This document shows positions 1 to 64,000 of a stretch of 64,000 bases of DNA, one piece after another (the first letter of the stretch is position 1; every line of letters begins with the position of its first letter). The position numbers were made by a program, and so were the translations under genes. The stretch is from Arthrobacter sp. 35W (GTDB lineage: Bacteria > Actinomycetota > Actinomycetes > Actinomycetales > Micrococcaceae), in contig NZ_KI519455.1 in assembly GCF_000482545.1 (NCBI RefSeq), positions 1,115,247-1,179,246 on the forward strand. The letters are read 5' to 3'. Under the pieces are notes generated by a model. It was not told the DNA's origin. It did no database searches and worked only from the letters and a program-made list of their open reading frames with translations.

Positions 1-2
1 CG

Positions 3-134
3 GCACCCGGGCGGGCCGGCCACGGCCACCAGCTCCACGCAGCCGCACCGGACCTGGACACGCCCCTGCCGCCAACGGACGCCGGGTCCGCCACCGCACA
101 CCGGGACCACGGCTGCAAAAATCGCGCCTGTTGA
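3..134 (+). other. Possible 3' end of a gene cut by the left edge
   Basis: One forward frame is open from the edge to a TGA at 132-134, with almost every codon ending in G or C and a hydrophilic product rich in Ala, Pro, His and Asp. The stop falls inside the left arm of the hairpin at 120-182, as would suit a gene followed by its terminator. At 43 codons in very GC-rich DNA the open frame may be chance, and I recognise no family. Confidence 0.2.
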
Positions 135-182
135 TCATTCTCGCGTCCGTCTCCGGCGGCGAAATGATCAACAGGCGCGATT
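120..182. terminator. 20-bp perfect inverted repeat, likely bidirectional terminator
   Basis: Arms at 120-139 and 163-182 are exact reverse complements around a 23-base loop. The stem is unusually long for an intrinsic terminator and lacks a clear T-run, so it may instead be a dispersed palindrome. It sits just past the 3' end of the EamA gene on the minus strand. Its sequence differs from the other intergenic palindromes in this window. Confidence 0.55.
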
Positions 183-234
183 CTGGGTTAAGGGTCCTCC
201 TTGCAAGGCAGATGCAGCCGACCGGGAGTTGCAG

Positions 235-1089
235 CTACCCGAGCTGAAGCGTGGCGATGCCGGCAACTGCAATGGCGGTGAGCACGGCCCGCCTCTTGCT
301 GAAGCGTTCCTTGAAGAACAGGAAACCGATGACGCCGGCCAAGAGAACGCTGGATTCGCGCAGGGCCGAGACCAAGGCCAAGGGCGCCAGGGTCTGTGCC
401 CACACCACAATGGCGTAGGAAATGAGGGACAGCACACCGCCGAACATGCCGATGCGCCACCAGGTGCGAACTGATCCCAGCAAAGCAGATCGGTCCGGGG
501 CCCGGAGCCAGCATATGCCCAGCACCACTACGCCCTGAAGGGCGAAGAGCCACATGGCATAACCCAATGGACTGCCGGATTCGCGGGCACCGGTGCCGTC
601 CACAAGGGAATAGCCGGCTATGGCGGCACCGGTCAGCAGTGCAAAAGCCGCACCACGGCGGCTTCCTGAGACTTTGCCCGATGGCGAACCAACAAATGCC
701 AGCGCAATCAGCGCGCCGGCTACCGCCAGGGTCGCCAACGACTGCAAGGGCGTGAGCGTTTCACCCAGGAAGACTCCCGCTCCGCCGGCAATGAGGACTA
801 CGGCCGATCCACGGGCCAAGGGATAGACCTGGGAGAAGTCGCCATGTTTGTAGGAGGCCGTCAGGATCAACAGGTAGGCACTTTGGATGGCCGTGGAGGC
901 TGCAAGGTAGGGCCAGGATTCCACGGCAGGCATCGGAAAGATGAGAATGCCCACACTTCCAGCGGCCAAATGTGCCAGGGAGATCAGACTTGACGCAGCA
1001 AGTCGATCAGGAATGGCCTTGGCCACGGCATTCCAGATGCTGTGCAGGAGCGCCGCCACAAGGACCATCACCGCCACTGAGGCAGCCAC
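235..1089 (-). CDS. EamA/DMT-family transporter
   Basis: Inner-membrane permease of the drug/metabolite transporter superfamily, about 284 residues. The protein is almost continuously hydrophobic and fits ten helices in two EamA repeats. Repeat 1 runs from the N-terminal HSIWNAVAK segment; repeat 2 ends in a short charged tail (FFKERFSKRR) followed by a last helix. The substrate cannot be told from sequence; relatives export amino acids or other metabolites. I chose the GTG at 1089, which lies five bases past the stop of the upstream phosphodiesterase gene and suggests translational coupling; an ATG at 1068 is the alternative. The longer open frame upstream is a shadow of the neighbouring gene. 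Confidence 0.85.
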   Translation of the reverse strand: MAASVAVMVLVAALLHSIWNAVAKAIPDRLAASSLISLAHLAAGSVGILIFPMPAVESWPYLAASTAIQSAYLLILTASYKHGDFSQVYPLARGSAVVLIAGGAGVFLGETLTPLQSLATLAVAGALIALAFVGSPSGKVSGSRRGAAFALLTGAAIAGYSLVDGTGARESGSPLGYAMWLFALQGVVVLGICWLRAPDRSALLGSVRTWWRIGMFGGVLSLISYAIVVWAQTLAPLALVSALRESSVLLAGVIGFLFFKERFSKRRAVLTAIAVAGIATLQLG

Positions 1090-1093
1090 GGGT

Positions 1094-1960
1094 TTAGCGG
1101 TGCCCGAAGGGGACGCCGTCGAGCCCCTCAAAGTCCAGGCCAAACACCTTCCCGGCCTGGACTGCGATGTCCGCATGGCACAGCCGGCCGATGTGCGGCC
1201 CGATCCCTGGACCTGCGGCTGCCATCCAGGCCGTGCGCTCGTGCGTGCTGTCGCCGCCGTGTCCGCCGTTGTCCACATGGCCGTGGTCGGTGACAACGAC
1301 GACGGTCCAGGCTTCGCCGCCGCTGTTCGCGCGGGCGCTGATCGCCTCGAGGAGGCGCCCAACCCGGGCATCGCACCGTTCAATGGATGCCGTGTAGCCC
1401 GCCCCCGTCCCCTTGTGGTGCGCGAACTCGTCGGGCTCACCGAAGTAGACGAACGACGCCACCACGTCCTCCTGGCCAAGCCGCGCGCAGGCGTAGGCCG
1501 CCACGTCGTCATCGGCGGCATCCGATGCTGCAGCGACATCGGGCTGGGTTTCAGGGTCGACGTCGGGCAGCCACCCGCGCGAGGAGAACAGGGGCCCGCA
1601 GTGGTGGTCTCCGGCAATGGGGAACCAGCTCGCGGCTACCATTGTCGTTGCATCATCGAGCTCCGCACGCAGGCGCTCGAGAAAGTCCGGGTATTCCCGC
1701 AGCTCGGCCGGGTGGACGTCGTTGCCCAGCACCCCGTGGCGGTCGGAGTAGACACCCGTGGCGACCGTGGCCCAGACGGGGCCGGACATAGTGGAATTCC
1801 TTGCATGCACCTCGACGGGAAGGAGCACGCCGTCGGCAGCCAGCAGATCCAGATGGGGTGTCTGCGCTGCCAGCAGCGTGTCGTACCTAACGCCATCAAT
1901 GCCAACCACCAATAGATGGGGCGCGGGTGCCCCTGCACGCATAGTCATGCAGCAGACCAT
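1094..1960 (-). CDS. Alkaline phosphatase-superfamily phosphodiesterase/pyrophosphatase
   Basis: Predicted metal-dependent phosphodiesterase or nucleotide pyrophosphatase of about 288 residues. The superfamily metal ligands are visible in order: an Asp in VGIDGVRYD near the N-terminus, a nucleophile Thr in RNSTMSGP, Asp/His in GEPDEFAHH, TDHGH, and a final His in GGHGGDSTHER. No signal peptide is evident, so it is probably cytoplasmic. It is the first gene of a two-gene unit with the EamA transporter and diverges from the LysR gene, which suggests shared control by that regulator. In-frame starts at 1960, 1948 and 1942 cannot be separated; none has a strong ribosome site. The physiological substrate is unknown. 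Confidence 0.8.
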   Translation of the reverse strand: MVCCMTMRAGAPAPHLLVVGIDGVRYDTLLAAQTPHLDLLAADGVLLPVEVHARNSTMSGPVWATVATGVYSDRHGVLGNDVHPAELREYPDFLERLRAELDDATTMVAASWFPIAGDHHCGPLFSSRGWLPDVDPETQPDVAAASDAADDDVAAYACARLGQEDVVASFVYFGEPDEFAHHKGTGAGYTASIERCDARVGRLLEAISARANSGGEAWTVVVVTDHGHVDNGGHGGDSTHERTAWMAAAGPGIGPHIGRLCHADIAVQAGKVFGLDFEGLDGVPFGHR

Positions 1961-1991
1961 ACGCGAAGTGGTACCTCGAGGATCCGCCGTA

Positions 1992-2027
1992 TTGACGGCC
2001 TCTGCCCGTCCTATAGATTCTGTCTAT
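1992..2027 (+). promoter_or_regulatory. Leaderless promoter and LysR-type operator of the LysR gene
   Basis: TTGACG (1992-1997) and TAGATT (2014-2019) are 16 bases apart and would start transcription at about the ATG at 2026, giving a leaderless mRNA; no ribosome site precedes the ATG. A perfect inverted repeat, ATAGA at 2013-2017 and TCTAT at 2023-2027, contains the T-N11-A pattern of LysR operators and overlaps both the -10 box and the start codon, as expected for autorepression. Confidence 0.55.
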
Positions 2028-2886
2028 GAACCTCCACCAGCTGAAGGCTTTCCGTGCTGTTGCCACCGAGCGCAGCTTCACTGGCGCAGCCGCTTTCCTC
2101 GGTCTCAGCCAACCCACGGTGTCCGCCCATGTTGGCGCATTGGAGCAGGAGTTCGGCGTGCAGCTCTTGCAGAGAACGGCGCGGGGTACGAGCACAACGG
2201 AGCTGGGCGACGCACTGCTGCCGCTGGTGGACACGCTGCTGGAGTCCTGGAACGCAGCCGCCCTGCTCTTGAAGAACCACAGCACGTCCGCGCACACCGT
2301 GCTGCGGCTCGGCGCCGATGCACCCATCAATGCCATGGGCATCCTTGAACGATTCACCGAGCGGTTTCCGGCGGTGGACATCAGGCTGACCACTGGCAAT
2401 TCACGGTCGGTCAGGGCCGACGTTCTCGCAGGGCTCGTCGATGTGGGAGTCGTCTCCGACGGCACCGTGGACCCTGCGCTGAAGTCCTACTGGCTTGCCG
2501 CCCAGGATCTGGTGGTCTTTGTCCGCGACGACAGCTATCTGGCGGGGTCCAAATCGGTCCCCTTGGCGAGGCTGGCCCGTGAGGTGTTGGTGATCCGTGA
2601 GGTGGGGTCTGTGACCCGCCGAGCGTTGACGGATGCCCTGTCCCGGGAGGATGTGGAGCCAGCGGGCTTCGTCGACGTCGACAGCCGCGAGTCCCTGCAG
2701 GCGGCAGTCTTGGCCGGGCTGGGCGTTGGAGTGATTGCCGAGGATGAGTTCACGGACCACCCGCGACTGGTGGTTCTGGATGTGGAGGGTGCGCCAATGC
2801 GCGTGGACGAGTTCCTGATCCACCGCACCGACAGGGCCGGAGCACCCGTGGTTGCTGGAGTTGTGGAGTGCCTGCGGCCCGCCTAG
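2026..2886 (+). CDS. LysR-family transcriptional regulator
   Basis: Typical 286-residue LysR regulator. An N-terminal winged helix-turn-helix (residues about 1-60, starting MNLHQLKAFRAVA and including LSQPTVSAHVGALE) is followed by a substrate-binding domain of the periplasmic-protein fold. It is divergent from the phosphodiesterase/EamA pair, the usual arrangement for a LysR gene controlling its neighbour. The promoter suggests leaderless translation and self-regulation. The effector is unknown. The next genes downstream are the rRNA operon, so it is probably monocistronic. Confidence 0.92.
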   Translation: MNLHQLKAFRAVATERSFTGAAAFLGLSQPTVSAHVGALEQEFGVQLLQRTARGTSTTELGDALLPLVDTLLESWNAAALLLKNHSTSAHTVLRLGADAPINAMGILERFTERFPAVDIRLTTGNSRSVRADVLAGLVDVGVVSDGTVDPALKSYWLAAQDLVVFVRDDSYLAGSKSVPLARLAREVLVIREVGSVTRRALTDALSREDVEPAGFVDVDSRESLQAAVLAGLGVGVIAEDEFTDHPRLVVLDVEGAPMRVDEFLIHRTDRAGAPVVAGVVECLRPA

Positions 2887-2918
2887 TGGAGGAATAGGGC
2901 CCTTGTCTGTTTCTCGAT

Positions 2919-2947
2919 TTGCGTGTTCCCGCAAAGGTGTGTAAAGT
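2919..2947 (+). promoter_or_regulatory. rRNA operon promoter P1
   Basis: TTGCGT (2919-2924) and TAAAGT (2942-2947) are separated by 17 bases, a good match to actinobacterial vegetative promoters and close to the -10 element common in Arthrobacter rRNA genes. It lies about 400 bases upstream of the 16S gene. Confidence 0.6.
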
Positions 2948-3061
2948 ATTTCGAGTTGCCCCGGACGCCGGGGAAACGAAAACCCCCCCTTGTGAACAGC
3001 CGGTGGAACATCCGGTGGTTCACCGCGCCCGGACTTTTCAATCAAAAAGAATTTGGTTGAT

Positions 3062-3090
3062 TTGCTTTCGGACGGCAGGGCGGGTAAGCT
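3062..3090 (+). promoter_or_regulatory. rRNA operon promoter P2
   Basis: TTGCTT (3062-3067) and TAAGCT (3085-3090), again with a 17-base spacer, lie about 250 bases before the 16S gene. Tandem promoters are usual for rRNA operons. The assignment rests on spacing and partial consensus only. Confidence 0.5.
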
Positions 3091-3165
3091 TGAAAAGTTG
3101 CTCCGGCACTGATCGCCGCGGAAACCGTGATGGTTTCCAGGATGTGCGTGTTGGCCGGAAGCTCC

Positions 3166-3194
3166 TGTTGTTTGAGAACTCAATAGTGTGCCAA
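3166..3194 (+). other. 5' strand of the 16S rRNA processing stem
   Basis: The 29 bases here pair with 5090-5118 in the 16S-23S spacer, mostly by Watson-Crick pairs with a few wobbles, so the 16S gene is enclosed in a long stem of the kind cut by RNase III. The leader part carries the TTTGAGAACTCAATAGTGTG motif familiar from actinobacterial rRNA leaders. Confidence 0.75.
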
Positions 3195-3343
3195 GTTTTA
3201 TTGATACCAATCATTTATTAATTGGTTATCTGGACCGTTGGCCCCACCCCCGTGGTGGCGGCGGTCCGTTTAGCTGGTTTCAAATTTAGTGCACCACCAC
3301 CTGCTCCTTTTCCGGGCGGTGGGGGTGTGTCTGTAATAAACAT

Positions 3344-8521
<5,178 letters not shown>

Positions 8522-8773
8522 CCACACCCTCCCTGGGTGGACCCGTTCTTCAAAAGGGGTCCACCATATTTGAAGGGGTGGGAAGGTCACTGCATGCTTG
8601 CGTCCACTATGTGGTTCCCGACCAACAACTTGTCGTTGTTGGCAGGGGACGAACGCCACACGTTGATCGTGGGATCCTGTTCGGGTCCCGGGTCGGGGTG
8701 TGGGATAATTGAATGAAACGTCATCGTTTCCCTAGTTTTCCCCGCCGGGTCCGTCCTGGTGTGTGGAGGTAGA

Positions 8774-8892
8774 GTTACGGCGGTCATAGCGTGGGGGAAA
8801 CGCCCGGTCCCATTCCGAACCCGGAAGCTAAGGCCCACAGCGCCGATGGTACTGCACTCGTGAGGGTGTGGGAGAGTAGGACACCGCCGGAC
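8774..8892 (+). rRNA. rrf: 5S ribosomal RNA
   Basis: The GTTACGGCGGTCATAGCG start pairs with the CACCGCCGG end, and the internal CCCATTCCGAACCCGGAAGC loop is diagnostic. About 119 bases. It follows 23S by roughly 250 bases, as in other Micrococcaceae. Confidence 0.96.
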
Positions 8893-8905
8893 AACCATTA
8901 AAGGG

Positions 8906-8932
8906 GGGCCCCGCACCACTGGTGCGGGGCCC
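8906..8932 (+). terminator. First rRNA operon terminator
   Basis: A 12-bp perfect GC-rich stem (8906-8917 with 8921-8932) and a three-base loop start 14 bases after 5S. There is no T-run, common for high-GC actinobacterial terminators. Confidence 0.75.
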
Positions 8933-8955
8933 TTCCGCTGTTGACACGGCACCTG

Positions 8956-8992
8956 CGAAGGGCCGCACCCCCACCGGGGGTGCGGCCCTTCG
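8956..8992. terminator. Second, bidirectional terminator
   Basis: A 17-bp perfect stem (8956-8972 with 8976-8992) and a three-base loop, followed by TCATTT. It backs up the rRNA terminator and can also end the AlkD transcript arriving from the minus strand. Confidence 0.8.
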
Positions 8993-9101
8993 TCATTTAA
9001 CAACGTTCAACCAGGGCCCGGGGTGGGCAACCAGGGCGGCTGTGGGAAACCACACCTGGTGGATCCCTCCCCAGCCGGCCGATAGGGCGTGTGCGGTCCT
9101 T

Positions 9102-9773
9102 CTAGCCGGCCTGCTGCCTGCGCACCATCTCGGCGATCCAGGCCGGCGCGAACGGCGACGTGCAGTTCGGGGGAGTCGGATAGTCCTTGAGCACTTCAAG
9201 GCGCTCACCGATGTCCACGGCCCGTGCCCGCTGCCCAGGGTTTTCAATGCCGATCTGGGCCAGGGTGTGGTTCATGGCCCACTGCAGGCGCTCCGGCGCC
9301 TTGCGCATCTGGTCCTCGATGATGTCGAGCAGCCCCTCAAGATCGACGCCTTCGGGGTTCTTCACCACTCGCTCGGACGTCAGCGCCCAACCGGCGCTTG
9401 CGACCACCGGATCCTGATCGCTGAACCACGCTGCACGCAGGTCCTCAACGTGCGGATTCTTCTTGACGACGTAGTTGACGAGCCAGTCTTGAACCTTGGG
9501 CACACGCGCTTCGCGCAGCATGCCGTCCAGCTCATCATTCCCGAACGCCTTCGGACGGCATATCAGCAGGGACAGCAGCCGTGCTGCGGTGTCGCCGGTC
9601 TCCCAGAGTTTTCGTGAGAGGTCCTGCTGCGTCTTCAACCGCTTGGCGACGGCGCGCAATTTGCCGAGGTTCACACCGTGGTCGTCACCGTGCTTTTCAT
9701 TCACGGCTCGTACCTTCGGGTCCTCAAGCCCGGCCAGTTCGGCCATTACCTCTGCCACCGTTGTCTCGGCCAT
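9102..9773 (-). CDS. AlkD-like DNA alkylation repair protein
   Basis: Predicted DNA glycosylase of the AlkD family, which removes N3- and N7-alkylated purines using a HEAT-repeat fold. The 223-residue length and all-helical composition fit, as do the family-like segments AWFSDQDPVVASAGWAL and QWAMNHTLAQIG. The ATG at 9773 has an AGGAGG ribosome site five to six bases upstream. The JetC terminator hairpin (9954-9990) separates it from the upstream JetABC genes, so it is probably its own unit. The family call comes from overall resemblance, not from a proven catalytic residue. Confidence 0.8.
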   Translation of the reverse strand: MAETTVAEVMAELAGLEDPKVRAVNEKHGDDHGVNLGKLRAVAKRLKTQQDLSRKLWETGDTAARLLSLLICRPKAFGNDELDGMLREARVPKVQDWLVNYVVKKNPHVEDLRAAWFSDQDPVVASAGWALTSERVVKNPEGVDLEGLLDIIEDQMRKAPERLQWAMNHTLAQIGIENPGQRARAVDIGERLEVLKDYPTPPNCTSPFAPAWIAEMVRRQQAG

Positions 9774-9953
9774 CTGGGCCTCCTGTCCTTCGCCTTGGGA
9801 TTCAGCGTACTAGGAAGGAACACCCGGCCCGCCGAAGCCCTCGACGCACCGGAACGGACGACGTCGTGGGTTGGGCATGCCTGGCACAGCGGCCGGAAGC
9901 GCTGGCAGGCATGGGAGAGCTGCTTCTCGGGACGTTGGGCAGAGTCCGGAAGC

Positions 9954-9990
9954 GATGTGGGTGCGCGGCGCTGGGCCGCGCACCCACATC
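9954..9990 (-). terminator. Terminator of the JetABC unit
   Basis: A 16-bp perfect stem (9954-9969 with 9975-9990) and a five-base loop overlap the jetC stop codon (9989-9991). No other gene is apparent between here and AlkD; the stretch 9774-9953 should hold the AlkD promoter. Confidence 0.7.
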
Positions 9991-12900
9991 AGCGCAGGAT
10001 GATGTCGGTTGCCGTGACGGGGGAGCGTCCGGTGGAGACGAAGCCGGACACGGCGGCCTGCGGATGCTTGATGATGTCCGTGACGGATCCCAGGTGCCGC
10101 GCCAGGTCCACCTTGTCTTCCGGTGCGGCCAGCAGCAGCTGGAAGCCGAATTCCTGGAGCGCATTGATGCCCGCGCCGGCGTACTCGGAGTTCGCCTGGA
10201 TGAAGGCCTCATCGATCATGACGGTGCCATAGGTGCTGTAGCCCTGGCTGTCGATGCCGAGCTGGTAGGCCAGCGCGGCGCCCATGATGAAGGACGTGAA
10301 GCGCTGCCCCTCGCCACCGGAGAGCGTGCCCGGCTCCAGCCCCAGCTCGGTCTCGCCGTTGGGCCTGTGCTCATTGCAGCTGATGGTCACGTGCTGGCGC
10401 ACGTCCAGCACGGTGTCGGCCCAATGCTGCTGGGCCGGGTCGTTGAGGGCGTCGACGAGGCGTTCCAGCGCGATGTAGCTGGCGGCCATCTTCTCCTCGG
10501 TTGCCTTCACATAGGCATTGCCCAGTGCGTCCTTCAGCTCCGTGCGGAAGGTCCGGGCCTCCTCGGGGATGGTGGTGCGCACCTCGAGCTTGAGCCGGCT
10601 GCCCTTTTCAAACGGGACATCGTCCAGGATCTGGTTCAGCGGCAGGATGCGCTCCTCAATGGCGCGGCGCTCCTCTTCAAGCAGCTGCAGCAGGTCCGAG
10701 AAACGCTCATAGGAGCGGTTGTTGAAATACTCGCGGAACTCGTCCTGGCGCTGCGGCAGCCCCTCGGAGATGATCTGCTGGTACAGCTCCTCGTAGTGCG
10801 CCGCGGCGTCGACGCCGGTGCCGAAGGACGCGCTGTGCTGCGGGCCGAACTCGCGGGCGAAGGCCTTGAAGGTGTCGGTCAGGGCCACCTCGGTGCGCAG
10901 CAGCCGTTCCTTCAGTGCCGCCATCCGCTCGCCCAGGGCGAGGGTGCACTGGGCAAAGGCGGGGTCCAGCTGCTCCAAGGTGGCGGGTCCGCCGTCGGGC
11001 AGCTGGGGAGCCAACTCCTGGAAAGCCCATTCGGCGGCCGGGTGCGACTGGACGCGGGCGGCGGTGCTGGCCGCCGAGGACTGCGCCGTGGCCAGCTCGC
11101 CGTCGATCCCGGAGAGATCGTGGTTCAGCACGGCCAGACGGCCGACGCCGGTTTCCAGCTCCGCCTTCGCCGCGGCGAGGGATTCCCGGATGGCACCCAG
11201 CGTGGCGCTGGAATCCACAGTGGCCTGCAGCGCCGTCTGGAGCTTCTCCAAGCCCGCGGCCAGGGCATCGCCGTCGAGCTCGGCAAAGGTGCGCCCGTCG
11301 CGGGCCACGCGCTGGAGGGCATCGAGCCGCCCGGCGAGCTGCTCCTTGGCCTTGGAGCGCGCATCGGCCAGGGCCGTGGCCTGGGCGTGGGCGGCGGCCA
11401 TGCCGTCCGCCTCCGCCTCCAGCAGGGCGATCTTGTCCACGTTGTTGAAACCCAGCAGGTAGTCGCCGGGGTTCACGGTGCGGGTGTCGCGCTCGAAGGT
11501 GTTGCTGTTGACCTTCAAGGTGCCGGCGAGGGAGATCGCGCGGTCGTGGCCGTGCAGCTCGGCGTCGCTGTCCACACAGTGGAAACCGAAGTCGCGGGTG
11601 ATCTTGGCGCGCAGCCAGTCGCCGGCGTCGGAGTTCTTGAACTCGAGCTTGGTCACGAGATCGGCGTCGCCGGCGTCCGCCGGGCGCGGGGCCACGCCGA
11701 TGTTGATCCAGCGCAGCTTGCCGTGGCCGTCCATGGCGTTGATCGCCTTGGTGACGGCCTTGATGTCCGAACCGCGGATCAGCAGCGTGGTGGCCAGGGA
11801 CCGCAGCGCCTTCTCCGCGGCCGGGCGCCACGGCAGATGGTCCGCATCGATGTCGACCAGCTCACCGGCGAAGGGCATGTGCTCGACGTCGATCCCGGTG
11901 CTGGCCGCGAGCTGGCGGCGGGCTGCCGCGCTGGCGCCGTCGATGTTGTTGCCGCGCCGCGCATAGGAGGCAATGTCCGCGCGCAGCTTCTTCTCGGTGT
12001 TCTTGGTGTTGATGGAGGCGGCCACGGCCTCGTATTCCAGGGTGCGGGCGGCCTCGGCCTCGCCGCGTTGGTGCTCGACGGCGGCTGCCGCGCCCAGGCG
12101 GGCACTGGCCAGCCCCTGCTCGCTCCACTCGTACTCCAGTCCTGCGGCATCAAGGTCGTCACGGACCGTCGACTGCACGCGAAGACGCTCCTCGAGCTCG
12201 CGGCGGGCGGCGCGGATGTCCTTTTCCAGGATCTCGATCGCCCGGCCGCCGTGGTTGGCGTGCTGCTCGGCCAGCTGGGCGACCGCGGCCTCGGCAGCGT
12301 CCTTGGCCTCGGCCGCCGTGCGGATCTGCGCGGACTTCTCCTCACGCGCTCCGGCCAGGGTGGTGGAGCGGGCAGCCAGCAGTTCCGCCTGGAATTGCTG
12401 GCGGACGAGGGGCAGCTGGACATTTTTTAGCTCAACTGTGCGGTCAAGCTGGGCGCGCAGTTCCTTGTACTGCTGGTGCTGGGCGGGCACATGGGCCAGG
12501 GCATCGCGCTGGGCGCGGGCCTCCTCCAGCTGGCGGTAGATGCCGCGCAGGTGGCTGAAGTCCTCCACGGCGCCGCGGGCGGCAGCCAGGGTGGAGGGAA
12601 TGTCCAGCACCTCGTAGCGGAAGAACTTGTTGACGCCCTTGTCCAGGCCCTTGCCGTTCTGCAGGGTGCGCAGCAGCGAGAAGGCCTTGTCATTGTCGAT
12701 GCCCAGCCGGCGGCGGAAGCGCTCGGCGAAGGTCTTGTGCACGTCAAAGGCTTCGGAACCGGGCAGCGCCGCGTGCAGGGACGACGGCGAGAAGCGCCGG
12801 CTGCCGTGCTTCTCCAGCGCCGCGGTGTCCAGGGGTTTGTCGTGGATCAGATAGTGCTTGCCCACGGAGCCTTCCAGCCCGTTGGCCGGCAGGTCGAACA

Positions 12901-13291
12901 GGGACGCGATGGTCACGTGCCGGCCCAGACCGTCCTCAAAGACGAGGGCGATGGCGGACCAGGTGGCGCTGGGCCGCTGGAACGTGGTGCCGGCCGCCGT
13001 CTTGATCTTGCGTCCGCGCATGTAGCTGAACGTGGTGCGGCGGTCCTTGCGGTCCGCGGCCTCGTGGGCGGACTCGTTCAGCCGGGGTGCGGCGTAGAAG
13101 ATGTGCTGGATGCCGTCGAAGAGCGTGGACTTTCCCACGCCCGGGTGGCCGGTGAGCAGGGTGCCGGCGCGGTCCACGTACATGGAGTGGCGGCCGTGGA
13201 AGGTGCCCCAGTTGACGACCTGGATGGCGCTGAGCCGGAACTGGCCGGGGTTGACGGCCTCGCCGAACGGCAGGGTCTGGGCGATGCTCAT
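9989..13291 (-). CDS. JetC/MksB-like SMC-type ATPase
   Basis: SMC-like ATPase of a Wadjet/MksBEF condensin, 1100 residues, the usual JetC length. The N-terminal head has NWGTFHG and the Walker A GHPGVGKST at about residues 48-56. A long coiled-coil region follows. The C-terminal head has the ABC signature LSGGEGQRF at about residue 990 and Walker B VMIDEAF at about 1023. In studied Wadjet systems JetABC extrudes DNA loops and JetD cuts small circular DNA. The start codon directly abuts the jetB stop, so the two are translationally coupled. No JetD-like gene follows; the next gene is AlkD-like. It could therefore act as a chromosome-organising MksB or use another nuclease. Confidence 0.9.
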   Translation of the reverse strand: MSIAQTLPFGEAVNPGQFRLSAIQVVNWGTFHGRHSMYVDRAGTLLTGHPGVGKSTLFDGIQHIFYAAPRLNESAHEAADRKDRRTTFSYMRGRKIKTAAGTTFQRPSATWSAIALVFEDGLGRHVTIASLFDLPANGLEGSVGKHYLIHDKPLDTAALEKHGSRRFSPSSLHAALPGSEAFDVHKTFAERFRRRLGIDNDKAFSLLRTLQNGKGLDKGVNKFFRYEVLDIPSTLAAARGAVEDFSHLRGIYRQLEEARAQRDALAHVPAQHQQYKELRAQLDRTVELKNVQLPLVRQQFQAELLAARSTTLAGAREEKSAQIRTAAEAKDAAEAAVAQLAEQHANHGGRAIEILEKDIRAARRELEERLRVQSTVRDDLDAAGLEYEWSEQGLASARLGAAAAVEHQRGEAEAARTLEYEAVAASINTKNTEKKLRADIASYARRGNNIDGASAAARRQLAASTGIDVEHMPFAGELVDIDADHLPWRPAAEKALRSLATTLLIRGSDIKAVTKAINAMDGHGKLRWINIGVAPRPADAGDADLVTKLEFKNSDAGDWLRAKITRDFGFHCVDSDAELHGHDRAISLAGTLKVNSNTFERDTRTVNPGDYLLGFNNVDKIALLEAEADGMAAAHAQATALADARSKAKEQLAGRLDALQRVARDGRTFAELDGDALAAGLEKLQTALQATVDSSATLGAIRESLAAAKAELETGVGRLAVLNHDLSGIDGELATAQSSAASTAARVQSHPAAEWAFQELAPQLPDGGPATLEQLDPAFAQCTLALGERMAALKERLLRTEVALTDTFKAFAREFGPQHSASFGTGVDAAAHYEELYQQIISEGLPQRQDEFREYFNNRSYERFSDLLQLLEEERRAIEERILPLNQILDDVPFEKGSRLKLEVRTTIPEEARTFRTELKDALGNAYVKATEEKMAASYIALERLVDALNDPAQQHWADTVLDVRQHVTISCNEHRPNGETELGLEPGTLSGGEGQRFTSFIMGAALAYQLGIDSQGYSTYGTVMIDEAFIQANSEYAGAGINALQEFGFQLLLAAPEDKVDLARHLGSVTDIIKHPQAAVSGFVSTGRSPVTATDIILR

Positions 13292-14122
13292 CTAGCGGCC
13301 TTCCTTCTCTGATGCAGCTGATTCGTCCAACAGGGTGGGCCCGCCTGTTTCGTCCGGCCCGTCGGGCCCGCCGTCGGCGTCGTCGTCCTCGTCGGCGCCC
13401 GGCTCCAGATCGAAGGCGTCCTCGGCGTTCTCCCCGAGTGCGTCGTCATTGGCAGCGCTCTCATCCAGTGCCTTGATGTAGGCCGGGATCTGCTCCACGG
13501 AATCGAACGGCAGGGCCATGGCCAGGGCATTGCTGACCCGGTAGACATGCGCCAGTTCGGTGGGCAGCAGCAGGCGCAGGGCCAGCAGGCGGGCGATGGA
13601 GGAATCGGTGAGCTCCTCCAGCCGCTTGTCATCCACGGCGCCGGGCAGGCGGTGCTCGCCCAGAATCTCCCGGGCGGCAGCGCGGGAGATGGTGGCATCG
13701 GTGCCGGAACCGGCGTGGCGGTCCAGCAGCAGCCGCAGCCGCAGGGCCAGCAGCGTCTCCTCGCGGCGCAGGGCCTTGCGGGGCGTGATGGGGGCGCTGT
13801 GCGGAGCATCGACATCGGCCGGCGTCAGCATCGCGATCTTGCGCTCGGCATCGATGGACAGCAGCAGGAAGATCTCGCTCAGGTAGCGCTGGATCGCCAG
13901 GCGGTGGTCCACGATGGCCGTCCACACCTTGGGATCGGCGGCGCCGTCCACATAGGGGCCGCGCAGCAGCCGCACCAGGGCCTGGCGGATCTGCAGCGAG
14001 AACTGGCCGGTGTCGCCGTCGAACAGGGCACGCTCGCCGCGGTAGGCATCGGCTGTGCCCGAAGCGGCGGTGGGACCCGCCGGGGTGAGGCCGTCGTCGG
14101 AGAGGTCAACGCTAGTGCTCAT
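13292..14122 (-). CDS. JetB/MksE-like DUF4194 protein
   Basis: The 276-residue protein matches the DUF4194 (JetB, MksE) kite subunit: a winged-helix core around residues 110-215 with segments such as REETLLALRLRLLL and AHVYRVSNALAMALPF, and a very acidic disordered C-terminal tail. Kite subunits bind the kleisin JetA and link it to the SMC ATPase. The gene overlaps jetA by 11 bases and abuts jetC, the standard A-B-C order. The acidic tail (about residues 225-270, mostly Asp, Glu, Gly) is longer than the core needs. Confidence 0.87.
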   Translation of the reverse strand: MSTSVDLSDDGLTPAGPTAASGTADAYRGERALFDGDTGQFSLQIRQALVRLLRGPYVDGAADPKVWTAIVDHRLAIQRYLSEIFLLLSIDAERKIAMLTPADVDAPHSAPITPRKALRREETLLALRLRLLLDRHAGSGTDATISRAAAREILGEHRLPGAVDDKRLEELTDSSIARLLALRLLLPTELAHVYRVSNALAMALPFDSVEQIPAYIKALDESAANDDALGENAEDAFDLEPGADEDDDADGGPDGPDETGGPTLLDESAASEKEGR

Positions 14123-15581
14123 GGCGGGAATCCTTCGTGAAGGTGATCAGCGGCAGGTAGGCGGTGCGGGTGGAGCCGTCGATCTGGGTGTACTGCACCT
14201 GCTGGAACTGCTGGTCGTCAACGTCAGCATCGGTGCCGCGGGCGGCCAGGACCAGCCCGCGGATGGAATTGATGTGCCGCAGCTCCGCCGGGAGCGTGGC
14301 AAACGCGTCGCCCACGGTGGCGCGGCCCTTGGCCGAGGCGGCGCGGACACGGGCGACGGCGTCGTGCAGGGCGGGCATGTTGGGGGCCGGCGTGTTGGGC
14401 GTGCGGTGGATGTCGGCACCGCTCAGCGCCGGTGGCGCGGCCAGCCTGGGCGGGGGAATGTGGTCCGCCGGGTTGAAGATGCCCAGGCCCGCCAGCGTCT
14501 CAAACTCCGGCCCGTACAGCAGCGGCGCCACCACGGGGGTGCGCGGGCGCAGGTGCTCGGAGGTGGCCACGGCAACCTCGGCGGCGCGGATGGCCTTGCG
14601 CAGCAGCATGGAATCGCGGAACTCGTCGCTTTGGACGTAGGTGTGCAGGCTTTCGGAGAGGCGGCCATAGATGGCATGGACCTCCGAGGCCTGGCGGCGC
14701 AGCTCCCGCACCAGTGTGGCCAGGGTGGTGCGCTCCTCGGTGGAGAGCTCATCAATGAACTCCCGCTCCAACACCTCATTGACGCTCTGGCGGAACCGCG
14801 CCTGCTGGGCCGGATCGTTGAGGAACTCGGTGAAGCCGCGGAAGGTCTCGCCCTCGGCGGTGTTGCGCAGCACCTTGTCGCCCTCGAGGACCTGTCCCAC
14901 GGCCACGCCCTTGGCCATGGAGGACTCCATGATTTCCTGCCGGATGGTGTGCAGCATGCGCTCCACGCCGTCGCGCATGCGCTTGAAATCCGAGGGCAGG
15001 GAGGACGCAAGGTCCAGAACGCTGCGGGCCGCCGCGACGGCGGTGTCCGTGGACAACACGGCGGGGCTTTGGCCGTTCTTCAGCGCCTCCACCTCCGATT
15101 GGCGGTCCGCGATCTCCGCCTCCAGCTGGGCGATCCGGGTCTCGGGGTTCGGGTCCGTTTGGTAGGAGAGCGTTTCCAGGCTGCTCAGCAGTGTGGTCAG
15201 CCGCGAGCTGTTGAGGTTGGTGCGCTCCGCGGTGAAGGTGTCCACGAAGTTCAGCACGCGCGCGCTGGCGGCGGTGGGTTCATAGACAAACTGGCCGTCC
15301 ACCATGGGGCGGGCCAGGAACTGGTTCCGGACCCAGGAATCGGCGTAGTTGGAGGCCTGCCAGGCATCGTTGAGGCTCAGCTGCTCGTAGCGGAGTTCCT
15401 TGAGGAAGGCGGCCAGCGCTCCGTGGAATTCCTCCAGCGGAATGCGAGGCCTCGCCGGGGTGAACTCGGCCCGCAGGAAGGCCACGGTCCACGGTGCTGC
15501 GGAGAGCAGCTTCCAGGCCGGGCCCAGACGGAGCTCCTTCTGGGCATGCCAATTGGCCACGGCGTTGTCAGTGGAGCGCAT
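14112..15581 (-). CDS. JetA/MksF-like DUF3375 kleisin
   Basis: Predicted kleisin of the Wadjet/MksBEF complex, 489 residues, usual for DUF3375. The N-terminal segment with NWHAQKELRLGPAWKLL and EFHGALAAFLKELR fits the family; the middle is coiled-coil and helical. I chose the ATG at 15581. The frame stays open to 15716, but that extension reads through the palindrome at 15673-15725 and its residues do not look like coding sequence. It is the first gene of the tightly packed A-B-C unit. The 157 bases upstream, with the strong hairpin, may make it a separate transcript from the 635-residue gene. Confidence 0.87.
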   Translation of the reverse strand: MRSTDNAVANWHAQKELRLGPAWKLLSAAPWTVAFLRAEFTPARPRIPLEEFHGALAAFLKELRYEQLSLNDAWQASNYADSWVRNQFLARPMVDGQFVYEPTAASARVLNFVDTFTAERTNLNSSRLTTLLSSLETLSYQTDPNPETRIAQLEAEIADRQSEVEALKNGQSPAVLSTDTAVAAARSVLDLASSLPSDFKRMRDGVERMLHTIRQEIMESSMAKGVAVGQVLEGDKVLRNTAEGETFRGFTEFLNDPAQQARFRQSVNEVLEREFIDELSTEERTTLATLVRELRRQASEVHAIYGRLSESLHTYVQSDEFRDSMLLRKAIRAAEVAVATSEHLRPRTPVVAPLLYGPEFETLAGLGIFNPADHIPPPRLAAPPALSGADIHRTPNTPAPNMPALHDAVARVRAASAKGRATVGDAFATLPAELRHINSIRGLVLAARGTDADVDDQQFQQVQYTQIDGSTRTAYLPLITFTKDSRHEH

Positions 15582-15672
15582 CACGTACTTTCTGCCGGGC
15601 CAGGCTGCGGGGAGGGTAGTGTCCCATTTTATGCCATCCGGCGCCTCCGCCGGTCGCCCGCCAACCCCGGCC

Positions 15673-15725
15673 AAAGCGCACTTGGGGACAGTGTTGGGCC
15701 CCCGCACTGTCCCCAAGTGCGCTTT
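15673..15725. repeat. 21-bp perfect intergenic palindrome (TTGGGGACAGT type)
   Basis: Arms 15673-15693 and 15705-15725 are exact reverse complements around an 11-base loop. It lies between the 635-residue gene and jetA and may end transcription of the former. The core TTGGGGACAGT recurs in the palindrome at 29265-29321, so this looks like a dispersed element rather than a one-off terminator. Confidence 0.8.
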
Positions 15726-15738
15726 CGCGGAGGAGGAG

Positions 15739-17646
15739 TTAGGGTTCCATGTCTTCGTGGGCGACGACGCGGCTGAGTTCGATGGTGCCGTCGGCGCATT
15801 TCCAATAGTGCAGGCGGCGGGCGGCGCTGACGCGTTCTTCGACGTGCAGGCGCCAGCAGTGGTCGATGCCTGAGGTGCCGGGGCGGGTGACGCCGGGGGC
15901 GCTGCCGGTCTTCCCGGTCCGCAGCTCGTGGGCCTGGCGCTTCTTCAGGGCCTCCGACCGGCCGGCCAGGAGGTCGACGACGGCGCGCAGGGCCTTGACG
16001 CGCTTGTCCTTGGGCTCGGCCAGCAGGGAATCGCAGAAGGCCGGCCCCACGCTGAAGGCACGCAGCGGAAACTCCGCCTTTTCCGCGGCGGGGATGATCT
16101 TGGCCCACGTCCGCAGCACCTCGAAGCGGACGTAGTCCTCGCTGGTGGCGAACCAGCCGCGGTCGGAGCCCTTGGACTCGCTGCTGGCGGCCTTGCCGGC
16201 GTTGCGGTAGTTGGTTTTGAGCTCGCGCAGCTTGACGTCGGCCGCACGCAGCCGCTCCGCCAGGTCCTTGGCCCGGGCGTTGGCTTCATTCACCTCCACG
16301 GCCAGGTGGTGCGCCTCCTCACGCTCGCGCTGCAGCTTGGTGCCCAGCTTTTCCAGCTGGATCTGCCCGGCGTTGCCGTTGGCCAGCTGGTGGCGCAGAT
16401 GGTGGACCTCGTCCTTGAGCGCATTGTTCTCGGCCTTCAACGCGTCCTGCCGCAGCAGCGACTGCTTCAGCGCTCCGGGCGCCGCTGCCGGCGCAGCAGT
16501 TGCCGGGGCGGCCGGGGCGGCGCCGGGCAGTGCAGAATCCCCGGGCTCCGGGGCGCCAGTGGTCCCGTCGCCGGCGAAGCCGGCCTCCGCCGGGGCGGCG
16601 GGGACCTCCAGCGGACCGCCAACGGCCGCTTCATCGTCGTACTTGTTCCGGCCGAGTTCCAGCCACGGAATGCCGCCCCGCAACAGGGCCGGCGCGGGCA
16701 CAATGTCCTCGTCGTCGTCCACGTCCAGCATGGACAGCAGCAGTTTTCCGCCCTCAAAGCGGACCCGGACGGCCACCACCTCGCCCACACTGAGGAGATC
16801 GTCCGCGGTGTCGAAAACGTTGGACGAGATGCGGGCCAGAGGGATGCCGATGCGCTGGCCGGGGTAGAGCAGCACCTCGGCCTTGTCCGCGTGGACCGAT
16901 TCCACCAGGGCCAGGGCCACGCTGCCATCACTGTAGATGCCTCTGACACTGGTGGGCGCAGCCGCCGCCGGGACCTTGAAGCTGTGCTGGGCGGCGTCGT
17001 AGCTGCCGCGGATGTCCTGGCCGGGGGCCAGCAGCCAGTCGAGGGCGATGCCGGGGAACTGGAACTCCTGGCGGATGGTGGCCTTCGCGCCGCTGGGCAG
17101 GGCCACAACGGCCCGGGCGCCGTTGGTCGCCAGGCTGACAACCGTCCCCGTGGTGTCTATGGGTGCCGGTGGGGCCGGGGCCGCCGTCCGCGGCTGGGGC
17201 ACGATCGCCGCCGCCATCTTCTCGGCATCGCGGACCACCCAGGTGGCCGCATCCTCGCACTCGGCGGCGCTGCGGACCAGGTGCAGGGGGCTCTCGCGCG
17301 TATGTTCCAGCCATCGAGTGCCCGGCGGATAGGCCCGCACCGCGTTGCCAAAGATGCCCGCCTCCTTGGAGAGCAGGTCCTCCAGGTCGTACGTGGTGCG
17401 CCCGGTCTGGACCAGGGCCAGCACGGCGATGCCATCGAGCTTGCGGCTGAGCTGGACGGCATCCAGCCGGCATTCGGGGAACTTGGCATCGTGGGAAACC
17501 ACGACGACGACGTCCGTGCGTTGGGGGTCCAGCAGGAGCTCGGCCAGGGCGGAACCGGAGGGCTGCAGCAGCTCGGCGGGCGCGGTGGCGGGCTCCGCCG
17601 CCACCGCGGGGGCAGGCTTGGTGCTGCGGTTCCTGCGCGAACCCAT
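15739..17646 (-). CDS. Modular protein: S1-like barrels, coiled coil, compact C-terminal domain; unknown function
   Basis: No family recognised with confidence, 635 residues. Residues about 30-150 form an alternating strand/helix region (VVVVVSHDAKFP onwards) suggesting a Rossmann- or PIN-like fold. Residues about 165-340 look like two small beta-barrel, S1-like units. A Pro/Ala linker leads to a coiled coil (about 395-480, KAENNALKDEVHHLRHQL). The last 45 residues have a RelE-like pattern (WRLHVEERVSAARRLHYWK, then ELSRVV). The start at 17646 has a GGGAGGGGAG ribosome site; the frame extends 13 codons further. It lies between the helicase-nuclease gene and jetA on the same strand. It has none of the JetD TOPRIM features I could look for. 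Confidence 0.75.
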   Translation of the reverse strand: MGSRRNRSTKPAPAVAAEPATAPAELLQPSGSALAELLLDPQRTDVVVVVSHDAKFPECRLDAVQLSRKLDGIAVLALVQTGRTTYDLEDLLSKEAGIFGNAVRAYPPGTRWLEHTRESPLHLVRSAAECEDAATWVVRDAEKMAAAIVPQPRTAAPAPPAPIDTTGTVVSLATNGARAVVALPSGAKATIRQEFQFPGIALDWLLAPGQDIRGSYDAAQHSFKVPAAAAPTSVRGIYSDGSVALALVESVHADKAEVLLYPGQRIGIPLARISSNVFDTADDLLSVGEVVAVRVRFEGGKLLLSMLDVDDDEDIVPAPALLRGGIPWLELGRNKYDDEAAVGGPLEVPAAPAEAGFAGDGTTGAPEPGDSALPGAAPAAPATAAPAAAPGALKQSLLRQDALKAENNALKDEVHHLRHQLANGNAGQIQLEKLGTKLQREREEAHHLAVEVNEANARAKDLAERLRAADVKLRELKTNYRNAGKAASSESKGSDRGWFATSEDYVRFEVLRTWAKIIPAAEKAEFPLRAFSVGPAFCDSLLAEPKDKRVKALRAVVDLLAGRSEALKKRQAHELRTGKTGSAPGVTRPGTSGIDHCWRLHVEERVSAARRLHYWKCADGTIELSRVVAHEDMEP

Positions 17647-17737
17647 CAGATGCTCCCCTCCCGCCAGCCAGATGCGTCGTTGCAACCGGACCGTTGACTG
17701 AAAAGACTACGGCCTCTTGCTGGCAGCGCGCCGTGGA

Positions 17738-20700
17738 TTACGAACACAGACCGACAAATGCCCCCAGATCCGTCAAGGCGTCCGGGCGGGTGGGCATGTA
17801 GCTGGTCAGCTGGCGGGAGCGGATGATGACGGCCCGCCACTGGCCGCGGGAGATGGCCACGTTGATCCGGTTGCGGTTGAGCAGGAATTCGGCGCCGCGG
17901 GGCGTCTCGGCAATGTCTGAACACGCCATGGTCACCAGCACCACCGGCGCCTCCTGGCCTTGGAACTTGTCCACCGTGCCGACCCGGACGCCGGGCAGGC
18001 CGGCGGCATCCAACGCATCGCGCACGCGGTGGATCTGCGCGTTGTAGGCAGCCACCACCAGAATGTCCTCCTGCCCAAGCGGGCGGGGGTCCGCTGACGC
18101 TCCACCGGTCCAGGCCAGCCCCACGTGCCGCCTCACCTGTGCCACCACCTCGCGGGCCTCCTCCGGAGATGAAATGGTGTTTCCGGAATGCTCCACGAAC
18201 ACCGTTTCCACGCCCGCGGGGACCCCGGCCAGCTGGCGCAGCGACGCCGCCGGGGCGGATTTCAGCCGCCCCTCGTAGCTCAGGTCCGAGACGGCGGAGC
18301 AGAGCCGGGGATGCATGCGCCATGAATCGGCCAGGAAGTAGCCCAGCTCCGCGGGCAGCGTGTGGTGGCCCGGCGAGAGCCAGCCCAGTGCCGACTCGTC
18401 CACGGGCTCCGGGTGCGAGCCCTGCGTGACCTGGGGCAGCTGCTGGGGATCGCCCAGCAGGAGCAGCCGCTTGGCGGCCCGCGACACCGCCAGCGTGTTG
18501 GCCAGCGAGAACTGCCCCGCCTCGTCAATCACCAGCAGGTCCAGCGAGCCTTCGGGGACCTTGGTGCCCGTCATAGTCCAGGCGGTGCCGCCGATCAGGG
18601 CGCCGTCGGGCCCGTCCAGCAGGGCCGCGAACCTGCTGTCTTCGGTGACGGTCCAGGCGACCTCGCCTGTCCCCTTGGGCTTCTTGCCCACTCGGTCGGG
18701 ATCGATGCCGGCCTTTTCCACGGCGGCCGTGAGCATGTTTTCGACGACGGCGTGGGCCTGGCCCACCACGCCCACCTTCCAGCCTGCGGCCACCAGATTG
18801 GCTATGACGTGCGAGCCCACATGGGTCTTGCCCGTCCCCGGCGGGCCCTGCACGGCGAGGTAGGAGTGGTCCAGATCCCGCACGGCCGCGGTGATGGCGG
18901 CAATGTTGTCAGCGCCGTGGTCGCCGACGACGACGGCGGGCAGCGCGTCGAGCGTGGCCAGCCGGGGCGGGCGGCGGCGCAGGATGTCCACGCCGGGGTG
19001 CTTCGGCAGCGAGGGGACCATCGAACCGACGGTGCGTGCCAGCTCGCTGAGCGATTCCTGGATGCTGACGGTCCTGATGGGCTGGTCGGGGGTGAGCGCC
19101 ATGGGCGCCTGGTCGTACGGCTGGACCTTGAGCGAGGACTTCTCCTGGACCACCAGCACCACGGACTCGGGGTTGGCCGGATCCGGAGCCGAATCTAGAA
19201 CGGTTGTGCTAAAAAGGCCGCCGCGGGGCGGTATGGATCCCGGCTGTCCGCCGTCGGCCGGTTCCAAGCCCTCCGGCAGGGGGTGGTTGAACATGCGGAA
19301 CCAGCTGGTGCCGGGCCTGAAATCGGAGCCGTCGGACATCCTGCCCTTCAAGCGCAGGGTGCGCACCTCGGTCCGGGCCCGGGGACCGGACTTGGCCCAG
19401 CCCTCAAGCTCCTGGGCCTGGTCCACCACAAAGACGTTGCGGCCCTCGGTCCACTCGTCCACGGACGTGCCCAGCCTGTCGAAGTGCCCCCACCAGAACT
19501 GCTTGTTCTCCCGGCGGTGGTATCCGGTGGCCGCCGCGATCATGGCGATGGCGCGCTCGTCGTCGCTGAAGGTGTGGTGCTTGTCCGCGGCCAGCGCGGC
19601 CAGGTATTCGTGCAGGCGCACCTCCTCCGGGCTCGGCTCATAGGCGGGCACCCCGGCGTCGTCAGCGGTTCCGGCCAACGTGTCCTGCCGGGCGGCACGG
19701 GCCGCCTGCTCCGCCGCCGTCAATCCGGGGACGGGCAGCGCCAGCAGCCAGTCGCGCAGGCGGAGGGTGGAGAGGCAGTCGTAGTGGTTGTAGTCGGCGA
19801 TGGAGGCGAGGATCCGGGCCGCCTCCGCGCCATGTCCGGCCTCCTGTGCCTGGCAGTACTGCGCGTAGGCCACCACCGAGGCTCCGGCATCCGTGACATC
19901 GCCCGAGCGCAGATTGTCCTTCATGTAGAGGGGCTCGAGCTTCTTGATGGAGTAGCTGGATTCGGAAATGCGCAGCGAGTGGCGCACGGTGTCGTAGAGG
20001 TCCACCAGCAGGCCGTCCTTGAGCCAGCCATCCACAATGTCCTCCCCGCCCACATGGCGCTGGGACAGGCTGCGCAGGGCCGACTTCTCGTAGGCGGCGT
20101 AGTGGTAGACGTGCATGTCCGGATGCTCCGCGCGCCGCTCCTGGACATAGGCGAGGAAGTCCAGGAAGGCCTGGCGCTCGCCGTCGCGCGAGTGCGCCCA
20201 GAAGGGCCGGAACGCCGGATCTGCGCTGGCGTTCCCGCCGTCGTCCTCCCGGTGGTTCTCCCCGGCGGGCGCTTCGAGGACGCCGAAGAGGTACTCCAAT
20301 CCCCAGCCGCCGTCGGAGTCCTGCCACAGCGGATCGCCCTCGAAGTCGAAGAAGATGTCACCCTCGCTGGGCGTGGGCAGGGTGGCGGTGGTGGCGCCGG
20401 GGAGCACCTTGTACGTGACGGTGTGCTGCTGGCCGTTCTTGGCGTAGGTGCGCCCGCCGTCGGCCTCTTCCACGCCCGTCTGCATGCGGGCCTGGCTGCG
20501 CAGCCGCGCCACGGGGCCGGCGGCCTCCGCCTCCGGCAACGCTGCGAGATCCTCAATGGTGTGGATGTTCCTGGCCCGCAGCTTGCGGCGCGTTCCGCTC
20601 GTCATGCCCGCCACCAGCAGCAGATCGCGGGTACGGGCAATCTGGCCGGCGCAGTAGTCGCACCGCCCGCAGGCGGTGAAGCCCTCGGTGCCCCATTCGA

Positions 20701-21430
20701 CGGGGGATGCGGCGGCGCGGTGGCCGCCGGCCAGGGCGATGAAACGCGCCCGGCGCTCGCGGTACACGGGCAGCAGATCCCGCAGCGTGTAGGACTGCCG
20801 GCCCATGTCGCCGAGCACCAGGGTGGCCATCGGCGCTGGTTCGATGCCGGCTGCCAGCAATTGGTCCGCATAGGCCGCCAGCTGCAGCAGCGCACCCACC
20901 TTGGCATGCCGGGCCAGCTTGGTGTCCCACACGGCGTAGGCGGCAGCGTTCTCCGGCCGGGCTCCGGCGGTTCCCTCTGGGGCCACCGCCACCTCGACGT
21001 CGGCGCGGACCAGGAAGTCGGCAAAGCCAACAAAGGCGAATCCGGGCTCCGAGGGGGCGAAGAAGGTGGCCTGGAAGACGACGCCGGCACCGTCCCGCAG
21101 GGCCGTGATGGTGTCGGTGTGCTTGGCCTCGAAGTCCGCGCGGGTGGGCGACGCACGGGGCACCTCCAGCACACCGGTGGCGTTGGCAGGGTCCCATGGG
21201 CCCAGTTCCACCAGCAGGGAGTCCAGCAGTTTGCGCTCGTGTACATCGCCCAGCTCGGCCGCCCGCCGGTTCATCTCATCGGCGGGGAAGGCGGCCCTGG
21301 CTGCGAGGCCCAGCTTCTCGTCCAGGACGCGCAGAGTGCGGTACTCGCATTCGCTGGCGGCCACCAGATCGCTCGCGGAAAAGACCAGATCCGCCGGCTG
21401 TCCGGGGGTGGACGGTTCAAGCAGGAACAT
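17738..21430 (-). CDS. TM0106-type RecB-like nuclease / RNase H-like / SF1 helicase fusion
   Basis: A 1230-residue nucleic-acid-processing fusion of the TM0106 RecB-like nuclease family. Order: a PD-(D/E)XK RecB-type domain (VWDTKLA at about residue 167, with a cysteine cluster CGRCDYC at about 255 as in Fe-S nucleases); an RNase H-like 3'-5' exonuclease domain (FFDFEGDP at about 363 and HYDC at about 553); then a Dna2/UPF1-like SF1 helicase with Walker A GPPGTGKT (about 862), DEAG (about 968), VGTVDKFQGQE and the VAISR motif near the C-terminus. Probably cytoplasmic. The family is widespread in actinobacteria with uncertain function. It lies upstream of the 635-residue gene by 91 bases, so a joint role is possible but unproven. 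Confidence 0.88.
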   Translation of the reverse strand: MFLLEPSTPGQPADLVFSASDLVAASECEYRTLRVLDEKLGLAARAAFPADEMNRRAAELGDVHERKLLDSLLVELGPWDPANATGVLEVPRASPTRADFEAKHTDTITALRDGAGVVFQATFFAPSEPGFAFVGFADFLVRADVEVAVAPEGTAGARPENAAAYAVWDTKLARHAKVGALLQLAAYADQLLAAGIEPAPMATLVLGDMGRQSYTLRDLLPVYRERRARFIALAGGHRAAASPVEWGTEGFTACGRCDYCAGQIARTRDLLLVAGMTSGTRRKLRARNIHTIEDLAALPEAEAAGPVARLRSQARMQTGVEEADGGRTYAKNGQQHTVTYKVLPGATTATLPTPSEGDIFFDFEGDPLWQDSDGGWGLEYLFGVLEAPAGENHREDDGGNASADPAFRPFWAHSRDGERQAFLDFLAYVQERRAEHPDMHVYHYAAYEKSALRSLSQRHVGGEDIVDGWLKDGLLVDLYDTVRHSLRISESSYSIKKLEPLYMKDNLRSGDVTDAGASVVAYAQYCQAQEAGHGAEAARILASIADYNHYDCLSTLRLRDWLLALPVPGLTAAEQAARAARQDTLAGTADDAGVPAYEPSPEEVRLHEYLAALAADKHHTFSDDERAIAMIAAATGYHRRENKQFWWGHFDRLGTSVDEWTEGRNVFVVDQAQELEGWAKSGPRARTEVRTLRLKGRMSDGSDFRPGTSWFRMFNHPLPEGLEPADGGQPGSIPPRGGLFSTTVLDSAPDPANPESVVLVVQEKSSLKVQPYDQAPMALTPDQPIRTVSIQESLSELARTVGSMVPSLPKHPGVDILRRRPPRLATLDALPAVVVGDHGADNIAAITAAVRDLDHSYLAVQGPPGTGKTHVGSHVIANLVAAGWKVGVVGQAHAVVENMLTAAVEKAGIDPDRVGKKPKGTGEVAWTVTEDSRFAALLDGPDGALIGGTAWTMTGTKVPEGSLDLLVIDEAGQFSLANTLAVSRAAKRLLLLGDPQQLPQVTQGSHPEPVDESALGWLSPGHHTLPAELGYFLADSWRMHPRLCSAVSDLSYEGRLKSAPAASLRQLAGVPAGVETVFVEHSGNTISSPEEAREVVAQVRRHVGLAWTGGASADPRPLGQEDILVVAAYNAQIHRVRDALDAAGLPGVRVGTVDKFQGQEAPVVLVTMACSDIAETPRGAEFLLNRNRINVAISRGQWRAVIIRSRQLTSYMPTRPDALTDLGAFVGLCS

Positions 21431-21523
21431 GGACTCTCCTCAGCCGCGCCACCGGGCGGCTCCCGGCACTGCTTCGAATCTAGCAAGTGCCGCTGACAAC
21501 GCGGACCCGCCGGATCCACAGTG

Positions 21524-21589
21524 CCCAACTGGGGCGCAGAAACTGCACGGAATCTGCCGGTTTTGTGCAGTTTCCGCGCCCTAGTTGGG
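21524..21589. terminator. 25-bp near-perfect inverted repeat, probable terminator
   Basis: Arms 21524-21548 and 21565-21589 match with two differences, both GU/AC type, around a 16-base loop. It follows the DUF2264 stop and precedes the next minus-strand gene, suiting a terminator. The ends, CCCAACT and AGTTGGG, resemble those of the 29265 palindrome. Confidence 0.7.
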
Positions 21590-21596
21590 GTGAGGG

Positions 21597-23573
21597 CTAC
21601 GCGGGCAGCGCCAACGTCGTCGTCAGCGTCCGGCCGCCGGGGAGGGTGACGGTGCAGGTGGCCGTCCCGCCGTCGTCGTCCACCACAACATCCTGTGGAC
21701 CGGCCGACGGCGCGGTGCCGGCGAGGCGGACCAGCGAGGCGAAGACTGTGCGTCCGCCGGCGTGTCCACCCTCCAGATACGGAATGGTGCTGTGCAGCCC
21801 CAGCGGGGACTGGCCTTCAGCGGACCGGATGCCCGCCCCGGTCCAGCCGGCCAGCGGCCAGATGTTGCTGTGCAGCCCTGGCCTGGAGGCCTCGGCGCGC
21901 ACAAACGACGCCGGCTCGAAACCGGCGCCGGGGCCCCCAACGGACCCGGCGATGGGCGAACCTCCGGCCAGCGCGTAGCCGCCCTCCCTGACGACGCCGG
22001 CGGCGCCGGACCCGCCGTCGTGCGCGGACGGCACGCCGGGGCCCTGGACCACGTGCAGGCGCAGCTCCCAGCCGCCGGCACTGGTGGTGGCCGTGGCAAT
22101 GGTCCACGGCGACTCCGCCTCGTCCCCGCGGCCCCAGACGGGGCGGTAGAAGCTGGCCACGGAACCCTCGGGGGCCGGCAGGCGGTGGATGCGCATGCGC
22201 ACCGATGGCACGCCCTCCCCGTCGAGCAGTGCAATGTGGTTGTCCAACGGGCCCGCGGGATCGTAGACCGGTGCGGTGTGGCTGGAGTAGGCCAGGCGGC
22301 TGTACTCCACGTTTTCCACCCCGGGGCCGTAGTACTTGTCGCTGCCGTGGTTCAGCAGCCGGGCGACGCCGTCGGCCGCCGTGGAGGCGAGCAGGAAGTT
22401 GGGGCCCGGGGCAATCCGGGTGCGGTCGGCCAGCTCCACCGGGGCGGGCTCCTCGACGGCGGTCCAGACGGGGTGGTCGGCGGGCAGCAGCAGGCCGATG
22501 AACGCCTTGGAGGTCCAGAACGGCGACGCCGGGCCGGAGTAGCTCTGGACCAGCGGCAGGAATTCGCCCTGCCAACCCAGCGTGGGCAGGCCGGACGGGG
22601 CGGGGTAGGAGCCGCCGTCGGCGAAGAACTGTGCGGCACCGCTGGCGATGCGCCGCAGTGCCCCGGGGGCCAGACCCGAATCGGCGCCGGCCAGCTCAGC
22701 CATGAACAGCGGAGCGACGGCGGCGTAGCGGTAGATCAGCGAGCGGCCCTGGTAGATCGGGGAGCCGGTGCCGCCAAAGAAGCCCAGGTGGTCGGGCAGG
22801 AAGGCCTCGATCCGCCCCACATAGCGGGAGCGCAGCGCCTCGGCGCGTTCCGGATCGCGCCCGGCCACCATCTGCAGCCACAGCAGCGGGTAGAGGTGCA
22901 TGGCCCAGCCGCAGTAGTAGTCAAAGTAGTCGCCGTCGCCGTCGCGGTACCAGCCGCCGCCGACGTACCAGTCCTCCATCCGGGCCAGCCCGAAGTCGAT
23001 CTGCTCTGCATTGTGCTCCCGGCCCACGCCGGCCAGGAACTCGGCAATCACCACCTGGAACAGCACCCAGTTGTTCCCGTTGGCCTCGCTGGTGGAGGAG
23101 CCGGACAGCCATGCGGCCACCTGGTCCTGCTCGGTGGGGGCCAGGGTGTCCCACAGCCATTCGCGGGTCAGGTGCAGGCCGATGGCGACGGAGGCGGCCT
23201 CCACCATGGGCTGCGTGCGGGTGCGGATGGGCGGCCAGGTGCCGGCGGCACCCCCGGTTCCAGCTGTCGCCATGGTGTACGCGGCGGTTCCGGCCAGCAG
23301 TCCGGCGCGGTAGCGGTCCAGATGCCCGTGCGGATCAGCGCCGGCCTCGCCCGCCACGCGGAAGGCGGCCAGCAGGAAGGTGCGGGCGAAACCCTCCAGA
23401 CCGTCGGACAGTCCACCCGAGCTTGAGGCACGGCCCGGCAGCGGGATCAGCGACAGGTCCGCCGTGGCGAACGGCCGCACCGACAGCAACTGGGCGTCGG
23501 CAAAATGCAGCCAATGGTCTCGGGTCCACCCGGTGGTGGGGCTCAACTGCATGTCCGGGGCGGGGAAATCCAT
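21597..23573 (-). CDS. DUF2264 family protein, probable glycoside hydrolase
   Basis: Cytoplasmic-looking 658-residue protein with the DUF2264 pattern: an all-helical (alpha/alpha)-type N-terminal half with TWPPIRTRTQPMVEAAS, EANGNNWVLFQVVIAEFL and RDGDGDYFDYYCGWAMH, then a beta-rich C-terminal half. From memory, some DUF2264 members have been placed in a CAZy hydrolase family acting on uronic acid sugars; I cannot check this. The ATG at 23573 has a GAGGT ribosome site; the open frame beyond it is a shadow. It is divergent from the regulator and sugar importer, so it probably degrades the imported oligosaccharide. Confidence 0.85.
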   Translation of the reverse strand: MDFPAPDMQLSPTTGWTRDHWLHFADAQLLSVRPFATADLSLIPLPGRASSSGGLSDGLEGFARTFLLAAFRVAGEAGADPHGHLDRYRAGLLAGTAAYTMATAGTGGAAGTWPPIRTRTQPMVEAASVAIGLHLTREWLWDTLAPTEQDQVAAWLSGSSTSEANGNNWVLFQVVIAEFLAGVGREHNAEQIDFGLARMEDWYVGGGWYRDGDGDYFDYYCGWAMHLYPLLWLQMVAGRDPERAEALRSRYVGRIEAFLPDHLGFFGGTGSPIYQGRSLIYRYAAVAPLFMAELAGADSGLAPGALRRIASGAAQFFADGGSYPAPSGLPTLGWQGEFLPLVQSYSGPASPFWTSKAFIGLLLPADHPVWTAVEEPAPVELADRTRIAPGPNFLLASTAADGVARLLNHGSDKYYGPGVENVEYSRLAYSSHTAPVYDPAGPLDNHIALLDGEGVPSVRMRIHRLPAPEGSVASFYRPVWGRGDEAESPWTIATATTSAGGWELRLHVVQGPGVPSAHDGGSGAAGVVREGGYALAGGSPIAGSVGGPGAGFEPASFVRAEASRPGLHSNIWPLAGWTGAGIRSAEGQSPLGLHSTIPYLEGGHAGGRTVFASLVRLAGTAPSAGPQDVVVDDDGGTATCTVTLPGGRTLTTTLALPA

Positions 23574-23665
23574 TGTGACCTCTGTTGTCGGGAGATTGCT
23601 GGCATCGACGGTGAAACCTGGGCCGGGTGCGGGCAGCGGTTGCCCTTGGCCATGCATCAAGACTA

Positions 23666-23699
23666 TGTTCGGAGCAATCAAAATTTGAGTAAACGAACA
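23666..23699. promoter_or_regulatory. Candidate operator between the DUF2264 gene and its regulator
   Basis: TGTTCG (23666-23671) and CGAACA (23694-23699) form an inverted pair around an AT-rich core in the divergent promoter region. The same TGTTCG half-site recurs before the importer operon. A site for the adjacent regulator is the simplest reading. Confidence 0.4.
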
Positions 23700-23720
23700 A
23701 TATCGAACGGGCCGACATGA

Positions 23721-24875
23721 TTGCTGACTGCTGTGATTGCTGACAAACGCCACGACCGGCTGCTGCGCGAAATCCGCCTGCACGGCGCCGTCACGGTGAC
23801 CGAATTCGCCGCCCGGGCCGGGGTGGCGCCGATGACTGTCCGGCGCGACCTTGCCGCCCTGGAGGCCGCCGGCCTGCTCAAACGAACGCATGGCGGGGCC
23901 ATCGCCCTGGTGTCCGACGCCGAGCCGGACCTCCGGGGTGCACGGCCCGGGGCGGGGCTCGCGGGAGCCGGCCAGGCGCAGCGGCCAAGGGGCGCGCTGC
24001 TCACCATCGGCATGGTGGCGCCGTCGGCGTCGTACTACTTCCCCGAGATCATCCGCGGCGCCCAGGACGCGGCCCGCCGCTTCGACGCGCGCCTGGTGCT
24101 GGGCATCTCCAACTACTCCGGCGTCGAGGAGGGGCGGCAGATCCAGCGGCTCATCGCCAGCGGCGTGGATGGTCTGCTGGTCACGCCCAGCGAGGCGCAG
24201 TTGGAGGGCACGCCCACCCTGGACCTGCTGGCCGAGGCCCGCATTCCCGTCGTCGTGGTGGAGCGCTCGCTGCGTGAAGTGGCGCCGTCGCTTCCGCTGG
24301 ACGAGGTCCGCAGCGACCATGTGGCGGGCACGGAGATGGCCATCGAGCACCTGGCAGCCCTGGGCCACCGCCGGGTGGGGCTGGCCGCCCGGGTTGGCAG
24401 CCCGACGACGCCGTGGCTGCAGCAGGCGTTTGAGCGCGCCGCTGCGCGCACGCAGCTGGATCCGGGGTTCCTGCATGCCCAGCTGCCCCGCCCGACGGCG
24501 GGCGAAGGCATGGACACCACCCACTACGAGCGGCTGCTGGACGAGTGCGTTGCGACGGGCACCACGGCCCTGGTGGTGCACACCGATGAGGATGCCACGG
24601 CACTGGCGGCCCTGGCCGCCGAGCGGGGGATTGCCGCCCCCGGCGGGCTGTCGATCGTGGCCTACGACGACGAGGTGGCGGCGCTCGCCGCCGTGCCGTT
24701 GACGGCCGTATCGCCACCGAAATACGAGGTGGGCTACACGGCCATGGGCCAATGCTGCGAGCGGATCCTGGACGAGGCGAAGGGCCATGTGCGCGCGCTG
24801 CGCCGCGTGCGTCTTTTGCCCACGCTGCGGATCCGGGAATCGACAGGAAGGCTTGCGGAGGACGCCATCGCCTGA
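23721..24875 (+). CDS. DeoR-HTH / LacI-sensor transcriptional regulator
   Basis: A 384-residue regulator with a DeoR-type helix-turn-helix (residues about 8-60: TVTEFAARAGVAPMTVRRDL) joined to a LacI/periplasmic-binding sensor domain (about 95-370: IGMVAPSASYYFPEIIRGA, GVDGLLV, VAYDDEVA). LacI proteins normally carry a LacI HTH, so this is a mixed architecture, known from sugar regulators. The start is unclear: TTG 23721 or GTG 23733, neither with a good ribosome site; an ATG at 23717 is out of frame and stops quickly. It lies between the DUF2264 gene and the importer operon, which it probably represses until a sugar binds. Confidence 0.87.
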   Translation: MLTAVIADKRHDRLLREIRLHGAVTVTEFAARAGVAPMTVRRDLAALEAAGLLKRTHGGAIALVSDAEPDLRGARPGAGLAGAGQAQRPRGALLTIGMVAPSASYYFPEIIRGAQDAARRFDARLVLGISNYSGVEEGRQIQRLIASGVDGLLVTPSEAQLEGTPTLDLLAEARIPVVVVERSLREVAPSLPLDEVRSDHVAGTEMAIEHLAALGHRRVGLAARVGSPTTPWLQQAFERAAARTQLDPGFLHAQLPRPTAGEGMDTTHYERLLDECVATGTTALVVHTDEDATALAALAAERGIAAPGGLSIVAYDDEVAALAAVPLTAVSPPKYEVGYTAMGQCCERILDEAKGHVRALRRVRLLPTLRIRESTGRLAEDAIA

Positions 24876-24937
24876 TGTTCGCAAATGTGCGTTCGGACAT
24901 GATTGGCTTGACCCGGCCATGACCTGAACATTGTGAT
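24876..24937 (+). promoter_or_regulatory. Promoter/operator of the sugar importer operon
   Basis: TGTTCG (24876-24881) and CGGACA (24894-24899) repeat the candidate operator half-sites just past the regulator stop. TTGACC (24908-24913) and TGTGAT (24932-24937), 18 bases apart, could be the promoter of the importer operon. Motifs are short, so this is tentative. Confidence 0.4.
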
Positions 24938-24972
24938 GGACCTCATCATCGTTTTCTTATGAGGAGAGTCAC

Positions 24973-26301
24973 ATGTTCAGGATGCGGGCAATGAAGCTCG
25001 GTGCAGCCGTCGTCGCAGGAGCGTTCCTGCTGACCGGCTGCGGCGCGGCAGGTGCAGACACCCCCAAGCCCTCGGCGGCGCCGTCGCTGCCGTCGTTGGA
25101 GAATGCCAGTGGCGAGGTGGCCTTCTGGTCCTCCGTCACCAACATGCAGCCGGTGGTGGATGAGTTCAATAAAACACACCCGAACATCAAGGTCACCTAC
25201 TCGGTGGTGCCGTCCGGCACGGCCGGCGGCTACGCGAAGCTGAGCACCGCGCTGCAGGCGGGCAACGCCCCCGACGTCGCCACCATCGAGTACCCGTACC
25301 TCTCCGGCTATGCCTCTGCAGGCAACCTGAAGCCGATCTCTGACTACGTGGGCGAGGACGTCCTGGGCAAGTTCCCCGGCCAGATCACGGACCTGGTCAA
25401 GCTCGGCGGCAAGTCCTGGGCCATGCCATACGACGCCCCGCCGATGGCCTTCTACTACCGCACCGATGTGCTGGCCGAGGCCGGCGTCGCCAAGGCCCCC
25501 GCCACCTGGGACGAGTTTGAGGCCGCCGGCAAGGCGCTGAAGGCCAAGAACCCCAACGCCTACCTGGCCTCCTTCTACCCGAATGACGCCAATGTGCTGG
25601 CCGGCCTGGCCTGGCAGGGTGGCGGCAAGTGGTTCGGCGTCGAGGGTGACAGCTGGAAGGTCACCATGGACGACCCGGCCACGGCGAAGGTTGCGCAGTT
25701 CTGGCAGCGCATGGTGGATCAGAAGATCGTCAAGGTGGAGCAGGCCTTCAGCGACGAGTGGTCCCAGGATCTGCAGCAGTCCAACGTTGTCGGCGTTGTC
25801 GGTGCCTCCTGGAGCGCCACCGGCATCATCTCCCGCACCAAGGGCCAGGAAGGCAAGTGGGCCGTGGCTGAGCTCCCCAACTGGGGCAAGCCGGCCAACG
25901 CCATGCTGGGCGGATCCACGTTCGCCATCACCAAGGACAGCAAGAACCCCGAAGCCGCAGCAGTGTTCACCCAGTGGATGAGCACCAGCCAGGATGCCGT
26001 CAAGGCCCGCGGCAACAGCGGCTCCGCCTGGTTGGCCTACCCGGGCCTGTCGGACATCGCCAAGAACGCCTTTGACGCCTCGCACTTCGGTGGCCAGGAC
26101 ATCTACTCGGTCTACCAGAAGGCCTCCGACGCCGTTCTGCCCGGCTGGAACTGGGGCCCGGACATTGCCTCGACCCTGACGCCGCTGCACGACGGTCTGG
26201 GCAAGATCACCACTGGCCAGACCATCGAGGACACCATCAAGCAGGCCGACAAGTCGACCACCGATGCCCTCAAGTCCCGCGGCCTGTCGGTAACGGACTA
26301 A
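24973..26301 (+). CDS. Sugar ABC transporter substrate-binding lipoprotein (CUT1 type)
   Basis: Extracytoplasmic solute-binding lipoprotein of 442 residues. A signal peptide ends in the lipobox LLTGC (Cys at about residue 23). Family 1 features follow: FWSSVTNMQPVVDEFNKTHP, APDVATIEYPYLSGYA, YDAPPMAFYYRTDVLAEAG and GGSTFAITKDSKNPEAAAVF. A GAGGAG ribosome site precedes the ATG. First gene of a four-gene operon with two permeases and a dehydrogenase. No ATPase gene is present, as is usual for CUT1 importers that share an MsiK-type ATPase encoded elsewhere. Confidence 0.92.
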   Translation: MFRMRAMKLGAAVVAGAFLLTGCGAAGADTPKPSAAPSLPSLENASGEVAFWSSVTNMQPVVDEFNKTHPNIKVTYSVVPSGTAGGYAKLSTALQAGNAPDVATIEYPYLSGYASAGNLKPISDYVGEDVLGKFPGQITDLVKLGGKSWAMPYDAPPMAFYYRTDVLAEAGVAKAPATWDEFEAAGKALKAKNPNAYLASFYPNDANVLAGLAWQGGGKWFGVEGDSWKVTMDDPATAKVAQFWQRMVDQKIVKVEQAFSDEWSQDLQQSNVVGVVGASWSATGIISRTKGQEGKWAVAELPNWGKPANAMLGGSTFAITKDSKNPEAAAVFTQWMSTSQDAVKARGNSGSAWLAYPGLSDIAKNAFDASHFGGQDIYSVYQKASDAVLPGWNWGPDIASTLTPLHDGLGKITTGQTIEDTIKQADKSTTDALKSRGLSVTD

Positions 26302-26311
26302 CCCTCCTGCC

Positions 26312-27238
26312 ATGACCCGCATCGATTCCTCTCCTCGCCCCGTCCGCCGCCGCCAACCCGGCGCCGGCGGACGGGCGGCCGCCATCTTCCTGGCGCCCTT
26401 CTTCACGCTGTTCGTGGCGACCATGCTGGCGCCCATTGCCTACGCGGTGTACTTGAGCTTCTTCGCCGAAAAGTCCTCCGGACTGGGCTTCGGCGGAACC
26501 CAGACCATCTTCGTGGGGCTGGGCAACTATGCCTCCGTGCTGGCCTCGGAAACCTTCACCGGCGGCCTGGTCCGCCTGGGCATGTACTGCCTGATGTACA
26601 TTCCCGTCATGGTGGGCATGGCGCTGGCGCTGGCACTGCTGCTCGACGTCGCCGCCAATGGAGCGCGGAAGCTGTTCCAGCTGCTGCTCTTCCTGCCGCA
26701 CGCCGTCCCGGGTGTCATCGCGGCGCTGATCTGGATCTACCTGTACACCCCCAGCATCAGCCCCATCGTGCAGGCGGCGGCCTCGGGTGGAATCGAAATC
26801 AACTTCTTCGACGCGCATCTGGTGCTGCCGGCCATCGTGAACGTATCCGTGTGGGAGTGGACCGGCTACAACGTCATTATCCTCTTCACGGCCCTGCAGG
26901 CGGTGCCGCGCGAGGTCATCGAGGCCGCCGTCATGGATGGTGCCTCCGGGCTGCGGACGGCGTTCAGCGTCAAGCTGCCGCTGATCTACCCGGCCCTGGG
27001 CGTGATCATGCTGTTCACCATCATCGGAACCCTGCAGCTGTTCACCGAACCCACCATGATGCACAACGCCACGGCGTCGGTGACGAGCACCTTTGTGCCC
27101 AATATGTGGGCCTACGATGCGGCGTTCAACCGGCACAACCTCAATGAGGCGGCGGCGTCGTCCATCATCATCGCCCTGCTCGCGGCCACGCTGTCGTTCG
27201 TCGTGACCAAAATGACTTCAAGGAGCAACAAGGGATGA
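26312..27238 (+). CDS. Sugar ABC transporter permease (MalF/UgpA type)
   Basis: Inner-membrane permease, 308 residues, six predicted helices. The coupling loop with EVIEAAVMDGASGLRTAFSV matches the EAA motif of binding-protein-dependent permeases, which contacts the ATPase. A basic proline-rich N-terminus precedes the first helix. It starts ten bases after the binding-protein gene and overlaps the next permease by four bases (ATGA). Confidence 0.93.
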   Translation: MTRIDSSPRPVRRRQPGAGGRAAAIFLAPFFTLFVATMLAPIAYAVYLSFFAEKSSGLGFGGTQTIFVGLGNYASVLASETFTGGLVRLGMYCLMYIPVMVGMALALALLLDVAANGARKLFQLLLFLPHAVPGVIAALIWIYLYTPSISPIVQAAASGGIEINFFDAHLVLPAIVNVSVWEWTGYNVIILFTALQAVPREVIEAAVMDGASGLRTAFSVKLPLIYPALGVIMLFTIIGTLQLFTEPTMMHNATASVTSTFVPNMWAYDAAFNRHNLNEAAASSIIIALLAATLSFVVTKMTSRSNKG

Positions 27239-28149
27239 GCACCGTTCTCGATCCGACGACGACGGCGGCCGCCCCCAGCGGCCGTGCCCTGCCGCCGTCG
27301 CCCCGTCCCCGGCGCCTGCCGCGGGCATCGACCATCTCGGTCAATGGGCTGCTGGTGGTGGGCTGCGCCTACATGGTGCTCCCGCTGCTGTGGCTGGTGT
27401 TTGCCTCCACCAAGAACCTGGAGGACCTGTACTCCACCTCCGCGATGGCGTTTGGCGAGATATCCCTGTTTGAGAACATCGGCGCGGTGTTCGCCGAGGG
27501 GAACGGTGTCTTTGGCCTGTGGATGCTCAACAGCATCCTCTATGCCGGCGTGGGCGCCGTCCTCGGTGCGCTGATCTCCGTGGCGGCCGGCTACGCCTTC
27601 GACAAGTTCTCCTTCCCCGGCAAGGAGAAGTGGTACTCGTTCGTCCTGCTGGGTGTGCTGGTGCCCAACACCGCCACCGTGCTGCCGCTGTACCTGCTGG
27701 CCTCCAACATTGGCATGACGAACAACATCTGGTCGGTGCTGATCCCGGCGCTGACCAACCCGTTCGGCGTCTACCTGGCCCGCGTCTACAGCCAGGCCTA
27801 TGTGCCCGGCGAGGTGCTGGAGGCCGCCCGCGTGGATGGCGCCGGCCCCATCCGCAGCTTCTTCTCGTTGGGCCTGCCGATGATCATGCCGGGCTTTGTC
27901 ACCATCGCGCTGTTCCAGTTTGTCGGCATTTGGAACAACTTCATGCTGCCGCTGGTGATGCTCTCCAATGAGAAGCTGTTCCCGGTCTCACTGGGCATCT
28001 TCTCCTGGAGCAGCCAGGCCTACGCCTTCCCACACTTCTACCCGATGGTGATCACCGGCTCCATGCTCTCGATCCTTCCGCTGCTGGTGGCCTTCATTAT
28101 GCTGCAGCGCTTCTGGAAGTCCGGCCTGACCGCGGGAAGCGTGAAATGA
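27235..28149 (+). CDS. Sugar ABC transporter permease (MalG/UgpE type)
   Basis: Second membrane subunit, 304 residues, six helices. The EAA loop is visible as EVLEAARVDGAGPIRSFFSL. The N-terminal 35 residues are Pro/Ala/Arg-rich and cytoplasmic. It overlaps both neighbours by four bases, so the three genes are translationally coupled. Together with the upstream permease it should form the heterodimeric channel. Confidence 0.93.
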   Translation: MSTVLDPTTTAAAPSGRALPPSPRPRRLPRASTISVNGLLVVGCAYMVLPLLWLVFASTKNLEDLYSTSAMAFGEISLFENIGAVFAEGNGVFGLWMLNSILYAGVGAVLGALISVAAGYAFDKFSFPGKEKWYSFVLLGVLVPNTATVLPLYLLASNIGMTNNIWSVLIPALTNPFGVYLARVYSQAYVPGEVLEAARVDGAGPIRSFFSLGLPMIMPGFVTIALFQFVGIWNNFMLPLVMLSNEKLFPVSLGIFSWSSQAYAFPHFYPMVITGSMLSILPLLVAFIMLQRFWKSGLTAGSVK

Positions 28150-29168
28150 GCCCGGTGCAGGAGCCGGCCCTGAAGGTGGCACTGGCCATGGGGTCCGACG
28201 TCGCGGCCCGCATCTTTCCGCCGTCGCGCCTGGCCGACCTGGGGCCGGGGCTGGAACTGTTGTCCACCGAGGTGCTGACCAGCTTTGACACGCCCCTGGC
28301 GGCGGAGTTGCTGCCCCAGGTCGACATCCTCCTGACCGGCTGGGGTGCGCCGCTGCTGACGGCGGAGGTCCTGGACCAGGCGCCGAAGCTGCGCTACGCT
28401 CTGCACGCCGCGGGGTCGGTCAAGGAACACATCACCGACGCCGTGTGGGAGCGCGGCATCCAGGTCACCACCGCCGCCGAGGCCAATTCCATTCCCGTGG
28501 CGGAATATACGCTGGCCATGATCCTGCTCGCCAACAAGCGCGTGCTGCAATTGGCGGACCATCTGCAGGCCACACGGGCCTGGGTGGAGCCGGAAAACCT
28601 GTTCCCGGCCATGGGCAACTTCGGCCAGACTGTGGGGCTCGTGGGGGCGTCCCGGATTGGCCGCCGCGTGATTGAGCTGCTGGCACCCTTCGATTTCTCC
28701 GTGGTGGTGTCCGATCCCTTCCTCTCCAACGAGGAGGCAGCCGGGCTGGGTGTGCGGCTGGTGGATCTGGAGGAGCTGGTGGCCATCTCCGACGTCGTCT
28801 CACTCCATGCGCCGGACCTGCCGGAGACCTTCCACCTGCTCAACGAGGAGCTGATCAACGCTCTGCGCCCCGGGGCAACGTTCATCAACACCTCCCGCGG
28901 CGCCTTGGTGGACCAGGAGGCACTGGCCCGCCGCGTTGGCCGGGGAGACCTGTTTGCGGTGCTGGACGTGACAACGCCGTGGCTGCTGGACCCCGGGCAT
29001 CCGCTCTATGGGCACCCGAATGTGCTGCTGACGCCGCACATCGCGGGGTCGCTGGGCGTGGAGCTGGACCGCCTGGCCTCCTATGCCCTGGCCGAGGCAC
29101 GGCGCGCAGCCGCCGGACAGCCGCTGCGCTACCCGGTGACGGCCGGCCAGCTGGCCCGCAGCGCCTAG
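28146..29168 (+). CDS. D-2-hydroxyacid dehydrogenase (NAD-binding)
   Basis: Predicted D-isomer-specific 2-hydroxyacid dehydrogenase, 340 residues. The NAD-binding motif is GLVGASRIGRRV (about residue 163). The catalytic Arg sits in INTSRGALVDQEAL and the catalytic His in LLTPHIAGS near the C-terminus. Its four-base overlap with the permease ties it to use of the imported sugar acid, perhaps reducing or oxidising a 2-keto intermediate; the substrate is not readable. A strong terminator follows at 29190. Confidence 0.9.
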   Translation: MSPVQEPALKVALAMGSDVAARIFPPSRLADLGPGLELLSTEVLTSFDTPLAAELLPQVDILLTGWGAPLLTAEVLDQAPKLRYALHAAGSVKEHITDAVWERGIQVTTAAEANSIPVAEYTLAMILLANKRVLQLADHLQATRAWVEPENLFPAMGNFGQTVGLVGASRIGRRVIELLAPFDFSVVVSDPFLSNEEAAGLGVRLVDLEELVAISDVVSLHAPDLPETFHLLNEELINALRPGATFINTSRGALVDQEALARRVGRGDLFAVLDVTTPWLLDPGHPLYGHPNVLLTPHIAGSLGVELDRLASYALAEARRAAAGQPLRYPVTAGQLARSA

Positions 29169-29189
29169 CCGGCACGGTCTGTTCCGGGC

Positions 29190-29241
29190 CGACGACGGCG
29201 GTGCCACCCATGTACGCACACGGGTGGCACCGCCGTCGTCG
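29190..29241 (+). terminator. Terminator of the sugar operon
   Basis: A 20-bp perfect stem (29190-29209 with 29222-29241) around a 12-base loop starts 22 bases past the dehydrogenase stop and is followed by TCGTTTGCC. Confidence 0.8.
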
Positions 29242-29264
29242 TCGTTTGCCCTTTCACCCAACGC

Positions 29265-29321
29265 CGAACGAGCAGTTGGGGACAGTCTGCGCGGCGAACA
29301 CTGTCCCCAACTGTTTGTTCG
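29265..29321. repeat. 22-bp intergenic palindrome (TTGGGGACAGT type)
   Basis: Arms 29265-29286 and 29300-29321 match with two wobble differences around a 13-base loop. It shares TTGGGGACAGT with the palindrome at 15673-15725. It lies between convergent genes next to an already good terminator, so termination alone does not explain it. Confidence 0.7.
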
Positions 29322-29342
29322 AGGACGGAAATTGGTGGGGAA

Positions 29343-30632
29343 TCAGCGCTGCGCGGAACGGTCCGGCGCGGGGACCGGCGTCGCGGTCCGGAACCGCGCG
29401 GACCCGGCCCGGACGCCCAGCAGCACCACCGGGAAGAGCACAGCCAGGGCCATCATGTTCACCCAGAAGAAGCCGCCGGCGGCCAGAATCGGCCCGGCCA
29501 GGGCTGCCATCGCCGCGGCGCCGAAGTTCATCATCATGTCGTTGGCGCCCTGCAGCGGCACCCGGATCGCGGCCGGAGCGGACTGGCTCAGCAGCGACGA
29601 TCCGCCGATCAGGCAGGCGGACCAGCCCAGCCCCAGGATGCCCAAAGCTGCCGAGAGCTGGACCGGGCCCGCCGTGTCCGAGCCCAGGGCGCCCAGCAGG
29701 ATCGCCACCAGGAAGATGCCGCAGCCCAGAAGCACCACGGGCGCGGCGCCGATCTTGTCCACCAGGAAGCCGAATATGGGGCTTGCGGCATACATCCCCA
29801 GGATGTGCAGGCTGATGACGATGCCAATGATCTGCAGCGAATGCCCCTGGTGGTTCATGTGGACGGGCGTCATCACCATGACCCCCACCATGATCATGTG
29901 CCCGCCGGTGACGCCGGCCAGGGCGAAGAGCGAGTGCGGATTGCGTGCGGCGATCCGCAGCGCGGCCCAGGTGCCGTGCCTCCGCGAGGGCCGGGCAGCG
30001 TCGTCGTCCTTGCCCCTCTTGGCATCGTCCGCGGGGCCCTCGGAGCCGATCCGCGGGGCACCCAGGAAGAAGACGGTGATCACCAACGACGCCGTGGCGA
30101 AGGCCGCCAGCGAAAAGAGGAACGGCCCGGCGAGGGGCACCATACCGAGGATTTCGCCCAGCCGGCGTCCCGGTTCGGAGAGGTTGGGGCCGGCCACCGA
30201 TCCGACGGTGGTGGCCCAGATGACGATGGACATGGCCCGTCCCGCCTTGTCGGCGGCCACGCCGTCCACCGCCGCATAGCGCGCCTGCAGTCCGGCCGCC
30301 GTCGCCGATCCAAAGAACAGCATGCCGGCGGCCATCATCCAGAACTGGCCCAACGTTGCGGCCAGCAGCACCAAGACGGCGCCCACTGCGCCGAGCGCAA
30401 AGCCCGTCCCCAGCGCTGCGCGGCGGCCCGAGCGCATCGCCAGCCGTGCCAAGGGAACTGCCACCAGTCCGGCGCCGAGCGTTGATGCGGTCTGGACAAA
30501 GCCGGACGCCGCGGCCGTGCCGGTCAGTTCCTCCGCAAGCATGCCGCCCACGGCAACACCGGAGGCAACCCCCACGCCGGAGAGCAATTGGCCGGCCACC
30601 AGCACCAGCTGGTTCCGTTTGGCGTTCGTCAT
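29343..30632 (-). CDS. MFS transporter
   Basis: Major facilitator protein of 429 residues with 12 likely helices. It has the usual basic loop after helix 2 (RLAMRSGRRAALGTG) and a long charged central loop (about residues 180-230: GSEGPADDAKRGKDDDAARP), then a second six-helix half (HMIMVGVMVMTPVHM onwards). The start at 30632 has AAAGGA upstream; the frame extends 23 codons further without support. Substrate unknown, probably an efflux pump. It is divergent from the TIGR01777 gene, with a triple 10-bp repeat between them. Confidence 0.87.
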   Translation of the reverse strand: MTNAKRNQLVLVAGQLLSGVGVASGVAVGGMLAEELTGTAAASGFVQTASTLGAGLVAVPLARLAMRSGRRAALGTGFALGAVGAVLVLLAATLGQFWMMAAGMLFFGSATAAGLQARYAAVDGVAADKAGRAMSIVIWATTVGSVAGPNLSEPGRRLGEILGMVPLAGPFLFSLAAFATASLVITVFFLGAPRIGSEGPADDAKRGKDDDAARPSRRHGTWAALRIAARNPHSLFALAGVTGGHMIMVGVMVMTPVHMNHQGHSLQIIGIVISLHILGMYAASPIFGFLVDKIGAAPVVLLGCGIFLVAILLGALGSDTAGPVQLSAALGILGLGWSACLIGGSSLLSQSAPAAIRVPLQGANDMMMNFGAAAMAALAGPILAAGGFFWVNMMALAVLFPVVLLGVRAGSARFRTATPVPAPDRSAQR

Positions 30633-30703
30633 GGGGTGAGGGTCCTTTCGCTGCCGCGCCCTGCTCGGGGGTGCTTGGCCCAAGGGTGCCGGCACGGACA
30701 ATG

Positions 30704-30733
30704 TATTGCTTCGTATTGCTTCGTATTGCTTCC
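30704..30733. repeat. Three tandem copies of a 10-bp repeat in a divergent promoter region
   Basis: TATTGCTTCG occurs at 30704-30713 and 30714-30723, then TATTGCTTCC at 30724-30733. The 10-bp period puts each copy on the same helix face, fitting a regulator binding site between the MFS gene and the TIGR01777 gene. Confidence 0.75.
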
Positions 30734-30787
30734 AACCTAGTCTGCCTCTGTCCGGGACAGCGGCAAACGCTGGTGGGAGGATGGGCC

Positions 30788-32287
30788 ATGGGCACTTTTC
30801 GGTACACCACCAGGCTCCCGCACCCGCGCAGCGAGGTCTTCGAGTGGTTCCAGCGTCCGGGCGCGCTGATGCGGTTGAACCCGCCGTTTGGCGGCACTGT
30901 GCGGCAGGAACCGAGCCGTGGCATCGAGCCGGGCTCGACGGCGGTGCTGGGCATGGGGGCGCCGGGATCGGCGGGCATGTGGCTGGGCTCCAGTGCGGCG
31001 CTGGCCGCGCGCACCCTGGGCCTGCCGCCGCGGCTGCGCCCCGAGGTGCTGTGGCATGCGCGCCACACGGCGCTGGTTCCCGGCGAGAGCTTCACCGATG
31101 TCATGGCCTCCGGCCCGCTGGGAAGCTGGGAACACACCCATTCCTTCAGGGACGCGGGCCCGGACGGCACCGTCATGGAGGACAACGTCGAGTACCGGCT
31201 GCTGCCGGACGCACTGGCTGGATCCGCCGCCGCCTCCGTACGCCCGGCGCGGGCCGCCGTCGCCCTGGCCGAGGAACGCTTCGAGCGGGAGCTGCGGCGC
31301 TTCTTTGGCTACCGCAGCCGGACCCTGCGGGCGGATCTGGCATTCCACCACCGGCACGCCGGCCCGCCCCGGACGATTGCGGTGGCCGGGGCCTCGGGGT
31401 TGATCGGCCGGCAGCTGTGCGCCCTCTTGGGCGGCGGCGGGCACCGCGTCATCCGCCTGGTCCGCGGCCAGGTGCGCCACGCAGACGAGGTCTTCTGGGA
31501 CCCGGAGACCGGCGCGCTGGACCCCGAGGACCTGCGCGGGTGCGACGTCGTCGTGAATCTGGCCGGGGCGACCATTGGCGGGCGGTTCACCGAGGCGAAC
31601 AAGGAGCGGATCCGCCGCAGCCGGATCGACGGCACCACCCTGCTGGCCGAGGCGTTGGCGGGCTTGGCCGCCGACGGCGTGGCGCGGGCGCTGGTCTGCG
31701 GATCGGCCGTGGGCTACTACGGGGCCACGCCGCACGGGAAGCTGCGGAATCCGGCACTGCTCACGGAGGATGCACCCGCCGGCGACGACTTCCTGGCGGC
31801 CGTCTGCCGCGACTGGGAGGCGGCCTGCGAACCGGCAGCGCGGGCGGGGGTCCGCGTGGTGAATGTGCGCACCGGCCTGGTGCTCACGCCCGCCGGCGGG
31901 CTCCTGCAGCAGCTGCTGCCGCTGTACTTGGCCGGTGTAGGCGGACGGCTGGGCAGCGGGGAATGGCAGAGCTGGGTGAGCATCGACGACATCGCGGGGA
32001 TCTTCGCCCACGCGGCCCTGGACGATTCGATGGCTGGCCCCTTCAACGGCGTCGGGCCCGAACCGGTGCGCGCGGCGGAATTCGCCAGCACGCTGGGGTC
32101 CGTGCTGCACCGCCCCGCGTCGGTGCCGGTCCCCGCCTTTGGGCCGCGGCTGCTGCTGGGCGCCGAGGGGGCGCACATCCTCGCCGGGGCCAGCCAGCGC
32201 GCGTCGTCGGCGGCCATTGAGGCCGCCGGCTACGATTTCCGGCACCGGACGCTGCCACAGGCTCTCCGCCACGTGCTCGGGCACTAG
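30788..32287 (+). CDS. TIGR01777-family epimerase with N-terminal SRPBCC-like domain
   Basis: Predicted NAD(P)-dependent sugar-nucleotide epimerase-like protein, 499 residues. Residues about 1-150 resemble an SRPBCC/polyketide-cyclase-like ligand domain (TTRLPHPRSEVFEWFQRPG). The Rossmann domain starts at about 198 with GASGLIGRQL, followed by VVNLAGATIGGRFTEANK and SRIDGTTLLAEAL, hallmarks of TIGR01777. This two-domain form is common in actinobacteria. GGGAGG precedes the ATG by about eight bases. Its substrate is unknown. Confidence 0.9.
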   Translation: MGTFRYTTRLPHPRSEVFEWFQRPGALMRLNPPFGGTVRQEPSRGIEPGSTAVLGMGAPGSAGMWLGSSAALAARTLGLPPRLRPEVLWHARHTALVPGESFTDVMASGPLGSWEHTHSFRDAGPDGTVMEDNVEYRLLPDALAGSAAASVRPARAAVALAEERFERELRRFFGYRSRTLRADLAFHHRHAGPPRTIAVAGASGLIGRQLCALLGGGGHRVIRLVRGQVRHADEVFWDPETGALDPEDLRGCDVVVNLAGATIGGRFTEANKERIRRSRIDGTTLLAEALAGLAADGVARALVCGSAVGYYGATPHGKLRNPALLTEDAPAGDDFLAAVCRDWEAACEPAARAGVRVVNVRTGLVLTPAGGLLQQLLPLYLAGVGGRLGSGEWQSWVSIDDIAGIFAHAALDDSMAGPFNGVGPEPVRAAEFASTLGSVLHRPASVPVPAFGPRLLLGAEGAHILAGASQRASSAAIEAAGYDFRHRTLPQALRHVLGH

Positions 32288-32311
32288 GGTGCGGGCGCGT
32301 CCCCGGCTGGC

Positions 32312-32369
32312 GACGCACCTCCCCGCTGGGGACGCAGTTCTGGACGCGTCCCCAGCGGGGAGATGCGTC
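32312..32369. terminator. 24-bp near-perfect palindrome between convergent genes
   Basis: Arms 32312-32335 and 32346-32369 match except for one wobble; the loop is ten bases. It separates two convergent genes and should end both. A further partial copy of its GCGTCCCC core lies just upstream (32297). The CTGGGGAC core is related to, but not the same as, the TTGGGGACAGT palindromes. Confidence 0.75.
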
Positions 32370-32398
32370 CTGGGGTCCGCCGTCGACCACCCGGGACC

Positions 32399-33709
32399 TT
32401 AGACCAGCTGTTCCTTCTGGGTTTCGGGGGCCCAGAACACGGTGGCGAGCAGGCCGATCAGCAGCACGCCGGCCAGCCAGTACATGGAGCCGGAGACGCC
32501 CCACGCACTCAGGCTCAGCGGCAGAATGAACGTGCCCGCCGCGGCGGCGATGCGGCTCACGGCGTTCAACAGGCCCACGCCGGAGGCCCGCAGTGCCGTC
32601 GGGAACAGCTCCGGCGGGTAGACCTGGGTGATGTTGGAGCCGGCCGACATCACGAAGGTGTAGATGACAAAGGGGATCATCACGATCGCCGCGGGCAGCT
32701 CGTTCACCAGGCCCAGCACCAGCAGCGATGCGGCCAGGATGGCAAAGGTGGCGATGGTAAAGGTGCGGCGAGGCAGCTTCTGCACAAACCACAGGCCCAC
32801 AATGCCGCCGGCCAGCAGGAACAGGTTGATGATCAGGTTCTGCAGATCGTAGTCGGTGACATGCAGCCCCTCCAGAATGGTCGGAACGAAGGTGTAGATG
32901 GCGAAGTACGGCAGCACCAGGGCGCTGTAGAAGATGGCGCCAAAGGCCGTCCGCTTGCGCATGCCCTTGCTGAACAGGGCGCGGTAGCGTGCGGAGTGGG
33001 ACTCCACCTCGAACTCGCTGGGATCCAGCTCCACCTTGAGGAACTTCCGCACAATGGCGCGCGCCTCCTCGGTGCGGCCCTGGCTGATGAGCCAGCCGGG
33101 GGATTCGGGCGTGCCGATGCGCACGATCAGCACCAGCAGGGCCGGAATGGCGCCACTGGCCAGCAGCCAGCGCCAGGTGTCCGGGCCCAGATCAACCCAG
33201 GTGCCGATGACATTGGCCACCACATAGCCCACCGTCCACAGCACGGTGAGCGAGGCGAGCATGAAGCCGCGCTGTTTGCGCGGGGCGAATTCGGAGAGCA
33301 GGGTGGGGCCGACGGCGTAGTCGGCGCCGAGGCCGAAGCCGATCAGCAGGCGCAGCACAAACAGGGTTTCCACATTGGGTGCCCAGAACTGCGCCACCGA
33401 GGCGAGAACAATCAGGATGAAGTTCAGCGCGTAGACGCGCTGGCGCCCGATAATGTCGCTGACCCGGCCCAGCACCAGGCTGCCCAGGAAGAGCCCAATG
33501 AGTGCCGAGCTGGCCAGCATGCCCTCCCAGAATCCGCTGAGCCCCATCTGCGTGGTCAGCAGGGGCAGGACGGCGCCAATGATGCCCAGCGAGTAGCCGT
33601 CGGAGAAATTCGCCCCAAAGGTCATGGCCGTGATCTTCGCGTGGAAGCGGCCAAACGGGAGGGTGTCCAGCGTGGTGCCGGCGGGCTTTTCTGCCTGGGA
33701 GAGGGTCAT
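32399..33709 (-). CDS. MFS transporter, sugar/aromatic-acid:H+ symporter type
   Basis: Twelve-helix transporter of 436 residues. It resembles the aromatic acid/sugar symporter branch: FGRFHAKITAMTFGANFSDGYSLGIIG at the N-terminus gives helix 1 with an acidic residue, and GRVSDIIGRQRVYALN is the loop 2-3 motif. A long central loop (about 210-240) is rich in charged residues. The ATG at 33709 has AAAGG upstream. It lies 61 bases past the lyase gene on the same strand, so it may import the lyase substrate or export its product. Confidence 0.88.
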   Translation of the reverse strand: MTLSQAEKPAGTTLDTLPFGRFHAKITAMTFGANFSDGYSLGIIGAVLPLLTTQMGLSGFWEGMLASSALIGLFLGSLVLGRVSDIIGRQRVYALNFILIVLASVAQFWAPNVETLFVLRLLIGFGLGADYAVGPTLLSEFAPRKQRGFMLASLTVLWTVGYVVANVIGTWVDLGPDTWRWLLASGAIPALLVLIVRIGTPESPGWLISQGRTEEARAIVRKFLKVELDPSEFEVESHSARYRALFSKGMRKRTAFGAIFYSALVLPYFAIYTFVPTILEGLHVTDYDLQNLIINLFLLAGGIVGLWFVQKLPRRTFTIATFAILAASLLVLGLVNELPAAIVMIPFVIYTFVMSAGSNITQVYPPELFPTALRASGVGLLNAVSRIAAAAGTFILPLSLSAWGVSGSMYWLAGVLLIGLLATVFWAPETQKEQLV

Positions 33710-33770
33710 GGGTGCCTTTGGGTCATGGTGCAGGTGGAGAAGACGTGCGCAGGGCGCAGGAGGTTCAGGT

Positions 33771-35228
33771 CTAGGACTCGATCGGTTGCTGCAGGAAGCC
33801 GACGGCGGCGGCCAGGTCGCCGCCGAGGGGCCTGTCGGCCAACGAGGCGTCGAAGAGGCCGCGCGCCTTCGCCAGGTACCGGCCCAGCTCCGTCCCGGAT
33901 GGCGGTTCGGCGCCGGTGATGGACAGGGCCCGCACAGCGGCGTAGAGCTCGCAGCCCAGGGCCGTGGCGGCTGCCTCGAGGCAGCTGTGCAGCTGCTCCG
34001 CCGCCTGGGAGGCAAAGCTGGAGTGGTCCTCGAAGCCGCGGGAAATCACGGCGGCGCCGAGCGTGGCCGGCGCCGCGGCGTTGCGCAGCCGGGCCAGTGC
34101 CGCGGCGCAGTTGTACTCCAGCAGCATGATGCCGCTGCTGCCCGGCTCACCCACCGCCAGGAACGGAGCCTGGCCGGTCATGCCTGGATCGGAGAGGTTG
34201 TTCAGCCGCGCTCCGGAGAGCTGGGCGGTGCTGTAGATGGCCAGCTTGGTGTGGTCCAGGGCCAGCGCCAGCTCCACCAGATGGAAGTTCCCGTTGTGGA
34301 AGACGTCGCGTGCGGCGGGGCTGACCAGCGGATTCTCCGTGGAGGCGTTCAGCTCGATCTCCAGGACCTGGGTGAGCGCATCCAGGCTGCTGCGCAGGGC
34401 GCCGGCCACCTGGGCCAGGGTGCGGAAACCGAAGGAATCCTGCACGCGCCACTGGTGCTGGGCATAGCCGGTGAGCAGGTGCCGGATCTGCGCGGCGGCC
34501 CAGGCCTGGCCAGGCAGCGGACGGGCCAGATGCACCTCGTCGGCAAAGGGCTCAAGGGAGCCGTTGACGGCCATCAGGGAGCAGGCGCTGGCGTGCAGAT
34601 AGTGCTCCAGCCACAGCTCGGCCTCGGCCAAAGCCAGTGCCGTGCTGGCGGCGGTGAGGGCGTTGGTGGAGATGAAGGGCAGGGCATCGCCGATGGCGGG
34701 CGTCCAGTACGAGCGCAGGGCACCGCTGGCCAGCGGCACCTCGCCCATCAGGCCCAGGGCGATCTCGGCGAAGGCGGACAGATCCGCCGTGCCGATGGCG
34801 CCGTGGCTGTGGACGCGCGGCAGATCGCCGTCGGCCAGACAACGCAGGAGGGCGTCGATGATGTCCGGATGGATGCCCGAGCCGCCCTTGAGCAGCTGGT
34901 TCATCCGCACGAGCATGGCAGCGCGGACCGCGGTGGACGGCAGCAGTGCTCCCGATCCGGTGGCATGGCTGCGCAGCAGGCGCAGATCCTGCGCGTTGCC
35001 GGCTTCGGCTCCGTCGACGGCGACACCGCGGTTGGCGCCCACGCCGGTGGTGCGGCCATAGACGGGGCGGTGGGCGGCGGTTTCGACGGCGGTTTGCCAG
35101 GCGCGGCGGACCTGCTCACGGGCGGCGGGATCCGCGTCGACGGCAGCCGGCTTGGCGGCAAGGGAGGCCAGCTGCGCTGCGCTGAGCCCTGTTCCCTTCA
35201 AGACTGTGTTGCTCAAGGTGCTGCCCAT
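33771..35228 (-). CDS. Aromatic amino acid lyase (HAL/PAL family) lacking a recognisable MIO motif
   Basis: A 485-residue homologue of histidine/phenylalanine ammonia-lyases. Family segments include VYGRTTGVGANR, LLRSHATGSG, MNQLLKGGSGIHPDI, and ELNASTENPLV late in the protein. In true lyases an Ala-Ser-Gly triplet cyclises to the MIO electrophile within GSVGASGDLAPL. Here the aligned stretch reads GAIGTADLSAFA, one residue shorter and without ASG. The HAL fold is clear, but MIO chemistry is doubtful. The ATG at 35228 is chosen by family length; no good ribosome site is visible. Same strand as the MFS gene, divergent from the 307-residue unknown. Confidence 0.82.
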   Translation of the reverse strand: MGSTLSNTVLKGTGLSAAQLASLAAKPAAVDADPAAREQVRRAWQTAVETAAHRPVYGRTTGVGANRGVAVDGAEAGNAQDLRLLRSHATGSGALLPSTAVRAAMLVRMNQLLKGGSGIHPDIIDALLRCLADGDLPRVHSHGAIGTADLSAFAEIALGLMGEVPLASGALRSYWTPAIGDALPFISTNALTAASTALALAEAELWLEHYLHASACSLMAVNGSLEPFADEVHLARPLPGQAWAAAQIRHLLTGYAQHQWRVQDSFGFRTLAQVAGALRSSLDALTQVLEIELNASTENPLVSPAARDVFHNGNFHLVELALALDHTKLAIYSTAQLSGARLNNLSDPGMTGQAPFLAVGEPGSSGIMLLEYNCAAALARLRNAAAPATLGAAVISRGFEDHSSFASQAAEQLHSCLEAAATALGCELYAAVRALSITGAEPPSGTELGRYLAKARGLFDASLADRPLGGDLAAAVGFLQQPIES

Positions 35229-35555
35229 TCTGTGTCCGACCGTACGTTGTTGGCTTCCCAGTCCATCCCGGATTGGCCCGCGGGACAAGGTGACGCAGCC
35301 CACGGACGTCTGTGATGGCAGACATAGCGGCCAATCTGCAGCTTTCCGCCCTGATGCCGCCGGCTCCGCGTCAAGGGTCCAGGGGCATCGGGTGTCCGGG
35401 ATTGGAGGCAGTGCCGCAGTTGATTCACAATCGATGGGATTGTGGCAGTCCACGGGCATAGCTGGTAGACAGTGCATGGGGACACGCCCGGGGATATGCT
35501 TTCCCTGGCCCCCTTTTTCACTCTGGGGCGGCGGCAGAATAGGTGGGGGAAATCG
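35229..35555. other. Divergent intergenic region
   Basis: About 330 bases between the lyase homologue and the 307-residue unknown. It should hold both promoters. Short open frames cross it, including an upstream extension of the 307-residue gene, but none looks coding. I see no RNA gene or clear operator. Confidence 0.5.
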
Positions 35556-36479
35556 GTGCACAGCGACAATCGGGGACTCCCTGCGCCCAGCATCCGCATC
35601 TCGCTGCTTCCTGACATCGCCGAATCCGTCGAGCTGCTGTGCCGGCGCACCTCCCTTGACGCGACGGATCTGTTCACCACCGTGCTGCGGCTCTACGCTG
35701 CGGACAGCCGCGTGGGCGACGACATGGAACCGGGCTCGGGTGAATTTGCCGACGAGGTTGACGAGACCATCTTGACCCGGCCCGCCCGCAGCGGCGCGGA
35801 CTGCGTGGCCAGCGGGCTCCCGCCGTCGTCGGCCGCTGCCTGCCACGACGCCGTCTGGGCCTACGACGTCAGCCGCTACAACCGCGGCATGGGGCCCTAC
35901 CCCTTCCCGGGTCCGCTGGATGAAGCAGCCGTCTCGCTGCTCCTGGGTGCCGGATTGTCCGTGCTGCGCACCAGCGACGGCTACACCCGCGAGGTGCTGG
36001 ATTCGCTGCGCAACGGCACCTCGCTGGTCGAGGCCAAGGAGGATGCCTGGCGGGAAATGGCCCCGCACCTGGCCGCCTACGCGCCGTCGGCCCTGAAGAA
36101 GAGTGCGCACTCGCAATATGTGGAGAAGCTGGCCCAGGATCCGCCGCTGATGGACGGCTGGCTGGCGCGCCTGACGCACGTGAACCATGAATTGTCCGCC
36201 GGCATTGCCCAGTGCGATGCGCTGATGACCCAGCTGGAGCGCGACAGCGAGTATCTGCACCTGCAGCTGGTGGCCGGCACCGTGGGGGCGTCGCAGCTGG
36301 ACGCCACGGAATTGGCCGCCTTCGAGGCCGACGTCGCCCGCCGCACCGCCATCATGAACGGACTCCGCGGGGACATTGACGCCCTGATCCGTGAGCGCGC
36401 ATTCAAGGGCGAGATCATCGACGGCGCCTATGGCCTCGCCGACAACGAGGACAACGATGCCGAGCAGCGCCGGCACTAG
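35556..36479 (+). CDS. Hypothetical helical protein
   Basis: No family recognised, about 307 residues. The N-terminal third has a ribbon-helix-helix or helical feel (IRISLLPDIAESVELLCRR); the C-terminal half is strongly helical with heptad-like runs (HELSAGIAQCDALMTQLER, ARRTAIMNGLRGDIDAL). No signal peptide or membrane segment. I chose the GTG at 35556 because GGTGGGGGA lies just upstream; in-frame ATGs at 35472 and 35496 lack such a site. It ends 72 bases before the convergent HAD gene of the ter cluster. Confidence 0.7.
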   Translation: MHSDNRGLPAPSIRISLLPDIAESVELLCRRTSLDATDLFTTVLRLYAADSRVGDDMEPGSGEFADEVDETILTRPARSGADCVASGLPPSSAAACHDAVWAYDVSRYNRGMGPYPFPGPLDEAAVSLLLGAGLSVLRTSDGYTREVLDSLRNGTSLVEAKEDAWREMAPHLAAYAPSALKKSAHSQYVEKLAQDPPLMDGWLARLTHVNHELSAGIAQCDALMTQLERDSEYLHLQLVAGTVGASQLDATELAAFEADVARRTAIMNGLRGDIDALIRERAFKGEIIDGAYGLADNEDNDAEQRRH

Positions 36480-36505
36480 CGTCCCAGCCGGTTTCGAACA
36501 CATGT

Positions 36506-36543
36506 GCCGCCGGGGAGTACGCGTGCGCATGTTCCCCGGCGGC
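36506..36543. terminator. Bidirectional terminator at the end of the ter cluster
   Basis: An 11-bp perfect stem (36506-36516 with 36533-36543) lies between two convergent stop codons, so it can end both the 307-residue gene and the long ter transcript. Confidence 0.65.
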
Positions 36544-36551
36544 AATCATGT

Positions 36552-37403
36552 TCATTTCTGGGGTTCGACGACGGCGCCGCTGTGTTTGCTGTCTAGCAGC
36601 GCGTTGATCCCGGCCAGGATTTCCTCGCCGGCCAGGGCGCCCGCGTGCTTGGTGATGCGCAGGTGCGGGGCCCGGTAGTCCGTGACGTTGAGCTCTCCAT
36701 GGCGGGGGCGGAAGGCGGCCGTGGCACCGTGGAGCATGTCCTGGTCCAGCAGCGAGTCCCCGGCGGCGATGACATAGTCCGCGTTGGTGCGCCGGCGCAC
36801 CTCCGCCAGGGCCGTGGCCTTGTTGATCGGCACCGGGATGCAGTAGAGCTTCCGGCCCTGGATGGACACCGTCCACCCGGCGGCGGTGCAGAAGGCCTCC
36901 AGTTCCGCAACGAATTCCTCCGGCATGGCCAGCCTGTCGATGATCGCGTAGACGAAGAGGTCCTCGGCCCGGCGAAGGCGCAGCACCCAGGGGGCAAAGT
37001 CCGCCCGGCCCAGAAAGGCCTCGACCTCGGCAAGCGGCTTGGATTCACGCTTCACGCGGGCCGCCATGTGGCCGTGCCAATGCGCATCCGTCTTGCCGCG
37101 GTGCAGGATGACTCCGCCATTGGTGGTGATCGCGAACTCCGACGGCGGCCCGGGCAGTTGCACGCGGGAGTACTGGGCCACGGTGCGCGTGGTCGCCGGA
37201 ACAAATGTGGACGATGCCTTGATGGCGGTGATCAGCCGTTCCGATGCCACGGTCATGTAGGACTGCGGCGCGCCCTCGTACATTTCCACCACATTCAGGG
37301 ACTTCGCCTGGTGCTCGGGGGCGGCCAGGGCCAGCGCCTTGCCGGAGAAGATGAGCGTCCTGTCAAGATCGCAGGCCACCAGCGGCAGCGGCGCAGCCGT
37401 CAC
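36552..37403 (-). CDS. HAD-family phosphatase of the ter cluster
   Basis: Cytoplasmic HAD hydrolase, 283 residues. Motif I is DLDRT (about residues 11-15) and the late metal-binding motif is GDSLLD, with LLDQDM following. The cap region lies between. In described Ter systems a HAD phosphoesterase accompanies phosphoribosyltransferase and CitE-like genes and is predicted to act in making a nucleoside-like metabolite. The GTG start at 37403 overlaps the upstream stop by four bases (GTGA). Last gene of the cluster, followed by a terminator. Confidence 0.88.
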   Translation of the reverse strand: MTAAPLPLVACDLDRTLIFSGKALALAAPEHQAKSLNVVEMYEGAPQSYMTVASERLITAIKASSTFVPATTRTVAQYSRVQLPGPPSEFAITTNGGVILHRGKTDAHWHGHMAARVKRESKPLAEVEAFLGRADFAPWVLRLRRAEDLFVYAIIDRLAMPEEFVAELEAFCTAAGWTVSIQGRKLYCIPVPINKATALAEVRRRTNADYVIAAGDSLLDQDMLHGATAAFRPRHGELNVTDYRAPHLRITKHAGALAGEEILAGINALLDSKHSGAVVEPQK

Positions 37404-38656
37404 TGGGCGTCCCCCGCGGTGACGGGAGCCGCGGTGACGGGAGCCGCGGTGACGGCGGCGGAGGCGGGTACGACGACGGCGGGTCCCGCCGGCGCGGGCG
37501 GCTCGGCGTCGTCGTCGGCACCGGCCAGGGGGCGGATCAGCCCCACGCAGCTGTACGGCAGCCCGGGAACCTCTTCCACCGGCACGCCGCGCTGTTGGGC
37601 CAGCAGCAGCACATGGCCCAGCTCGTCCAGGGCGTCCGGATTGGCCAATACCTTCCACGGGACCCGGCGCAGCAGCACCCGGGTGGTTTCACCCACGCCG
37701 GGCTTGACCAGGTTGATGTTGTCGATGCCGTAGCGGCGGCTGAGCGTTTCCACCGCCTCCCAGCCGGACCAGGTGGGCGCGCCGTCCATGGTCCGCGGTA
37801 GTGCCAGGGCCTCCGCCACATCGCCGCGGACGGCGCCAAAGTGGCTTTGGACGGCGGCCAGGAAGTCCATCGAGACATCGCTGCCGGCCAGTTCGGCGTA
37901 GAACTTGGCGCCGTGGAAATCGTTGGGCCCGATGTGGCGGGTGTTGAAGACCGTGCGCGACACCAGCCCCGAGACGGTGGAGTTGAGGCAGGCGGAGGGG
38001 ATGAGGAAGTCGTCGCGCGTGCCGTAGATGTCCGCACAGTGCCCCGGGTCCGCCAGCACCGCCAGCTCGGAGCTGAAGCGGATCCCATCGCTCTGGGCAA
38101 AGCGGTCCAGGGCCGACGCCAGCTCGCGGGAGATGGCGCCCTTGCCGGTCCAGCCGTCCACAAAGATGATCTGCTCCGGGCGGTGGTGCGCGGCCAGATA
38201 GCGCAGCGCCGTCTCGTCCAGCCCCACCCCGCGGACGATGCTCATCGTGTAGTGCGGAATGTCCAGGCCGTGGATCTGCTGGGCCCAGCGGCGCATCAGA
38301 ATGCCAACGGGCGTGCCGGCGCGGGCCAGCGAGACGAGCACCGGCTGGTTGATGCGGGCGGCCAGGCCCTGGCCGGTGACCACGCCGACGGCGGTGGCGA
38401 TCCGCCTGGCCGACCGCTCCAGGGCGCTGGCGTAGAGCTGCTGGTACTCGGCGGTGGGGGTGTACTCCACGGGCAGGGACTCGGCGTAGTTGGCTGCCCC
38501 GGATTGGATGGCCGCTTCGCGCTCGGCGGTGGGGGCCTCCAGGGCGAGGCCGCCCAGGTCCTTGAGCAGCCAGCGGACATCCTGGGCCGGGTAGGAGCCA
38601 AAGTCCGGCCCCGTCAACGGGGTGGGAAGTCCGCTCGGAGCGGTGCTGGTGGTCAT
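37400..38656 (-). CDS. StiP-family protein with PELOTA-like domain
   Basis: A 418-residue protein of the Ter-associated STIP family, annotated elsewhere as putative cysteine protease StiP. The main domain covers about residues 20-290 (QPVLVSLARAGTPVGILMRRW, HYTMSIVRGVGLDE, IIFVDGWTGKGAI, IPSACLNSTVSGL); the conserved Cys in SACLNST is the likely catalytic residue. A PELOTA-type RNA-binding domain follows (about 300-385, NLVKPGVGETTRVLLRRVPW). The first part resembles phosphoribosyltransferases, so its true activity is open. The last 35 residues are a low-complexity Ala/Pro/Val tail. Start overlaps the upstream stop by four bases. Confidence 0.85.
   Translation of the reverse strand: MTTSTAPSGLPTPLTGPDFGSYPAQDVRWLLKDLGGLALEAPTAEREAAIQSGAANYAESLPVEYTPTAEYQQLYASALERSARRIATAVGVVTGQGLAARINQPVLVSLARAGTPVGILMRRWAQQIHGLDIPHYTMSIVRGVGLDETALRYLAAHHRPEQIIFVDGWTGKGAISRELASALDRFAQSDGIRFSSELAVLADPGHCADIYGTRDDFLIPSACLNSTVSGLVSRTVFNTRHIGPNDFHGAKFYAELAGSDVSMDFLAAVQSHFGAVRGDVAEALALPRTMDGAPTWSGWEAVETLSRRYGIDNINLVKPGVGETTRVLLRRVPWKVLANPDALDELGHVLLLAQQRGVPVEEVPGLPYSCVGLIRPLAGADDDAEPPAPAGPAVVVPASAAVTAAPVTAAPVTAGDAQ
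37416..37460. repeat. 15-bp tandem repeat in the 3' end of the StiP gene
   Basis: GCGGTGACGGGAGCC occurs at 37416-37430 and 37431-37445, with a degenerate third unit at 37446-37460. Read on the minus strand it encodes the repeated APVTA tail. The unit is a multiple of three, so copy changes would keep frame and alter only tail length. Confidence 0.75.
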
Positions 38657-40098
38657 GGGGTGGGGGAATTCCGTTCAGCAGTGGCTGGGATGGACGCGGG
38701 CAGATGCACGACGACGACGTGGCGGCAGTGCGCGGCGAGGGCCTCGGTGAGGCTTCCGGCACCGTCTACGGTGGTTGGATCGGTGCCCGGCTCGGGCAGG
38801 ACGAAAATGGTGTCGAAGCGACGCCCGGAGCCGGAGACGTTGTAGGCGAAGCGGATGCCCGGGCCGTCCTCCGTCACGTCATGGCTGGCAAATGTGGCGG
38901 CCGAGGCAATGGCGTAGTCCGCCCTGTCCAGCGGCACGATGGGGGAGCGCGTGGTGGTGGAGAAGTGCACGGGTTCCGCACCCGCGAAGCCGTCCAGGGC
39001 GTGGGCCACGGCCAGGGGCAGGTGGATGAACTCCTCGGTGCCCAGCACCAGCGTCCCGCCGGAGGCCGGGAGCTGCGGCGCCAGCTCGGCGGCAATCTGC
39101 GCGGCCACCGTATCGGCGGTCTGGCCGGCGGCCCGATCCCCACCGGGCTCCTTGCCGAACCTGCCGCTGCGCTGCGCGGGCACGGTGCCCTCATCCAGGG
39201 TGATGGTGGTGATGCGTGCAGGTTCCCGGACGGACGCAGTGGCCGGAGCAATAGACATCCCCGCGATCAGCACCTGCGCCCGCTCCAGAATGTCCGGGGC
39301 AAGGTCGATGGTGCCGCAGCCCAGCGCCACCACGGCGATGTCCGTCCCCAGCTCGGCGGCCAGCTGCTCAAAGCGGACGCGGTCCGCGTCGGTGCGCAGG
39401 TCGATGAGCGAGGCCACGATGTAGCGCCCATGCGGCACCAGGGAGTGCAGGGCACGGATGGTGTTGATGATGGTGGAACCGGTGCTCAGCTCGTCATCGA
39501 CCAGCACCACCGGGCCGGCCTTTTCCAACCACTGCGGATCGGTGGGGAGCAGCCGGTGCGAGGTGGCGTGCGAGTGGCCCTCCTCGAACCCCGCGGAGGC
39601 GGTGGCCCCGGCCGGTGCGTGCCGCGTGGAGTGGAGATAGTACGAGCCGATGGACTCCGCCACCAGCGCCCCCAGCCCCGTGGCGGTCTCCGCATAGCCA
39701 ATGGTGATGGCGCCGGGATGGTCCGTGGCGAGGCCGTCCAGGGCCGCCAGCAGCGCCCGGCCGCGGGAGCCGTCGTCGGCCTCCAGCAGGTGGCCAAGGT
39801 CGACGGCGGCGGCACGGGTTCCGGGGCGCTCGCGGCCGGCGATGGCATCGGCCACCAGCACGCCCAGCAGGCGGCCGGCCGCCATGGCCAGCGCGGGGCG
39901 GGTGGGCACATGCTTGGCCAGCACCCGGGAGACCAGCAGGTGGGCGCGCTTGGGGTTGCGGCGCAGGGCCAGCCCCACCAGATCCTCCACCGGCAGCAGG
40001 CTGCGGTCCGGATCGGTGTGGATGGCAACGCCCAGGGCACCCCGGACAAAGCCACCCGTCCAGACGGGTGCGTCGGCCGGCACGGCAGCATTCCTCAC
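38653..40098 (-). CDS. Phosphoribosyltransferase with C-terminal TRSP-type domain
   Basis: Predicted PRPP-using enzyme of 481 residues from the Ter-associated orotate-PRTase-like family. The PRPP-binding loop is clear: GPVVLVDDELSTGSTI at about residues 195-210. An upstream loop, TIGYAETATGLG, fits the family. The C-terminal 170 residues, after a charged linker, contain GGTLVLGTEEFIHLPLAVA and match the place of the TRSP domain. In the published Ter model it builds the nucleoside-like product. It overlaps both neighbours by four bases, a tight metabolic cassette. Confidence 0.87.
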   Translation of the reverse strand: MRNAAVPADAPVWTGGFVRGALGVAIHTDPDRSLLPVEDLVGLALRRNPKRAHLLVSRVLAKHVPTRPALAMAAGRLLGVLVADAIAGRERPGTRAAAVDLGHLLEADDGSRGRALLAALDGLATDHPGAITIGYAETATGLGALVAESIGSYYLHSTRHAPAGATASAGFEEGHSHATSHRLLPTDPQWLEKAGPVVLVDDELSTGSTIINTIRALHSLVPHGRYIVASLIDLRTDADRVRFEQLAAELGTDIAVVALGCGTIDLAPDILERAQVLIAGMSIAPATASVREPARITTITLDEGTVPAQRSGRFGKEPGGDRAAGQTADTVAAQIAAELAPQLPASGGTLVLGTEEFIHLPLAVAHALDGFAGAEPVHFSTTTRSPIVPLDRADYAIASAATFASHDVTEDGPGIRFAYNVSGSGRRFDTIFVLPEPGTDPTTVDGAGSLTEALAAHCRHVVVVHLPASIPATAERNSPTP

Positions 40099-41300
40099 GC
40101 CATGCTCGCTTCCAGCAGATCCACGAATCCCACACCCTCCGCCGCCACGCCAAACGCCTTGGCACGCAGCAGCGTCTGCGCCGCCCAGGACTGGTGCGGC
40201 TTCATCTCATTCATTTTGTTGCCATAGGGCGAGGCCGCAGCACCGCCGCCGGTCTTGCCATGGATTTCCATGGCATCCAGGTACTCCTCATGGGTCACCA
40301 CGGACATCGCATGCACCAGCGGAATGTGCGTGGGATGGATGATCGTCTTGCCCAGCAGGCCGTTGGCATGGTCCAGGCCGATCTCGCGCATCAAGCCGTC
40401 CAGATTGGCCAGCAGGATCCGCCCGCGCAGCTCCTCCTCGTCCGCCTCGGCGAAGGGGGTGGCGCGCAGCTGCGGGCGAAGCAGTCGCTCGCCGTTGGAG
40501 AAATGCTCCCAGACCGGGCCGGAAATGACGTAGCCATCCTCGGGGCGGCCCAGCACGTTGACGATGTCCGCGATGACGGCGGCCACCACCTTGACGTCGT
40601 AGATGGTCAGATCGCGCGAGCGGCGCAGGCCAAAGGCGCTGGACATGTCCGTGGCGCCGATCCGCACGGCCAGGATGTCCTCGCGGTTCTCGCGCAGAAC
40701 CCGCCGGATGTTGGTCAGCGCCCGGGCCCGGGACTCCGTGTGGATGACGGCGGCGGACTCCAGAATGGGCATGATCCGCAGCCGGCGCCGGCCGTCCTCC
40801 CCGCCCTGGCCGCAGTCGCGGTGGATGCGGTGCAGGGCGTCCAGGAAGCGCTGGGCCGCGCCGGCCTCGTCGTCGAACTTGGGGATGACAAAACCGGCCA
40901 GCACATCCAGCGAGGATCCGGCGCGCCGGGCCAGGTCCTCCATCTGCTCGGGGGTGCGGACGCGGACGAACAGCAAAGGCCTGTCGTTGACGGTCGTGGA
41001 GGCATCCGGACCGGTGTCCCCGCGGTGCAGCTCGGCCAAGGTGGCCACCACGTTCTCCTCGGCGGCGGCCACCTCGTCGTCGGCAATGGAATCCTCCAGG
41101 CACAGCACCATAGAGGTGCAGCCGGCGGCGCCCTGCTTGTCGATGTCGCGCACCAGCGTGGGCCGGTTCCCCGGCGTGTACAGAGTGGCGCCCAGGGCCA
41201 CGGCCAGCAGCGCCGGATCCGAGTCGAGGTGCAGTTCCTCGGGCTGGCGGTAGAAGAGCTGGCTGGACCGCTCCGGGCTGAGGTAGTTGAAGTGGCGCAT
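40095..41300 (-). CDS. HpcH/HpaI aldolase/citrate lyase (CitE-like) family protein
   Basis: Predicted TIM-barrel C-C lyase of 401 residues. CitE-type features include LEDSIADDEVAAAEENV (acidic metal site), LFVRVRTPEQM, GFVIPKFDDE and ILAVRIGATDMS. It is the CitE-like member found beside PRTase, StiP and HAD genes in Ter clusters, and is thought to act on a metabolite rather than citrate. It overlaps the PRTase gene by four bases and starts eight bases after the preceding gene. Confidence 0.87.
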   Translation of the reverse strand: MRHFNYLSPERSSQLFYRQPEELHLDSDPALLAVALGATLYTPGNRPTLVRDIDKQGAAGCTSMVLCLEDSIADDEVAAAEENVVATLAELHRGDTGPDASTTVNDRPLLFVRVRTPEQMEDLARRAGSSLDVLAGFVIPKFDDEAGAAQRFLDALHRIHRDCGQGGEDGRRRLRIMPILESAAVIHTESRARALTNIRRVLRENREDILAVRIGATDMSSAFGLRRSRDLTIYDVKVVAAVIADIVNVLGRPEDGYVISGPVWEHFSNGERLLRPQLRATPFAEADEEELRGRILLANLDGLMREIGLDHANGLLGKTIIHPTHIPLVHAMSVVTHEEYLDAMEIHGKTGGGAAASPYGNKMNEMKPHQSWAAQTLLRAKAFGVAAEGVGFVDLLEASMA

Positions 41301-41308
41301 GATGGCGC

Positions 41309-42235
41309 TCAGCCTCGTTCCCGCTGTGCTGCGACGTGGTGGGTCATGGTGAAGCCGAATTCGGCCCAGATTTCCTGGTCCGTCATGCGTTCGGGCAGGG
41401 GCTCGGCGCGCAGTTCCAGCAGCCCGCCGATCTGCAGCAGGGACAGGACAAACATCTGCCCGTTGGACGGCGCGGGCACGGTGAGGGTGGCGCCGTCGAA
41501 GATCCGCACACCCAGTGGGGCCGGGCCGCGGCCCATGAACAGGGCGCGGCGGAGCGTGCGGACGTGGCGCAGCGAGACCAAGGCATCCTGCTCCTGGAAG
41601 CCCACCAGCGGCCGGTTGCCCGCGGTCCGGGAGGGGGTTCCGGCAGCGTCGCCGCGCACCGTGGCCCCGCCGGTGGTCTTGTCCATGGTCTCCCAGGCGA
41701 TCGCCCCGGCGCCCGTGACCAGCAGGGTGCCGATGGCGGACTGGCGCGCGTTGAGGCGGACCATGGGGGTGTGCTCGTCCAGCTGGCGGACGTCGTCGAT
41801 GCCGGGGGCGGCAAAGAGCAGCCGGGTGGGCGAGGGTTTTGCGTGCGACGGCGGTGCGGTGCGGGTGGCCTGGTGCGACGACGGCGCGGGTGCCGCTTGG
41901 GAGCCGCCGCGCCCGCCGAGGACCAGGGAGCTGGAACCCGACCCCGAGCTCTGGGCGGTGGCCGTGGGGGCCGGGCGGGAGAGCGAGAGCCCGGCGCTGC
42001 CGGACGGAGCGGAGGATGCCGCCGGAGCGGACGGGGGGCGCGACAAGGACAGCCCGCCGCCCGACGGCGCTGCCGCCGTCGCCGTCCGTCCCAGGCTCAG
42101 CGATGCCGAGGCAGGCGCGGATACGGGCGCGGCAGCAGGCGCAGCAACAACAGGAGCCGCGGCGGCCGCGCCGGGCTTGATCCGCCGGCGCAGGTACGGC
42201 AGATCCGTCCGCGGCCGGGAAGAATTCGGGCCCAC
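41309..42235 (-). CDS. Ter-cluster protein with Ala/Pro-rich linker and unknown C-terminal domain
   Basis: A 308-residue protein. The first 130 residues are low complexity with a repeated SLSLGR/LSLSRP motif (about four copies), suggesting short linear docking motifs on a flexible linker. The rest is a compact beta-rich domain (TRLLFAAPGIDDVRQLDEH, then GVRIFDGATLTVPAPSNGQ). I do not recognise that domain. The GTG start at 42235 is only two bases after the stop of the TerD-like gene, so it is coupled to it. Confidence 0.72.
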   Translation of the reverse strand: MGPNSSRPRTDLPYLRRRIKPGAAAAAPVVAAPAAAPVSAPASASLSLGRTATAAAPSGGGLSLSRPPSAPAASSAPSGSAGLSLSRPAPTATAQSSGSGSSSLVLGGRGGSQAAPAPSSHQATRTAPPSHAKPSPTRLLFAAPGIDDVRQLDEHTPMVRLNARQSAIGTLLVTGAGAIAWETMDKTTGGATVRGDAAGTPSRTAGNRPLVGFQEQDALVSLRHVRTLRRALFMGRGPAPLGVRIFDGATLTVPAPSNGQMFVLSLLQIGGLLELRAEPLPERMTDQEIWAEFGFTMTHHVAAQRERG

Positions 42236-42237
42236 GG

Positions 42238-42789
42238 CTAGGTGTCGATCCGGAAGTCTTTGGCGACGCCGGCCAGGCCAGTGGAGTATCCCTGGCCCAG
42301 GGCGCGGAACTTCCAATCGTCCCGGTGGCGGTAGAGCTCGCCGAACATCATCGCCGTGATGTTGTCCGCGGCGCTGATGGGCACGTTGAAGCGCACCAGC
42401 TCGCGGTTCTCCGCCGTGGCCACCCGGATGTACGCCGAGCGCACGGAGGAAAACGTCCCGTTGCCGCGGGTGTCCGGGTCCACGTAGACGATGAAGGCGA
42501 TCTTGGCGACGTCGGCGGGAACCAGTGACAGGTCCACGTCGATCTGCTCGGTGTCGTCGTCGCCGGCAAAGACCACCGAGCCGTCGGCGCTGGCAATCTG
42601 GTTGAAGAAGACCATGTGGTCGTTGGAGAGCGCGGCCCCGGAGGAATCGCAGAGCACGGCGAAGGGCACCAGCTCGGCCTGCGGGCCCAGGCTCGGGATG
42701 GTTTCCCAGCCCATGCCCACCAGCACCTTGGCCAGGCCCGGGTTTTCGGCGGTGAGCGCGGCGTTGGCGCCGGGTACAAGGTTTCCCAT
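42238..42789 (-). CDS. TerD-family protein with degenerate calcium motif
   Basis: A 183-residue TerD-domain protein: VLVGMGWETI, NDHMVFFNQIASADGSV and KFRALGQGYSTGLAGVAKDF are family hallmarks. The calcium-binding stretch, GDNxTGxGxGDDExI in the other three paralogues here, is shortened to GDDDTEQIDVDL. It may have lost one metal site or bind differently. TerD proteins are cytoplasmic or membrane-associated stress proteins of unclear mechanism. Its ATG overlaps the upstream stop by one base (TAATG). Confidence 0.87.
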   Translation of the reverse strand: MGNLVPGANAALTAENPGLAKVLVGMGWETIPSLGPQAELVPFAVLCDSSGAALSNDHMVFFNQIASADGSVVFAGDDDTEQIDVDLSLVPADVAKIAFIVYVDPDTRGNGTFSSVRSAYIRVATAENRELVRFNVPISAADNITAMMFGELYRHRDDWKFRALGQGYSTGLAGVAKDFRIDT

Positions 42790-43316
42790 TATGGAGAGTC
42801 CAATCGAGGGGGCGTGCCAAGTTCCAGACCGGCGCCGGGGCCGGAGAACTTGTCCGCTAGGAAGCGGCCGTGGGTGGAGAGCTCGGCGATGGCGCCGATG
42901 CGGATCTGGTTCAGCAGGTCCGCGATGGTGGCCTCCAGTGTGGCCAGCTGTTCCACGAGCAGGGCCGTGGCGCGGGAGTCCGGGGTGCGGTCCGCCGGCG
43001 GAATGGCCAGGAAGGAGCGCAGCGGCGAGGGGATGTAGTCCGAGATGATGGCGCCCAGCAGCACGCGCTGCTCGGTGGAGGCGTTCTGCGCGGCGACGGC
43101 GGCAACCACCGTGCGGAGCAGGTCATCGATCTGGCGCAGCTGTGAGGACACCAGCGGCGGCAATTCGGCGCCCGCGCGCCGAATTGCCGTCCGCAGATTG
43201 TCCAGGGACGCAGCGGTCTGCGCGTCCTCGGATTCAACACCCTCCTGGTAGCTGGGCTCGACAATGCCCGCCGCCGGGGCACCCTTGAACAGGGAGCCAA
43301 CAAACTTGCGGATCAC
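42789..43316 (-). CDS. Ter-cluster hypothetical helical protein
   Basis: A 175-residue protein, helical throughout, with a basic N-terminus (MIRKFVGSLFKG) and heptad-rich segments (LVSSQLRQIDDLLRTVVAA, EQLATLEATIADLLNQIR). The GTG start is at 43316, with no strong ribosome site. It sits between TelA and a TerD gene, so it may be a partner of TelA. I do not recognise a named family. Confidence 0.75.
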   Translation of the reverse strand: MIRKFVGSLFKGAPAAGIVEPSYQEGVESEDAQTAASLDNLRTAIRRAGAELPPLVSSQLRQIDDLLRTVVAAVAAQNASTEQRVLLGAIISDYIPSPLRSFLAIPPADRTPDSRATALLVEQLATLEATIADLLNQIRIGAIAELSTHGRFLADKFSGPGAGLELGTPPRLDSP

Positions 43317-43383
43317 TATGCTGCCGCCACTACTTTCGCGTCGTTGATTCTGTTGTTAAAGCTGGAACTGCCAGCAGGAACTG

Positions 43384-44577
43384 CTAGTCCTGCGAGCCCT
43401 GGCGGGACCGCTCCAGGTACGGCTTGGCCTTCTCCAGCCCGGCCTCTAGAGCGTGCACTGTGCCTTCCATGTTCTTCGCCGCTGTGGCGCGGAAGGTGTC
43501 GATGGCATCCATGGTCGCAAAGACGTTGTCGAAGGCCTTCTGCAGGGTCTCGACGCTGACGCCGGAGTTGGACGCCTGCTCGTGGATGCGGACGGTCTGG
43601 TCCTTGAGCATCTCCGAGGTCTTCAGAATCATGTTGTTCGTGGTGGTGTTGATGGCATCGATCTGGTCCAGCACCATCTTCTGGTTCGCCAGCGCCTGGG
43701 CCACGATGACGGCGGTCCGCAGCGCGGCAATCGTCGTCGTCCGGGCCCTGTCGACACCCTTGATCAGTTCCAGGTTGTTCTTGCGGATCAGGTCCATGGC
43801 CAGGTAGCCCTGCACCGAGACGGCCAGCTGGGTCAGGATGTCCTGGTGGCGCTGGCGGATGGGGAAGAGCACGTCCGCCTCAAGCTTCTGCGCCTCCTCG
43901 ATCTGGCCGGAGGCGCGCTTGGCATCGATCTTCTCGACGCAGGCGGCATCCAGGGCCTTGGCGAAGACGGCGTACTCGCTCAGCGTCTGCATGGTCTCCC
44001 AGAGCTGCACCTTCTCGCCCGCCAGGGTGGCGTTGTCCTTGAGCAGCTCGTCCTGGCCGGCCATCAGGGACTTGATGATCTTGTCCAGCTGGGTCTGCGC
44101 CGACTCGTACTTCTGGAAGTACTTGGCCAGCTTGTTCCCGCCCGGAATGAAGCCCAGGATCTTCCGCCCCACGCCCAGATCGGCGTTGTTCGGCGTCAGG
44201 TCCTCCACAGTGGAGCGCAGATCGCCCAGCGTAGTGGCCACGGACACCTGCGCACTGTTGCCAGTCTTCTTGGCACCGGCCACCGACGTCGACGAGCGCT
44301 CCAGCATGCGGCTGGAGAACCCGCTGGAGGAGGTGATCTCCGCCCCGGCCAGCTTGGAGATCCCCTCCACCTTGGTGGTGAACTCCGGGCTGCGCGGATC
44401 GATGTTGGCAATCTCCGAGACAAACTCCCGTGCCTGCTGGCTGATCTCCACCTGGCGGTCGGCCGGAACCGGCACCATGCCCGGGGCGTTGTCCGGCTCC
44501 ACAATGGCCGGCGCATCGGGGGCGCGCAGCACCAGGGCCGCTTCGTTGGTGTCGGGCGGGGTAAGGGGCATGCTCAT
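43384..44577 (-). CDS. telA: TelA-family toxic anion resistance protein
   Basis: A 397-residue TelA homologue, all helical. Family segments include FIPGGNKLAKYFQKYESAQ, QLDKIIKSLMAGQDELLKDNA and QALANQKMVLDQIDAINTT. TelA proteins accompany TerC/TerD and give tellurite or stress tolerance by an unknown mechanism; they are thought to act near the membrane. It lies 51 bases after a TerD gene. The ATG at 44577 has only a distant GGAGAG; an internal ATG two codons later is possible. Confidence 0.92.
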   Translation of the reverse strand: MSMPLTPPDTNEAALVLRAPDAPAIVEPDNAPGMVPVPADRQVEISQQAREFVSEIANIDPRSPEFTTKVEGISKLAGAEITSSSGFSSRMLERSSTSVAGAKKTGNSAQVSVATTLGDLRSTVEDLTPNNADLGVGRKILGFIPGGNKLAKYFQKYESAQTQLDKIIKSLMAGQDELLKDNATLAGEKVQLWETMQTLSEYAVFAKALDAACVEKIDAKRASGQIEEAQKLEADVLFPIRQRHQDILTQLAVSVQGYLAMDLIRKNNLELIKGVDRARTTTIAALRTAVIVAQALANQKMVLDQIDAINTTTNNMILKTSEMLKDQTVRIHEQASNSGVSVETLQKAFDNVFATMDAIDTFRATAAKNMEGTVHALEAGLEKAKPYLERSRQGSQD

Positions 44578-44628
44578 CGTGGTGCCAGTCTCTCCGTGGT
44601 GGGTCAGCTGTGGGAAAAGGGTGGTGGC

Positions 44629-45210
44629 TTAGCCGAAGACGACGCCGAAGTCGCCGGCAATGCCGGCCAGCCCCGTTGCGTAGCCCTGGCCAACGGCCTT
44701 GAACTTCCAGTCGGCACCGTTGCGGTAGACCTCGGCGAAGACCATGGAGGTCTCCGGCGCGGCGTCTTCGCTGAGGTCGAAGCGCACAATCTCCGTGTCG
44801 GTGGCCTGGTTGACCACGCGGCAGTAGGCCGAGCGGACCTGGCCGAAGTTCTGGCGGCGCTCGTCGGCCTTGTCGATCGAGACGGCAATGACCACGCGCT
44901 CGACGTCGGCGGCAACCTTGGTCAGATCGATCAGGATCTGCTCGTCGTCGCCGGCACCTTCGCCGGAGCGGTTGTCACCCAGGTGGGAGACGGAGCCGTC
45001 GGCAGCGGTGGGCTGGTTGTAGAAGATGAAGTCGGCGGAGGAGCGGACCTTGCCGGTGGCGCTGATCAGCAGCGCCGAGGCATCCAGGTCAAAGGGCTCG
45101 CCGCTGGTGGTGCGCGGGTCCCAGCCCAGGCCAACCAGTGCCTTCTGCAGGCCCGGATCGGTCTTCGTCAGGGAGAGGTTGTTGCCTTTTGCAAGTGTCA
45201 GTCCAGCCAT
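44629..45210 (-). CDS. TerD-family stress protein (paralogue 1)
   Basis: A 193-residue calcium-binding TerD protein, complete. Starts MAGLTLAKGNNLSLTKTDPG. The acidic loop GDNRSGEGAGDDEQI carries the usual Asp/Asn ligands, and KFKAVGQGYATGLAGIAGDF ends the domain. An AAAGGA ribosome site precedes the ATG. Very similar to the next paralogue upstream, so the two arose by tandem duplication. A 14-bp hairpin separates them. Confidence 0.94.
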   Translation of the reverse strand: MAGLTLAKGNNLSLTKTDPGLQKALVGLGWDPRTTSGEPFDLDASALLISATGKVRSSADFIFYNQPTAADGSVSHLGDNRSGEGAGDDEQILIDLTKVAADVERVVIAVSIDKADERRQNFGQVRSAYCRVVNQATDTEIVRFDLSEDAAPETSMVFAEVYRNGADWKFKAVGQGYATGLAGIAGDFGVVFG

Positions 45211-45267
45211 GGAAGCGGTCCTTTGTCGGTGCGGGGCTGCTGTGCAGCCTCAGTGGAGTGGGTGGTG

Positions 45268-45300
45268 GTGGCTGCCGCCGCGCTGTGCGGCGGCAGCCAC
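45268..45300 (-). terminator. Intra-operon hairpin between two terD genes
   Basis: A 14-bp perfect stem (45268-45281 with 45287-45300) and five-base loop lie in the 111-base gap. With no T-run and genes continuing downstream, it may partly attenuate or mark an mRNA processing point, letting the first Ter genes be made in excess. Confidence 0.5.
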
Positions 45301-45321
45301 CGGTGGTGCGTGGGGTTCTGC

Positions 45322-45903
45322 CTAGTCCAGGGTGATGCCGTAGTCGGTGACCAGCCCGTACAGGCCGGCGGCGTAGCCCTGGCCCACGGCCCGGAACTTC
45401 CACTCACCGTTGTGGCGGTAGATCTCGCAGAAGATCATTGTGGTCTCGGCCGCAGCGTCCTCGCTGAGGTCGTAGCGGACCACCTCGGTGTCGGTTTCCT
45501 GGTTGACCACGCGGCAGTAGGCGTCGCGGACCTGGCCGAAGTTCTGCCGGCGGGTGTCGCCCTGGTCGATGGAGACCACGATGACCACGCGCTCAACGTC
45601 GGCGGCCACGAGGTCCAGATCAACCAGGATCTGCTCGTCGTCGCCCTCGCCCAGACCGGTGCGGTTGTCGCCCTGGTGGACCACGGAACCGTCCTTGGCC
45701 GCGAGCTGGTTGTAGAAAATGAAATCGTCCTGCGAACGGACTTTGCCATTGGCGCCAATCAGCAGGGCGGAGGCATCCAGATCGAAGGCGTCCCCGCTGG
45801 TGGAACGGGGATCCCACCCGAGGCCCACCAGAGCGCGGCGCAGACCGGGGTCTGCCTTGGTCAACGAGAGGTTGCTGCCCTTGCTGAGGGTCAAAGAAGC
45901 CAT
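45322..45903 (-). CDS. TerD-family stress protein (paralogue 2)
   Basis: A 193-residue TerD protein starting MASLTLSKGSNLSLTKADPG. Calcium loop GDNRTGLGEGDDEQI, end motif KFRAVGQGYAAGLYGLVTDY. AAAGG lies about eight bases before the ATG. It is the closest relative of paralogue 1 and lies 47 bases from paralogue 3. Confidence 0.94.
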   Translation of the reverse strand: MASLTLSKGSNLSLTKADPGLRRALVGLGWDPRSTSGDAFDLDASALLIGANGKVRSQDDFIFYNQLAAKDGSVVHQGDNRTGLGEGDDEQILVDLDLVAADVERVVIVVSIDQGDTRRQNFGQVRDAYCRVVNQETDTEVVRYDLSEDAAAETTMIFCEIYRHNGEWKFRAVGQGYAAGLYGLVTDYGITLD

Positions 45904-45950
45904 TCGACTACCTTTCCTTTGCTACTACTGTCGAAACGTTGGAGCTGAGC

Positions 45951-46544
45951 TTAAAGTGCCGCCGCTGCGTGGGGCACCAGGTCCCCGGCGGTGCGGCCGG
46001 TGGCGCGGTCGCCGATGGCCTTGAAGGACCAGCCGGTGCCGGTGCGGGACACCTTGGCCATGATCATGGCGGTGTGGGTGCCGGCGTCGGTGAGCTGGTA
46101 GCGGGCCACCTCGGGGGTGCCGGCGGTGGACTCATCGACCAGGCGGCAGAAGGCGTTCTGCACCAGATCGAAAGTCTGGCCGCTGTAGCTGGAGATGATG
46201 AAGACGATCTGCGACACGGCGGGGGACACCCGGCTGAGGTCCACCAGGATGGACTCGTCATCGCCGTCGCCGGCGCCGGTGAGATTGTCACCGGTGTGCT
46301 GCGTGGAGCCGTCCTTGCTGGCCAGCTGGTTGAAGTAGACCACGTCCACTGCCTTGCCGGAGGCGTCAAAGAAGATGGCAGAGGCATCCAGATCGATCTC
46401 GGCCGGCTTCTTCAGGCCGCCAAAGAGGCCGCGCTTGACGGGCGCTGCGGAGTCCCAGCCCAGGCCCAAACGCACCCGGGTGAAGGGGGCGCCGTCGTTC
46501 TTGGCGAGCGAGAGCGTCTGGCCCTTTTGCAGTGACAATCCCAT
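45951..46544 (-). CDS. TerD-family stress protein (paralogue 3)
   Basis: A 197-residue TerD protein, more divergent. It starts MGLSLQKGQTLSLAKNDGAP and has an extra charged insert (VKRGLFGGLKKPAEIDLD) before the core. The calcium loop GDNLTGAGDGDDESI is intact. The C-terminal SFKAIGDRATGRTAGDLVPH departs from the GQGYxxGL pattern. It follows TerC by 33 bases. Confidence 0.93.
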   Translation of the reverse strand: MGLSLQKGQTLSLAKNDGAPFTRVRLGLGWDSAAPVKRGLFGGLKKPAEIDLDASAIFFDASGKAVDVVYFNQLASKDGSTQHTGDNLTGAGDGDDESILVDLSRVSPAVSQIVFIISSYSGQTFDLVQNAFCRLVDESTAGTPEVARYQLTDAGTHTAMIMAKVSRTGTGWSFKAIGDRATGRTAGDLVPHAAAAL

Positions 46545-46577
46545 GGAATTACCGTCCTTGATTGATGTAGAGGGGTT

Positions 46578-47717
46578 TCAGGTGGAACGAGTGGTGCTTG
46601 CTTCAAGTTCCTTGCCGGCCGCGATCCGCTTGTTGCGGGCGACGGAGGAGATGAACGCGGCGCCGATGAAGAGGACGCCGATGAGGCCCGTGATGACCTC
46701 GTTGATCTCGATGCTGATGGTCAGCAGCAGGATGGTGGCCAGGGCGCCAATGGCCCAGTGCGCGCCGTGGTCCAGGTACTCGAACTCATCCAGGGTGCCC
46801 TGGCGGACCAGGTAGACGGTGAGCGAGCGGACGAAGATGGCGCCGATCAGGCCCAGTCCCAGGGCGATGATGATCGGGTCCGAGGTGATCGCGAAGGCGC
46901 CGATGACGCCGTCGAACGAGAACGACGCGTCGATGACCTCGAGGTAGAGGAACAGCATGAAGGCCGCTTTGCCCACGGCCTTCCCGACCCCGGTGGTCCC
47001 GGTGGTCGAGCTTGTCGAGACCCGCGAGACCCGCTTGGCGATCGCACCGGCGTCGTCCGCGTCGGTGTCGCCGTCGTGGTCCACATCGAACAGATCGCCC
47101 AGGCCCTTGACCAGGAAGTAGGTGACCAGGCCGAGGATGCCGGCAAAGAGGATCTGCGTTTCCTTGCCATCGGCGGCCAGCTGCGCGGAGGCCACCAGCA
47201 CCAGCAGACCGATCACCATGGAGGCCCCGTTGAGCCGGCCCATGAAGGCCAGCGGCCGCTCCAGCACCGAGATCCAGCGCAGCTCGCGGTCCTCGAACAT
47301 GAAGTCCAGGAAGATCATCAACAGGAAGATGCCACCAAACGCGGCGATCTGCGGGTGGGCCTCGTGCAGCAGGTAGGCGTAGCTGCCCTCCGTGTGGATG
47401 TCGCCCTTTTGCAGGGCAAGGTCAATGGCCTGGATGGGGTTCAGGTTGGCCGTGACGCCCACGATCAGCAGCGGGAACAGGACGCGCATGCCGACGACGG
47501 CGATCAGGATGCCGACGGTGAGGAAGATTTTCTGCCAGAAGGCGCTCATCTTTTCCAGAATGCGGGCGTTGACCACGGCATTGTCGAAGCTCAGGCTGAC
47601 TTCCAGAATGCCCAGAATCGCGCAGAGGATGAGGGCGTTCAGGCCGCCGTAGAGGAACGCCACAACCAGGGCCACGGCGGAGATGCCGAATGACCAGCCA
47701 AATGTTTTGATGAACAC
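46578..47717 (-). CDS. TerC/DUF475-family integral membrane protein
   Basis: TerC-type membrane protein of 379 residues with about eight to nine helices. The two family motifs with membrane Asp/Glu are EVSLSFDNAVVNA and EVIDASFSFDGVIGAFA, thought to bind divalent metal. Between helices is an acidic loop, DVDHDGDTDADDAG, resembling a calcium-binding loop, directly followed by the RVSTSSTTG segment encoded by a dispersed palindrome (47001-47022). The GTG at 47717 has GAAGGGG upstream; the ATG-led extension has no support. First gene of the ter operon. Confidence 0.92.
   Translation of the reverse strand: MFIKTFGWSFGISAVALVVAFLYGGLNALILCAILGILEVSLSFDNAVVNARILEKMSAFWQKIFLTVGILIAVVGMRVLFPLLIVGVTANLNPIQAIDLALQKGDIHTEGSYAYLLHEAHPQIAAFGGIFLLMIFLDFMFEDRELRWISVLERPLAFMGRLNGASMVIGLLVLVASAQLAADGKETQILFAGILGLVTYFLVKGLGDLFDVDHDGDTDADDAGAIAKRVSRVSTSSTTGTTGVGKAVGKAAFMLFLYLEVIDASFSFDGVIGAFAITSDPIIIALGLGLIGAIFVRSLTVYLVRQGTLDEFEYLDHGAHWAIGALATILLLTISIEINEVITGLIGVLFIGAAFISSVARNKRIAAGKELEASTTRST
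47001..47022. repeat. Dispersed VVELVET-type palindrome inside terC
   Basis: The 22 bases are identical to 57678-57699 in the helicase gene, with one extra matching C on each side. The element is palindromic in its GGTCGAG/CTTGTCGAGACC core. Here it is read on the other strand, in frame, as RVSTSSTTG in a loop of TerC. Confidence 0.85.
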
Positions 47718-47938
47718 GCTGAGACAACCCCTTCCCAAGTCCGGGCCGCGGCATCGTGGGACACGGCAGAACTTGTACCTGTCCCAGGAAGAATCCCCCA
47801 AGATCTCACTACATTATCTATGCAGCCGGTATTGCCATCCTAATCATCACGGGGGACATACGGGGCGCGTGGGGGCGGTGGCTATGTACTCTGTCGACAA
47901 GTAGTTCACGTGCAACTGCAATGAGGTGGGGGATCGCC

Positions 47939-49039
47939 ATGATTGAAAATGCTTTGTTGGACGCCAAGGCCCAGCAGCGGGCTCAGGCACTGACTGCATG
48001 GGCCGCCGATGCCGCCGGCCGCGGGCACGCCGTGCCGGTGGAGTCGGACCTGATCGCCATTGCCGTGGGGCGCACAGTGGATATCGCCACCCCGGACCGG
48101 TCGCTGGTGGATGCCTGGTCGGCCACGTTGAAGTGGATTCTCTCGCAGGCGGCCTTTGGCGTGGTGGATCCGCATGTGCACCTGCCCGAGGAGCTCTCGG
48201 CACCGGTGGGGCGGGTTTCCATGGCGGTGGTGGCTGAGGTCGTTCCTGATCCGGCCGCCGAACCGGAGGCCGTCGTCGTCGTTCCTCCGACCGCGAAGAA
48301 GGCCCCCGCCGAGCCGGCCGCGGACAAGTCCTCGGCCAGGGCAAAGGGGACCAAGTGGGAGGCCGACGCGCGTGAGCAGGTTGAGTCCGCCGTCCGCCGC
48401 TTTGCCAAGCCGCTGGCAGATCTGCTGGCCCGTGACGCCAATGAGGGCGACACCCGCCTGCTCATCACCGACATGCTGTGCGAGGGGTTGGGCTACGACA
48501 AGTTCCGCGACCTCACCACCGAATACATGGTCCGGCAGGACTTTGCCGACTACGGCGTGCGGATCGACAAGCAGCTGGTGGCGTTCATTGAGGTCAAGCG
48601 CGTCAGCCAGAAACTCAACGAACGCCACCTGCGCCAGGTGCAGATGTACGCCGTCAACGAGGGTGTCGAGTGGATGATCCTGACCAACGGCGTGGTCTGG
48701 CAGGCGTACCACCTCACCGGCGGGCTGCCGGTGTTGGTGAACCTCGCCTTTGAAATCAATCTGCTGGGCGCGGAATCCGTCCAGGAGAAGGCCAATGCCC
48801 TGTTCAACCTGCACCGGGAGGCACTGAAGCGCCGCCGCATCGACGAGCTGTGGAAGCACCGCGCGGCTACCGAGCCCGCTGCGCTGCTGGACGTGATCCT
48901 CTCCGAGCAGATGATGGATGAGATGCGTCGGGAGATCAAGCGCCGGACCGGGATTACCACCACCATTGAGGCCATCGAGGAAGTCATTCGAACCGAGATT
49001 GTGGACCCCAAACTCATGGCGAAACTGTACAAGTCCTAG
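47939..49039 (+). CDS. HsdR N-terminal-type nuclease-like protein
   Basis: A 366-residue protein annotated in relatives as type I restriction HsdR N-terminal domain protein. The N-terminal 110 residues are a separate helical module; a Pro/Ala linker follows; the nuclease-like core at about 150-300 has the PD-(D/E)XK pattern GVRIDKQLVAFIEVKRVSQ and then WMILTNGVVWQAYHL. No helicase or HsdM/HsdS gene is nearby, so it is not part of a type I system. AGGTGGGGGA precedes the ATG at 47939; the frame is open further upstream. Divergent from the ter operon across 221 bases. Confidence 0.8.
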   Translation: MIENALLDAKAQQRAQALTAWAADAAGRGHAVPVESDLIAIAVGRTVDIATPDRSLVDAWSATLKWILSQAAFGVVDPHVHLPEELSAPVGRVSMAVVAEVVPDPAAEPEAVVVVPPTAKKAPAEPAADKSSARAKGTKWEADAREQVESAVRRFAKPLADLLARDANEGDTRLLITDMLCEGLGYDKFRDLTTEYMVRQDFADYGVRIDKQLVAFIEVKRVSQKLNERHLRQVQMYAVNEGVEWMILTNGVVWQAYHLTGGLPVLVNLAFEINLLGAESVQEKANALFNLHREALKRRRIDELWKHRAATEPAALLDVILSEQMMDEMRREIKRRTGITTTIEAIEEVIRTEIVDPKLMAKLYKS

Positions 49040-49186
49040 CTGCTTCTTGAGTTCACAGACAAGCCGTCCCAGCATTCACCATTCGTGCCCCTTGGCAAAT
49101 GTTGACCGTAACAGTGCGGGCGCCGCGGCGTTGCTAGCCTTGCGTGGTCGCACGAGCGGCAGACAAACTTTCCAGGGGGAAATCCA

Positions 49187-49840
49187 GTGAAGAACATCCA
49201 ATCGACTGCACAGGGTCCGCATCGGAAACTTGCCGCAGCAGCCGTAGTTGTTGGGCTTGCGCTTCTTGTTGGCGGATGTGGCGCCAAAGGTGCAACCGAC
49301 CCTTCTGCCGCTGGTGCCACGTCGGATCGCACGGCGCAGACATCGTCGGCGACCCCCTCGGCCGCGAGTTCTCCTTCGGCAACCAGCCTGGCCCTGACCA
49401 AATGTGCCACACCGGAGGCCTCCAAGACCCAACAGGGAACCGAGTTCATCTGCACCGTGGGGGTCGACGGCACCGTCCTGTGGATGGACAGGGCATCTTC
49501 GGTCAAGGTGGTGGCCGCAAAGAAGGCCGCTGACGACAAGGCCGCGGCGGAGCAGGCCGCCGCCGCTCAAGCCGCAGCTGACAAGGCTGCCGCCGACCAA
49601 GCTGCGGCTCAGGCGGCCGCCGCACAGGCGGCCGCCGCACAGGCGGCCGCTGCAGCCCAAGCCGCCGCCGACAAGGCCGCGGCAGAACAAGCTGCAAAGT
49701 ATGTGCAGGCACCTCCGGCCGCCGTGTACTACAAGAATTGCACTGCAGCCCGGGCCGCGGGTGCGGCACCTGTCTACCGAGGGCAGCCCGGTTATGCAGC
49801 GCACCTAGACCGCGACAACGACGGCATCGGCTGCGAATAA
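49187..49840 (+). CDS. Lipoprotein with Ala-rich helix and C-terminal excalibur domain
   Basis: Surface lipoprotein of 217 residues. Signal peptide with lipobox LVGGC (Cys at about 31), a Ser/Thr-rich spacer, a long (Ala, Gln, Lys)-rich helix (about 108-168), and an excalibur calcium-binding domain at the end: YYKNCTAARAAGAAPVY, then DRDNDGIGCE. Excalibur domains often sit on extracellular nucleases; no nuclease domain is present. The GTG start at 49187 has AGGGGGA upstream. Three 15-bp tandem repeats lie in the helix-coding part. Confidence 0.85.
   Translation: MKNIQSTAQGPHRKLAAAAVVVGLALLVGGCGAKGATDPSAAGATSDRTAQTSSATPSAASSPSATSLALTKCATPEASKTQQGTEFICTVGVDGTVLWMDRASSVKVVAAKKAADDKAAAEQAAAAQAAADKAAADQAAAQAAAAQAAAAQAAAAAQAAADKAAAEQAAKYVQAPPAAVYYKNCTAARAAGAAPVYRGQPGYAAHLDRDNDGIGCE
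49610..49654 (+). repeat. Three 15-bp tandem repeats encoding QAAAA
   Basis: Units at 49610-49624, 49625-49639 and 49640-49654 (one base different) encode the Gln-Ala-rich helix of the lipoprotein. The unit length keeps the frame, so copy number could vary. Confidence 0.8.
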
Positions 49841-49850
49841 TAGGCACGTT

Positions 49851-49891
49851 CAGAGGCGGCGGCCAGGAAGGATTCCTGACCGCCGCCTCTG
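49851..49891. terminator. Terminator between convergent lipoprotein and GlsB genes
   Basis: A 19-bp stem (49851-49869 with 49873-49891, one mismatch) and three-base loop begin 11 bases past the lipoprotein stop and are followed by TTTATTT, a good intrinsic terminator. Confidence 0.85.
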
Positions 49892-49915
49892 TTTATTTCT
49901 GGGTTTATTACTGGC

Positions 49916-50173
49916 CTATTTCCGGCCCTTGATGGCTCCGTAGGCTCCGGCCACGACAGCGCCGCCAATGAGGGCCAGGACCCAGGTGCGAATGTCGAAG
50001 AAGTCACCCAATCCCGTGCGGAAGACCAGCGAGCCGATCCAGCCGCCCACGATCGCGCCGACCACGCCCAGGACCAGGCTGGTTCCCCAGCCACCTCCCA
50101 CGCGGCCTGGCATCACGTTCTTGATGATGGCGCCAACGATGAGTCCAAGAATAATGAATCCGAGAATTCCCAT
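49916..50173 (-). CDS. GlsB/YeaQ/YmgE-family membrane protein
   Basis: Small inner-membrane stress protein of 85 residues, three helices with glycine-rich motifs (GLIVGAIIKNVMPGR and GVVGAIVGGWIGSL), full family length. In Gram-positives GlsB is linked to envelope or general stress. GAAGGAG lies before the ATG. Divergent from the PH-domain gene across 120 bases. Confidence 0.93.
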   Translation of the reverse strand: MGILGFIILGLIVGAIIKNVMPGRVGGGWGTSLVLGVVGAIVGGWIGSLVFRTGLGDFFDIRTWVLALIGGAVVAGAYGAIKGRK

Positions 50174-50293
50174 TTTGTGCTCCTTCGGTTGATGGCTTGT
50201 GCCGTTGGTTCAGCACGAATCACGTCCCTACATCCCACGGTGTTGATCGGACTGTGTCAAGGGGCGCGAGGTTCCGCCGGTAGCGTGTAGGGC

Positions 50294-50668
50294 ATGATCG
50301 ACTTCAACAATGCATCCTTCGCCAAGCTCGGACCCTGCGATATGGCCGAAGTGGGCTCGGATGTCAGCCAATTGATGATTCAAGGCGAGAATCTCTTGGC
50401 CGCGTTCAAGGGGATCCGGGACTACGTTGTTTTCACCGACAAGCGGCTGATTGCAGTCAACGTGCAGGGCATGACGGGCAAGAAGCGCGACTACACGTCC
50501 ATGCCCTATTCGAAGATCCAGTCCTTCTCCGTGGAAACTGCTGGGACCTTTGATCTGGATGCGGAGCTTGACCTGTGGTTCAGCGGTCTTGGAAAGGTCC
50601 GTCTCGAGTTCAAGAGCGGAGTGGACATCCGCGGACTCTCACGGCTGATAGCCACCCACGCGCTGTAG
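50294..50668 (+). CDS. Bacterial PH-domain protein
   Basis: A 124-residue protein covering a bPH-type domain: GIRDYVVFTDKRLIAVNVQG then MPYSKIQSFSVETAGTFDLD. Probably cytoplasmic; bacterial PH proteins are widespread and mostly unstudied. It ends 16 bases before the convergent NERD-helicase gene. Confidence 0.87.
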   Translation: MIDFNNASFAKLGPCDMAEVGSDVSQLMIQGENLLAAFKGIRDYVVFTDKRLIAVNVQGMTGKKRDYTSMPYSKIQSFSVETAGTFDLDAELDLWFSGLGKVRLEFKSGVDIRGLSRLIATHAL

Positions 50669-50684
50669 CCAGATTTCCAGGCCC

Positions 50685-52376
50685 TCAGCTGACCTGCGGT
50701 GCCCACCGCTCCGCCCGGTTGAGGGCCAGCTCGAATTGGTTGCCGCCGGCCTCCCTGAGCAGGTCCGTCGAGCCAACCACCACCAGCAGACTGCGGGCCC
50801 GCGAGAGGCCCACGTAGAGCTGCTCCGCCGCCCGTTCCAGGTCCTTGAACCCGTTCACGCAGAGAATAACGACTGAGCGCTCCAGCCCCTTGAATCCGAG
50901 GACGTGGCCGTAGAACTCCGCCTCGTTCGCGTGGAACTCGCGCCAATACTCCTCTACGGTGCCGTTGTCGAAGTGCTCCTGGTGGATGGGGTGGCGGTTC
51001 TTGGTGGTCAGCAGCGCCATCTGGTTGTTGGCCCAGCCCTCCTCGATGAGTGCGTCCACGCAGTCCGCCGCTACATCCAGCGCCTCGTCCGTGGCACAGC
51101 CCACGAGGCGCACGGGCAATCCCGTCCCGCCGCGCGGGGTGAAGAACTCGCTGGCAAACGGTTTGAAGGACTCCGCAATCTTCCGCGTATTGCGCAGGTT
51201 CTCGTCAATGTGGATGGGCACCAGATCTGCCAGCTGGTTGGGCGTTTCGCCCGGGCCGCCCCAGCGCTTGTACACGTCCTGCCGATCGTCCATGAAGGCG
51301 TACACCTCGCCGTGTTCCGGGTCCTTCATGCAGGCGAGCAGCGCATCCCACCAGGAGGGCGCGAAGTCCTGCGCCTCGTCGATCACGACGGCATCGAACT
51401 TTTCGCTGTCGGGAAGCCCAGCAGCCAGCTCGGCCAGCAGCCGCGGCATTTCATTCTCAAAATAGTCCGGGCCGGTGCCGTTGGGCACGCCGAGTTTGGT
51501 GACAAAGGCGTGGAACTCGCCCGTGAAAGCGGGTTTGGCATGCCGCCAGGTATTGACCCGGTTCTGCAGGTACTGGCCCAGACCCTTGTTGTAGCAAAAC
51601 AGCCCCACGCGCTTGCCAGCCTTGCTCAGCGTCGCGGCCTTCTCCACGGCCAGCCACGTCTTGCCGCTGCCTGCGCCACCGGTGAACTTGATACGGGGGA
51701 GAGAACGTGTGGCTGCGAGGAGTATCTGTTGGCGCTGGGTCAAGTGGTCCTGGAGATCCTCGGTGATCGCGCCGGTTGAGGGACCAAGGCCGCCGGCCGC
51801 CGTCGTCGGCGAACCAAGGTTTCCGGACAGGTGCTGGATGATGCGCTCCAAATAGGCCGGTGCCAGCGGCGAGGCGCCGCCGCCCTCCTGCTCAATCGCG
51901 GCACGGATCCTTTCCGCGGGGGTGGTCACGTCCATCTGGTCAAGGATGAGGCTGCGCGGGCAGCCGGCCATCGCCCAGTCTGCCGGAACCGGTGTGTACG
52001 GCAAAGCCACCATGTAGGCGAAGCGGCTGCTCAGAGGGGTGCTGGCTTGGCCGCTGAGCCAGTCTTTGAACGCGTGCATGGAGTTCTGCGACTGGGCCAC
52101 CGGACTCTGGATCTTTCGCCAGCCACCCCTGTCGGATTGCTGCCACTGCCCGTCCTTGATGGCGATGCGGCCGCCTTTGACCTCGATGGCGGCCATGCCG
52201 ACGCCGGGCCACAGGACGAGCAGATCAATCTCGTGCTCTGCGCGGCCATGCCGGACCAACACAGAATGGGCGACGACGGCGTCCTCCGGCAGGCTGTTGC
52301 GGAGGCTTTCCCACACCGCCTTCTCGGCAAGCTGGCCCTCGCCAAATTCCGGTTCCGCAGGAATGCATCGCACCAT
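50685..52376 (-). CDS. NERD nuclease-domain SF1 helicase
   Basis: About 563 residues. The N-terminal NERD (nuclease-related) domain has HEIDLLVLWPGVGMAAIEVK with the D and EVK residues of PD-(D/E)XK folds (about residues 48-68). A UvrD/RecB-like ATPase follows: Walker A GGAGSGKTW (about 232), DEAQDF (about 331), and YVGLSRARSLLVVVG near the C-terminus. Such fusions are frequent near defence genes. Start at 52376 fits the AAGGA site; 52382 is the alternative. Lies upstream of nothing obvious; no partner gene. Confidence 0.85.
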   Translation of the reverse strand: MVRCIPAEPEFGEGQLAEKAVWESLRNSLPEDAVVAHSVLVRHGRAEHEIDLLVLWPGVGMAAIEVKGGRIAIKDGQWQQSDRGGWRKIQSPVAQSQNSMHAFKDWLSGQASTPLSSRFAYMVALPYTPVPADWAMAGCPRSLILDQMDVTTPAERIRAAIEQEGGGASPLAPAYLERIIQHLSGNLGSPTTAAGGLGPSTGAITEDLQDHLTQRQQILLAATRSLPRIKFTGGAGSGKTWLAVEKAATLSKAGKRVGLFCYNKGLGQYLQNRVNTWRHAKPAFTGEFHAFVTKLGVPNGTGPDYFENEMPRLLAELAAGLPDSEKFDAVVIDEAQDFAPSWWDALLACMKDPEHGEVYAFMDDRQDVYKRWGGPGETPNQLADLVPIHIDENLRNTRKIAESFKPFASEFFTPRGGTGLPVRLVGCATDEALDVAADCVDALIEEGWANNQMALLTTKNRHPIHQEHFDNGTVEEYWREFHANEAEFYGHVLGFKGLERSVVILCVNGFKDLERAAEQLYVGLSRARSLLVVVGSTDLLREAGGNQFELALNRAERWAPQVS

Positions 52377-52566
52377 ATTCATCGGTCCTTGCCGCGCCCC
52401 CAAGGCGCAAGTGATCCACAGTTAGGGCAAAGCTACCTCACAGGAGTGGTGCAGCGCGGAGATCCCGTTGGAGTCACCCGATGGCCGAAGGCGAATCTTC
52501 CTGGTGCAACCTCTATGACTTCAGTGGGTAGAGGAAAAAGCTTTGCATTGGTCCGATCGATAGCGG

Positions 52567-54003
52567 CTACCGCCAGTCATCCAAAAACTCGACAGGCACC
52601 TCAGGGAGTCTCATTGCAAATAGTGCGAATGCAATGTCGATCTGCTCGCAATCAAGTTCTTTGGCCAATGAAGGCAACCATACCCCGGTGTAATACCGGC
52701 TCTCGATATCTGCCCATTCGTTATACGTCCAGGTGCGTTTCCTCCGTTGGGACGGTTTTCTGTTCAGCGGAGATTGGACGTTGAGCAGTTGGTGGGACAG
52801 TTCCTGCAAGATCTCCTCTTCGGTTGCCCAGGATCGGTCGCGAAGAATTTCCATTAGCGAGGCCCCTTCATGGTAGTCGAAGAGCAACTTCATTGAAGCT
52901 TCTGTCGCCCAAGTCTGAGCCCGTTGCTCTGCGTGTCGGAGCTGTTGCTGTCTTCCAAATTGCTGGGGCAAATTCTTATCAGAGACATGGTCCTCCGCCA
53001 GGCTCCCAGATGTGTCAAGCGCCTCGGCCACGTCAGGTGACCATGGCACTGCGTGCTCCTCTTTGACGGCGGCCATCGGCTGCGTTGAGTGGATGACAGG
53101 AGCCGGAGCCTCGAAGGGCTGTCCAGCCTTTGCAGCGTCAAGCTCTTCCAAGAAATGGTTGGCATGAGCTTCTAGAACGGCAATGCGTGCTTCATCACGT
53201 GCAATCCAGGCATATTCTCGTTCGAGGGAGCTTCGGTTCTCAACGACGAATAGCGATTTCGACGCTCCAGTGACGTGAAGCTGCCATTGAATCTGATCTC
53301 GGTACGTTTTTGCGGCACTTGCGAGCGGTTTGATCGAAGTCTTGATTTCACAGACGACCCCAGTGCCAATGCCGTCGGGGGTTGCCAAATGCCGGGGGTT
53401 TAGCCCGATGCAAAGGAGGCGGTTTGGATCGATTCCGAACTTTGCTGCGACCCATGCGGCGATTATCGGCTCGCGTGTGATTCCGTGCTCAAACTGAGCC
53501 AACCGGGGACCCTCGTAGCCGGACAACTTCTCCTGGAGAAGCTTTGACCGCTGAGTGCTAGGTGCGCCGTTCAAGAGGACAATCCGCTTCAAATCGGTGC
53601 CTGAGACTCCCTCGCGCCTAGCGCTCAGCCATACTTCTCGTTCATCAGAGGATACGAGGCTCCCATTGGTGCCAACAAAGAATCTTGTACCCGCGAAGCT
53701 TGACCTGTCACCTTGGAGACCATTGCCGTAGGTGGACGACGCGCTGGTGGCGGATGTTGAAACGGTCGGCTCAGATGAAGCCGCTTCTTCCCAATCAGTA
53801 ATCTGGACGGAAGTGGCCATGGCAACGACTTCTGGCCCAGTCGACATCCCAGGGCTAGATTGAATCCCTCCATGACTTGCTTGCTGAGGGGGATGCTTCT
53901 GATTCTTAGTCGGTTTTCCTGGGTTGCCCCGACGAATGCTTTTCAACGCTGAAAAGATGAGTCCGCAGACGGCCATCGCTACAGCAACGATGAATATCTC
54001 CAT
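52567..54003 (-). CDS. Membrane-anchored YqaJ/lambda-exonuclease-like protein
   Basis: A 478-residue protein with an N-terminal helix (MEIFIVAVAMAVCGLIFSAL) and then a long disordered stretch to about residue 110. A YqaJ-like nuclease domain follows: REGVSGTDLKRIVLLNG, HGITREPIIAAW (about 175), VVCEIKTSIKPL (about 218), IQWQLHVTGA. The D/E-x-K-like pattern fits a two-metal exonuclease. C-terminal residues 370-478 are helical and unidentified. GGAGG precedes the ATG at 54003. GC is visibly lower than around it (one 60-base line at 53221 counts 32 G/C). Membrane tethering is unusual for this nuclease family. Confidence 0.75.
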   Translation of the reverse strand: MEIFIVAVAMAVCGLIFSALKSIRRGNPGKPTKNQKHPPQQASHGGIQSSPGMSTGPEVVAMATSVQITDWEEAASSEPTVSTSATSASSTYGNGLQGDRSSFAGTRFFVGTNGSLVSSDEREVWLSARREGVSGTDLKRIVLLNGAPSTQRSKLLQEKLSGYEGPRLAQFEHGITREPIIAAWVAAKFGIDPNRLLCIGLNPRHLATPDGIGTGVVCEIKTSIKPLASAAKTYRDQIQWQLHVTGASKSLFVVENRSSLEREYAWIARDEARIAVLEAHANHFLEELDAAKAGQPFEAPAPVIHSTQPMAAVKEEHAVPWSPDVAEALDTSGSLAEDHVSDKNLPQQFGRQQQLRHAEQRAQTWATEASMKLLFDYHEGASLMEILRDRSWATEEEILQELSHQLLNVQSPLNRKPSQRRKRTWTYNEWADIESRYYTGVWLPSLAKELDCEQIDIAFALFAMRLPEVPVEFLDDWR

Positions 54004-54098
54004 GAACGCCTCCGACTCCACGACTAGTTGGAACAAATTCCTCCACGATCCACTGAATGTAAGTCCGGCCTAGGTGGATTGCAGTAATGACACAGTCT

Positions 54099-55097
54099 CT
54101 ATCCCTGACACTCTCGAACCGCTTGGTTCCATGTGCTGTAGACATTTCTCACTGAAGCGAGGGTTGGTCGGCTCCGGCCGGAGGACGCCTCGCTCTTGAC
54201 CCAGGTGTCATAGCCTTCGGCTGTCGCGCGAGTATCTGCATATTCCATAGCCATGCAATAGTCCTGAACAGCGTCCGTGTATTCCGTCTGTGTGAACTTG
54301 ACCAAGCCCTTGCCTCGACCCAGCGGTGATGTGCCAATGCCCATATTCTGCAAAGCGTTGTTCCACCCATTCAGTCGCTTAATGACGGTCTGGTGTGTAG
54401 GTGGCCAGGGCATTGAACCCTGTCGTGACACCAATCCCAAGGCGCCGACGAGTTCATTGCGAAGCTGGTCATAGCGTTGATGTGTGATGCTGCATTTTGG
54501 TTCCGTCAACGCGTATTTCTGGGCGGCGCCGATGACCCCCAAAATCGTTGCAATATCCTCTGAACCTACGCTGGCAGTCGAAAGTGCGGCTTTCAATTCG
54601 TCCATGAGGGCCAAGTCCAAGCAGACGACTGCGTACTCGAAATCTGGCGCCAGACCCAGGTCAGACCCCAAGAGGTACCAAATGCCAGCAGCGATGGCCT
54701 CAGCTGAAAAGATTTCTTCGGACGGCGCCTTGTCGAAGACGATCTTCGAGTCGCGAAGTGCGTCGTCCGCCAGATCTACATCGATTGTAGGAAACACTGT
54801 CTTTAGCTTCACGATTGCGTCTGAACGCGTGATGCCGCGGTTGGCTAGTTGCAAGGCGAGATTGCCGAACCTGTCCATAAACAGCTGGCGTGCGGTCTGC
54901 GTTTCGACAGTACGCGCTTCGAGTCGCTTGCGCCGTGATTCTTCGGCGTTGGTGCCGCCTAACTTCGAAATGATCTGCCTAACTCGTTCGCGCGTGACTC
55001 CAAAACTCTGTCCGATTGCGTCCAAGGTCTCGCCATCCGAATAGCGCTCAACCATCACGGCGTTTCGTTCATCTTTTGTTAGTTCAACCGTCGTCAT
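54099..55097 (-). CDS. Sigma-70 region 4-like HTH protein, unknown
   Basis: A 332-residue protein. The N-terminal 45 residues hold a sigma region 4-type helix-turn-helix, LDAIGQSFGVTRERVRQI. The remainder is helical with no recognised domain; a YDTWVKSEASSGRSRPTLAS segment near the C-terminus suggests a second DNA-binding part. AGGAA lies seven to eight bases before the ATG at 55097; longer starts exist. It is 95 bases upstream of the YqaJ-like gene on the same strand and shares its lower GC, so the two may form an operon. Confidence 0.72.
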   Translation of the reverse strand: MTTVELTKDERNAVMVERYSDGETLDAIGQSFGVTRERVRQIISKLGGTNAEESRRKRLEARTVETQTARQLFMDRFGNLALQLANRGITRSDAIVKLKTVFPTIDVDLADDALRDSKIVFDKAPSEEIFSAEAIAAGIWYLLGSDLGLAPDFEYAVVCLDLALMDELKAALSTASVGSEDIATILGVIGAAQKYALTEPKCSITHQRYDQLRNELVGALGLVSRQGSMPWPPTHQTVIKRLNGWNNALQNMGIGTSPLGRGKGLVKFTQTEYTDAVQDYCMAMEYADTRATAEGYDTWVKSEASSGRSRPTLASVRNVYSTWNQAVRECQG

Positions 55098-55242
55098 GTA
55101 GCTATTCCTATCAAGAGGCGCCGACATCCTGTGCAGGACAGGGGTATTTGGCACGTCACAAAGTTGATTCGGGCACCACTGCCGGCGGAGGAGGGATACG
55201 GCCCCGACATGGTGCTGTCGGCACGGTTGAAGAATCGTCACT

Positions 55243-58200
55243 GTGACGGTTGTCCCAGCTCTCCATTACCCTGGCCTGGTGAGCACAATTATTGGGGAAA
55301 CCACCAAGGATTCCGTGGAAGACAGCGCCTCCCACGAGGCACCGGAACAGAACACTTATCAGAATTCTGAAGGCCTCCCGGAGGGCCTCTACGAATCACT
55401 CCTCACCACGGAGCTCACAGGCAGACTCGCGGCCGTCGCGGATCTGGAACCGGCGTTTGAAACGGTCCACAGGGACGCTGCCGCGGAGGTCCTGTCCAGG
55501 CACCTGGGTGACATCATCAGGAAGCGCATCGACAACGCCAGGCCCGAGGATCGCGTGGCACTGGCGAACCGGCTGATCGCGGCCCTCGGCGAGCAGGACA
55601 ACATCGGGGAACAGGCAGTCGACGTCATCAGCCCCGGGCCGGAGCAGCTCATCTCGCTCGCCGCCCCGGCAACGCTCCGCCGTCGGAATCTCCGCAGACC
55701 AGCCACCAAGCTCAGCGATGCCGCCCTTCTGACGAATGCCAAGGATGATCCGTCGTTGGCCGGCGAAATCCGCAACGAGATGGCCAGCGCCAACCGCGTT
55801 GACCTGCTCTGTGCCTTCATCCGGTGGACGGGGCTCCGCGTGATTGAGCCGGCGCTGCGGGATCTGAAGGACCGGGGCATCAAGTTCCGCGTCATCACGT
55901 CCACCTACATGGGCGCCACCGAGCGCCGGGCGGTGGACCTGCTGGTAACGAAGTACGGCGCCGAGGTGAAGATCAACTACGAGACGCAGTCCACGCGTCT
56001 GCACGCCAAGGCCTGGCTCTTCCGGCGCAACACGGGTTTCGACACTGCCTATGTGGGTAGTTCAAACCTCAGCAGCGCCGCTATGTTGGATGGCCTCGAA
56101 TGGAACGTCCGGCTTTCCAGCGTCGGGACACCGAGCCTGCTGCAGAAGTTCGAAGTGACCTTCGACAGCTACTGGGAGCAGCGTGCCTTCCAGTCCTATG
56201 ATCCCGAGCGCGACGGCGCCAAGTTGGATGCCGCGCTGCGGCGCAACGGCGGCCGTGTCATCGTCCAGAACGACGACGGAGATACCGGGCTTGAGATCGA
56301 ACCGCACCTTCACCAGCGGGAAATGCTGGAAGACCTGGAATCGGCCCGCGAGGTCCATAGCCACCACCGCAACTTGGTCGTGGCTGCCACCGGCACGGGC
56401 AAGACGGTGATTGCGGCGCTGGACTACAAGCGCCTCTGCGACGCGACTGGACAGAAGCTGTCCTTGCTGTTTGTGGCCCACCGGCAGGAAATCCTGAGTC
56501 AGTCGCTCAGCACCTACCGGACAGTGATGAAGCAGGGTTCATTTGGCGAGCTCTACGTCGGTGAGCACAAGCCGTCAGAGTGGAAGCAGGTGTTTGCCAG
56601 CGTCCAGTCGCTTGCGGCGCTCGGCGTCGACAAGATCGAACCGGAGCAGTTCGACGTCGTCGTCATCGACGAGTTCCACCACGCCCAGGCATCGACATAT
56701 CGGAAGATACTGGACCATCTTCGCCCCCTGGAGTTGTTGGGGCTGACCGCGACACCGGAACGCGGCGACGGCATCAACGTTGCTGATGCGTTCTTTGAGG
56801 GCAGAACCGCAAGCGAGCTCCGTCTCTGGGACGCCCTGGACGCCGACCTGCTGGTGCCGTTCCACTACTTTGGCGTGGCCGACGATGTCGACCTGAGCCA
56901 GGTGGAGTGGAGGCGAGGGAACTACGATTCCGCGGCCCTGAGCAAGTTGTATACGGGCAACGATGCCCGGGCAGCCAAGGTGATCAAGGAACTGCGGGAC
57001 AAGGTAGTCAGCACGGCGGAGATGCGTGCGCTCGGCTTCTGCGTTTCTGTAGCACATGCGTGCTACATGGCAGACGTCTTCAATGCCGCAGGCATCGCGT
57101 CCGTTGCCCTGTCTGGGGAAACGCCCACTGTGGAGCGGGCGGAGGCGCTGGTCAAGCTCCGATCGGGCGAGCTCAGCTGCGTCTTCGCGGTGGACCTGTT
57201 CAACGAAGGTCTGGACCTGCCTTTGGTGGACACCATTCTGCTGCTGCGCCCGACTCAGAGCGCAACCATCTTCCTGCAGCAGCTTGGCCGCGGCCTGCGC
57301 CGCGCGGAGGGGAAATCGGTCCTGACTGTGCTGGACTACATCGGCCAGCAGCGGCGCGAATTCCGCTTCGACGCCAAGTACAGAGCCCTCACCGGGTTGG
57401 GTCGCAAGGCTTTGGAAAAGGCCGTGGACGACGAGTTCCCATTCCTGCCGTCTGGATCCCAAATTGTCCTGGATCGTGTAGCGCAGCAGATCGTGTTGGC
57501 CAACATCAAGGCGCAGCTGAGGTTCAACAGGAAGCAGTTGATCGAGGACGTCCGCTCCCATGGGCAGGTCCATCTGGCCGACTTCCTGCGCGAATCTGGC
57601 AATACCCTGCAGGACATTTACCGCAAGACCGGTGACTCCTGGACATCCTTGATCCGAGAAGCCGGGCTCGCAGGTCCGGTGGTCGAGCTTGTCGAGACCC
57701 AGGGCACTGAGGCGGGTTCACCGTTTGAAGAGACTCTCCTCCTCAAACGCATGACCCAATTCCTCTGCGTCGATGACCCCGAACGCGCCGATGCCTACAC
57801 AATGCTCACGTCATCGGGCTGCCCGCAGTACGCGGACCTTGGGCCGCGTGAGCAGACCTTTGGCGCCATGCTTGTTTTCGCGGTGTGGCCCGAGGCCACC
57901 GGATTCAGCAGCTACGACGAAGCCCTGAAATTCCTGCGGCGGCACCCTCTGGTCTGCTCCGAGATCCAGCAGTTGGTTGCGTTCACCCTCGAGCGCTCTC
58001 GGTACGCACCCAAGGGCCTTGGCCGTGGACTCCAGCACGTACCGCTCTACTCCCACGCTACATACCGCCGCGAGGAGATCCTGGCAGCCCTCGGCTACCT
58101 CGCCATTGACGGCCGCCGGTCCCGACACAGGGAGGGAGTGGCTTGGTGCGACGCGACGGCAACAGACGCCCTTTTCGTCACTCTGGAGAAGGACGCCAAA

Positions 58201-58515
58201 GACCGTGCGGCGTCCATCATGTACAAGGACTATGCGATCAGTGACGAGCTTTTCCACTGGGAGTCCCAGAACTCAACCACGCCGGACAGCCCGGTCGGTC
58301 GCCGCTACCTGGACCACAAGGCCAACAACTCGCAAATCGTCCTCTTCACGCGTGCAACGGAGAACGACGACGCAGGCATGACCATGCCGTATACATGCCT
58401 CGGCCAGGTCGACTACGTTCAGCACTCCGGGTCCAAGCCGATCGCGATTACTTGGAAACTACAGCGGCCGATGCCGGCGGATGTCCTGGCTGTTGCCCGG
58501 GCCGTAGCTCAGTAG
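55243..58515 (+). CDS. PLD nuclease-DEAD helicase-DUF3427 protein
   Basis: A 1090-residue fusion. A phospholipase-D-type nuclease domain has RLHAKAWLF and VGSSNLSSAAM (about 250-275), giving one HxK motif. An SF2 helicase follows: AATGTGKTVIA (about 381), DEFHHAQAST (about 475), LTATPERGDG and QLGRGLRR. The C-terminus, about 820-1090, matches DUF3427 (RYLDHKANNSQIVLFTR). Such proteins recur in defence islands. At about 812 a VVELVET segment comes from a dispersed palindrome. GTG 55243 is chosen; GTG 55279 is possible. GC resembles the chromosome more than the two preceding genes. Confidence 0.87.
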   Translation: MTVVPALHYPGLVSTIIGETTKDSVEDSASHEAPEQNTYQNSEGLPEGLYESLLTTELTGRLAAVADLEPAFETVHRDAAAEVLSRHLGDIIRKRIDNARPEDRVALANRLIAALGEQDNIGEQAVDVISPGPEQLISLAAPATLRRRNLRRPATKLSDAALLTNAKDDPSLAGEIRNEMASANRVDLLCAFIRWTGLRVIEPALRDLKDRGIKFRVITSTYMGATERRAVDLLVTKYGAEVKINYETQSTRLHAKAWLFRRNTGFDTAYVGSSNLSSAAMLDGLEWNVRLSSVGTPSLLQKFEVTFDSYWEQRAFQSYDPERDGAKLDAALRRNGGRVIVQNDDGDTGLEIEPHLHQREMLEDLESAREVHSHHRNLVVAATGTGKTVIAALDYKRLCDATGQKLSLLFVAHRQEILSQSLSTYRTVMKQGSFGELYVGEHKPSEWKQVFASVQSLAALGVDKIEPEQFDVVVIDEFHHAQASTYRKILDHLRPLELLGLTATPERGDGINVADAFFEGRTASELRLWDALDADLLVPFHYFGVADDVDLSQVEWRRGNYDSAALSKLYTGNDARAAKVIKELRDKVVSTAEMRALGFCVSVAHACYMADVFNAAGIASVALSGETPTVERAEALVKLRSGELSCVFAVDLFNEGLDLPLVDTILLLRPTQSATIFLQQLGRGLRRAEGKSVLTVLDYIGQQRREFRFDAKYRALTGLGRKALEKAVDDEFPFLPSGSQIVLDRVAQQIVLANIKAQLRFNRKQLIEDVRSHGQVHLADFLRESGNTLQDIYRKTGDSWTSLIREAGLAGPVVELVETQGTEAGSPFEETLLLKRMTQFLCVDDPERADAYTMLTSSGCPQYADLGPREQTFGAMLVFAVWPEATGFSSYDEALKFLRRHPLVCSEIQQLVAFTLERSRYAPKGLGRGLQHVPLYSHATYRREEILAALGYLAIDGRRSRHREGVAWCDATATDALFVTLEKDAKDRAASIMYKDYAISDELFHWESQNSTTPDSPVGRRYLDHKANNSQIVLFTRATENDDAGMTMPYTCLGQVDYVQHSGSKPIAITWKLQRPMPADVLAVARAVAQ
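57678..57699. repeat. Dispersed VVELVET-type palindrome inside the helicase gene
   Basis: The same 22 bases as at 47001-47022, here read as PVVELVET in frame at a junction between domains, where an extra segment would be tolerated. Confidence 0.85.
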
Positions 58516-58686
58516 CATCGCTCCTCCACAGACGGTGTCGGGCAGCCATGCAAGCCGCGCCCCATGAAAGATGGAGCTAGACGTCCGGCGCCTGCTCGGA
58601 GCCTGGCGCGACAGCAAAATCGGCAAGACCAAGGGCGCTGGCAAAGCTCCAGGGGAGTATGGGGTTGTCGCTCGGCTGCGCCGCGG

Positions 58687-58706
58687 GGTCTCGACCGGCT
58701 CGACCA
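58687..58706. repeat. Variant copy of the dispersed palindrome, intergenic
   Basis: GGTCTCGACCGGCTCGACCA matches the reverse complement of the element at 47001 and 57678 except for a few central bases. It lies in the 58516-58716 gap, where I see no gene; it could also help end transcription between the convergent helicase and YoaK genes. Confidence 0.65.
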
Positions 58707-58716
58707 GCGAGCTGGA

Positions 58717-59433
58717 CTACGCCGAAGCGCCGACTAGCTCCCCGGAAACCCGTGACTCCGAAACGCTCCGCCGGTGCCCAACCCACGCCACTGCACCAGT
58801 AATCACCGCAGACAATGCCGGCCCGAGCCAGAGATGCACGTGCAGGGCGGCGGATCCGGCCAGGGCGCCCAGCAGGATCAGCGCGATCGCCAGTGCGCGG
58901 CGTGCCCACAGGGCACCTGAACCGCCGGCCAGGCGGGAATCTGCGGCCAGGCCGGTGATGGTGGAGGTGACCACCACCGTCGTCACGTCGGCGACCTTGA
59001 GGCGGCGGGCCGTCGCAGCCTGGATGCCCATGAGCAGCGCCATCACCGAGGTGGTGATGCTGCCCTCAAGCTCGCTGTGCTGCACGGGCGCCACTGCCAC
59101 GAAGATGGACAGTGCCGCCATGCCCGCGGCCACGGCGCCGAAGACCGCCGAGGTGCGTGGGGACCATCCCGACGGGGCCGCGCGCAGCACGCGGCCGGCG
59201 CAGGCGGCGCCCACCATGAACGCCACCAGGGCCAGGGCGGGCCGCAGGATAGGCAGGGTGGTGCCGCCGGCGAAGGCCATGCCCAGCATCACCACGTTCC
59301 CTGTCATGTTGCCGGTGAAGACCCGGTCAAGACCCAGATAGCCCACGGCATCCACCACTCCGGTGGAGAAGGTCAGGGCGAGCATCAGGATCAGGTGCAG
59401 TCGGTCGGTGGCGAGCGGCAGTCGGCTTCTCAT
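58717..59433 (-). CDS. YoaK/DUF1275-family membrane protein
   Basis: A 238-residue integral membrane protein with about six helices. DUF1275 features: TGVVDAVGYLGLDRVFTGNM and TGNVVMLGMAFAGG at the start, and GIQAATARRLKVADVTTVV midway. Function unknown. AGGAATCC precedes the ATG at 59433. Divergent from the peptide importer operon. Confidence 0.92.
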   Translation of the reverse strand: MRSRLPLATDRLHLILMLALTFSTGVVDAVGYLGLDRVFTGNMTGNVVMLGMAFAGGTTLPILRPALALVAFMVGAACAGRVLRAAPSGWSPRTSAVFGAVAAGMAALSIFVAVAPVQHSELEGSITTSVMALLMGIQAATARRLKVADVTTVVVTSTITGLAADSRLAGGSGALWARRALAIALILLGALAGSAALHVHLWLGPALSAVITGAVAWVGHRRSVSESRVSGELVGASA

Positions 59434-59465
59434 TCAGGATTCCTCATGTCGAAGGCTTGTTTTTA

Positions 59466-59507
59466 ATGTATACGAAGCTTAGGTTCTTTAGAACGATTGT
59501 ATGCAAT
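59466..59507. promoter_or_regulatory. AT-rich divergent promoter region with candidate operators
   Basis: Within an unusually AT-rich 105-base gap are ATGTATACGAA (59466-59476), GTTCTTTAGAAC (59483-59494, perfect 4-bp arms) and ATTGTATGCAAT (59496-59507). The first and last resemble GntR-type operator halves. Both the YoaK and importer promoters should lie here. Confidence 0.4.
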
Positions 59508-59538
59508 CCAAGTGAATCATGACTCCCTGAGGAATTGA

Positions 59539-61215
59539 ATGCAGCACCCACCACACCTTTTGCCGCATGCCGGGGGCCGGCGCCGGGGCCTGGGGCGGCT
59601 GGCCAGCCTGGCCGCCGTCGTCCTCGTGGCGCTGGGCACCAGCGCCTGCCAGCCGATCCAACCCCTGCAGGAGGCCCCTGACCGGGCGGACATCACCTCG
59701 GTCCCGCTCGAGGGCCGGACCATCATCGAGGGCGGGGACCTGGTGATGGCGCTCTCCGCCGAGCCGGACCGCCTGGACCCGACCACGTCGTCGTCGCTCT
59801 ATACGCGCTACGTAATGCAGACCATGTGCCAGAAGCTGTACGACATCGACGCCGACGGCGCGATTGTGCCGCAGCTGGCCACCGCCCTCCCCGAGGTGTC
59901 CGCGGACGGGCTCACGGTGGTCATCCCCGTGCGCACCGACGCCACCTTCGCCGACGGCACCCCGTTCAACGCCGAGGCCGTCCGCACCACCCTGGACCGG
60001 GCGCTGACCATGAAGGGCTCGGTCCGCAAGGGCGAGCTGGGCCCGATCAGCGCCGTGGAAACGGTGGATGGCTCGCATGTGAAGATCACCTACAAGACGC
60101 CGTTCGCGCCGCTGACCGCCGCCCTGGCCGACAGGGCCGGGATGATGCTTTCACCCACCGCCTTGGCCGACACCAGCAAGGCCTTTGGCGACCACCCGGT
60201 GTGCGTGGGCCCCTTCAAGTTCGTCAACCGGGTGCCGCAGACCTCCATCAAGGTGGAGCGCGATCCGTTGTACTACGACGCCGGAAACGTCCACCTGGAC
60301 ACCATCACCTACCGGATCATGACGGATTCCAACATCCGCGCGGCCAATCTGCGCTCGGGTGATGTGGACGTGGCGGACTCGATCTCCCCGCAGGACGTTG
60401 ACCCGCTGATGCAGGAGAAGGGCGTGGGCGTGCTGCAGGTGGGTTCGCTGGGATACCAGGGCCTGACCGTCAACGTGGGCAATGTGAATGGAACCGGCAA
60501 GCCGGTCGGCACGATCGACACCCCGCTGGCCCAGCAGGCGGCCGTGCGCAAGGCGCTCTCCATGGCGGTGGACCGCAAGGCGCTGGTGAACACAGTCTTC
60601 AACAACTGGTACCAGCCGGCCTGCTCGCCCATCCCGCCGTCGAGCCACTTTGCCTCCGAGCTCAGCAACGCCTGCCCCGAGTACGATCCCGCGGCCGCGA
60701 AGAAGCTGCTGGCCGACGCCGGCGTGCCGGTGCCGTACCCGATCCAGATGAAGGTGAGCAATTCCCCCGATGCGCTGCGCTATGCGCAGGCCCTGCAGGC
60801 GGCCATTGCCGACGGCGGTTTTGCCCTGACGGTGAACCCGGTGGAGTACGCCACCCTGCTGGACGTCCAGACCCGCGGCGACTTCGAGATGATCCAGCTG
60901 GGCTGGTCCGGGCGCATCGATCCGGACGGGAACCTGACCCGGTTCCTCTCCACCGGTGCGGGCAACAATGATTCCGGCTACAGCACTCCGGCGATGGACA
61001 AGCTGCTCAAGTCCGCGGCCCAGACCATCGATCCCGCCGAGCGCGCGGCACTCTACGGGCAGGTGGTGGAGCAGGTCCAGGCGGACAATCCCGTCATCTA
61101 CCTCTACCGGGTCCGCAGCCTCACCGCCTACAGCACCGCTGTGGCAGGGATCCAGACCTTCGCCGACGGCGTGGTCCACCTGAGCAATGCGGCGTTCGTG
61201 GAAGCGGGGAAGTAG
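59539..61215 (+). CDS. Dipeptide/oligopeptide ABC transporter substrate-binding lipoprotein
   Basis: SBP family 5 lipoprotein, 558 residues. A long basic N-region and helix end in the lipobox GTSAC. Family patterns: GGDLVMALSAEPDRLDPTTS, ADGTPFNAEAVRTTLDRAL, KITYKTPFAPLTAAL and LSMAVDRKALVNTVF. A GAGGAATTGA ribosome site is present. First gene of an operon with two permeases and a gamma-glutamyltransferase; the target could be a gamma-glutamyl peptide such as glutathione. Confidence 0.93.
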   Translation: MQHPPHLLPHAGGRRRGLGRLASLAAVVLVALGTSACQPIQPLQEAPDRADITSVPLEGRTIIEGGDLVMALSAEPDRLDPTTSSSLYTRYVMQTMCQKLYDIDADGAIVPQLATALPEVSADGLTVVIPVRTDATFADGTPFNAEAVRTTLDRALTMKGSVRKGELGPISAVETVDGSHVKITYKTPFAPLTAALADRAGMMLSPTALADTSKAFGDHPVCVGPFKFVNRVPQTSIKVERDPLYYDAGNVHLDTITYRIMTDSNIRAANLRSGDVDVADSISPQDVDPLMQEKGVGVLQVGSLGYQGLTVNVGNVNGTGKPVGTIDTPLAQQAAVRKALSMAVDRKALVNTVFNNWYQPACSPIPPSSHFASELSNACPEYDPAAAKKLLADAGVPVPYPIQMKVSNSPDALRYAQALQAAIADGGFALTVNPVEYATLLDVQTRGDFEMIQLGWSGRIDPDGNLTRFLSTGAGNNDSGYSTPAMDKLLKSAAQTIDPAERAALYGQVVEQVQADNPVIYLYRVRSLTAYSTAVAGIQTFADGVVHLSNAAFVEAGK

Positions 61216-61219
61216 CACG

Positions 61220-62173
61220 ATGATTCGATACATTGGCACCAAATTGTGGCAATCCGCCCTGACCCTGGTCCTGGCCTCCCTGGTGGTGTTCATCGGCGTC
61301 CGGCAGCTGCCGGGCGATCCGGCCCTGGCCATGGCGGGGGAGGACGCCAGCCCCGAGGTGCTGGCCGCCGTCCGCACCCAGCTGGGCCTGGACCAGCCGC
61401 TGGTGAACCAGTACCTGACCTTTGTGGGCAACATCCTGCGCGGCGATTTCGGCAACTCCACCCGCACCGGCACCCCCGTGGTGGATCTGATCGGCACCAC
61501 GCTGCCGGTGACGATGTGGCTGTCGGTCTACGCGATTGTGGTGGCCATCGTGGTCGGTGTGGCCTTCGGTGTCATCGCCGAGCGCTTCCGCGGCCGCTGG
61601 CCCGAGTGGATCACCAACGGCTTCGCGCTGGTCGGCCTCTCCGTCCCCAACTTCTGGCTGGGCATCCTGGCCATCCTGTACCTGGCCGTCACGCTGGGCT
61701 GGTTCCCGGCGTCGGGCTATGTCGACGTCCTCACCGACCCGGTCCGCGGCATCTACTACCTGACCCTGCCGGCGATGATCCTGGGCACGGCACTGGCCGC
61801 GGTGATCATGCGCCAGACCCGGGCCTCCATGATCGAGACCATGAACACGGACTATGTGCGCACGGCCCGGGCCAAGGGGCTGGGGCGTGGACGGGTTCTG
61901 GTGAAGTACGGCCTGCGGAACTCGCTGATTGTGGTGATCACCATCGTGGGCCTGCAGCTGGGCGGCCTGATTTCCGGCGCCGTGGTCACCGAACGCATCT
62001 TCGCCCTGCCGGGGTTTGGCAAACTGACCCTGGACGCCGTCTTCACCCGTGACTACCCCGTCATCCAGGCCGTGGTGCTGGTGATTACGGTGAGCTACAT
62101 CCTGATCAACCTGGCCGTGGACGTTCTGTACTCGGTGGCCAATCCGCGGATCCGAGTGGGAGGAAGCAACTGA
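61220..62173 (+). CDS. Peptide ABC transporter permease (DppB type)
   Basis: A 317-residue permease with six helices. RQLPGDPALAMAGEDAS near the N-terminus and the EAA-type loop YVRTARAKGLGRGRVLVKYG are DppB marks. The ATG at 61220 lies four bases past the binding-protein stop; an open extension overlaps that gene. It overlaps the next permease by one base (TGATG). Confidence 0.93.
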   Translation: MIRYIGTKLWQSALTLVLASLVVFIGVRQLPGDPALAMAGEDASPEVLAAVRTQLGLDQPLVNQYLTFVGNILRGDFGNSTRTGTPVVDLIGTTLPVTMWLSVYAIVVAIVVGVAFGVIAERFRGRWPEWITNGFALVGLSVPNFWLGILAILYLAVTLGWFPASGYVDVLTDPVRGIYYLTLPAMILGTALAAVIMRQTRASMIETMNTDYVRTARAKGLGRGRVLVKYGLRNSLIVVITIVGLQLGGLISGAVVTERIFALPGFGKLTLDAVFTRDYPVIQAVVLVITVSYILINLAVDVLYSVANPRIRVGGSN

Positions 62174-63069
62174 TGTCCGTCATCACGGCTCAACGAACAA
62201 GAAAGTCCGACGCCGAGGGGCTGGGTTCCGGCCGCGGCCGGGTGTGGCAGCTGCTGCGCCGCAACCCGCTGGGCATGGCCGGCGCCGTCATGCTGGCGCT
62301 GGTGGTCCTGGTGGCCGTCTTCGCACCACTCATTGCCCCCTATGGTCCGGCCGAGGTGCACTTCTCGACGCCGTACCAGAAGCCGGGCACGGTGGGCTTC
62401 CTGCTGGGCACAGATGATCTGGGTCGGGACATCTTCTCCCGGATGGTCTACGGCATCCAGGCCTCGCTGAAGGTCGGCGCCCTCTGCGTGGCGGTGTCGG
62501 TGCTGGTCGGCACGCCGCTGGGCCTGCTGGCCGGCTACTGGAAGTGGCTCGATGCGATCATCTCCCGGCTCACTGACGTCACGCTGGCGTTCCCCTTCCT
62601 GATCATCGCCGTCGGCCTGGCCGCCATCAGCGGACCCAGCCTGACCAACGCCGCCATCGCCCTGGGCATCGCCCACATCCCCACGATGATCCGTGTGGTG
62701 CGCGGGGAGACGCTGCGGCTGAAGGAGAGCGACTTTGTGCTGGCGGCCAAGACCATGGACGCATCCGGCCTGCGCATCATCTTCAGCCACGTGCTGCCCA
62801 ACGCGGCCTCCGCGATCATCGTGCAGGCCACCGTCATCATGCCGGTGGCGGTGATCGGCGAGGCGCTGCTGTCCTTCCTGGGCCTGGGCATCCAGCCGCC
62901 CACCCCCAGCCTGGGCATCATGCTCTCCGACGCCCAGCAGTACATCTTCCGCTCGCCCACCGCGGCGATCTTCCCCGGCCTGGGCATCGCCGTCATCTGC
63001 CTGGGCTTCAACCTCTTTGGCGACGCCCTGCGCGATGCCCTTGACCCGACCTCCTCGAGCCGAAAGTAG
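62173..63069 (+). CDS. Peptide ABC transporter permease (DppC type)
   Basis: A 298-residue permease, about six helices. DppC marks: FLLGTDDLGRDIFSRMVYG, the EAA-type loop DFVLAAKTMDASGLRIIFSH, and FLGLGIQPPTPSLGIMLSDA. Pairs with the upstream DppB-type subunit. No DppD/F ATPase is seen yet; it could follow beyond the window. Confidence 0.94.
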   Translation: MSVITAQRTRKSDAEGLGSGRGRVWQLLRRNPLGMAGAVMLALVVLVAVFAPLIAPYGPAEVHFSTPYQKPGTVGFLLGTDDLGRDIFSRMVYGIQASLKVGALCVAVSVLVGTPLGLLAGYWKWLDAIISRLTDVTLAFPFLIIAVGLAAISGPSLTNAAIALGIAHIPTMIRVVRGETLRLKESDFVLAAKTMDASGLRIIFSHVLPNAASAIIVQATVIMPVAVIGEALLSFLGLGIQPPTPSLGIMLSDAQQYIFRSPTAAIFPGLGIAVICLGFNLFGDALRDALDPTSSSRK

Positions 63070-63074
63070 CACCG

Positions 63075-64000
63075 ATGACCTTTACAGTTCCCGATTCCTT
63101 TACAACGCGCCCCACCCTCGAGGGCACCTTCGGCATGAGCGCCTCCACCCACTGGATTGCCACTGCCACCGCCCAGGCCGTTCTGGAGCGCGGCGGCAAC
63201 GCGTTCGACGCCGCCACCGCCTCCGCCTTTGTGCTGCATGTGGTGGAGCCGCACCTCAACGGTCCCGGCGGCGACATGACCGCTGTCTTCACGACGGCGG
63301 ACGCCCCCGGGACGCCGGTGGTGCTGATGGGCCAGGGCCCCGCACCCGCCGCGGCCACCCGCGAGCACTACCTGGCCGAGGGCCTCGAGTTGGTGCCCGG
63401 CGCCGGTGCCCTGGCCGCTGCAGTGCCCGGGGCCGTGGATGCGTGGCTGCTGCTGCTGCGCGACCACGGCACCTGGGAGCTGGGGCCCATTCTGGAGTTC
63501 GCCATCGGCTACGCCCGCGATGGACACCCCATGCTGGCCCGGGTGGGAACCACCATCGCCTCGGTGGCCGAGCTGTTCGCCGAGCACTGGCCAACGTCGG
63601 CGCAGCAGTGGATGCCCGGCGGCCGGATCCCCGCCGAGGGCGAGCTGATCAGGAACCCGGCCTACGCCACGGTGCTGGAACGGCTGGTTGCCGCCGGTGG
63701 CGCCTCCGGCGGCGGTGGCGCGCTTGGCGGCCCGACGGCGGTTGCCGCGCGGACCCGCGCGGAGCGGATCGACGCCGCACGCGCCGAATGGAGCACCGGA
63801 TTCGTCGCCCGCGAGGCCGTGGCCTTCCTGGCCGAACCGCACCGGCACTCCTCCGGCACCGACCACGCCGGCGTCATGACGGAGGCGGACTTTGCCGCGT
63901 TCTCGGCGTCGTACGAGCCCGCCGCGGTGCTGGATTTCCGCGGCTACACCATCGCCAAGACTGGCCCCTGGGGCCAGGGCCCGGCGCTGCTGCAGACGCT
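63075..64000 (+). CDS. Gamma-glutamyltransferase family protein (cut by the window end)
   Basis: The ATG at 63075 opens 308 codons with no stop before the edge. N-terminal features of the gamma-glutamyltransferase fold: AVLERGGNAFDAATASAF and VVEPHLNGPGGD, later TIAKTGPWGQGPALLQT. This is the large-subunit part; the autocatalytic Thr of the small subunit would lie downstream and cannot be checked. No signal peptide is visible, so it is probably cytoplasmic. A Gly/Ala-rich insert (GGASGGGGALGG, about residue 212) is unusual. It follows the permease by five bases, hinting at hydrolysis of an imported gamma-glutamyl compound. Confidence 0.88.
   Translation, partial: MTFTVPDSFTTRPTLEGTFGMSASTHWIATATAQAVLERGGNAFDAATASAFVLHVVEPHLNGPGGDMTAVFTTADAPGTPVVLMGQGPAPAAATREHYLAEGLELVPGAGALAAAVPGAVDAWLLLLRDHGTWELGPILEFAIGYARDGHPMLARVGTTIASVAELFAEHWPTSAQQWMPGGRIPAEGELIRNPAYATVLERLVAAGGASGGGGALGGPTAVAARTRAERIDAARAEWSTGFVAREAVAFLAEPHRHSSGTDHAGVMTEADFAAFSASYEPAAVLDFRGYTIAKTGPWGQGPALLQT

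Follow-up and report, generated by a model that had tools for sequence, protein, structure and literature searches.

The 64,000-nucleotide stretch of the Arthrobacter sp. 35W genome analysed here (the window) carries a jetABC trio belonging to a group of relatives that we call class 1. In our reading, to which we assign a probability of about 0.6, class-1 jetABC encodes a vertically inherited, mostly chromosomal MksBEF-type complex lacking JetD, with its likeliest role that of a second condensin beside Smc-ScpAB. JetD-less MksBEF is already known as a kind; the class-1 clade is a new and broad actinobacterial member.

A jetABC trio and the search for JetD

All three genes are encoded by the minus strand, with jetA first, jetB next and jetC last. 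MksF/kleisin-like JetA (14112..15581; 489 aa from its likely ATG) belongs to DUF3375 (Pfam, E 2.4e-95) and MksE/KITE-like JetB (13292..14122; 276 aa) to DUF4194 (Pfam, E 3.5e-24), while jetC (9989..13291; 1100 aa) encodes an MksB/MukB-like SMC ATPase with Pfam matches to AAA_29 (E 3.5e-18) and SbcC_Walker_B (E 2.9e-16). JetC scores 1057 bits against the PADLOC JetC1 model PDLC00518, its closest solved chains are JetC 8dk2 and 8as8, and the top PADLOC models for the trio come from the JetA1, JetB1 and JetC1 sets. JetA likewise matches solved JetA by profile, and a weak structural model of it points the same way, with Wadjet JetABC chains at Foldseek ranks 1-5 and MukBEF chains next. Judged by gene order, the JetA, JetB and JetC SMC components of a type I Wadjet thus stand together as a putative operon. 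Because close relatives mostly align from residue 39-46, jetA likely starts at ATG 15581 rather than at TTG 15716 of the mechanical ORF. An initial annotation of this DNA had described the trio as complete, in standard order and overlapping; completeness and order hold, and overlap holds for the jetA and jetB ORFs, but jetB and jetC abut instead.

That annotation had also noted that JetD is missing beside jetABC, and had named a JetD nearby or elsewhere in the genome as one finding that would overturn its interpretation. Profile searches returned none. Pfam JetD_C (PF09983) has no match across the whole 4.66 Mb genome; an HMM built from 15 full-length JetD proteins of relatives, which recovers its own loci in 15 of 15 cases, finds nothing at E<=10 among window ORFs 80 aa or longer; and a 14-row JetD alignment, which matches two of two JetD-bearing control genomes, finds nothing in the Arthrobacter sp. 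35W genome at E<=0.1. The TOPRIM nuclease of type I Wadjet (DUF3322 plus DUF2220/JetD_C) was thus detected neither at the locus nor in the genome, although a JetD may be too divergent for the profiles used. The PADLOC definition of Wadjet type I needs all four Jet proteins (PMC9252829, in excerpt).

Distribution and inheritance in the Micrococcaceae

Our survey of 197 genomes of the family Micrococcaceae, in which the top few candidates per genome were scored (up to seven for jetA), splits jetA into two groups: class 1, with 86 loci at 43% identity or more, and class 2, with 49 loci at 30% or less. Short JetA fragments (G105, G159 and G131) were excluded from these counts. JetD lies within 20 kb of jetA at 43 of the 49 class-2 loci and at none of the 86 class-1 loci, where the trio is always in order and which span eleven genera. 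No JetD match was found anywhere in 58 of the 86 class-1 genomes, that of Arthrobacter sp. 35W included; in the other 28, with partial and relic matches counted, JetD sits on a separate contig or at least 267 kb off on the same one. At four class-1 loci (L031, L035, L036 and L040) the contig stops 145-623 bases past jetC, so there the genome-wide JetD search decides; at L051 the sequence extends just 1.6 kb beyond jetA on the upstream side. In named genomes, JetD was found beside jetABC at none of 80 loci (the best 80 of 201). A phylum survey of 296 genomes, a small sample for this purpose, yielded DUF3375 in 10 genomes and JetD_C in 17 (15 above cut-off), and 12 JetA places, five of them without JetD nearby, two of those being class 1. 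Further JetD-less jetA genes lie outside the class-1 clade (L131-L133 and L140-L143); L131 and L143 have a sister, L139, with a divergent JetD.

Class 1 forms one clade in the JetA tree with SH-aLRT 100, for 58 of the 86 class-1 rows and with a long-branch warning. In the JetC tree of all 86, nine of ten multi-member genera are each monophyletic, the exception being one genus (g8) that is not one clade. On the evidence of these trees, the JetD-less group is inherited vertically along genus lines. The SMC ATPase motifs expected of MksBEF are intact: Walker A and Walker B patterns of JetC are kept at 86 of 86 loci, the window included, and the xSGGE signature was found by pattern at 82. Across 12 close pairs of our choosing, jetC dN/dS is 0.04-0.18, values by which class-1 jetC evolves under purifying selection. 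An Smc hinge protein is present in all 13 class-1 genomes tested, and two large Arthrobacter replicons, one 754 kb and the other 1.35 Mb long, also carry copies of jetABC. In the window, jetABC converges on a plus-strand rRNA operon (3343..8892; 16S 3343-4869, 23S 5395-8525, 5S 8776-8892, by Rfam), as it does at five of six same-genus loci scanned with Rfam.

Class-1 JetA aligns with JetD-associated JetA across nearly its full length, and the nuclease-docking surface may therefore persist. The IFDR motif of JetB has been named in connection with JetD docking (PMC10586767, in excerpt). As a docking mark, however, the pattern [IVLM][FWY]D[RK] cannot separate the groups and was dropped: it is absent from all 71 testable class-1 JetB proteins (of 86) and equally from the JetB candidates listed for JetD-bearing loci.

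Flanking genes and hairpins

Upstream on the same strand lies a 1230-aa Dna2-like helicase-nuclease (17738..21430), in which the RecB/RNase H-like/helicase fusion of the initial annotation is confirmed: a TM0106 RecB-like nuclease (TIGR03491, E 2.5e-47) is joined to RNase_H_2 and to the AAA_11/AAA_12 domains (Pfam) of an SF1 helicase. C28, D138, D169-x-K171, C254, C257, C260, D362 and E364, together with the Walker motifs, are kept in 29 of 29 full-length copies, the partial helicase L053 having been omitted from the alignment. They cover the cysteine-bearing RecB-like nuclease motifs, the acidic residues of the RNase H-like part and the SF1 helicase, and are the expected catalytic or Fe-S residues; the union of nuclease and helicase resembles Dna2. 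TM0106-family and Dna2-like helicase-nucleases have the same union of TIGR03491 with an AAA_11/AAA_12 SF1 helicase; the protein described here differs in its extra RNase_H_2 and is not an obligate partner of jetABC.

Between this gene and jetA lies a modular ORF (15739..17685, minus strand) with a HEC-07-like N-terminal part (PADLOC HEC-07, E 5e-12), an S1-like OB part, a coiled coil and a conserved C-terminal domain. It had been annotated as a 635-residue protein with S1-like, coiled-coil and RelE-like parts. As a mechanical ORF its length is 648 aa; the S1-like part is borne out by a profile match to a PNPase chain (E 9.2e-5), but the RelE-like part has no match in Pfam or among the best 60 of 91 PDB profile matches. 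The conserved pattern R583, H586, R589, R612, E616, H626 and W628 looks RelE-like by eye, and a single-sequence fold of the C-terminal domain (pLDDT 53) is too poor for use. A PHROGs search of the ORF returned nothing.

A perfect 21-bp inverted repeat (15673..15725) separates the 648-aa ORF from jetA ATG 15581; its folding energy is -55.4 kcal/mol for 71 nt (z -8.3), it has no T-tract, and its 18-base core occurs as a pair solely here in the whole genome. At the other end, a hairpin with a 16-bp stem (9954..9990, minus strand) starts within the jetC stop codon (-39.6 kcal/mol, z -7.4). The terminator annotated after jetC stands as a strong hairpin but without the T-tract, and we regard it as a possible terminator of that kind. 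The earlier argument that the upstream repeat speaks against one transcript agrees with the strength of both hairpins, though T-tracts are absent. A sigma-70 promoter scan and a tandem-repeat search found none. The AlkD-like gene reported after jetC is there (9102..9773, minus strand; PF08713, E 3.5e-18); no other genome has it so close to jetA (about 10 kb or less), since neither the other 85 class-1 loci nor the 80 named loci contain a match.

Proposed role and competing explanations

The same JetA, JetB and JetC families in the same order are found in Wadjet type I JetABCD, Corynebacterium glutamicum MksBEFG and Mycobacterium smegmatis EptABCD. Class 1 differs from these in lacking JetD/MksG at the locus, in the genome of Arthrobacter sp. 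35W and at the clade's 86 loci, and in its vertical inheritance. Closer in composition is MksBEF of Pseudomonas aeruginosa. It too is an SMC complex of three genes that lacks JetD and coexists with Smc, and it has been described as a condensin aiding chromosome organisation (PMC10586767, in excerpt). Here, too, SMC, kleisin and KITE genes stand together without a nuclease. Unlike the P. aeruginosa complex, class 1 comes from another phylum, and its JetB is a DUF4194 protein that matches Pfam MksE (PF21980) weakly (E 0.024; 15.5 bits against a cut-off of 27). With JetB below the MksE cut-off and fitting DUF4194, MksBEF-like working may be combined with a KITE of the Wadjet type. A further possible parallel is the related organism Paenarthrobacter lasiusi S21, for which a table line of PMC11719660 gives a PADLOC 'Wadjet (other)' of JetA, JetB and JetC; in that listing it resembles the present case in having JetABC without JetD, beside a separate JetABCD.

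By homology, JetC would be the motor, JetA the kleisin and JetB the KITE subunit: JetA would bridge JetC dimers and JetB would be loaded onto them, giving a DNA-binding, ATP-hydrolysing complex that extrudes loops in the manner of the type I Wadjet trio. Since there is no JetD, the extruded loop would stay uncut, and the likeliest use of the complex would be to organise or segregate the DNA of the chromosome. That the three proteins assemble, that they extrude loops and that the chromosome is their substrate is what we infer. The missing cutter and the housekeeping-like inheritance together make it probable that class-1 JetABC manages DNA rather than destroys plasmids.

A serious though unlikely competitor keeps the anti-plasmid function and dispenses with cutting, JetABC extruding and compacting small circles of plasmid or foreign DNA so that they are silenced or mis-segregated. 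The protein families are those of type I Wadjet, and Smc5/6 has been proposed to act on viral circles without cleavage (PMC10586767, in excerpt). Moreover, C. glutamicum MksBEFG acts on plasmids and leaves chromosome folding unaffected (PMC7083940, in excerpt), which shows that Mks complexes of actinobacteria do not have to be condensins of the chromosome. Genus-wise vertical inheritance and the kept rRNA-operon site in the window's genus are nonetheless not what a defence gene of patchy occurrence would show; as for JetD, it was detected in 49 of the 197 family genomes. We know of no tested bacterial system in which a complex of the JetABC type silences circles without cutting. That JetD acts in trans from a second Wadjet locus is scarcely credible: the 28 class-1 genomes with a match elsewhere would allow it, but the 58 without any do not, the nearest same-contig copy is 267 kb distant, and for Arthrobacter sp. 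35W the idea is rejected by the empty JetD_C and JetD-alignment searches, unless its JetD is unrecognisable. Nor is there much to commend the idea of a Wadjet in decay, already stripped of JetD and bound to disappear. The missing nuclease is what such decay would leave, but ordered trios at every class-1 locus, preserved ATPase motifs, dN/dS well below 1 and a spread over eleven genera tell against it, and purifying selection largely rules it out.

The initial annotation had left two options, a non-cutting MksBEF or a neighbour supplying the cutting activity; the first is well borne out by the absence of JetD at class-1 and named loci and by the vertical trees, and the second is weakened. The weakening comes from asking, as it had suggested, whether the upstream genes stay with JetABC. 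The helicase-nuclease lies upstream on the same strand at 30 of 86 class-1 loci in five genera, and at 30 of 80 named loci, mostly in the same genomes; the gap to the jetA ORF is about 33-70 bp in four same-genus genomes, and with kinship ignored the gene occurs in 67 of 86 class-1 genomes versus 38 of 111 others. Such proximity, and the motifs kept in every full-length copy, would suit a replacement cutter that processes JetABC-looped DNA. We nevertheless hold this to be improbable: 19 of the 86 class-1 genomes do without the helicase, 38 genomes carry it without class-1 jetABC, an opposite-strand gene intervenes at 20 of the 30 adjacent loci (one such gene matching polysaccharide-deacetylase), and helicase and jetA of the window are kept apart by a further gene and a hairpin. 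That further gene, the 648-aa ORF, is directly upstream of jetA on the same strand, has its HEC-07-like part, and has matches in 27 of 197 genomes, 25 of which carry class-1 jetABC (kinship ignored). Yet it is present in just 25 of the 86 class-1 genomes and within 10 kb of jetA at one locus of 86, the window itself, and 20 fetched relatives have no listed neighbour family in common with the window. An effector partnership is accordingly very doubtful, and by its distribution the ORF is a neighbour outside the jetABC system. No neighbour gene consistently replaces JetD in class-1 loci.

If class-1 jetABC is indeed a JetD-less MksBEF-type complex, the clade provides a natural case, in another phylum, for the proposed origin of MksBEF condensins from Wadjet by nuclease loss (PMC10586767, in excerpt). 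JetD-less and JetD-bearing JetABC coexist within one family and at times within one genome, so a switch from defence to housekeeping becomes testable in ordinary soil-type bacteria. A bolder version, and a long shot, is that one Micrococcaceae branch domesticated a type I Wadjet engine as a housekeeping complex functionally coupled to the Dna2-like helicase-nuclease. The SMC motor would then gather or sense DNA and leave the processing of ends or forks to the helicase-nuclease, much as if Smc5/6 or Rad50 worked with Dna2 in a bacterial counterpart. Pointers to this are the upstream, same-strand helicase gene at 30 of 86 class-1 loci and, in another actinobacterial family, a PIF1-like helicase gene that follows a JetD-less JetABC at a distance of about 90 bp, at one of three such loci. 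For genome annotation, plasmid defence should not be concluded from 'Wadjet' being called in Arthrobacter-type genomes when JetD is missing.

The jetABC set and the absence of JetD

Three consecutive genes on the minus strand make up the set: jetA (14112-15581, from its likely start), which matches DUF3375 and the PADLOC model JetA1; jetB (13292-14122), which matches DUF4194 and JetB1; and jetC (9989-13291), which matches SbcC-like ATPase models and JetC1. These matches bear out the initial annotation, which had placed JetA, JetB and JetC in standard order. On the same strand, a gene for a 1230-aa helicase-nuclease (17738-21430) comes first in transcription order, a 648-aa ORF (15739-17685) lies between it and jetA, and an AlkD-like gene (9102-9773), rightly placed after jetC by the earlier reading, comes last; jetABC faces an rRNA operon on the opposite strand (3343-8892). 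The closest solved chains to the window's proteins are those of Wadjet JetC and Wadjet JetA. AlphaFold models JetA with low overall confidence (pLDDT 62.8); against this model Wadjet JetABC chains still rank 1 to 5, followed by MukBEF chains, all at low TM-scores.

A perfect 21-bp inverted repeat (15673-15725) separates the 648-aa ORF from jetA, and a 16-bp inverted repeat starts at the stop codon of jetC. Shuffled sequences fold far less well than either; because neither repeat has a T-tract, we only infer that they act as terminators. Their strong folding speaks against a single transcript here, as the initial annotation argued from the upstream hairpin, and the operon is likely jetA-jetB-jetC alone. 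Beyond this pair, the genome holds the 18-base core of the upstream repeat only once more, as a half-site on contig C1 that differs at 2 positions.

JetD, which the initial annotation had called missing, is absent from the window's genome in any recognisable form. A search of that genome (4.66 Mb, 99.99% complete) with the Pfam model for the C-terminal domain of JetD gives 0 matches, as does one with a 14-row JetD alignment that matched 2/2 JetD-bearing controls and gave one chance-level partial match (E 0.018) in the other 23 genomes tried. An HMM trained on 15 full-length JetD sequences from relatives regains 15/15 source loci; with the cut-off loosened to E 10, it still finds nothing in the window or at 85 related loci.

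A clade without JetD and its inheritance

Across a family survey of 197 genomes, jetA splits at an identity gap between 43% and 30% into group 1 (86 genomes including the window's, each with a single locus) and group 2 (49 loci), three short fragments being excluded. JetD lies within 20 kb of jetA at 0 of 86 group-1 loci versus 43 of 49 group-2 loci; two of the six group-2 exceptions (in genomes G108 and G087) are apparently near contig ends, judging by coordinates. Among group-1 genomes, 58 of 86 have no JetD match anywhere. When named genomes were scanned separately, JetD likewise turned up at 0/80 loci, the best 80 of 201 relatives; judged by their titles, these 80 span Arthrobacter, Paeniglutamicibacter, Glutamicibacter, Zhihengliuella, Zafaria, Specibacter, Paenarthrobacter and other Micrococcaceae, with one Kocuria and one Sporosarcina. 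The missing JetD is a property of the whole clade, not of the window's strain alone.

Group-1 jetABC is inherited vertically, as three observations show. Group 1 forms a single clade (SH-aLRT 100) in a JetA tree of 93 rows, 58 of them group 1, in which the tool flags long branches where other groups join; a JetC tree covering all 86 recovers nine of the ten genera with more than one member as single clades, genus g8 being the exception; and the rRNA operon is kept on the jetC side in 5/6 same-genus loci scanned, the sixth contig stopping 1.5 kb past jetC. The set is mostly chromosomal; in a plasmid collection, two large Arthrobacter replicons also carry group-1-type jetA.

The complex itself appears to be kept in a working state, as judged from its coding sequences. 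All 86 loci hold jetA-jetB-jetC in order and Walker A and Walker B patterns, and a simple pattern search finds the xSGGE signature in 82. For 12 hand-picked close pairs, dN/dS is 0.04-0.18 for jetC and below 0.35 for jetA and jetB wherever computable. An Smc hinge protein is present in 13/13 group-1 genomes tested, so JetABC is a second SMC complex.

Two oddities accompany this distribution. Locus L165 (NZ_JADHDY010000019.1), labelled Sporosarcina beigongshangi (Bacillota), encodes a group-1 JetA with 72% identity to the window's and is probably an actinobacterial contaminant contig. Genome G062 retains a JetD_C remnant that contains two TGA stop codons (C1:426903-427100), 1.3 Mb from its group-1 jetABC.

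Condensin or assisted cutting

In PMC10586767 and PMC10512200, type I Wadjet is described as an ATP-hydrolysing assembly in which JetA bridges JetC dimers and JetB binds them; the favoured model has JetABC gathering DNA into loops, after which JetD cuts small circles. By homology, window-type JetC would likewise form JetA-bridged, JetB-bound dimers that hydrolyse ATP and gather DNA into loops, and cutting of small circles by JetD would be the last, missing step. The likeliest reading, from this analogy, is that JetD-less JetABC acts as a condensin. PMC10586767 supplies a precedent in Pseudomonas aeruginosa, whose MksBEF has no JetD and contributes to organising the chromosome. C. glutamicum MksBEFG points the other way: it acts on plasmids and plays no part in folding the chromosome, but unlike window-type JetABC it retains its own nuclease.

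The initial annotation had offered, as an alternative, that an upstream neighbour supplies the cutting. The helicase is a plausible enzyme, to judge by its motifs: RecB-like, cysteine, RNase H-like and helicase residues, which we take to be catalytic, are conserved in 29/29 full-length copies. Its association with JetABC held only in part. It lies upstream of jetA on the same strand in 30/86 group-1 loci (5/11 in the window's genus, 11/11 in each of genera g23 and g24, 2/3 in g18 and 1/1 in g30), with an ORF gap of ~33-70 bp in four; but 19 group-1 genomes are without it, 38 others carry it and no group-1 jetABC, and an opposite-strand gene, one such gene matching polysaccharide-deacetylase, intervenes in 20 of the 30 adjacent loci. 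The adjacent state needs 6 changes on the JetC tree. We read the arrangement as old synteny, partly broken, and give functional coupling a weak chance. At residue 549, in the N-x-YDCLSTLRLRDWL segment, a part of the RNase H-like domain that is strongly conserved, the window's helicase has H where 28/29 aligned copies have E.

The 648-aa ORF, previously described as a 635-residue protein that might stay with JetABC, does not do so: within 10 kb of jetA it occurs at the window's locus only, among 86, as does AlkD. Its family has matches in 27/197 genomes; the N-terminal part resembles PADLOC HEC-07, and no Pfam model names the conserved C-terminal domain. Twenty relatives retrieved show 31-41% identity, and up to nine of them, mostly from the window's genus, have neighbours in common; none of the neighbour families listed for the 20 includes the window's surroundings, save one antisense frame. 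Jet genes aside, no gene family near jetA was seen common to all genera at group-1 loci, and the other most widespread clusters overlap jet genes and resemble shadow reading frames.

Earlier records and JetD-less loci elsewhere

JetABC without JetD is already known as a kind, since in PMC9252829 the PADLOC authors have Muk-like sets with fewer than the four genes reported as Wadjet 'other', and a Paenarthrobacter genome table in PMC11719660 places JetABC of this kind next to full JetABCD. In full-text literature searches, mostly of openly accessible papers, no title or abstract dealt with a Micrococcaceae clade that lacks JetD, and no paper joined Arthrobacter with MksB; new here are the clade itself, how broad it is, and its vertical descent. 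Further JetD-less JetABC loci lie outside the clade (L131, L133 and L140-L143), and L139, sister to L143 and L131, has a divergent JetD. In another actinobacterial family (f6), JetD-less JetABC at L132:11364-17168 is followed, ~90 bp on, by a 785-aa PIF1-like helicase.
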